DNA of 33,930 nt from Ktedonobacterales bacterium (GCA_025935195.1 JAICVS010000035.1:1-33930); one strand, 5' to 3'. Positions 1 through 33,930 are shown, numbered from the stretch's first letter. Notes: a model not told the origin generated them from the letters alone. Made by a program: numbers and translations.

Positions 1-1629
1 CACGCCCGGCACCTCGTTGACGATGCGGTTCGCCATGCGTGCCAGCACGTCGTGCGATAGTCGCGCCCAGTCCGCCGTCATGAAGTCGCCGGTGGTGACG
101 GCGCGGATGGCGACCATGCTGGAGTAGGTGCGGAAGTCGCCCATCACGCCGACGCTTTGCAGCGGTGTCAGCACGGCGAAGGCCTGGCCGATAGCGCGGT
201 ACAGCCCGGCGGCGCGCAGCTCTTCGATCACGATGCCGTCGGCCTGGCGCAGCGTCTCCAGCCGCTCCGGCGTCACCGCGCCGATCACGCGGATCGCCAG
301 GCCTGGACCAGGGAAAGGGTGACGCCAGACCCATTCCTCCGGCAGCCCCAGCGTCTCGCCGACCTGGCGCACTTCATCTTTGAAGAGGTAACGCAGCGGC
401 TCGACCAGCTTGAAGCGCATGCGCTCCGGCAGGCCACCGACATTGTGGTGCGTCTTGATCTTCTGCGCGGCGCTGGCGTCGTGGCTGGTGCTCTCGATCA
501 CATCGGGGTAGAGGGTGCCCTGGGCCAAGAACTCGACTGGCTCGCGCGCGCGCAGCAGGTCGGCCTCGGCCTCGAAGACGCGCACGAACTCCTCGCCGAT
601 GATGCGCCGCTTCTCCTCGGGATCGGTGACGCCCGCGAGCCGCGACAAGAACCGTTCGCGCGCGTCCACCATCACGAGCGGGATGCGCAGGTGCGCCCGG
701 AAGGTCTGGGCGACCTGCTCCGGCTCGCCGGCGCGCATGCAGCCGGTATCCACGAAGATGCAGGTGAGCTTGTTGCCGATGGCCTGGTGGACGAGCAGCG
801 CGGCGACGGCGGAGTCCACGCCGCCGGAGAGGCCGCAGATCACGCGGCCCGCGCCCACCTGTTCGCGGATGCGCGTCACCGCTTCTTCGATGAAGGCGCC
901 GGAGGTCCAGGTGGGGGCGAGGCCGCAGACGCGATAGAGGAAGTTTTCCAGCAGGGCTTTGCCATGGGGGGTGTGCGCCACTTCGGGGTGGAACTGGATG
1001 CCGTAGCGGCCGCGCGCGTCGCCCATCGCGGCGAGCGTGCCGGAGCTGGAGCGGGCGGTGGCGACGAAGCCCGGCGGCAGATCGCCGACGCTGTCGCCGT
1101 GGCTCATCCACACGTCCAACATGCTGTCTTGCTCGCCACTTTCCTCCACGATCAGTCCGGCGAAGATGGCGTCAGGCAGATATTCGCCGGCATCCTCGTC
1201 GCTCTGCGCCTCTAGCAGGGCGATATGCGCGGGGCCGTACTCGCGGCGGCCGGTGTGCGGCTCAACGTGGCCGCCGAGCTGGTGCGCCAGCAGGTGCATG
1301 CCGTAGCAGATGCCGAGGACGGGCAGCTCGCTCTCCAGGATGGCCTGATCCACCTGGCGCGCGCCCGCGTCGTAGACGCTATCGGGGCCACCAGAGAGGA
1401 TGACGCCTTTCGCGCCGAGGCGCCGCAGGTCGTCCAGCGTGGTATCCGCCGGCAGCAGCTCGCAGTACACGTTGCACTCGCGCACGCGCCGCGCGATCAG
1501 GCGGCTGTATTGCGAGCCGTAATCCAGGATGGCGACCATCTCGCGCGCCGGGGCGCGCTCCTCCTGCGGCGGTCGCGGCTCGGCGACGGCCTCCAGCGTC
1601 ACTTCGGGGACGTGCGTGTGCGGGTGCAT
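1..1629 (-). CDS. guaA: GMP synthase (glutamine-hydrolysing), 3' end truncated by window edge
   Basis: Minus-strand translation from ATG at 1629: [10 protein letters not shown]...[21 protein letters not shown]...[13 protein letters not shown]...[17 protein letters not shown]...[21 protein letters not shown]...[13 protein letters not shown]. GATase class I and PP-loop ATP pyrophosphatase motifs. Not in the ORF track, apparently because it runs off the edge. Confidence 0.96.
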
Positions 1630-1794
1630 CGGCGCTCCTCGTGCGGTGGGGACGGATTTCTCGGCGCGACCAGGGCTGTGGGCAGCACGCGGCGGCAACG
1701 TATACTGCCATTATCCGCCATCGGCGGGAGCCACGGCAAGCGCGGGGAGCGGCCCGCGATGGCAGCGAGGAGGCGACTGTTGTAGGCACGCCTT

Positions 1795-1812
1795 CGTGGC
1801 ATGCATGCCACG
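1795..1812. repeat. 18-bp perfect palindrome CGTGGCATGCATGCCACG, followed by GGGTAATCC
   Basis: Read directly; the sequence equals its own reverse complement. Confidence 0.8.
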
Positions 1813-1885
1813 GGTAATCCCAGCGGGCAACAGGGGAGATAGGGTACGCTTCCTGACAACACCCCGGCTTATAGTACAGGATATC

Positions 1886-1903
1886 CCCGGCATTCATGCC
1901 GGG
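1886..1903. repeat. Inverted repeat CCCGGCAT-TC-ATGCCGGG
   Basis: 8-bp perfect arms with a 2-nt spacer. Confidence 0.75.
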
Positions 1904-1972
1904 AAGCGTTATACAGCACGGACTCACGCAAGCGCGGATTACATTGTTTGAGGTGGTGTCATTCGTTGGCCT

Positions 1973-1999
1973 CCCGTCCTGAAGGCCGGGGGTAATCCT
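1973..1999. repeat. Imperfect hairpin CCCGTCC-TGAA-GGCCGGG, followed by GGGTAATCC-like sequence
   Basis: Arms pair with one mismatch; the 3' flank is shared with the 1795 palindrome. Confidence 0.55.
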
Positions 2000-2029
2000 G
2001 ACCTCAAATCGGTCAGTGCAATGGCAACA

Positions 2030-2476
2030 TTACACCCGATCCAGCATGTGGTCGCCGCCGAAGATGTTGCGCATCTTGTACGGCGCGGGCGTGGTGGCGA
2101 GCTGCCAGGCGCGCAAGCGCCAGCCGGGGTAGAGGAACCACGGCTCCGGCAGCCGGTATTCGGGTTTGTTCGTCCAGCCGGGGAAGGGCAGCTTGGCGTT
2201 CCAGCAGAGCCACTCGACGGTGGCGGCGATGAACGCCGCCCAACGCTGGTGTTCCTTCTCCTCGCCGGCTACCGCGATCGGCTCGGCCACCAACGGCGGG
2301 CGCTGCTCTACGGGCAGGCGGCGCCAGTCGTCCAGGAAGTCGCCCATTGCCACCCACGGCGTCGTGCCGGCGCGGATGCGCTCGAAGGTTTCGGCGGCGG
2401 TCTGGGAGTGGTATTGGCGGGGTGTTCCGGCTGTGCCTATCGCGGTGTCGTTCATCGGCTCACTCATCGTCGTCAT
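2030..2476 (-). CDS. Hypothetical Trp-rich protein, downstream partner of the DUF6036-like nucleotidyltransferase
   Basis: 148-aa ORF overlapping the upstream ORF by 17 bp. Conserved-looking C-terminus LPEPWFLYPGWRLRAWQLATTPAPYKMRNIFGGDHMLDRV. Confidence 0.75.
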   Translation of the reverse strand: MTTMSEPMNDTAIGTAGTPRQYHSQTAAETFERIRAGTTPWVAMGDFLDDWRRLPVEQRPPLVAEPIAVAGEEKEHQRWAAFIAATVEWLCWNAKLPFPGWTNKPEYRLPEPWFLYPGWRLRAWQLATTPAPYKMRNIFGGDHMLDRV

Positions 2477-2978
2477 CAGACTCGAACAACGTCTCGATCA
2501 GGTATTGCGTGCGGGGGGTCAGCAAGCGCTGGGGCACGTAGCGCCGCACGAGATCGAGCGCGTCCTCGGCGCTTGCCAGGCTCAAATGCTGTTTGAGCGC
2601 CTCCAGGTCGGCGATGTCTTCCGGCCGTCCGGCGATGGCCTTCATGGCGAAGGCATACTCTGGGCTGACAGTGTAGACGCGCAGGCCGGGATAGTCGGCC
2701 CACAGCTCGACCGGCGGCTGCTGGTAGAAGAAGCCCTTGACGCTGTCGTTCAGCCAGTCGGGCGTCAGCCCCTCGAGCGCGGCTACCACCGCCGCCGCTT
2801 CGCGGATCACCTGTGGCTCGGTGGCGAAGTAGGCGTCAATGTCTTTCGTCGTGTCGCGGTTGCGGATGACGAGCAGCATGAAGGCGCCGCCAGCGATGAT
2901 GATCTCGCCCGTCACGCCGCGCTGTTCCAGCTCGCGCCCCAGCAGTTCGAGATTGCGCACGATGTCCTCTGGGTTCAC
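2460..2978 (-). CDS. Nucleotidyltransferase-fold protein (DUF6036 / AbiEii-like)
   Basis: 172 aa; IIAGGAFMLLVIRNRDTTKDIDAYFAT matches the GG...DxD nucleotidyltransferase signature. Confidence 0.75.
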   Translation of the reverse strand: MNPEDIVRNLELLGRELEQRGVTGEIIIAGGAFMLLVIRNRDTTKDIDAYFATEPQVIREAAAVVAALEGLTPDWLNDSVKGFFYQQPPVELWADYPGLRVYTVSPEYAFAMKAIAGRPEDIADLEALKQHLSLASAEDALDLVRRYVPQRLLTPRTQYLIETLFESDDDDE

Positions 2979-3175
2979 TCTGCCTTGCCCCCAGGCGCAC
3001 TCGCCTCATGGCGAGCATCCAACCGCACGTCCGGCTGACGCTGCCCCAGTGCCATTATCTGTCAGTGGAATAGGCTGCGGCAACCCCATACCCGCCCCCA
3101 GCCTGTGTAGTATGATGCTAGCCGACGACGGAAGGGTTCCCGCGCGACGACGCGCGCCCAGCGAAAGGCAAGCGG

Positions 3176-5197
3176 ATGTCCACCCCCACGAATGAGACCG
3201 TGAACGATATGCGCGATAGCCAGCGCCGACCGATGACGCTCACGCAGAAGATCCTCGCGCAGCACGCCGTCAGCCTGCCGCGCCCGTGGGTCCAGGCCGG
3301 CGATATGCTGCGGGTGCGCGTGGACTGGACCATCGCCAGCGAGCTGGCCTGGAACGGCATGGACCGCACCTACTCGCTGCTGGGACGGCCCCAGATCGCC
3401 AACCCCGACCGCTTCTACCTCGCGCTCGACCATACGGTGGACCCCGTCACGCTCGCCAAGGACGCGCGCACGCTCAAGCTCGCCAACCTCTCGCGCGCCT
3501 TCGCCAAAGAGGCCGGCATCCGCCACTTCTACGACGCCAACGTCACGATCATGCACACGCGCTTCTACCGCGACCTGGTGCAACCGGGTGAGGTGGTGCT
3601 GGGCGCGGACTCGCACACCAGCAGCCACGGCGGCATGGGCGCCTTCGCCGTCGGCCTGGGTGGCGCGGATGTCACCGCCGCGATGGTGCTGGGGCAGACG
3701 TGGATCGAGGTGCCTGAGGCGATTGCCGTGGACTATGAGGGCGAGCTGCCCTTCGGCCTCGGCAGCAAGGACGTGATCCTCAAGACGCTGGGCGCGCTGG
3801 GCCGCAACACCGTGGCGATGGAGCGCAGCGTCGAGTATCGCGGCGAGGCGGCCAGGCGCTTCACCACCGATATGCGCTTCACCATCTGCAACATGACGGC
3901 GGAGTTCGGCGGCCTCAACGGCATCTTCGAGGCGAACGAGCCGGTGGCCGAGTGGCTGGCGCGGCGGCGCCGCGGCTACAACGACGCCGCGCGCTACTTC
4001 CGCGCCGACGAGGACGCCCCCTATGTCGCGCACTACCCGATTGACCTCGCCAACCTCGCGCCGCAGGTCGCCAAGCCCTTCTCGCCCGACAACGTCTTCG
4101 CCGTGGACGAGCTGCCCGGCCAGCCGCTGGACGGTGTGTTCATCGGCGCCTGCAATACCACCGAGGAAGAGCTGGCGCTGGCGGCGCTGGTGCTGGATGT
4201 GGCGCTGAATGATGGAGCGACACCGAAAGAGATGGAGAGCGGCCGGCGCATTGTCGTGCCCGGCGACCTCTTGATCGCCGACCACTTCAAGCAGATGGGC
4301 CTGTGGGAGATCTACGAGCGCGCCGGCTTCACCGTGGACCCGCCCGGCTGCTCGATGTGCCTGGGCATCGCCAGCCGCAAGGCGGGCAAGGGCGAGGTCT
4401 GGCTCTCGTCGCAGAACCGCAACTTCGAGAACCGCATGGGCGAAGGCTCGCTGGCCTGGCTCGCCAGCGGCGCGACCGTCGCCGCCAGCGCGCTGGATAT
4501 GCACGTGGCCGACCCGCGCGCCCTGCTGGCGCGGGTGGATCGCGACCGGCTGGCGAGCATTTTGCAGCGCACGCGCATCACGCGCCGCGTGCCGGAGATC
4601 ACGATCAGCGAGCCGGTGATGAACGTCGTGCCGCAGGAGGCGTCACATACGGCGCGGGCCGCGGCGGGCGGCAGCGCCATCCGCGCGCGCGTGCAGCGCT
4701 TCGGCGACGCGGTGGACACGGACGCGATCATCCCCGGCGAGTTCTGCCACCTCACCGACCTGGGCGAGCTGGGCGCGAAGGCGTTCCACTACGTGCGGCC
4801 GGAGTTCGCGGAGCGCGCGAAGCAGGGCGCGACCATTGTGGTCGCCGGCGAGGGCTGGGGCAGCGGCAGCTCACGCGAGCATGCCGTCTGGGCCTTGCAG
4901 GGCGCGGGCATCCAGGCGATCATCGCCAAGAGTTACGCCTTCATCCACAAGCGCAATCTGGTCAACGAGGCGCTGCCGTATCTGGTCATCCGCGACCCAG
5001 CGTTCTACGCGCTGGCCGAGGAGGGCACGGAGCTGGATGTTGACCTGGCGAGCGGCACGGTGACGCACGTGCCGACGGGGCGGACCTTCCAGGCGCAGGT
5101 GCCGACGCCGATGATCCAGGCGCTCACGGCCGAGGGCGGGCTGGTGGCGGCGGTGCAGCGCCACGGCAAAGACGTTTTCACGGCGCTCAGCGCGTGA
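3176..5197 (+). CDS. Aconitase-superfamily hydro-lyase, LeuC-like large and LeuD-like small subunits fused in one chain (3-isopropylmalate dehydratase-like)
   Basis: 673 aa; GADSHTSSHGGMGAFAVGLGGADV, FIGACNTTEEEL, PPGCSMCLGI ([4Fe-4S] cysteines), then swivel domain DTDAIIPGEF...GEGWGSGSSREHAVWALQGAGIQAIIAKSYAFIHKRNLVNEALP. Confidence 0.92.
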   Translation: MSTPTNETVNDMRDSQRRPMTLTQKILAQHAVSLPRPWVQAGDMLRVRVDWTIASELAWNGMDRTYSLLGRPQIANPDRFYLALDHTVDPVTLAKDARTLKLANLSRAFAKEAGIRHFYDANVTIMHTRFYRDLVQPGEVVLGADSHTSSHGGMGAFAVGLGGADVTAAMVLGQTWIEVPEAIAVDYEGELPFGLGSKDVILKTLGALGRNTVAMERSVEYRGEAARRFTTDMRFTICNMTAEFGGLNGIFEANEPVAEWLARRRRGYNDAARYFRADEDAPYVAHYPIDLANLAPQVAKPFSPDNVFAVDELPGQPLDGVFIGACNTTEEELALAALVLDVALNDGATPKEMESGRRIVVPGDLLIADHFKQMGLWEIYERAGFTVDPPGCSMCLGIASRKAGKGEVWLSSQNRNFENRMGEGSLAWLASGATVAASALDMHVADPRALLARVDRDRLASILQRTRITRRVPEITISEPVMNVVPQEASHTARAAAGGSAIRARVQRFGDAVDTDAIIPGEFCHLTDLGELGAKAFHYVRPEFAERAKQGATIVVAGEGWGSGSSREHAVWALQGAGIQAIIAKSYAFIHKRNLVNEALPYLVIRDPAFYALAEEGTELDVDLASGTVTHVPTGRTFQAQVPTPMIQALTAEGGLVAAVQRHGKDVFTALSA

Positions 5198-5334
5198 GTG
5201 TCCCGTGCATATCGCGAGGCAGAGATATGGCTGTCAGTACCAACGGATTGTGCTGATCCGGGCGCACGCGGCTGCTTCTCAACGAGCGCGAGCGTGATGT
5301 CTCCATAGCACAGCCCTAACTGCCGAGGCGTCCG

Positions 5335-5363
5335 CTCTGCCGATGCTATACTGATCGGCAGAG
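5335..5363. promoter_or_regulatory. Inverted repeat CTCTGCCGAT-N9-ATCGGCAGAG enclosing a -10-like TATACT; putative operator/promoter of the TA operon
   Basis: 10-bp perfect arms, 25 bp upstream of the antitoxin ATG, with TATACT at 5347-5352 in the loop. Confidence 0.55.
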
Positions 5364-5388
5364 GTGGGACCAGATCTGGAGGAAGACA

Positions 5389-5607
5389 ATGGTGGAAGAA
5401 CTGCGCCAGGCAATCGCCCAGGCGGAGCGACAGCCAGAGGAGATGCAGCGCCACATTGCCGAGGTGATCACCCTGGCGCTTGAGGAACAGGAGTGGGACG
5501 CGCTCACCAGCACGCCCGAGTCGCAAGCCTACCTAGCCCAACTCTCCCGTGAGATCGACGAGCAGGAGGCCGCGGGCGAGGTGGAAGAGGGCGGCTGGGA
5601 GCTGTAG
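5389..5607 (+). CDS. Putative type II antitoxin
   Basis: 72-aa acidic, helical protein immediately upstream of a RelE/ParE-like ORF. Confidence 0.7.
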   Translation: MVEELRQAIAQAERQPEEMQRHIAEVITLALEEQEWDALTSTPESQAYLAQLSREIDEQEAAGEVEEGGWEL

Positions 5608-5618
5608 GAGCTATCGTC

Positions 5619-5897
5619 GTGGCGTTCACCTCCAAACGGACGAAGCGCTTCCGTGCGCTTCTGGAGGCCCTTCCCGCCGACGCGCAGCGCCAGGCAGGCG
5701 CCGCATATCGGCTGTTCACCCAGAATCCGCGGCACCCCAGCTTGCAATTCAAGCGCATCAGCCCCGCCGAGCCGACGCTCTACTCGGCGCGCGTCGGCGA
5801 CCATTATCGGGTTATTGGCAAGCTCAAAGGCGACACCATCATCTGGGATTGGATTGGGACGCACGAGGACTACAACCGTATAGTACGCGGCCACTAG
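5619..5897 (+). CDS. RelE/ParE-superfamily toxin-like protein
   Basis: 92 aa from GTG; KRFRALLEALPADAQRQAGAAYRLFTQNPRHPSLQFKRI...YSARVGDHYRVIGKLKGDTIIWDWIGTHEDYNRI. Confidence 0.82.
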   Translation: MAFTSKRTKRFRALLEALPADAQRQAGAAYRLFTQNPRHPSLQFKRISPAEPTLYSARVGDHYRVIGKLKGDTIIWDWIGTHEDYNRIVRGH

Positions 5898-5903
5898 CCG
5901 CGG

Positions 5904-8283
<2,380 letters not shown>

Positions 8284-8342
8284 AAGGAGGCGGCGCCTTT
8301 CCCCCACGCCTGAAGGCAGGGCATCCGCGCCGCGCAGATACG

Positions 8343-9122
8343 ATGACCATCGCCCTCGTCCGTCCGCCAACCGCCGCGCTCGCGCGCTGCGAGCTGACCT
8401 ACCTCGCCCGCGAGCCGATTGACATCCCCCTCGCGCTCGCGCAGCACGCCGCCTACGTCCAGGCGCTCGCCCAGCGCGGCGCCCGCGTGATCAGCCTGCC
8501 GCCCGCGCCCGATCTGCCCGACGCGCCGTTCGTGGAGGATACCGCCATCGTGCTGGATGAGGTGGCTGTGCTCACCATCCCCGGCGCCGCCAGCCGCCGC
8601 CCCGAGGTTCCAACGGTCGCCGCCGCGCTTGAGCCCTATCGCCCGCTGCTGCGTCTCACGCCGCCCGCCACACTCGACGGCGGCGACGTGGTGCGCGCCG
8701 GCCGCACGCTCTACGTCGGCGTCGGTGGTCGCTCCAACGCCGAGGGCATCCGCCAGCTCGCCGCCCTGCTCGATCCGTATGGCTATGCCGTGCGCGCCGT
8801 CGCCGTCACCGGCTGCCTCCACCTCAAGACGGCCTGCACCGCGCTCGACGCTGGCTCCGGTTCCTTCCTGCTGGTCAATTCCGATTGGCTGGATACCGCC
8901 GCCTTCACAGGCGACGGCCTCGAGCTGCTGCCCATCGCGCCGGAGGAGCCGTTCGCCGCCGACACGCTCACCCTGGCGGGCGTCACCTTCCTGCCCGCCG
9001 GCTGCCCGCGCACACGCGCGCTGCTCGAAGCGCGCGGCCTCACCGTGCAGCCGCTCGACGTCTCAGAGTTCCAGAAGGCCGAGGCCAGCGTCACCTGCCT
9101 CAGCCTCATCCTGCGCGACTGA
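8343..9122 (+). CDS. Dimethylarginine dimethylaminohydrolase (DDAH) family protein
   Basis: PDLPDAPFVEDTAIVLDEVAVLT...PATLDGGDVVRAGRTLYVGVGGRSNAEGI...VTGCLHLKTACTALD...EFQKAEASVTCLSLIL; amidinotransferase-superfamily D, H and C catalytic pattern. Confidence 0.93.
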   Translation: MTIALVRPPTAALARCELTYLAREPIDIPLALAQHAAYVQALAQRGARVISLPPAPDLPDAPFVEDTAIVLDEVAVLTIPGAASRRPEVPTVAAALEPYRPLLRLTPPATLDGGDVVRAGRTLYVGVGGRSNAEGIRQLAALLDPYGYAVRAVAVTGCLHLKTACTALDAGSGSFLLVNSDWLDTAAFTGDGLELLPIAPEEPFAADTLTLAGVTFLPAGCPRTRALLEARGLTVQPLDVSEFQKAEASVTCLSLILRD

Positions 9123-9364
9123 CGTCACCGCGCTCATCGGCTTCATCCGAAGCGCCCGGCGCTCCGGTGGCGAAGGAGCCGCCCACGTCGCGCGCCACGC
9201 GCCGCCGGAACCGCGCATCCTCGGCACTGCCTGTGGGCGGCTGCACATTCGCCTCCCCTGTCCGCTCGCGCGATCTCCTCGGCGGGGTGCCCGCCACGCG
9301 CGCTCGCCGCCGCCAGCCAGTCATACTCCTCATTGTCCAGCGTCACCGTAATCGTATGTGGCAT
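9106..9364 (-). pseudogene. Frameshifted ribbon-helix-helix antitoxin-like gene
   Basis: Frame 1 MPHTITVTLDNEEYDWLAAASARGGHPAEEIAR; continuation in another frame GEANVQPPTGSAEDARFRRRVARDVGGSFATGAPGASDEADERGDVSRAG*. Confidence 0.5.
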
Positions 9365-9679
9365 CCGCGCCTCTCCTTGCCTATACTGGCCTGTACCTGC
9401 CCACGTCACGGCGTCGCGGCGTCGCGGCCAACCCCGACCGCATCAATCCCTTGCGCCGCGCTCAGTTGAGACCATCAACACAATCCTTGCCCCGCCTGCC
9501 TGACCAACCCCCAAACGGATTTCGGTCGCATCCGTCACCGGCGATGCGGGATGCGGGCATAAATACTCCGAAATGCGTATTGAAAGTCTCAATTATGGTA
9601 GGTAGTCTTGCTCTCGTGAAGCAGAGTGGCTGTCGTGACCAACTTCTGCTATTCACGCATAGCCAGGAGGGATTTGAGC

Positions 9680-10138
9680 GTGAGGAAGATGCTCTGGAAC
9701 CGGCTTCCATTGGCAGCGGTGGGCGTCCTTGTAACGCTGATCACGTTCACCAGCGGCGCGCCAATCAGCGCGGCACATGCCGCATCCAGCGTTGTCCCGC
9801 AGTTCAATCACTGCCAAGTGTTCGACATCGTGCAACTGGATGCCAAGACGACTACCGTTGGTTCGAGCGGCACGTTGGAGATTCAGCTATTCCGCCGCGA
9901 CGACGCCCAGCTCGGGGATGTGTGCTCCTATTACGCCGTGGCTACTGAGACCCATGGGCCAAGTGGGACACTGACCGCCACGATCACTGATTTCTCATGT
10001 AACGTGGACCATAGTAGCAGCACAAGCAGTACCGGAAACGCATCGGTGCAGAGTCCGAACTCGGCCGCGAACAACGCCCCCGATCTGGCGACGGCGACGC
10101 TCGGCAACACCAGCATCTCCACAATATGCACCTCGTAG
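9680..10138 (+). CDS. Secreted hypothetical protein
   Basis: GTG start with AGGAGG 9 nt upstream; signal peptide VRKMLWNRLPLAAVGVLVTLITFTSGAPISAAHA; four Cys in the mature part. Confidence 0.75.
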   Translation: MRKMLWNRLPLAAVGVLVTLITFTSGAPISAAHAASSVVPQFNHCQVFDIVQLDAKTTTVGSSGTLEIQLFRRDDAQLGDVCSYYAVATETHGPSGTLTATITDFSCNVDHSSSTSSTGNASVQSPNSAANNAPDLATATLGNTSISTICTS

Positions 10139-10333
10139 ACCCGATGCCGAGCTCTCGTCTCCATGAGGCATTCGAGAGCATATCTGGGCGGGCATTCGGT
10201 GACGATGAATGCCGGGTGTCCGCCCTCCATTGCTTATTCGTCAACAGTGCGCCGTACCAGACCTTCAGCTATCACCCTACGGCACAGCGTATCCATATCG
10301 CACGCCCGAAGTCGCTCAGGAGTCAGCCGCCCA

Positions 10334-11938
10334 ATGGATGATGATACCAAACAGACGCCGGAACATGTCGTGACACGCACGGAGAATCCTGCGGAGCTTG
10401 AGCAGGCCCGCCGGCGCCGCGCCGACGCGCTGAGCCAGCTCTCGCGCGGGACGCCAGCGGATGTTCAGGCGGACGGCGACAGCATCGCGCCGATGGGCAA
10501 GACGCGCGCGCCCGGCATGCGCGTGAAGTGGATCGCGCTCTCCGCACTGGCCCTCGTCGTCGTGGCGGGCGGGATTCTCGCGGGGGTCGCACGCTTCGCG
10601 CGCACGGCGCCGACGGGTACACCGTCGGCGGCGCCCGGCCTCGCGGAGATCAGCCCGCGCGGCGACAATCTGGCCTGCGCGCAAGACGTAGCGTGGTCGC
10701 CGGACGGCACGCGCATCGCCGTGCTCGGCTACCTCAATGGCTGCCCCCAGGGCCTGCTCGGAGTTGGCGCCGTTGTTCCCGGCCTCGTCAACGTCTATGA
10801 CACGCGGCATGGGCTGGCGTCGCAGTTGAAGCCCGACGCGGCGTTGCGGCAGCTCTACCCCATCCCCGATGCCCTGCGGCAGCAGCTCACTGTCGCGGGA
10901 GCCACCCCGGCCGCTACGATTCAGTATCGCCATGTCCTCTGGTCGGCGGATGGCAAGCGCCTGGCGATCACCTATCAGGCGTTCGTACCCTCAGGACTGC
11001 CCACCGGCGTAGCGGGCGATGGCACGCCGCTGGTGCCTACCACGTTCTACGCCGGCGTCTACCTCTCCGACGTGCCCGGTACGGATGCGCACGCCATCAC
11101 CGCGCCGCCGGGCGCCAGGATGGCGATCTACACCGAATGGGATCTCACCGCCGGGAAGCCGGTCGCCGTGCCGCCGGCGATGATCGGCCCGACCCGCGAT
11201 CTTTCCTTCCCGCCGGCGCTGCGCTATACGTGGCAGAGCGGGGGACTGCTGGCCGGGGAGACGCCGCTGAGCATCGCGTCGGCGCCTGACGCACCGCCGC
11301 CAGCGTCCGTGGGCAACCCCAGCGGCGGTGTCTCGTTCGCCATCTGGCAAGGCGGCATTGTGTCGTTGGCGCTCATCTCGCCTACGACCACATCGGCCTC
11401 TGGCTCAGTGCTGGAAACACCCGGCGTCTACACCTTCCAGGAGCATGAATTCGCCGCCTGGTCGCCCGATGGGCGCTATCTGATCGATGATGTCGCGTTC
11501 CACGGGCGCCTGCAACCAGCAGGGCGGGCCATTCCCACGGAGCAGACCCTGAAGGATCAGAAGCAGGATCAAGCGCCGCTGCTGCCGGTGCGCGACGCCG
11601 GCCTCCAGCAGGTGCTCTCCGGCATGCCGGCCGACATCTTCGATCCAGCGTCCCAGCGTGTGGATGTCGCCTGGAGTCCGAACGGGCGCTGGCTCGCCGT
11701 ACATCGCGCCGCCACCCGGCCCGCCGATCCCGCCCATAGCGCGGTGCTCATCTACGACTGCGCCACCGGCAAGATCGTGGGTACGCTCCACCCCTCCGCC
11801 CGCGCCGCGGGCCTGGGAGCTGAGACCGTGTTCGCTCCACTCCATTGGTCGCCCGATAGCTCACGCCTGCTGCTGGCGGAGGGAGGGCTAGATGTCACGA
11901 TCCTCTCGCTCTGGAGACCGGACCAACTTCCCCACTGA
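10334..11938 (+). CDS. Membrane-anchored TolB/WD40-like beta-propeller protein
   Basis: TM segment WIALSALALVVVAGGILAGVA; repeats DVAWSPDGTRIAVL, VLWSADGKRLAITY, AAWSPDGRYLIDD, VAWSPNGRWLAVH, LHWSPDSSRLLLA. Confidence 0.85.
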   Translation: MDDDTKQTPEHVVTRTENPAELEQARRRRADALSQLSRGTPADVQADGDSIAPMGKTRAPGMRVKWIALSALALVVVAGGILAGVARFARTAPTGTPSAAPGLAEISPRGDNLACAQDVAWSPDGTRIAVLGYLNGCPQGLLGVGAVVPGLVNVYDTRHGLASQLKPDAALRQLYPIPDALRQQLTVAGATPAATIQYRHVLWSADGKRLAITYQAFVPSGLPTGVAGDGTPLVPTTFYAGVYLSDVPGTDAHAITAPPGARMAIYTEWDLTAGKPVAVPPAMIGPTRDLSFPPALRYTWQSGGLLAGETPLSIASAPDAPPPASVGNPSGGVSFAIWQGGIVSLALISPTTTSASGSVLETPGVYTFQEHEFAAWSPDGRYLIDDVAFHGRLQPAGRAIPTEQTLKDQKQDQAPLLPVRDAGLQQVLSGMPADIFDPASQRVDVAWSPNGRWLAVHRAATRPADPAHSAVLIYDCATGKIVGTLHPSARAAGLGAETVFAPLHWSPDSSRLLLAEGGLDVTILSLWRPDQLPH

Positions 11939-12050
11939 GCACAAGGAATCCGCATCCCGGCTCCCGCCTCCTGAGCGGCACCCTTATTCTCCTCCGTGAA
12001 CCGCCCTATCCTCTGTATTCGTTCTCGTCCTTCTCCCTCCCCCTCCTTCT

Positions 12051-12083
12051 GCCCTCCGTGTTCCTCCGTGTCCTCTGTGGCGA
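12051..12083. repeat. CCTCCGTGT/CCTCTGTGG-type dispersed repeat
   Basis: gccctccgtgttcctccgtgtcctctgtggcgaac; same word family as the 6766 and 20317 repeats. Confidence 0.65.
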
Positions 12084-12091
12084 ACTCCTCC

Positions 12092-13462
12092 TCATCCCAC
12101 CAGTTCGAAGAGCAGGAAGTCGTCGCCCAGACGCAGCTCGTCGCCGTGCTTGAGCGGCACCGGCCGGCCCGCCACGCGCTGGCCGTTCACGAACGTGCCG
12201 TTCGAGCTGCCCAGGTCTTCGATCAGCCATTGGCGCTTGGCGAAGAACAGCCGCGCGTGCGCGCGTGAGATCGTGCCATCGGGGATCGTCACGTCGTTGC
12301 CCGCGCCACGCCCCAGCGTCGTCACATCCTGATGCAGCAGGAACGCCTGCCCCGCCAGCGGCCCGTTGCGCAGCACGATGCGGCAGCGCAGCGGCACGCC
12401 GCCTGGCGTCAAGTAGCGGTCGGATTGCGCGCGGCTGCCGGAGAGGTCGTAACCGCAGGTCGTGCAGAAGCGATTCCGCGGATCGTTGCCCGCGCCGCAG
12501 CGCAGGCAGGTGCCCGGCGCACCCGGTATGCCGCGCGCCGGGGCCGGAAGCGGCGCCGGCGCTCCCTCGCGCCGCACCGTCGGCTGCGCGGCGCGCCCGC
12601 CGCCGCCTCGCCGCACCTCCAGCGCCGCCTCGCGCAGTTGGTCGGCCATCTCGCGCGCGCGCTGGAAGCGCGCGTTCGGGTTCTTCTCCATCGCACGCAG
12701 GATGATATGCTCCACCCGCGGCGGCAGGCCCGGCACCAGCGCCGCCGGCCGCGGCACCTGATCGTGCATGTGCTTGAACACGATGCCCATCGGCGCGTCC
12801 GCCATGAACGGCAGTTGCCCCGTCACGCACTGAAACAGCACCGTGCCCAGGGCGTAGATGTCCGTGCGCGCGTCAATCACGCCATTGGGCATCCCCTGCT
12901 CCGGCGCCATGTATTGCGGCGTGCCGATGTTCGCGCCGCTGCGCGTGAATGCGCGGTTCGCCTCCAGGATCGCCGCGATGCCGAAGTCCGAGAGCAGCAG
13001 ATGTTCCTCGGTGCGCAGCAGCATGTTCGCTGGCTTCACATCCCGATGCACCACGCCGTTGTCGTGCGCGCATTCCAGCGCCAGCGCCGCCTGCGCCAGC
13101 AGCTCAAGCGCCAGCGCGAGGTCCATGCGCCGCCGCTCTGTGTCCGCGCGCATGATGCGGTCGCGCAGGGTGCCGCCGCCGATATACTCCATCACGATGA
13201 AGGCCCAGCCCTCGTCCTCACCGTAATCATGGACCGTCACGATGTTGGGGTGCGTCAGCCGCGCGATCAGCCGCGCCTCCGTGGTGAAACGCTGCGCGAA
13301 CTCGTTGTCGCGCCGGTCGTCCACCTGCGTCGGGATCGCCTTGATGGCAACGTCGCGCGCCAGGGACTTCTGATAGCCCTTGTAGACACGCGCCATGCCG
13401 CCCTGGCCGATCAGCCCCCGGACCTCGTACTGCCCGAGGCTCTGCCCCACCAACTCGTCCAT
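12092..13462 (-). CDS. Serine/threonine protein kinase with C-terminal zinc ribbon and FHA domain
   Basis: MDELVGQSLGQYEVRGLIGQGGMARVYKGY...VVHRDVKPANMLL...LSDFGIAA...GTPQYMAPEQ; CLRCGAGNDPRNRFCTTCGYDL; FHA TLGRGAGNDVTIPDGTISRAHARL...DLGSSNGTFVNGQRV. Confidence 0.95.
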   Translation of the reverse strand: MDELVGQSLGQYEVRGLIGQGGMARVYKGYQKSLARDVAIKAIPTQVDDRRDNEFAQRFTTEARLIARLTHPNIVTVHDYGEDEGWAFIVMEYIGGGTLRDRIMRADTERRRMDLALALELLAQAALALECAHDNGVVHRDVKPANMLLRTEEHLLLSDFGIAAILEANRAFTRSGANIGTPQYMAPEQGMPNGVIDARTDIYALGTVLFQCVTGQLPFMADAPMGIVFKHMHDQVPRPAALVPGLPPRVEHIILRAMEKNPNARFQRAREMADQLREAALEVRRGGGGRAAQPTVRREGAPAPLPAPARGIPGAPGTCLRCGAGNDPRNRFCTTCGYDLSGSRAQSDRYLTPGGVPLRCRIVLRNGPLAGQAFLLHQDVTTLGRGAGNDVTIPDGTISRAHARLFFAKRQWLIEDLGSSNGTFVNGQRVAGRPVPLKHGDELRLGDDFLLFELVG

Positions 13463-13540
13463 CGTCCCTCCGCCGAGCGCCACACCGCCGCGCACACGCG
13501 CCGTACACGGCACGCGCCCCCGCTCATCCCAGCCGCCCAC

Positions 13541-13546
13541 ATTATA
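13541..13546 (-). promoter_or_regulatory. Putative -10 TATAAT upstream of the kinase gene
   Basis: Minus strand CACGTATAATGTG, about 80 bp upstream of the ATG; no clear -35. Confidence 0.35.
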
Positions 13547-13620
13547 CGTGCGGCGGGAAATGTGTGCGCTGTGGCGGACCTCACAGGACAGGGAATGTGC
13601 GGATTCGCCGGACCACCGTC

Positions 13621-14484
13621 TCAGGGCACGAGCGCGGCGAGGCGGTCCACCTGGTCGAGATCGGGGATGCAGGGCCAGAAGACCATCTCGTCCGCGCCGA
13701 CATCCGCGAACGCCTGGATGGTGGCCGTGATCGCGTCGGGCGTGGCGGGCAGCGAGCCGACGAAGGCGTCGACCACTGGACCGAGGAAGGTATAGTAGTC
13801 GCGGATGTAGTGGCCGGCGCGCTCGCGGGCATCCTCGCCCAGGCCGTAGTACGATGCGCCGACGAAGCGCGGCTTGCCCGGCCGGCCGGCCTCCTTCCAC
13901 GCCGCCTCGACCACCTGATAGCCCTGGCGCGCCTGTTCGGGCGCGGCGCCGCCGGCGATGTAGCCCTCGCCCCAGCGCGCGGCGCGGCTCAGGGCCTTAG
14001 GGGTTTGGCCGCCGATCAGCACCTCCGGCCCGCCCTGGCGCGCGGGCACGGGACCAATGGGGCCGATGCCCTCGACCAGCGGCTCACCAGCCCAGACGCG
14101 GCGCATGCCTTCGAGCTGCTCCGCGAAACGCCGGCCGCGCGTGTGGAAGTCCACCCCGGCGGCCTGGAAGTCGTCCTCGCGCCCGCCCACGCCCAGGCCG
14201 AGCGTCAGCCGGCCGCCGGAGAGCGCGTCGAGGCTGGCGGCCTGCTTGGCGAAGATCGCCGTATCGCGTAGCGGCGCCAGCAACACGGTGGTCATGAGGC
14301 GGACGCGCGTGGTGACGGCGGCGGCGGCCGTCAGCGTGATCAGCGGCTCGTAGTTGGGGTAGACCAGCCGGTCGAGGCTGGCGAGGCTGGAGAATGGGCC
14401 GGCGTCGGCGCGGCGCGCCCAGTCGAGGATGGCCTCGCCGGAGATACCCGGAATGGTGTTCGGCAGGCCGATGGCGATACGCAT
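13621..14484 (-). CDS. LLM-class (luciferase-like, probably F420-dependent) oxidoreductase
   Basis: MRIAIGLPNTIPGISGEAILDWARRAD...TLTAAAAVTTRVRLMTTVLLAPLRDTAIFAKQAASLDALSGGRLTLGLGVGGREDDF...VLIGGQTPKALSRAARWGEGYI. Confidence 0.93.
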   Translation of the reverse strand: MRIAIGLPNTIPGISGEAILDWARRADAGPFSSLASLDRLVYPNYEPLITLTAAAAVTTRVRLMTTVLLAPLRDTAIFAKQAASLDALSGGRLTLGLGVGGREDDFQAAGVDFHTRGRRFAEQLEGMRRVWAGEPLVEGIGPIGPVPARQGGPEVLIGGQTPKALSRAARWGEGYIAGGAAPEQARQGYQVVEAAWKEAGRPGKPRFVGASYYGLGEDARERAGHYIRDYYTFLGPVVDAFVGSLPATPDAITATIQAFADVGADEMVFWPCIPDLDQVDRLAALVP

Positions 14485-14667
14485 GCTGCTGCTCTCCTTC
14501 TCGCACGTGGCGGTCCTTCGCCGCCGGTCAGTATACGATGATCGGAGGATGGCCCTCATTCGTATGGGATGATAACGCGCGCCGGCCAGTGGCACGGCTG
14601 GACACGGCGGGACGTGGCGCTGTACGGCACGCGGCATGCTCCCTCGCGGCCATGACCTGCGCCAACG

Positions 14668-15228
14668 ATGCTGGATGAACAACGGAAGGAGCGGCCTGTG
14701 GGAAGCCAGGACGACATGGACGATCGCGACGATCGCGACGATCGCGACGATCGCGACGATCGCGACGATCTGGAGCGGCTGCGTGTCAGCCCGGACCTGC
14801 GCGACGAGGACGCGGCGGGGACGCTGGCGCTGCCGCGGGCCGTGCTGGCCGCGATGCTGGCGCACGTCGCGGCGGGCTATCCAGACGAGGCCTGCGGCAT
14901 CCTGGCGGGCGCGGCGAGCCGCGTGACGGCGCACTTCCCGGCGGAGAACGCCGCGGCCACGCCGCGTGTCTTCTCCGAGATCGCGCCGGAAGCGGTGCTG
15001 GCGATCTGGGGCGAGCTGGAGGCGCACGGCTGGGAGATGCTCTCGTACTATCACTCACACCCCGACTCGCCGGCCTACCCCTCCGAGCACGATGTCTACT
15101 GGTCGGCCAACTGGCCCGGCGCCTACTACATCATCTTCTCGCTGGCCGCGCGTGACCACCCCATCGTGCGCGCCTTCCTGATCACAGGCGAGCGCGTGGA
15201 CGAACACCGCATCGCAATCGAGCCATAG
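14668..15228 (+). CDS. JAMM/MPN+ (M67-like) metallopeptidase-family protein with N-terminal DDR repeat
   Basis: YPDEACGILAG...HSHPDSPAYPSEHD (HxHPx6SxxD). Start may be 14668, the GTG at about 14698 or the ATG at about 14716. Confidence 0.85.
   Translation: MLDEQRKERPVGSQDDMDDRDDRDDRDDRDDRDDLERLRVSPDLRDEDAAGTLALPRAVLAAMLAHVAAGYPDEACGILAGAASRVTAHFPAENAAATPRVFSEIAPEAVLAIWGELEAHGWEMLSYYHSHPDSPAYPSEHDVYWSANWPGAYYIIFSLAARDHPIVRAFLITGERVDEHRIAIEP
14717..14770. repeat. 9-nt tandem repeat GACGATCGC (about 5 copies plus partial)
   Basis: gacgatcgcgacgatcgcgacgatcgcgacgatcgcgacgat; encodes (DDR)n in the JAMM frame. Confidence 0.9.
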
Positions 15229-15252
15229 CGGTGCGGGGAACGCGGAGGCAGG

Positions 15253-16008
15253 CTATCCGACGCGATGCGGCGCCCAGACCAGCACATCCTGCCGCGCGGC
15301 GTAGCGCAGGTGCGGCGGCGTGTCGGGGAGGGTGAATCCCGCTGCCGCGGCCATCGTGTTCCGCGTAATCTCGGCGGCAGCCGGCTGGAGCGGCCATTGG
15401 GCGTGGTGGATGTCGCAGCGATAGAGCGCGCCGCGCGGGCTGGCGGCGTACAGGCAGTAGCGTTCGGTGAGCCAGTGGTCGAGCCGGCCGGGCGCGGAGT
15501 GGTAGACGGGACCGATAGGCCGGTAGGTGGCGGCGAAGGCGGCGGTGCGCGCGTCGTGGCCCCGCGTGCGCCGGCTGGCGTAGTGGATGGCGTCACCCTC
15601 GCGGATACAGCGCATGCGCGCGGTGAAGTAGGGCAGGAAGAAGAGCGCGCGGGCGAGCGCCACGGCGACGGGGTTGGCGGCGTCCAGGCTGAAGAACCAG
15701 ACGCCGGGGATGCCGTCGCGGATGACGTACGTGCGCACGTTCATCTCGGCGAAGGCGGAGAGCCAGGGAATGGCGGGAACGGCGCGCGGAGCGACATCGC
15801 TCATGCGGAAGGGGATGACGCCCAGGTAAGCGCGGCCGTCGAAGGTGTCCAGCGTCAATCCAGGCGCGATGCGCGCGGCGAGGATGGCGGGATCGAGCGG
15901 CCAGTGGGCGAAAAGCAGCTCATGCCAGGTCTGGCGCATGATCCAGGGGCCGCGCGGCAGCGGCCAGACGCGGTGCGCGCTGTTGCTCAGCATGGCGGTC
16001 GCGGACAT
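15253..16008 (-). CDS. DUF2071-family protein
   Basis: MRQTWHELLFAHWPLDPAILAARIAPGLTLDTFDGRAYLGVIPFRMSDVAPRAVPAIPWLSAFAEMNVRTYV...GVWFFSLDAANPVAVALAR. Confidence 0.9.
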   Translation of the reverse strand: MSATAMLSNSAHRVWPLPRGPWIMRQTWHELLFAHWPLDPAILAARIAPGLTLDTFDGRAYLGVIPFRMSDVAPRAVPAIPWLSAFAEMNVRTYVIRDGIPGVWFFSLDAANPVAVALARALFFLPYFTARMRCIREGDAIHYASRRTRGHDARTAAFAATYRPIGPVYHSAPGRLDHWLTERYCLYAASPRGALYRCDIHHAQWPLQPAAAEITRNTMAAAAGFTLPDTPPHLRYAARQDVLVWAPHRVG

Positions 16009-16036
16009 CGCTGATCTATTCCCATGGTGGGGATCG

Positions 16037-16052
16037 CGGCCATTCATGGCCG
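16037..16052. repeat. Inverted repeat CGGCCAT-TC-ATGGCCG
   Basis: 7-bp perfect arms; same TC spacer and CAT/ATG core as the 1886 inverted repeat. Confidence 0.65.
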
Positions 16053-16100
16053 GCGGACGGCTTGATGATCACGTGCGACGCTGATAGTTTTTACAGAAAA

Positions 16101-16144
16101 GGGGCCAGAAAGCCCCTCGGCTTCAGCCGGGGGATGCATGGCCC
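16101..16144. mobile_element. IS200/IS605-type terminal hairpin remnant (CCCCTCGGC-TTCA-GCCGGGGG)
   Basis: Stem CCCC(T)CGGC/GCCGGGGG with TTCA loop, 43 bp from a TnpB N-terminal remnant. Confidence 0.5.
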
Positions 16145-16186
16145 TTCCGACTTGCGCTCAGGGTGGTCCTTGGGTAGACTCTCGGC

Positions 16187-16480
16187 ATGGACGATCTCGC
16201 TGGGCGTGAGCTGAAAACGACGATACCCGTCCGGCTGTATCCGACGCCGGAGCAGGCGGCGCTGCTGCGTGCCCACTGCCAGGAGTATATCCGCTCCCAT
16301 CAACGTGCTGGTGCACGCCCCGGACAGCGATGTGGTGCCCGACGGCGGGAAGGGCGCCAGCACCAAGAACTTCAGCGCCGCCCTGCCCAGCGCCTTCAAG
16401 AAGCGGCCAGCCGTGACGGTCTGTAACGTATTATTCAGCCTGCGGTTGAGCGCCGGCCGTTGGGCAGATGCGAGCAGGAT
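16187..16480 (+). pseudogene. TnpB (IS200/IS605 accessory nuclease) N-terminal remnant, frameshifted and truncated
   Basis: MDDLAGRELKTTIPVRLYPTPEQAALLRAHCQEYIRS in one frame, then INVLVHAPDSDVVPDGGKGASTKNFSAALPSAFKK in another; no catalytic domain follows. Confidence 0.7.
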
Positions 16481-16493
16481 GCGAGCGGAAGGG

Positions 16494-17018
16494 ATGCTGG
16501 GTGTGATCCTACCGAAAGACCGCGACCCGCGTTTCGTGACGATCCGCCGCGGTGGGACCCTCACCGATGCGGATCACCAGCTCCTCGCCCTGTGGGCGGC
16601 AGCGTGCGCGGAGCACGTCCTTGACCACTTCGAGTCGGTTCAGCCTGAGGACCCACGACCGCGTCAGGCGATCGAGCGGGCCCGCGCCTGGGTGCGTGGC
16701 GAGATCATGATGTCTCAGGCGCGCACGGCGGCCGGCCATGCAAACGCCGCGGCCAGAGACCTGAGTGGGGCGGCACGGCATGCCGCGCACGCTGCCGGCC
16801 AGGCCGCGGCCGTCGCGCACGTCGCCGCGCACGAGCTTGGTGCGGCCGCCTATGCGATCAAAGCCGCACGTGCCGCCGCGCCGGAAGGAGAGAGCGAGCG
16901 CGCGGGGCGACGCGAGTGCCGGTGGCAGCGCGACCAGCTCCCAGAGGCGATTCGCGCGCTCGTCCTCGACGACCAGCGGTTGCGGAACGCCATCTGCTGG
17001 TCGGTGTTCGACTGCTGA
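16494..17018 (+). CDS. Imm5-like putative immunity protein
   Basis: DPRFVTIRRGGTLTDADHQLLALWAAACAEHVLDHFE...RPRQAIERARAWVRGEIMMSQARTAAGHANAAARD...AARHAAHAAGQAAAVAHVAAHELGAAAYAIKAARAA. Start site uncertain. Confidence 0.78.
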   Translation: MLGVILPKDRDPRFVTIRRGGTLTDADHQLLALWAAACAEHVLDHFESVQPEDPRPRQAIERARAWVRGEIMMSQARTAAGHANAAARDLSGAARHAAHAAGQAAAVAHVAAHELGAAAYAIKAARAAAPEGESERAGRRECRWQRDQLPEAIRALVLDDQRLRNAICWSVFDC

Positions 17019-17104
17019 GCGCGCGTCGAGGCGCCAGCACTGCCCAACCAGCGCATCGGGCGGACGCCATCAATCGCCAGCCAGCCAGGGCCGTGTACGC
17101 GAAA

Positions 17105-17126
17105 GGGGCAGGCACGTGCCTGCCCC
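17105..17126. repeat. 22-bp perfect palindrome GGGGCAGGCACGTGCCTGCCCC
   Basis: Read directly; self-complementary. No T-tract, so not a canonical terminator. Confidence 0.85.
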
Positions 17127-17175
17127 ATCTTCGCGCGGGAAGTGAAGAACCGCTCACTCCCCAAAGTGGCAATGG

Positions 17176-17199
17176 GCGAGTAGAAAACAGCCTACTCGC
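17176..17199. repeat. Inverted repeat GCGAGTAG-N8-CTACTCGC
   Basis: 8-bp perfect arms. Confidence 0.7.
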
Positions 17200-17395
17200 G
17201 GGCGAGGTACACCTCACCCTGCCCATGGAGGCGAGCGACGATCCGCCGGAAGCCGCCCGGCCGGGGCATCGTCCACCTGCTCACCAGCCCGCCGAGAACA
17301 GCCGGCGCGACCGTGACGGAGGCGTATACCCGCAAGGGCTATGCCAAGCGCCGCTAAATGTTTGTTGCGTCTGGCATTTAGCATCGCTTATGCAT

Positions 17396-18140
17396 CTAGC
17401 GTTTCAGGCGCGGCAGGTGCGCGACGTAGGCGTATAGCGCGGCCGCGCCGATGCCGCCGGCAATCGGACCGAGCAGATAGGCGACGATAAACTGGACCCA
17501 GTCCACGTTGACGCCGAAGAAGACGCTCACGATGTCGGGGCCGAAGGCGCGCGCGGGGTTGACGGTGGCGCCGGAGGCAGGGCCAAGGAACATGATGATC
17601 GCGCCAAGGGCGAGGCCGATGGTGAGGCCGGCCCAGCCGGCGGGGGAACGGGCATCCACGGCGGTGCCGACGATGGCGAAGACGAGGATGCCCGCGCCGA
17701 TCCCTTCGATCAGGAAGCCCTGCAAGAGGCTGGTGTTGACGGCGAGCGCGGGCCCGCCGAGGTGGCCGAGCTTGGCGGCATCGGCGCCGTAGACGATCAG
17801 GATGGCGGCGGCCCCGGCCACCGCGCCGATCACCTGACCGACGAGATAGCCGATCACCTCGGTCCAGGGGAAGCGGCCGATGGCGGCCAGGCCGATGGTG
17901 ACGGCCGGGTTGACGTGCGCGCCGGAGACTTTGCCGATGGTCAGCACGATGATGAACAGGATCAGGCCGTGGGCCAGCGCCACGAGCACTAGATCGGCGG
18001 AGGCGGATGTGGATGTCTGTTTGGCGTGCGCCAGGGCGATTGCCGCCGCCGCCGCGGTGCCGCCGCCGACGAAGGTCAGCAGGAAAGTGCCGATCAGCTC
18101 AGCGACGATGCGCTCAGCGTAGGTGGGGGTACGCACCACG
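17396..18140 (-). CDS. MIP-family aquaporin/glycerol facilitator
   Basis: VVRTPTYAERIVAELIGTFLLTFVGGG...GAHVNPAVTIGLA...GATVNPARAFGPD; two NPA motifs. GTG start at 18140 or 18137. Confidence 0.94.
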
Positions 18141-18288
18141 GTTGCGTTTCTCCTCTTAGGGGAACTGTCTACAATGTTCGCGATGGAGGCGACCACCCGG
18201 CGGGTGCGACCGCGCCAGGCAGAGCTTCCATTAGATGAGACGGCTGAGCGGGCACGTTGGGTACGCCCAGGCCATCTCACTTTCAGCG

Positions 18289-20241
18289 TCAGGCCGGCCC
18301 GCCCAGATGGGATTGGAACCAGGCCAGCGTGCGCGCGAGGAAGTCTTCGCGGTGGGTGGGCGGGCCGACGCGCAGGAAGAGGTGCGAGCCGCCGGGGTAG
18401 CGGGCGAACTCGACCTCACAGCCGTTCTGGTGCAGCGCGGTGAAGAGCTGCTCGCCCTGGCCGATGGGGCAGCGGTCGTCCGCCTCACCATGCAGGATCA
18501 GGGTAGGCGTCTTGGCGCGGTGGGCGTAGGTGGAGGGCGAGTGCGCGGCGTACCACTCGCGGCGCTCGTGGGGCGTGCCGCCGAAGTGCTGCGCGCCGAA
18601 GACGTGGCCGATGTCCGACGTACCGTAGAACGATTCGCAGTCGAAGACCGGGGCGCCGCAGACGGCGGCGGCGAAGCGGTCGGTCTGGCCGATGGACCAG
18701 GCCGTCATGTAGCCGCCATACGAGTAGCCATAGATGCCGGTGCGCGCCGCGTCGGCGTATGGCCGCTGTTGCACGGCGTCCACCACGGCCATCAGATCCG
18801 CGCAGTCCGCGCCGCCCCAGTCCTCGATCACGCGCATCGTGAAGTCGCGGCCATAGGAGCCGGAGCCGCGCGGGTTCGAGTAGACCACCAGGAAGCCGTG
18901 GCTGGCGAGGCACTGCTGCACCAGGTTGAAGGCGTAGCCATAGAAGCCGTTGGGGCCGCCGTGAACGTCGAGCACCACGGGATACTGCTTCGCGGGATCG
19001 AAATCGGGCGGCTTGAGCAGCCACGCCTCAACGCTGAGGCCGTCGGGGCGCGTCACGTCCAGCCGCTCCCACTGCGCGGGCGGCGCGTCACGCAGCGCCT
19101 CGGCGTTGTACCGCGTGATGATCGTCGTCGCGCCGGTCTCGCGGTCGTAGACGGCGATCTCGCCAATCGTGCCGAGGTCGGCGCGGCCCTGGGCGATGTG
19201 GCGCGCGCCGGCATCGGCGCTGAGTCCAGCGTGCACCGCGTCCCAACTGGCGATCTCGCTGATGGCGGCGGTCTCGGTGTTGATGGTGTAGAGGCCACTG
19301 CGTCCGGCGCGCATGGCATGGAAGAGGGCGGTGTGGTCATCAAGCCAGACGGGCTGGGCGGGCGGCATGACGGGAGCGAAGCCGGCGTCTGGCAGGCAGG
19401 CGAGGTCATCGGTGAGGCGGCGCATGGCGCCGGAAGCCGTGTCGTAGAGGAAGAAGTCGCTCTGGTAGGTCTGGGTGGTGTCGCCGGCGAAGAGGATGCG
19501 CGCGCTGTCCGGCGACCAGGCCCAGACGGCGATCTCACCGTCCACCGGGCCAACGAGGCGTGTCTCGCCGGAGCGCGCTTCGATCAGGGCAAGCTGGGAG
19601 TGCAGCCCATTGCGGTTGGGGACGAGCGCGGCGAGCCAGCGGCCATCTGGCGACCACCGCGGATAGAAGTGATCCGCGGGCGCGCTGGTGAGGCGGCGCA
19701 CATCGCCGGTGGCGGTGTCCACGAGGTAGACCTGCGAGCGCACGTCGTTCAGATAGCCGCGCGTGTCCTGCTTGTAGTCAATGCGGCGGGTGACGCGTAC
19801 CGGCGGGGCCGCGCCTTCGGGCGGATCGATCTCATCGGGGTTGTCGGGGTCGAAGGCGGTGGTGTAGGCGATCTGGCTGCCGTCGGGCGACCAGGCGAGG
19901 AAGGTGATCGGCTGCGCGTGGCGCGCCAGCTCGCGCCCCTCTCCGGCGCCATCCGCCGGCAGCACGAAGAGGCCGCTCTTCTTCACACGGTCGGAGACGA
20001 AGGCGATGGCGCGGCCGTCCGGCGACCAGCGGCCGGAGCCGTTGCGCTCGCCGCCTTGCGTGATCTGGCGCGGGTCAGCGCCGTCCACGCCACACATCCA
20101 GAGCTGGCTGGATTGCTTCTTCGAGCCGCGGTCGGCGGCGGCGAGCGTGTAGAGCACGCGCGAGCCATCGGGGGAGAGCTGGGGGTCGCCGGCGGCGGCC
20201 AGGCCGTACACGAGGGTCTCTGGGGTGAGCGGGCGGGGCAT
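18289..20241 (-). CDS. S9-family (prolyl oligopeptidase / acylaminoacyl-peptidase-like) serine peptidase
   Basis: N-terminal WSPDG propeller repeats; catalytic YGYSYGGYMTAW, HGEADDRCP, and C-terminal His in YPGGSHLF. Confidence 0.94.
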   Translation of the reverse strand: MPRPLTPETLVYGLAAAGDPQLSPDGSRVLYTLAAADRGSKKQSSQLWMCGVDGADPRQITQGGERNGSGRWSPDGRAIAFVSDRVKKSGLFVLPADGAGEGRELARHAQPITFLAWSPDGSQIAYTTAFDPDNPDEIDPPEGAAPPVRVTRRIDYKQDTRGYLNDVRSQVYLVDTATGDVRRLTSAPADHFYPRWSPDGRWLAALVPNRNGLHSQLALIEARSGETRLVGPVDGEIAVWAWSPDSARILFAGDTTQTYQSDFFLYDTASGAMRRLTDDLACLPDAGFAPVMPPAQPVWLDDHTALFHAMRAGRSGLYTINTETAAISEIASWDAVHAGLSADAGARHIAQGRADLGTIGEIAVYDRETGATTIITRYNAEALRDAPPAQWERLDVTRPDGLSVEAWLLKPPDFDPAKQYPVVLDVHGGPNGFYGYAFNLVQQCLASHGFLVVYSNPRGSGSYGRDFTMRVIEDWGGADCADLMAVVDAVQQRPYADAARTGIYGYSYGGYMTAWSIGQTDRFAAAVCGAPVFDCESFYGTSDIGHVFGAQHFGGTPHERREWYAAHSPSTYAHRAKTPTLILHGEADDRCPIGQGEQLFTALHQNGCEVEFARYPGGSHLFLRVGPPTHREDFLARTLAWFQSHLGGPA

Positions 20242-20316
20242 AGGCGCTACTCTCCATTTCCTGGTTGGTGTGGCGGTTGCGGTGCCAGTGTAGCACGGCG
20301 GAGGACTGAGAATTAC

Positions 20317-20346
20317 CTCGGAGGACACAGAGGCACACGGAGGAGG
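20317..20346. repeat. CCTCNGTGT-type dispersed repeat, reverse orientation
   Basis: cctcggaggacacagaggcacacggaggagg. Confidence 0.65.
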
Positions 20347-20402
20347 ATGGGAGAATCTGTATCAGTTCATGCGCGCTTTGGACAAGACACCCTGGGCGCA
20401 TC

Positions 20403-20461
20403 CGAGTCCGCGCCGGTGGATGTCGCGGCCGTCAGGCCCTCCAAGCGCGGTGTGAACCGCC
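20403..20461 (+). repeat. Three-hairpin repeat, copy A
   Basis: GTCCGC-GCCG-GTGGAT (20406-20421, G.U pairs), GGCC-GTCA-GGCC (20427-20438), GCGGT-GTGA-ACCGC (20447-20460). Confidence 0.75.
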
Positions 20462-20651
20462 GACCCGCGTCTCCACGCGCACAGTCACGGCCCTGGGCGG
20501 TTGTGCGGCAGGCTAACGTCTGGATGGTTGCGGCCAGTGTTACCATAGGGAGCATACCTGCCGGACGTTGCAACTGAAGCCAGCGCCGCCTGGCAGGGTC
20601 TTTGGTCGAGCCGCGCATCATGGGGTTGAGTGTGTGAGGGGGATATCGCTT

Positions 20652-21944
20652 ATGCATCCGCGCCTGTCTGAGCCACAGCTTGCTCACCCCAGCTTCTCTG
20701 AAAACATCGCCGGGCACGCCCCCGTTCCCGATCTGCTTGGGCAGCCAGAACGACAATCCGGCCTGTGGGACCTCTGGCTGAGCCTGACGACGCCGCGACC
20801 AACGGCCGCCCGGCTGACGGCGCGCGAGCGCGAATATCTGCGCCGCAGCCGCCTGCTCAGCACCCTGCAATTGACGGCGGTCATCCTGACGGCGCTGCTC
20901 ACGCCGCGCGGCTTCTTCCCAGTGCTCGATCCCGGCACGCTGCTCGGCGTGGCGCTCTTCGCCGCCGTGCTGCTGGTGAGCATCGTGCTGAACCGCCAGG
21001 GGCGAGTAGCGGCGGCGGCGGCGCTCTACACGATTGGGCTGGCGCTGGCAATCGCAGGCTCGCAGCTTGCCACGCCCAGCGGCAAGATCGGCTTCGAAGA
21101 CCTGGCCGGCTACGATCTGCTGGTGATCCCGCTGATCATCGCGGGCGTTCTGCTGGCGAGCCGCGTAACGGTGTTGCTCTGGGTGGCGAGCGCCGGCTTC
21201 ATCGTGCTCGACCTCGGCCTGGCAGAGCATGGCGCGAGCCTGGACACCTACCTGCCGTCCGATCTCCCCTCGTTCCTGCGCGTCTCTCCGGTGGCGATCT
21301 ATCCGCTCGTGCTGACGGCCGTCGTGGCGGTGATCTCCTGGCTGGCGGCGCGCAGCGTCGCGCGGGCGCTGGCGGAGGCCGACCGCACGGCCGACGTGGA
21401 GCGGGCGTACGCCGTGGTGGCGGAGCAGAAGCGCGCGCTCGAAGAGGCAATCGCCGCCATCCAGCAGGTGCATGCGCGCGTGGCGAACGGCGATCTGAGC
21501 GCCCGCGCGCCCACCCGGCCCGGCGACCCGCTCTTGCAGCTCGCCGTCAGCCTGAACCTGACGCTGGACCGCCTCGCCCGCACCACCCTCTCGGCGGCGA
21601 ACCTGGGCGCGCTGGAACAGGAAGTGGCCGTGTTGAGCGAGTACATCACCGATCTGGCGCGGGCCAACCTGCACCATCCGCCGCCGGCGCGGCAGTTGCG
21701 CCGGCTCGCCCCGCTCGCCTACAACCTTGAGCAACTGCGCATGGGCATCTTACAGGCCATCCAGCAGGCGCGGTCGCTGGTCGAGCGCATCGGCGCCGCG
21801 GAGGCGCGCGTGGAGCGGCAGGCGCGCCTGCTCCAGGCGCGCGAGCCGGCCGATGCGGAGATGATCGACCAGCTGCGGCAAGGGATCACGGCGGCGACGA
21901 CGGACACCACGCGCCTGCACACCTACCTGAGCCGCTTCCTGTAA
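20652..21944 (+). CDS. Multi-pass membrane protein with C-terminal HAMP-like/coiled-coil region
   Basis: About six hydrophobic segments, then VARALAEADRTADVERAYAVVAEQKRALEEAIAAIQQVHARVANGDLSARAP...; no catalytic output domain seen. Confidence 0.75.
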   Translation: MHPRLSEPQLAHPSFSENIAGHAPVPDLLGQPERQSGLWDLWLSLTTPRPTAARLTAREREYLRRSRLLSTLQLTAVILTALLTPRGFFPVLDPGTLLGVALFAAVLLVSIVLNRQGRVAAAAALYTIGLALAIAGSQLATPSGKIGFEDLAGYDLLVIPLIIAGVLLASRVTVLLWVASAGFIVLDLGLAEHGASLDTYLPSDLPSFLRVSPVAIYPLVLTAVVAVISWLAARSVARALAEADRTADVERAYAVVAEQKRALEEAIAAIQQVHARVANGDLSARAPTRPGDPLLQLAVSLNLTLDRLARTTLSAANLGALEQEVAVLSEYITDLARANLHHPPPARQLRRLAPLAYNLEQLRMGILQAIQQARSLVERIGAAEARVERQARLLQAREPADAEMIDQLRQGITAATTDTTRLHTYLSRFL

Positions 21945-22046
21945 GTTGGAGCCGCGCCTGATCCCGGCGTAGACTAGAGGTGTTGCCATTTGCCGGCGTC
22001 CCAGCATGACACTCCTTCACAAACACGACGGACACATCGCCGATTC

Positions 22047-22106
22047 TGAGTCCACGCCGGTGGACTTCGCGGCCGGAGGCCCTCCAGGCGCGGTTTGAAC
22101 CGCCGG
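22047..22106 (+). repeat. Three-hairpin repeat, copy B
   Basis: AGTCCAC-GCCG-GTGGACT (22049-22066), GGCC-GGA-GGCC (22071-22081), GCGGTT-TG-AACCGC (22090-22103). Confidence 0.85.
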
Positions 22107-22208
22107 CCGGTGCGGGCGGTGTGTCCGTCTGAAATGGGCAAACTCCATCAATCGCCGGCTATCCCGCCCGCGCGGCGCCTGCCCGGCTCTCCGAAAGGAG
22201 CGATTCCC

Positions 22209-23243
22209 ATGAGCGCGCCCGATTCACCCGATCCAGATATCCCCGCAATCGTCACGCTTCCCGCCCAGGATCGGCTGGGCGTGCTGAGCGCGACAGCGGA
22301 CGTGGTGCGCGCGACGCGGCTGGTGCGGCTCGACCACGGCGCGCTGGATGGGCTGGCGGCGCGCTGGGCGAGAGACCCCTGGCCGGAGCAGGCCGGGCTG
22401 GACGCGCTGCACTTCACGGATGGCACACCGCGCACGGCGAACTGGGTGCTGCTGCTGGACGCCCTCAACTTCTGCTTCTGGCCGGATGTGGGCGCGCCGC
22501 GCTGGCGCGTGGAGTGGCGCGGCGACTCGTACGACGGCTATGCCGCGCTGGCGGCGGCGCTGACGCGCGCGGTGGAGCAGGGGCGGCCGCTGTGGGACGC
22601 GACCTATCTGGCGCAGATTGACAGCGATGATCTACGCGACATCCTGCGCTACCCGCCGGAAGCGGCCGAGATTCCGCTGTTCGAGGCGCGGCTGGCGAAC
22701 GTGCGCGAGGTCGGGCGCGTGCTCTGCGCCACCTACGGCGCAGAGTTCACCAACGCCATCGAGAGCGTCTCAGGCAGCGCCGTGGCCCTCGCCTGGCTGC
22801 TGGCGCGCGAGTTCCCGTCCTTCCACGACGTGACACACTGGCGCGGCCAGCCGATACCCTTCCTGAAGCGCGCGCAGATCTGCGTGGCCGACCTCAACGC
22901 GGCGTTTGGCGGCGTATCGTGGGGCGCGTTCACTGACCTCGATCAGCTCACTGCCTTCGCGGACTACAAGCTGCCGCAACTGCTGCGCCATGCAGGCGCG
23001 CTGGTCTACGCGCCGGAGCTGGCCGCCAGGGTGGACGCGTACGCGCCCATCGCGGCCGGCTCCGAAGAGGAGATCGCGATTCGCGCCGCGACCGTCTGGG
23101 CAGTGGAGCTGCTACGCCGCGCGCTGGCCGAGCGCGACATCCAGCGCACACCCGCCGCGATAGACTACCGCCTCTGGGCCGAGAGCCAGACCAAAGCGCC
23201 GGACGAGCGGCCCTACCACCGCACACGCACGATGTATTACTGA
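22209..23243 (+). CDS. Queuosine 5'-phosphate N-glycosylase/hydrolase, DUF2419 (Q_salvage) family
   Basis: TANWVLLLDALNFCFWPD...WRVEWRGDSYDGYAALAAALTRAVEQG...YLAQIDSDDLRDIL...FPSFHDVT...PFLKRAQICVADLNAAFGG...DLDQLTAFADYKLPQLLRHAGALVY. Confidence 0.92.
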   Translation: MSAPDSPDPDIPAIVTLPAQDRLGVLSATADVVRATRLVRLDHGALDGLAARWARDPWPEQAGLDALHFTDGTPRTANWVLLLDALNFCFWPDVGAPRWRVEWRGDSYDGYAALAAALTRAVEQGRPLWDATYLAQIDSDDLRDILRYPPEAAEIPLFEARLANVREVGRVLCATYGAEFTNAIESVSGSAVALAWLLAREFPSFHDVTHWRGQPIPFLKRAQICVADLNAAFGGVSWGAFTDLDQLTAFADYKLPQLLRHAGALVYAPELAARVDAYAPIAAGSEEEIAIRAATVWAVELLRRALAERDIQRTPAAIDYRLWAESQTKAPDERPYHRTRTMYY

Positions 23244-23283
23244 GCAATACTCCATTTTCGTTGCCCTATGGAGGAACTGTCGT

Positions 23284-23501
23284 ATGCAGTCGCATGAGAG
23301 CTGGGAAGGCCGGCACTGTCCACTCTGCCAGGGTGAGATGAGTCCAGGGAGATGTCATCATACCGTGATATTTTCGTCACCGTACCCTCGCCGGATAGGT
23401 TGCTGTTTCCACGCTCATCGCATGTCATTGCCCAAGTATGTCTCGAATGTGGCTACATCATGCTCTTTGCGACGGACCCTGGCAAGCTGCGGCGACAGTG
23501 A
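23284..23501 (+). pseudogene. Small zinc-ribbon protein gene, apparently frameshifted
   Basis: Frame 1 MQSHESWEGRHCPLCQGEMSPG; frame 2 SSYRDIFVTVPSPDRLLFPRSSHVIAQVCLECGYIMLFATDPGKLRRQ*. The two CxxC halves lie in different frames. Confidence 0.55.
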
Positions 23502-23558
23502 GTGACAGGATTTGTGTATGATCGATACCTGGAACAACGGATCGACGCATGGGGTGGT

Positions 23559-23620
23559 CTCCCCAACCGGCGACGGCCGGTTTGGTGGCGTAGCCCTCAG
23601 GCGCGGTTTCAACCGCCGGC
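23559..23620 (+). repeat. Three-hairpin repeat, copy C
   Basis: AACCGGC-GACG-GCCGGTT (23565-23582), GGC-GTA-GCC (23587-23595), GCGGTT-TC-AACCGC (23603-23616). Confidence 0.88.
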
Positions 23621-23645
23621 CATCCCGATATATGGTGAAGGTATT

Positions 23646-24524
23646 ATGAAGCGCGTAGCGGACATCGCGGCGATTGAGCGCCGTATAGACGTGCGGCCAA
23701 TCATCAAGTGGGCGGGCGGGAAGGCGCAACTGCTCGCCGTGCTGGCGAGTCTGCTGCCGCCACGCGAGCAGATTCGCCGCTACTTCGAGCCGTTCGTAGG
23801 CGGCGCCGCGCTGTTCTTCGCGCTCCAGCATCCGTGCTCCACGCTCTCCGATACCAACGCCGAGCTGATCAACCTCTATACTGTCGTACGCGATGCGCCG
23901 GACGCGCTGATCGCGGCGCTGCGAGCGCATGCGGCCGCCCACGACGCGCCGCACTACTACGCGGTGCGGGCGCTGGCGCCGGGGAGCCTGACGGCGGTGG
24001 AGCGGGCGGCGCGGCTGATCTACCTCAACAAGACCTGCTACAACGGCCTGTACCGCGTGAACAGCCGCGGACAGTTCAACGTGCCGATCGGGCGACACAA
24101 GAGCCTCACGATCTGCGACGAGCCGAATCTGCGCGCGGCGAGCGCGGCCCTGCGGCCGGCGCGGCTGGCGCTCGGCGATTACGAAGCAGTGCTGGCGGAC
24201 GCCGGGCCAGGCGACTTCGTGTACTTCGATCCGCCGTACCACCCCAGCAGCACGACCGCGGTCTTCACCTCGTATACAGACCGCCCCTTCGACGCGCGCG
24301 AGCAAGAGCGGCTGGCGCGGGCGTTCCGGCGGCTGCATGCCGCTGGCTGCCACCTCATGCAGAGCAATTCCGACACGCCTCTCATCCGCGAGCTGTACGC
24401 GAGCTTCCGCATCGAGCGTGTGACGGCCAATCGGGCGATCAATTCACGCGCCGACCGCCGTGGCCCCGTGACAGAGCTGGTGATCCTGAACTACGCGGCG
24501 GATGGGACGCTGATCGCCGGATGA
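23646..24524 (+). CDS. D12-class (Dam-like) DNA adenine-N6 methyltransferase
   Basis: IIKWAGGKAQLLAVL...YFEPFVGGAALFFAL...LIYLNKTCYNGLYRVNSRGQFNVPIG...FVYFDPPYHPSS. Confidence 0.95.
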   Translation: MKRVADIAAIERRIDVRPIIKWAGGKAQLLAVLASLLPPREQIRRYFEPFVGGAALFFALQHPCSTLSDTNAELINLYTVVRDAPDALIAALRAHAAAHDAPHYYAVRALAPGSLTAVERAARLIYLNKTCYNGLYRVNSRGQFNVPIGRHKSLTICDEPNLRAASAALRPARLALGDYEAVLADAGPGDFVYFDPPYHPSSTTAVFTSYTDRPFDAREQERLARAFRRLHAAGCHLMQSNSDTPLIRELYASFRIERVTANRAINSRADRRGPVTELVILNYAADGTLIAG

Positions 24525-24590
24525 CGTGAGCGAATGGATGGATGGAGCGCGCCAATCACCGTGCGCTTCGCGCATGCTGGCTGGCGCGCT

Positions 24591-24648
24591 CTCCCAAACC
24601 GGCGTAGGCCGGTTTTGTGGCGTAGCCCTCAGGCGCGGTTTCAACCGC
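24591..24648 (+). repeat. Three-hairpin repeat, copy D
   Basis: AAACCGGC-GTAG-GCCGGTTT (24596-24615), GGC-GTA-GCC (24619-24627), GCGGTT-TC-AACCGC (24635-24648). Confidence 0.88.
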
Positions 24649-24717
24649 TGGCTGTTCCCCACTGGCTGTTCCCCGCTGGCTGTTCCCCACTGGCTGTTCC
24701 CCGCTGGCTGTTCCCCG
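24648..24717. repeat. 14-nt minisatellite CTGGCTGTTCCCC(A/G) x5
   Basis: Five consecutive units differing only at position 14. Confidence 0.93.
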
Positions 24718-24771
24718 CCGCGCGCCGCGAACGATCACTCGCGCATCCTGCTTTCGCCCGCACCCCACGCC

Positions 24772-24800
24772 TTGACAACTCCCATCTTTCATGGTAACTT
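24772..24800 (+). promoter_or_regulatory. Putative sigma70-type promoter TTGACA-17 nt-TAACTT
   Basis: Exact -35 consensus with 17-nt spacing to a -10-like TAACTT, upstream of the SbcD-like gene. Confidence 0.55.
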
Positions 24801-24929
24801 AGTTCTACTGCCGTGGCGCCACCCAACACCGCAAGCACCTTGAACAACCGCGTACCGTGGCAAATCCACCCATCTCATCCTGATGGCAACCGGAAAGATG
24901 GCAACATGGATGTGGTCGGAACCGCTCAC

Positions 24930-25134
24930 AACATTGCCGTTTTTGCCACCCACCGTGCCATCCGTTGCCACTTTTTGCTGCGGTGTTGCCACTTTTGCCA
25001 CCCATAACGTGAAACGTCAAGTTGTCGAATCGTGCCACACGGCTTGAATGCGGTATCCGCGAGGAGACCACCCCCGACACGCGGCCAAAAAGCGGCAAAA
25101 ACGGCAATGTTCACCACGCCAGTCAACATTGCCG
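24930..25134. repeat. Region of long inverted/direct repeats (AACATTGCCGTTTTTGCC ... GGCAAAAACGGCAATGTT ... AACATTGCCG)
   Basis: 18-nt perfect inverted repeat (24930-24947 / 25094-25111), plus a third arm at 25125-25134 complementary to 25102-25111. Confidence 0.85.
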
Positions 25135-25142
25135 CCCACCGT

Positions 25143-25208
25143 TCTCCTCAACCGACGAAGGTCGGTTTTGTGGCCTCCAGGCCTTCAGGCGCGGTTTCAA
25201 CCGCCAGC
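25143..25208 (+). repeat. Three-hairpin repeat, copy E
   Basis: AACCGAC-GAAG-GTCGGTT (25150-25167), GGCC-TCCA-GGCC (25172-25183), GCGGTT-TC-AACCGC (25191-25204). Confidence 0.88.
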
Positions 25209-25318
25209 CTTCCCATCCGCCTTTCCGCTTCGGCGGAGATGTGCTGGAATGGGAAGGCGAATCAGCCGCCCGCCGCCAAGCGATGCTTGGCTCAGCCTCT
25301 CCAAAGGAGCCAGCCGCC

Positions 25319-26671
25319 ATGCGCGCCACCTTCGTCCACACCGCCGACAACCACCTCGGCTACGAGCAGTACGGCCTGAAGGAACGCTTCAACGACTTCG
25401 CCCGCGCCTTCCTCGCCGTGGTGGATGCCGCCGTCGCGCAGCGTGCCGACTGCTTCATCATCGCCGGCGACCTCTTCAACAAGCGCGCCATTGACGCCCT
25501 CACGCTGATGCAGGCGCAAGAGGGATTGCAGCGGCTCCAGGCCGCCGGCATCCCCGCCATCGCCATCGAAGGCAACCACGACCGCAGCTATTACCGCGAC
25601 GGCGTCTCGTGGCTGCAATTCCTCTGCTGGCAGAAGCTGCTGATCCTGCTCAATCCGCTGGTGGAAGACGGCGTGCCCCAGCTCACCCCCTGGGATGCCG
25701 AGGCCATGCGTGGCGCCTACTACGACCTGACCAGCGCGTCCACCGTGTCCGGCAGTGCGACCGGCGGCGAGCGGCTGCGCGTCTACGGGCTGCCGTGGTA
25801 CGGCACCAGCACAGTGCGGGTGATGGAGAACTTCGCCGGCGAGTTGGCGGCGGCGCGCGAGCGCGAGCAGGCGGAAGGTGTGACCTACCGTGTGCTGATG
25901 ATGCACACCGGCGTCGAAGGAATCGTGCCGCAGATGCACGGGCTGCCGGCGTACGAGCAGTTCCAGCCGCTGCGCGGGCTGGTGGATTACGTCGCGCTGG
26001 GGCACATCCACAAGCAGTACGTGCGCGACGAATGGCTCTACAATCCCGGCTCGACGGAGACCTGGGGTGCGGAGGAGAGCGCCTGGGAGCGCGGCTACTA
26101 CGTCGCGCGGGTGGCGACGGACGTCCCGGCGGGCGCGCCGCGGCACATCGTCGAGCATGTCATCAATCCGCGCCGGCCGTTCATCCGCCATACGCTGCGT
26201 GTAGACGGCGTGGTGGACCCGACGGCGCTGTACGAGCGGCTCGATGTGAAGGCCGCCGGCTGGGTGCGTGAGGACGTAGACAAGCTGGCCGCGTCGCCGC
26301 TGGAGCCGGTGATCGATCTCAGCCTGACGGGCGTGCTCGGCTTCGACCAGGGCGCGTATGACAAGGCACGGCTGGAAGAGATTCTGCGGCAGTACTACGA
26401 CGCGCTGACGGTGCGCATCCACGACGGCACGCGCGATACTGAGTGGGATTTGGGCGAGGAGGAGGGCGGCGACGGGCGCGACCGCTCGACCTGGCAGCAG
26501 CTCGAAGTTCACATCTTCCAGGAGCTGATCGCCCGCGACACGCGCTACACCGCCCACGCGCCCCAGTGGGCCAAGGTCTTGTCCGACCTGAAGACGATGG
26601 CCCTGGCCGGCGACGAGCCGGCCGCCATCGCGCAACACCTGCGCACGGCGCGCACCGAGCTGGCGAATTGA
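25319..26671 (+). CDS. SbcD/Mre11-family DNA exonuclease (metallophosphoesterase)
   Basis: FVHTADNHLGY...FIIAGDLFNKRA...IEGNHDRSYY...LMMHTGVEG...VALGHIHKQ...YNPGSTETW. Confidence 0.9.
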   Translation: MRATFVHTADNHLGYEQYGLKERFNDFARAFLAVVDAAVAQRADCFIIAGDLFNKRAIDALTLMQAQEGLQRLQAAGIPAIAIEGNHDRSYYRDGVSWLQFLCWQKLLILLNPLVEDGVPQLTPWDAEAMRGAYYDLTSASTVSGSATGGERLRVYGLPWYGTSTVRVMENFAGELAAAREREQAEGVTYRVLMMHTGVEGIVPQMHGLPAYEQFQPLRGLVDYVALGHIHKQYVRDEWLYNPGSTETWGAEESAWERGYYVARVATDVPAGAPRHIVEHVINPRRPFIRHTLRVDGVVDPTALYERLDVKAAGWVREDVDKLAASPLEPVIDLSLTGVLGFDQGAYDKARLEEILRQYYDALTVRIHDGTRDTEWDLGEEEGGDGRDRSTWQQLEVHIFQELIARDTRYTAHAPQWAKVLSDLKTMALAGDEPAAIAQHLRTARTELAN

Positions 26672-26773
26672 TTGAGCGGGGAGGGAGGCATCAAAGCATC
26701 AAGAAGCGCCCAGAAGGGAAGACCATCCCGACCGGGCGCTGAAGGTCGCTGGAAGGCGCTCAAAAGCCGCGAG

Positions 26774-27079
26774 CTAGCCGCGATATTCCGATGAGCCGAC
26801 GGCGTAGCTGCCGACAGCCGTAGACTCGGCCAGCCGATGGACGAGCTGCACCGCGCGCGCGTGGCGCTGGTGGCGCACCATGTGGTTCAGCGCCTCCTCA
26901 TCCGCCAGGTCCACCACCAGCAGCGCGTGGCGATACGAGGGAGCATTGTTCGTCCCGGAGCGCACGCCCTCGACACCGGGGATGCCCAGCAACAGAACGC
27001 CCACCTCGCGCAGCGTCCGCTCGATGATCTCCCGGCTCACACCCGGCTTGACGCGCACAATGACTTCATGCCTGATCAT
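26774..27079 (-). CDS. Dabb-family (stress-responsive alpha/beta-barrel) protein
   Basis: MIRHEVIVRVKPGVSREIIERTLREVGVLLLGIPGVEGVRSGTNNAPSYRHALLVVDLADEEALNHMVRHQRHARAVQL. Confidence 0.85.
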   Translation of the reverse strand: MIRHEVIVRVKPGVSREIIERTLREVGVLLLGIPGVEGVRSGTNNAPSYRHALLVVDLADEEALNHMVRHQRHARAVQLVHRLAESTAVGSYAVGSSEYRG

Positions 27080-27191
27080 TCATCACACCCTGACACCTGC
27101 TCTTGCCGACACCACACGCACCTGATGTAAAATAGCACACCCCAGCGGCCCGGCGCAAAGTGGACCGTGATGAGGAAGCGAGGAATCCGGC

Positions 27192-28064
27192 TCAGCCGGC
27201 AACGCGGATGGACATATCCATGCCGTCGTGGACGAGGCAGGTGATCGAGTAGACGCCGTCCCGCGTGAAGGTGACAGTGCTCTTCTGGCCGGGCTGGAGC
27301 GTGATGGCCTTGGGGAAGTTCATGGCGTCGGGGATGCCAGGCGTGGCCTCGCACGACTGGAGCCGTCCGCCGCAGATGATGTGGGTCTCGCTGGCGCCGA
27401 CGTTGGCAAACGTCAGCGACGCTCCACGCTTGACCGTGCAGGAGACGACAGAGAAGCTGGAGTCATCCATCTTAATCGTACTGCCGCAGGGCGTGTTAGA
27501 GGTGACGGGCGTGGGCGTCTTGATGGGCACGGGGGTAGTCGTAGGCTGCGGCCGGGCCGTGGCGGTGGGCCGGGCGGCGCTGGTCGCGCCGGGCGCGGCG
27601 GCCTTGACCGTCGCCGTGGGGGCGCGGCGCGCGGCGGCGGCGGGCGCGCCCGATGGCCGCGCATGCGTGATCGCGACGCCGAAGACGACGAGCAGCACGA
27701 GCGCGGCGGCGACGCCGCCAAGCACGGGCGGGCGCTGCCACCACGGCGGGCGAGCCTGTCCCTTGCGGCGCGAGGGGGTCAGCCGTGTGCCGCCGCTCTC
27801 GGCTGTAGCGGCCGTGGCGGGCCGGGCGGATTTGGTGGACGGAGTGGCCGATGAAGCCGGTGAGGCCAATGGTGTGGAGGGCTTCGCGGCGCGCGTGGGA
27901 GCCGTAGAGGCCGTGGAGGTGGCCTTCGCGGTCTGAGCGGGGCGGGCGGCGGACGGGCTGCCGGCGGACGGGCGGGCGGCGGTGGGGCGCGGCGACGAGC
28001 TGCCCGGCGTCTTCGATGCCTTCGACGGTGTGGCGCGGCGGTTGCCGTGGGAGGACTTCGACAT
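27192..28064 (-). CDS. Membrane-anchored cupredoxin-domain protein with long low-complexity N-terminal tail
   Basis: Ala/Pro/Ser/Thr/Lys-rich N-terminus; TM PPVLGGVAAALVLLVVFGVAI; cupredoxin KMDDSSFSVVSCTVKRGASLTFANVGASETHII...YSITCLVHDGMDMSIRVAG. Confidence 0.83.
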   Translation of the reverse strand: MSKSSHGNRRATPSKASKTPGSSSPRPTAARPSAGSPSAARPAQTAKATSTASTAPTRAAKPSTPLASPASSATPSTKSARPATAATAESGGTRLTPSRRKGQARPPWWQRPPVLGGVAAALVLLVVFGVAITHARPSGAPAAAARRAPTATVKAAAPGATSAARPTATARPQPTTTPVPIKTPTPVTSNTPCGSTIKMDDSSFSVVSCTVKRGASLTFANVGASETHIICGGRLQSCEATPGIPDAMNFPKAITLQPGQKSTVTFTRDGVYSITCLVHDGMDMSIRVAG

Positions 28065-28229
28065 GATGGCGCTGGTCTCCAATAGTGGGCGTTCAAAGTG
28101 AGTCGCGCAGAGAGGTGTTCCGCTGCTACTATAGCCGATGTGTCCAGCCCCATCACGACGACACCCCCACCCCATCACAGGGCGAGGGTGTCTCCGCGTG
28201 GCGTCACCCGCCAGGCGAGCGGATGCACG

Positions 28230-29039
28230 CTAGGCAGTGATAAAGGTGACGCCGGGGCCGACGTGAATGTAGCGGTAGTTGACCTTGCCGAAGCCGGCGC
28301 CACGCCAGAGGAAGTTCATCTCGCTGACCAGCACCCAGGAGCCGCCAGGGGCGACGCCGACGACCTGGGCGAAATGGCCGACGAGGTCCGCGCCCTGCAC
28401 GCCGCCAGCGAAGGCGACCGCCGCGCCCGGTGTGGGCACGCCGGAGCGATGGTAGCGGCTGCCCCAGAGGATGTCAGGTTGTGCCGGGTGCAGCACCTCC
28501 GGCCACCAGTTACACCAACCGAAGCCGGAGCGGTAGACGTAGTTGGCCGGGTTGGGCGTATAGACGTTGGCGTAGCAGCTGGGCGGGACGGTCCACTGGC
28601 TGATGTTAGGCACGAACATGGTCGCGCTCTTGCAGGGCTGGCCGGCGGTCGAATATGCCACCTGAGTGGCCGGCATAGTGGCGGGGCCTTTGCCCAGGCT
28701 GCCGGCCGGGGCGGCGGGCAGGCCAGCCTGGCGTGGCACCCAGCCAACATTGTCGGAGACGGCGGTGTTGCCGGCGTAGTGCCAGTGGGCGGTGCAGTGG
28801 AACGCGCCGCTGGACCAGCCGTAGCAGAGCCAGCCGTGATCGAGATAGTAGCCGCGCTGGTAGTGGTAGCTCAGCGTGCCCAGCGCGGGCTTCGGCGGCG
28901 ACGCAAAGCTGATATGCAGCACCTGCGTCGTAATGCCGAGGATGGCGGCCAGCAGGATCGCCACGTACGCCACCATGCGCGCCGTGCCGGGCGGCACGAC
29001 GAAGCGATCCTCACGCGGCGCCAGACTCAGATAGGCCAT
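28230..29039 (-). CDS. CHAP-domain (putative peptidoglycan amidohydrolase) membrane-anchored protein
   Basis: N-terminal TM; GFGWCNWWPEVL...GAAVAFAGG...GHFAQVVGVAPGGSWVLVSEMNF...YRYIHVGPGVTFI; CHAP Cys/His pattern. Confidence 0.8.
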   Translation of the reverse strand: MAYLSLAPREDRFVVPPGTARMVAYVAILLAAILGITTQVLHISFASPPKPALGTLSYHYQRGYYLDHGWLCYGWSSGAFHCTAHWHYAGNTAVSDNVGWVPRQAGLPAAPAGSLGKGPATMPATQVAYSTAGQPCKSATMFVPNISQWTVPPSCYANVYTPNPANYVYRSGFGWCNWWPEVLHPAQPDILWGSRYHRSGVPTPGAAVAFAGGVQGADLVGHFAQVVGVAPGGSWVLVSEMNFLWRGAGFGKVNYRYIHVGPGVTFITA

Positions 29040-29294
29040 GTCTCACTCCTCCCCCATGTCACTTCTCACACACTCCGCCACGGCCGCTGTTCTCGCCGAG
29101 ATCGTCCTTACCCCGCGAGTGGCCGCCGGGAACGCTCCGGTCGCGTCTCCGGTGGCGGCGTTTGACGTGGGGCTACTGTACCCAAGTGGTAACGCAACAC
29201 TGAACGCTGGTAGGACTTCTGGCTTGTGCAGCAGAGGGGTGGTGATGGAAGGGGGAGAGAAGAGGGGGCAAGGAATGGCTGGCGGCTGCTACGG

Positions 29295-29669
29295 CTAGCT
29301 CTGAGCGACGTACCGGCGCACGAGGTCGAGCAGGTGGTCCAGATCGAACGGCTTGGCGAGGCAGCCATCGGCGGCGATCTCGGCGGCGCGGCCGCGCGCG
29401 TCCCGCGCGGCGGTCATCACGATGATCGGCGCGTGCGGCCCCGGTCGTTCCCGGTAGGCCGCGGCGAACGCCCAGCCGTCCATCACCGGCATTTTCATAT
29501 CCAGCAGGATGAGCTGGAGATGCTGCCGCGCCGCGCGCTCCAGCGCCTCCTGGCCGTTGCCGGCGGTCACGACGGCATAGCCCTCATCCGCCAGGAAGAG
29601 CGCGAGGGTGGACAAGATGATTTCATCGTCGTCCACGACGAGGATGGGTCGCTGGTCGTCATGTGTCAC
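29295..29669 (-). CDS. Single-domain response regulator (REC)
   Basis: ILVVDDDEIIL...LILLDMKMPVMDGW...IIVMTA...CLAKPFDLDHLL. Confidence 0.95.
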   Translation of the reverse strand: MTHDDQRPILVVDDDEIILSTLALFLADEGYAVVTAGNGQEALERAARQHLQLILLDMKMPVMDGWAFAAAYRERPGPHAPIIVMTAARDARGRAAEIAADGCLAKPFDLDHLLDLVRRYVAQS

Positions 29670-29688
29670 GTAGAGGTCTCCGCACTCG

Positions 29689-30909
29689 CTACGTCTGTGG
29701 AATAGACGCAGGCACCCGCGCCGCGACCGGCAGCGTCACCACGAAACGCGTACCGCCACCAGAGGGGAACTCCGCAGCGATCTGGCCGTCATGCAGCGCG
29801 ACGATCTGCCGGCTGATGTAAAGCCCCAGGCCGAGCCCGGAGCGATGATCCTCCGCGTGCGCCTGATAGAAGCGGCCGAAAATCTCGGCGCGCTTCTTCA
29901 GTGGTATGCCGATACCGCGGTCGCGCACGGCGAGGCGGACATGCTCGGCGTCGGCGCGGCCCACCTCGACATCAATCTGGCCGCCGTCCGGGCTGTATTT
30001 GATGGCGTTGTCGAGCAGGTTGCTCATCACCTGCTCGATCCCCACCGGATCGACCTCGGCAATAAGGCTGGGGTCGGCGGCCAGGACGATGATATGTTTG
30101 CTCGTGCGCGCGCGGAAGGCGGCGACGAGCCGCTCGGCCAGGTCCGCCAGATCGGTCGCCGTCCGCTCCGGCGGCCGCGGATCGCGGTCGAGCCGCGAGA
30201 CATCGAGCAGTTGGCCGATCAGGCGGGTGAGCCGGTCAGCCTGCTGGTCAATCGTGCGCAGCCCGTCGCTGAGCCAGGAGGGACCGCGCACGTCGCCCTT
30301 CTGCAGCTTCCGGGCGAGAATCTGTGCCATGGCCCGCAGACCCGTCACCGGCGTCTTCAGCTCGTGGGCTGCCACAGAGAGGAAGTCGTCACGCACCTGG
30401 GTCGCGGCCTCCGCCGCGAGGCGGGCCTCACGCTCGCGTGCGGTCGCCGCCTCCAGCGCGGCGGTGCGCTCCTCGACACGCCGCTCCAGCTCGCGATTGA
30501 GCTGCTCCAATTGCCGCGTCGTACGAAAGAGATCGGCGAAGGCGCTCACTTTAGCGCGCAGAATTTCAGGGATGACCGGGACGGGAATGTAGTCCACCGC
30601 GCCGACTTCGTAGCCTTTGAGCCGGTCGAGATCGGTCAGGCGCACGGCCGAGACGAAGATGATGGCCGTCTTCGCGTAGCGGGGGTGTTGGCGGATCATC
30701 GCCGCCAGCTCGAACCCGTCAATCTCCGGCATGCTCACGTCCATCAAGACGATCGCGATCTCGGTCTTGAGGAGGTGTTCCAGGGCTTCTCGCCCTGAGG
30801 TCGCCTTGATCAGGCGCACATCCAGGTCGGCAAGGATAGCCTCATAGCTGAGCAGCTTGGATGGCTGATCATCCACCATGAGGATGTTGACCGTGTCGCT
30901 TGTGCTCAT
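29689..30909 (-). CDS. Hybrid REC - HisKA - HATPase sensor kinase
   Basis: REC NILMVDDQPSKL...VLMDVSMPEIDGFE; HisKA FLSVAAHELKTPVTGL; N-box NLLDNAIKYSPDGG; G-box GLGLGLYISRQIV. Confidence 0.96.
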   Translation of the reverse strand: MSTSDTVNILMVDDQPSKLLSYEAILADLDVRLIKATSGREALEHLLKTEIAIVLMDVSMPEIDGFELAAMIRQHPRYAKTAIIFVSAVRLTDLDRLKGYEVGAVDYIPVPVIPEILRAKVSAFADLFRTTRQLEQLNRELERRVEERTAALEAATAREREARLAAEAATQVRDDFLSVAAHELKTPVTGLRAMAQILARKLQKGDVRGPSWLSDGLRTIDQQADRLTRLIGQLLDVSRLDRDPRPPERTATDLADLAERLVAAFRARTSKHIIVLAADPSLIAEVDPVGIEQVMSNLLDNAIKYSPDGGQIDVEVGRADAEHVRLAVRDRGIGIPLKKRAEIFGRFYQAHAEDHRSGLGLGLYISRQIVALHDGQIAAEFPSGGGTRFVVTLPVAARVPASIPQT

Positions 30910-30961
30910 AACCTACTCTCCGGACACAGGACGAGTCCGCGGCAAAGGGAACACCTCGCTT

Positions 30962-33930
30962 CTAACGATGCAGCCACATGCGCAGCGCCGACAAGAGCTG
31001 CTCGGTGTTGACCGGCTTGGCGAGATAATCGGAAGCGCCGGCTTCCAGGCACTTCTCGCGGTCGCCTTTCATCGCCTTCGCGGTCAGGGCGATGATCGGC
31101 AGCCGCTGGAAGGACGGATCCTGACGGATCACCTGCATGGTCTCATATCCGTCCATCTCCGGCATCATGATATCCATCAGCACAATCGCCAGGTCGGGGG
31201 TCGCTTCGAGCATCGCGATCGCCTCGCGGCCGGTGCCGGCGGTCAGCACGGTCATGCCGCGCCGCTCCAGCACGCTGCTAAGCGCGAAGATGTTGCGTAC
31301 GTCGTCGTCCACCACCAGCACCTTCTTGCCCACCAGGTCGTCGTCGGAGCTATGCAGGCGATCAAGCAGTTGTTGCTTCTCCGGCGGCAGCTCGGCGACC
31401 ACGCGATGCAGGAACAACGCCGTCTCATCCAGCAGCCGTTCGGGCGACTCAACCCCCTTGACCACGACGCTGCGGGCCAGCATGTGCAGCTGCGCGTCCT
31501 CCTCCGGCGAGAGTTGCTTGCCGGTGAAGACGACGACCGGCACATCGTGGAGCGCCTCGTCGTCGCGGATGCGCTCCAACACCTCGAACCCGGACATGTC
31601 CGGCAGCCGCAGGTCGAGCACGACGCAGTCGAACCCGCGCTCGCGCAGGGCGTCGAGGGCTTGCGCGCCTGTGTCGGCGGTGGAGATTTCGATGTCGTCG
31701 TGGCCAAGCAGCTCGATGATGCTCAACCGCTCGGCCGCGTTGTCCTCCACCACCAGCAGCCGCTTACGGCTGGCGGCCGCATAGTCCTTGATGCGAGAGA
31801 GCGCGGCTTCGAGGCCCTCAGTGGTAGTGGGCTTGGTCATGAAGGTGAACGCGCCGCGCGCCAGGCCGTGTTGCCGGTCTTCGTCCATCGTCACGATCTG
31901 GACGGGGATGTGGCGCGTGGCGGGATCCTGCTTGAGCTGGCTGAGCACCGTCCAGCCGAGCATATCCGGCAGGAACACGTCCAGCGAGACGGCGGTCGGG
32001 TGGAACTCGCGCGCCAACGCGAGGGCATCCAGGCCGCGCGCCGCCACCAGCACCTTGAACCCTTTCTCATGGGCAAGCTCGACGAGGACGCGGGCATAGT
32101 AGGGGTCATCTTCGATGATCAGCAGAATAGCGTCGCCGGCGCGCAGCGTGTCGCGGTCGTCCGGGATGGGGATCAGCTCGGTCGGGCGATCTAGGAGCCG
32201 CACAGCAGCCAGCGCGCCAGACTGCCGAGCGGGTGTGCCCGTGGGCGCTGGCGCGACCGCGCCATCCGCTGTCACCACGCCCCCGGAGGCGGATGGGCCG
32301 ACGTAGGTCTGCGGCAAGTAGAGGATAAAGGTGCTGCCGACACCAGGTACGCTGCGGAGCTGAATCTCGCCACCCAGCAGGTTGGCAAGCTCACGGCTGA
32401 TCGCCAACCCCAGCCCGGTGCCGCCGAAGCGGCGGTTGGTGCTGGCTTCGGCCTGCTGGAACGCCTCGAAGATGATCTTCTGCTTTTCGGGCGGGATGCC
32501 GATGCCCGTGTCGGAGACCTCGAAGGCCACCACGCCGGCCACCCCTTTGAGGATGGGATGCTCGCTGCTCCAGCCCCCGGCGGCGGCGGAGACGTTCAGG
32601 CGGACGCCGCCCTGCTCTGTGAACTTGAAAGCGTTGGAGAGCAGGTTCTTGAGCACCTGCTGCAAGCGCTTGGAGTCGGTCGTGATGCTGCGATCGAGCG
32701 TCGGATCGAGACTGAGCTCGAACGCCAGGTCGCGCGCGTCCGCCTCGTGGCGGAACGGCCGGCCGACGGCCTCGAGCAGGTCGCTGAAGAAGATGTCCTC
32801 TGCCTCGACGCTGACGGTGCCCGACTCGATCTTGGACAGGTCGAGAATGTCGCTGATCAGGTTCAGCAAATCCGTTCCCGCGCCGTGAATGGTGCGCGCG
32901 AATTCGACTTGCTTGGGGGTTAAGTTGTGATCGGGGTTCTCACCGAGCTGCTGTCCGAGAACCAGAATGGAGTTCAACGGAGTTCGCAGCTCGTGTGACA
33001 TGTTCGCCAGGAACTCCGACTTGTACTTGGAAGTGAGCGCCAGCTCTTTGGCTTTCTCTTCCACCGCACGTCGGGCTTGCTCGATTTCCTGGTTCTTGCG
33101 TTCCACTTCGACGTTCTGTTCGGCAAGCTGTTGCGCTTTCTGCGCCAGCTGCTCGTTCGTCGTCTGCAACTCCTTCTGTTGCGCCTGAAGCTCGGCCGCC
33201 AACTGCTGCGACTGCTTGAGCAGGCCTTCGGTCTGCATCGTCGCTTCGATACTGTTCAGAACGATGCCGATGCTGGCCGTGAGCTGTTCCAGGAAGGCGA
33301 GTTGCGAAGCCGTGAACGCGCTCAGAGAAGCCAGTTCAATCACCGCCTTCACCCGATCCTCGAAGAGTACGGGCAGCACAATTACGTTTCGCGGGACCGA
33401 TCGGAACAATCCGGAACTGATCGGCACCGTCTTGTCAGGCAAGTCTGAAATCAGCATGCGCCGCTTTTCTGCGGCCACCTGCCCGATGAGGCCCTGGCCC
33501 AGACCGACTCGCCGCAGGTGGCCGGTTTCCGCATCATCTGCGAATGCGGATAGCAGCACCATGCCGGCGCTCTCTTCGGTTTCCATCTGGTAAATCACGC
33601 CTTGCTGCGCATTCACCAGCGGAGCCAGTTCGGAAAGCAACATACGGCCTACGGTCGCCAGATCGCGTTGTCCCTGCAACATGCCCGTGAACCGCGCCAG
33701 GTTGGTCTTCAGCCAATCCTGCTCGGTATTGCGGTCGGTCGTGAGACGGAGGTTGTCGATCATCGTGTTGATGTTGTCCTTCAGATCGGCAACTTCGCCG
33801 CTGGCTTCCACCTGAATCGACCGCGTGAGGTCGCCCTTGGTGACGGCTGTCGCAACTTCTGCGATCGCGCGGACCTGGTTGGTGAGGTTATCGGCCAGCA
33901 GGTTGACGTTTCCAGTGAGATCTTTCCACG
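30962..33930 (-). CDS. Large hybrid histidine kinase: HAMP repeat(s) - GAF - HisKA - HATPase - REC x3; 5' end beyond window
   Basis: Frame open to the edge: [60 protein letters not shown] (HAMP); [30 protein letters not shown]; three REC domains ([36 protein letters not shown]). Confidence 0.96.

Follow-up and report, generated by a model that had tools for sequence, protein, structure and literature searches.

A dispersed REP-like hairpin repeat of a Ktedonobacterales genome flanks subclass 1.2 TnpA_Y1 genes in several phyla

The short repeats present in five copies in a 33,930-nucleotide stretch of a Ktedonobacterales bacterium genome (GCA_025935195.1, JAICVS010000035.1:1-33930; hereafter the window) are best explained as a REP-like, non-autonomous ssDNA-hairpin element that is processed in trans by a TnpA_Y1 protein of subclass 1.2, the two together making up a REPtron. 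We assign this reading a probability of roughly 80%. The element has a conserved structure, discrete ends, and a dispersed, extragenic location, and it is associated with the gene of this protein.

Results

From a pyrimidine-rich 5' edge (TCYCC) to the 3' edge CGGCYNGC, the element is built around two hairpins, H1 and H3. H1 has a loop of the GNAG type, H3 is preceded by an unpaired foot (YAG/GTAG), and the short linker between H1 and this foot can hold a third hairpin, H2. The first-pass annotation had reported five copies in the same orientation, and all five (A to E) are present in the window sequence where it had placed them, in a single orientation and each with a match to R1, a covariance model trained on 32 copies of the window's genome only. 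Copy A (20397..20463, plus strand, 58.2 bits with R1) is located in the divergent gap between a prolyl oligopeptidase-like gene on the minus strand and a HAMP-domain gene on the plus strand. Copy B (22041..22106, plus strand, 77.1 bits), of the AGTCCAC/GTGGACT subfamily, has the same HAMP-domain gene on one side and a queuosine salvage gene on the other, and copy C (23557..23619, plus strand, 76.3 bits), of the AACCGGC/GCCGGTT subfamily, lies immediately upstream of a gene for a D12-class adenine methyltransferase that starts at about 23647. For copy D (24589..24651, plus strand, 76.4 bits) the arms were read off the sequence, with H1 at 24597-24603/24608-24614 and a GTAG loop, H2 at 24619-24621/24625-24627, and H3 at 24635-24639/24644-24648. 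Copy E (25142..25207, plus strand, 80.0 bits; AACCGAC/GTCGGTT) has a member of a second family of palindromic repeats immediately on its 5' side and a metallophosphoesterase gene downstream.

The arms proposed earlier for the three hairpins read in the sequence as described. The H3 hairpin itself stands, but its proposed two-nucleotide loop is sterically unlikely, and the realistic stem is GCGGT-TTCA-ACCGC. Likewise, H2 is present in the window copies but is not a general part of the element, being lineage-specific and mostly missing in other phyla. The YTC(C)ARGC linker was confirmed; in relatives its counterpart is the H3 foot, TAG/GTAG. Copy A, the lowest-scoring of the five, has lost the closing pair of H1 and carries two G.T pairs and a changed H3 loop. 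It is a decayed copy, and for this reason its G.U pairs, which had been read as a sign of RNA, are no evidence for an RNA.

In the genome assembly (4.74 Mb in 277 contigs), there are 70 occurrences of the H3 core GCGGTTTNAACCGC and 0 of the reversed pattern. The search of the genome with R1 bore out the expectation of further copies by returning at least 150, with E-values from 5e-17 to 4e-6 among the matches listed, and the repeats are thereby confirmed as a discrete extragenic family of about 70 nt with that many copies. Conservation starts at TCYCC and stops about six bases past the end of the model, at CGGCYNGC; in the flanks it is approximately zero from -2 upstream and past about +6. Two copies on different contigs are identical over 65 nt and have unrelated flanks. 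According to a crude codon-usage gene finder, 121 of 126 copies lie outside predicted genes and 5 overlap with one, as compared with 71% of random windows. Most copies are diverged, the median identity to the nearest neighbor being 0.89, so that the family may in large part be old. No empty sites were found: in the within-genus comparison the element alone could be aligned, and no such site was demonstrable because the flanks of the relatives are too diverged.

At copy D, the 3' end is followed by a tail array (24645..24718, plus strand) of about five tandem 14-nt units (GCTGGCTGTTCCCC), the first bases of which are the 3' terminus of the copy; also elsewhere, the array units often include the last bases of the element. 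Of the 126 copies, 8 have a tandem array that starts no more than 12 nt from the 3' end and 1 has one at the 5' end; at intergenic control positions such arrays numbered 31 in 4000 (3' ends against this control, p = 2e-5; against the 5' side, p = 0.036). With only 8 of 126 copies concerned, tail arrays were rejected as a general rule.

The second palindromic repeat was observed upstream of the element, in the same orientation, at 17 of the 126 copies, and at none of them downstream or reversed. This polar placement fits strand-specific insertion; it could also be due to co-mobilization.

Covariation was assessed by pair counting against shuffled data and slid registers. Among the 32 copies, 98.4% of the cells were paired, both sides had changed in 63 cells (24 +/- 5.5 after shuffling), and the covariation score was 0.300, as compared with 0.015-0.099 in slid registers. 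For 119 R1 matches, 96.7% of the cells were paired and the score was 0.375 (at most 0.070 when slid). Most of the compensatory evidence comes from H1, with six of its seven pairs, while H3 contributes two pairs and H2 one; the H1 types AACCTGC, AACCCGC, and CGCCGAC also pair. Part of the covariation is owed to the existence of two subfamilies (AACC.. and AGTCC..). Across phyla, 135 R1 matches near the loci described below, in an alignment fitted to the model, gave a score of 0.395 (at most 0.066 when slid), with compensatory changes at 15 of 16 pairs and 98.4% of the cells paired. RNAalifold recovered H1 and H3 from this alignment and did not recover H2. The H1 loop is GNAG in nearly all of the 135 matches and the foot of H3 contains GTAG in 74 and TAG in 101, while in the window's genome the foot is YCAG, with GTAG in 0 of 119 copies. 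Selection on a folded form, as suggested in the first-pass annotation, is supported by covariation that exceeds both the shuffled and the slid controls among the 32 copies and that holds in the larger alignments of 119 matches and, across phyla, of 135 matches.

Compensatory changes would be expected just as much if the repeats acted in mRNAs (in their stability, processing, or termination, or in riboregulation) and if the changes reflected the folding of RNA. The copies in codirectional gaps, 38 along the gene strand and 19 opposed to it, would also be in line with such a role. We nevertheless consider it very unlikely. The Rfam scan of the window gave 0 matches at the gathering score, and no Rfam family accounts for the repeats. 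A T-run is absent after H3, and the single terminator-like match in the region (22026-22042), a number below the shuffled mean of 2.5, is not at the hairpin of a copy. Seventeen copies lie in divergent and 14 in convergent gaps, so many are outside one defined mRNA position, and G.T pairs are rare among the 119 matches. An RNA role would, moreover, leave the tight link with one transposase gene unexplained. Beyond covariation, nothing positive was found for the RNA branch of the earlier proposal, as the wobble pairs of copy A fail as a sign of it and none of the copies coincides with an intrinsic terminator.

The genome carries several Y1_Tnp genes. One of these, on C274 (L032:1435-1860, minus strand), encodes a predicted HUH/Y1 TnpA of 141 amino acids, and it was invisible in the first-pass annotation because it is located on another contig. 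Copies of the element lie on both sides of the gene in the gene's own orientation, and a third copy lies upstream in inverse orientation. Five full-length orthologues, 49-56% identical, were identified in four relatives (G002, G007, G009, and G017, the last with two genes), and the element is present on both sides of all five; of the full-length genes retrieved from the window's order, 6 of 6 are thus flanked. A truncated homologue in G019 (L054) is not. The presence of the element around a Y1 gene in the same genome and in the relatives gives direct support to the other branch of the earlier proposal, hairpin ssDNA of the REP/RAYT or IS200/605-like kind.

In the C274 group the catalytic residues are intact, with the signature DHVH, WQ, and Y---Q--HH, and the profile of the group matches solved IS200/IS605 TnpA structures. 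Judged by its signature motifs, length, and low copy number, the predicted C274 protein is a TnpA_Y1 of subclass 1.2, and its gene is the only one of this type in the genome. A canonical class 2 RAYT is excluded by the motif (Y---Q--HH and not Y---NP) and by the NCBIfam score, which was 28 bits for NF047646 against a cut-off of 80.

As another candidate mobilizer, the Y1 homologue on C225 was rejected, being kept even in an element-free genome and unflanked in relatives; its HUH motif reads PDRVYL and a Phe occupies the tyrosine position. The IS605-type genes were rejected as they are not flanked by the element. The same genes are central to the explanation of the repeats as MITEs of ordinary IS200/IS605 elements with a subclass 1.1 TnpA, several of which reside in the genome. 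The IS605-type tnpA/tnpB genes are at hand for this, and hairpins do form IS200/605 ends, yet no copy was found in the examined flanks of the genome's own IS605-type genes, and near 23 such genes of relatives the sole matches were a pair at L067, some 1.25 kb from the gene. Furthermore, the genomes of family f2 are rich in subclass 1.1-type genes and lack the elements, and the proteins of subclasses 1.1 and 1.2 separate with 100/100 support. We therefore regard an origin as subclass 1.1 MITEs as extremely improbable. No known transposon end that accounts for the element was found.

Over 61 genomes, the element and the subclass 1.2 gene co-occurred (6/1/9/45 for both, gene only, element only, and neither; Fisher p = 5e-4). 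The gene was present in G051, where element copies are absent, and it was not detected in 9 of the 15 element-rich relatives; in G003, a single-contig assembly, there are 73-80 copies and no detected subclass 1.2 gene. The nine element-rich genomes lacking the gene therefore leave room for gene loss after spread, incomplete assemblies, or another protein. They would also agree with the view that once-mobile repeats have been kept for a host role, such as DNA-protein binding, topology, replication, or repair, and that the TnpA has been domesticated to process and not to move them. The low copy number and divergence of the transposase, the median identity among the copies, and their extragenic bias point in this direction. 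On the other hand, the two identical copies in unrelated flanks suggest some recent spread, and selection against insertions would also keep the genes free of copies; we find a host role of this kind quite unlikely.

A genome scan was performed with a profile of six proteins, which came from element-bearing and related lineages, and its best 80 matches were used as loci, 66 of them showing both motifs and an open frame. An R1 match was found within 300 bp at 48 of the best 80 loci and on both sides at 24, while 32 had no strict match within 300 bp; weaker matches were present at many. The density of matches was 2.80 per kb within 200 bp of the genes, as compared with 0.00-0.12 per kb in 200-bp bins beyond 600 bp, where it was about 65-fold lower. 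The association of the element with subclass 1.2 genes is conserved across phyla, the two lying side by side in Chloroflexota, Cyanobacteria, Armatimonadota, and Gemmatimonadota. A broader model, R2, was built from the cross-phylum loci, and therefore only R1 serves as a test of adjacency. Of 16 genomes from several phyla, R2 detected 14-156 copies in each of 14, one copy in another, and none in the last; it detected none in 17 genomes in which no subclass 1.2 gene had been detected.

Discussion

In the REPtron reading that we favor, the subclass 1.2 TnpA_Y1, an HUH/tyrosine endonuclease encoded once inside a pair of elements, would process the copies in trans. The protein would bind the folded strand when this becomes single-stranded, for instance at replication forks, the unpaired foot would guide its cleavage at the element ends, and the unit would be moved or copied strand-specifically without target duplication. 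We infer that the element transposes. By analogy with IS200/IS605 elements, H1 and H3 may be the counterparts of the left-end and right-end hairpins, respectively, and the TCYCC edge could be either a part of the element or a fixed target to its left. We also put forward, tentatively and at somewhat less than even odds, that the subclass 1.2 TnpA_Y1 forms a distinct and ancient multi-phylum REPtron. The element would then be a miniature, fused unit of the IS200 kind, its left end given by H1 and its right end by H3 with the GTAG foot, each repeat of about 60-70 nt would be a complete, self-contained ssDNA substrate, and repeated 3' cutting would give rise to the tail arrays.

In the 2018 classification, the HUH proteins of subclass 1.2 had no DNA partner and belonged with neither the IS nor the REP systems. 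A covarying repeat beside their genes in several phyla provides a testable substrate for these proteins. The finding also ties REP-type to IS200-type systems, accounts for a large group of short repeats lying outside genes in Chloroflexota and Cyanobacteria, and makes the spread of REPs testable in cultured cyanobacteria. In the searched literature, subscription journals being outside its scope, we found no repeat described as associated with subclass 1.2, and our best reading is that the subclass 1.2 TnpA and the element represent a REPtron type without a description in that literature.

With the REP/RAYT systems (class 2 TnpA_REP, REPtrons, and REPINs) the element shares the form of a short extragenic palindrome with an unpaired foot and high copy number, the low-copy HUH/Y1 gene flanked by repeats, and the occurrence of singletons and inverted dimers. 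It differs in that its gene is of subclass 1.2, with Y---Q--HH in place of the Y---NP of class 2, and in the conserved extra hairpin H1 with the GNAG loop. The class 2 REP foot GT[AG]G is not seen in the window's genome, where YCAG takes its place; the GTAG foot in more than half of the cross-phylum copies (74 of 135) means that the wider family partly has it.

The GTAG REPs of Cyanobacteria and Thermomicrobium roseum are described as single stem-loops of 20-40 bp mobilized by RAYTs (Di Nocera et al. 2013, PMC3733652), and they resemble the element in the GTAG foot and the short stem-loop. The GTAG-23 repeats of T. roseum are described there as clustered in large blocks, whereas the element is dispersed and mostly single. 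Judged by their description, some of these GTAG REPs may correspond to the H3 portion of the present family.

Subclass 1.2 of TnpA_Y1 was defined by DH[IV]H, WQ, Y---Q--HH, and a low copy number, with a median length of 148 amino acids; it was tabulated as "REP: no", with Cyanobacteria and Bacteroidetes as its main hosts (Quentin et al. 2018, PMC6006769). The predicted C274 TnpA agrees with this in all published signature motifs, in its 141 amino acids, and in its single copy, and the group studied here includes cyanobacterial members. Unlike the subclass as surveyed, the genes here have a specific repeat family beside them, in 48 of the best 80 loci within 300 bp, and are found also in Chloroflexota, Armatimonadota, Gemmatimonadota, and others.

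Finally, the IS200/IS605 elements (IS608, ISDra2) and their MITEs are similar in the HUH/Y1 TnpA, homologous to solved structures, in the two subterminal hairpins, and in the guide-like unpaired foot. MITEs of this kind are inserted 3' to a fixed target and leave no target duplication. The element has a conserved TCYCC 5' edge and abrupt flanks, and no empty site was found among the diverged flanks of relatives. In contrast to IS200/IS605, the system described here has no tnpB, one copy of the gene, and a protein in a separate clade. Its ends show no match to a resident subclass 1.1 IS; they are complete H1-H3 repeats, of which many exist as solo copies.

Other repeats, and a gene beside copy E

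A second dispersed palindromic family, recognised by the sequence pattern GCGGCAAAAACGGCAATGTTGAC..GTCAACATTGCC, lies at 25092-25140 of the window on the plus strand, and a further copy was located on the minus strand at about 24928-24948. When at most one mismatch was allowed, this palindrome gave 291 matches in the genome, as compared with 11 for a reversed control, and inverted pairs were a frequent arrangement of the family. Near element copies, it was invariably found on the 5' side and in the same orientation; it stood 5' of the element in 17 of the 126 copies examined and in any other placement in none.

Several element copies (loci L013, L023, and L002, among others) were repeatedly seen to be flanked by GTTTGACGAATGAACACGGAC and its reverse complement. 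Judged from these recurring flanks, it is as if some elements sat within a larger inverted-repeat unit.

Within the window, copy E precedes a metallophosphoesterase gene (25319-26671), the product of which, if SbcD-like, would be a nuclease acting on DNA hairpins. A tandem 10-mer, CCTCTGCGTC, is present in about six copies at 6764-6833, upstream of an enolase-type gene.

A Y1_Tnp homologue in the window genome

The window genome also carries a Y1_Tnp homologue (locus L034, 1393-1863, minus strand), distinct from the proposed mobiliser. Nearly every genome of the window's family, and two others, carry an orthologue of it (L079-L087; 47-79% identity), the element-free genome G005 among them. The window genome's own copy has PDRVYL as its HUH motif and Phe at the tyrosine position; by these residues, this copy appears to be a domesticated transposase that is catalytically dead.

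Pairing of element copies

In the window genome, element singletons predominate, whereas in one related genus (genomes G002 and G010; loci L049, L050, and L051) many copies form head-to-head inverted pairs with H1 inside, spaced by a few to tens of bases. In their arrangement, the pairs of this genus are like REPINs.
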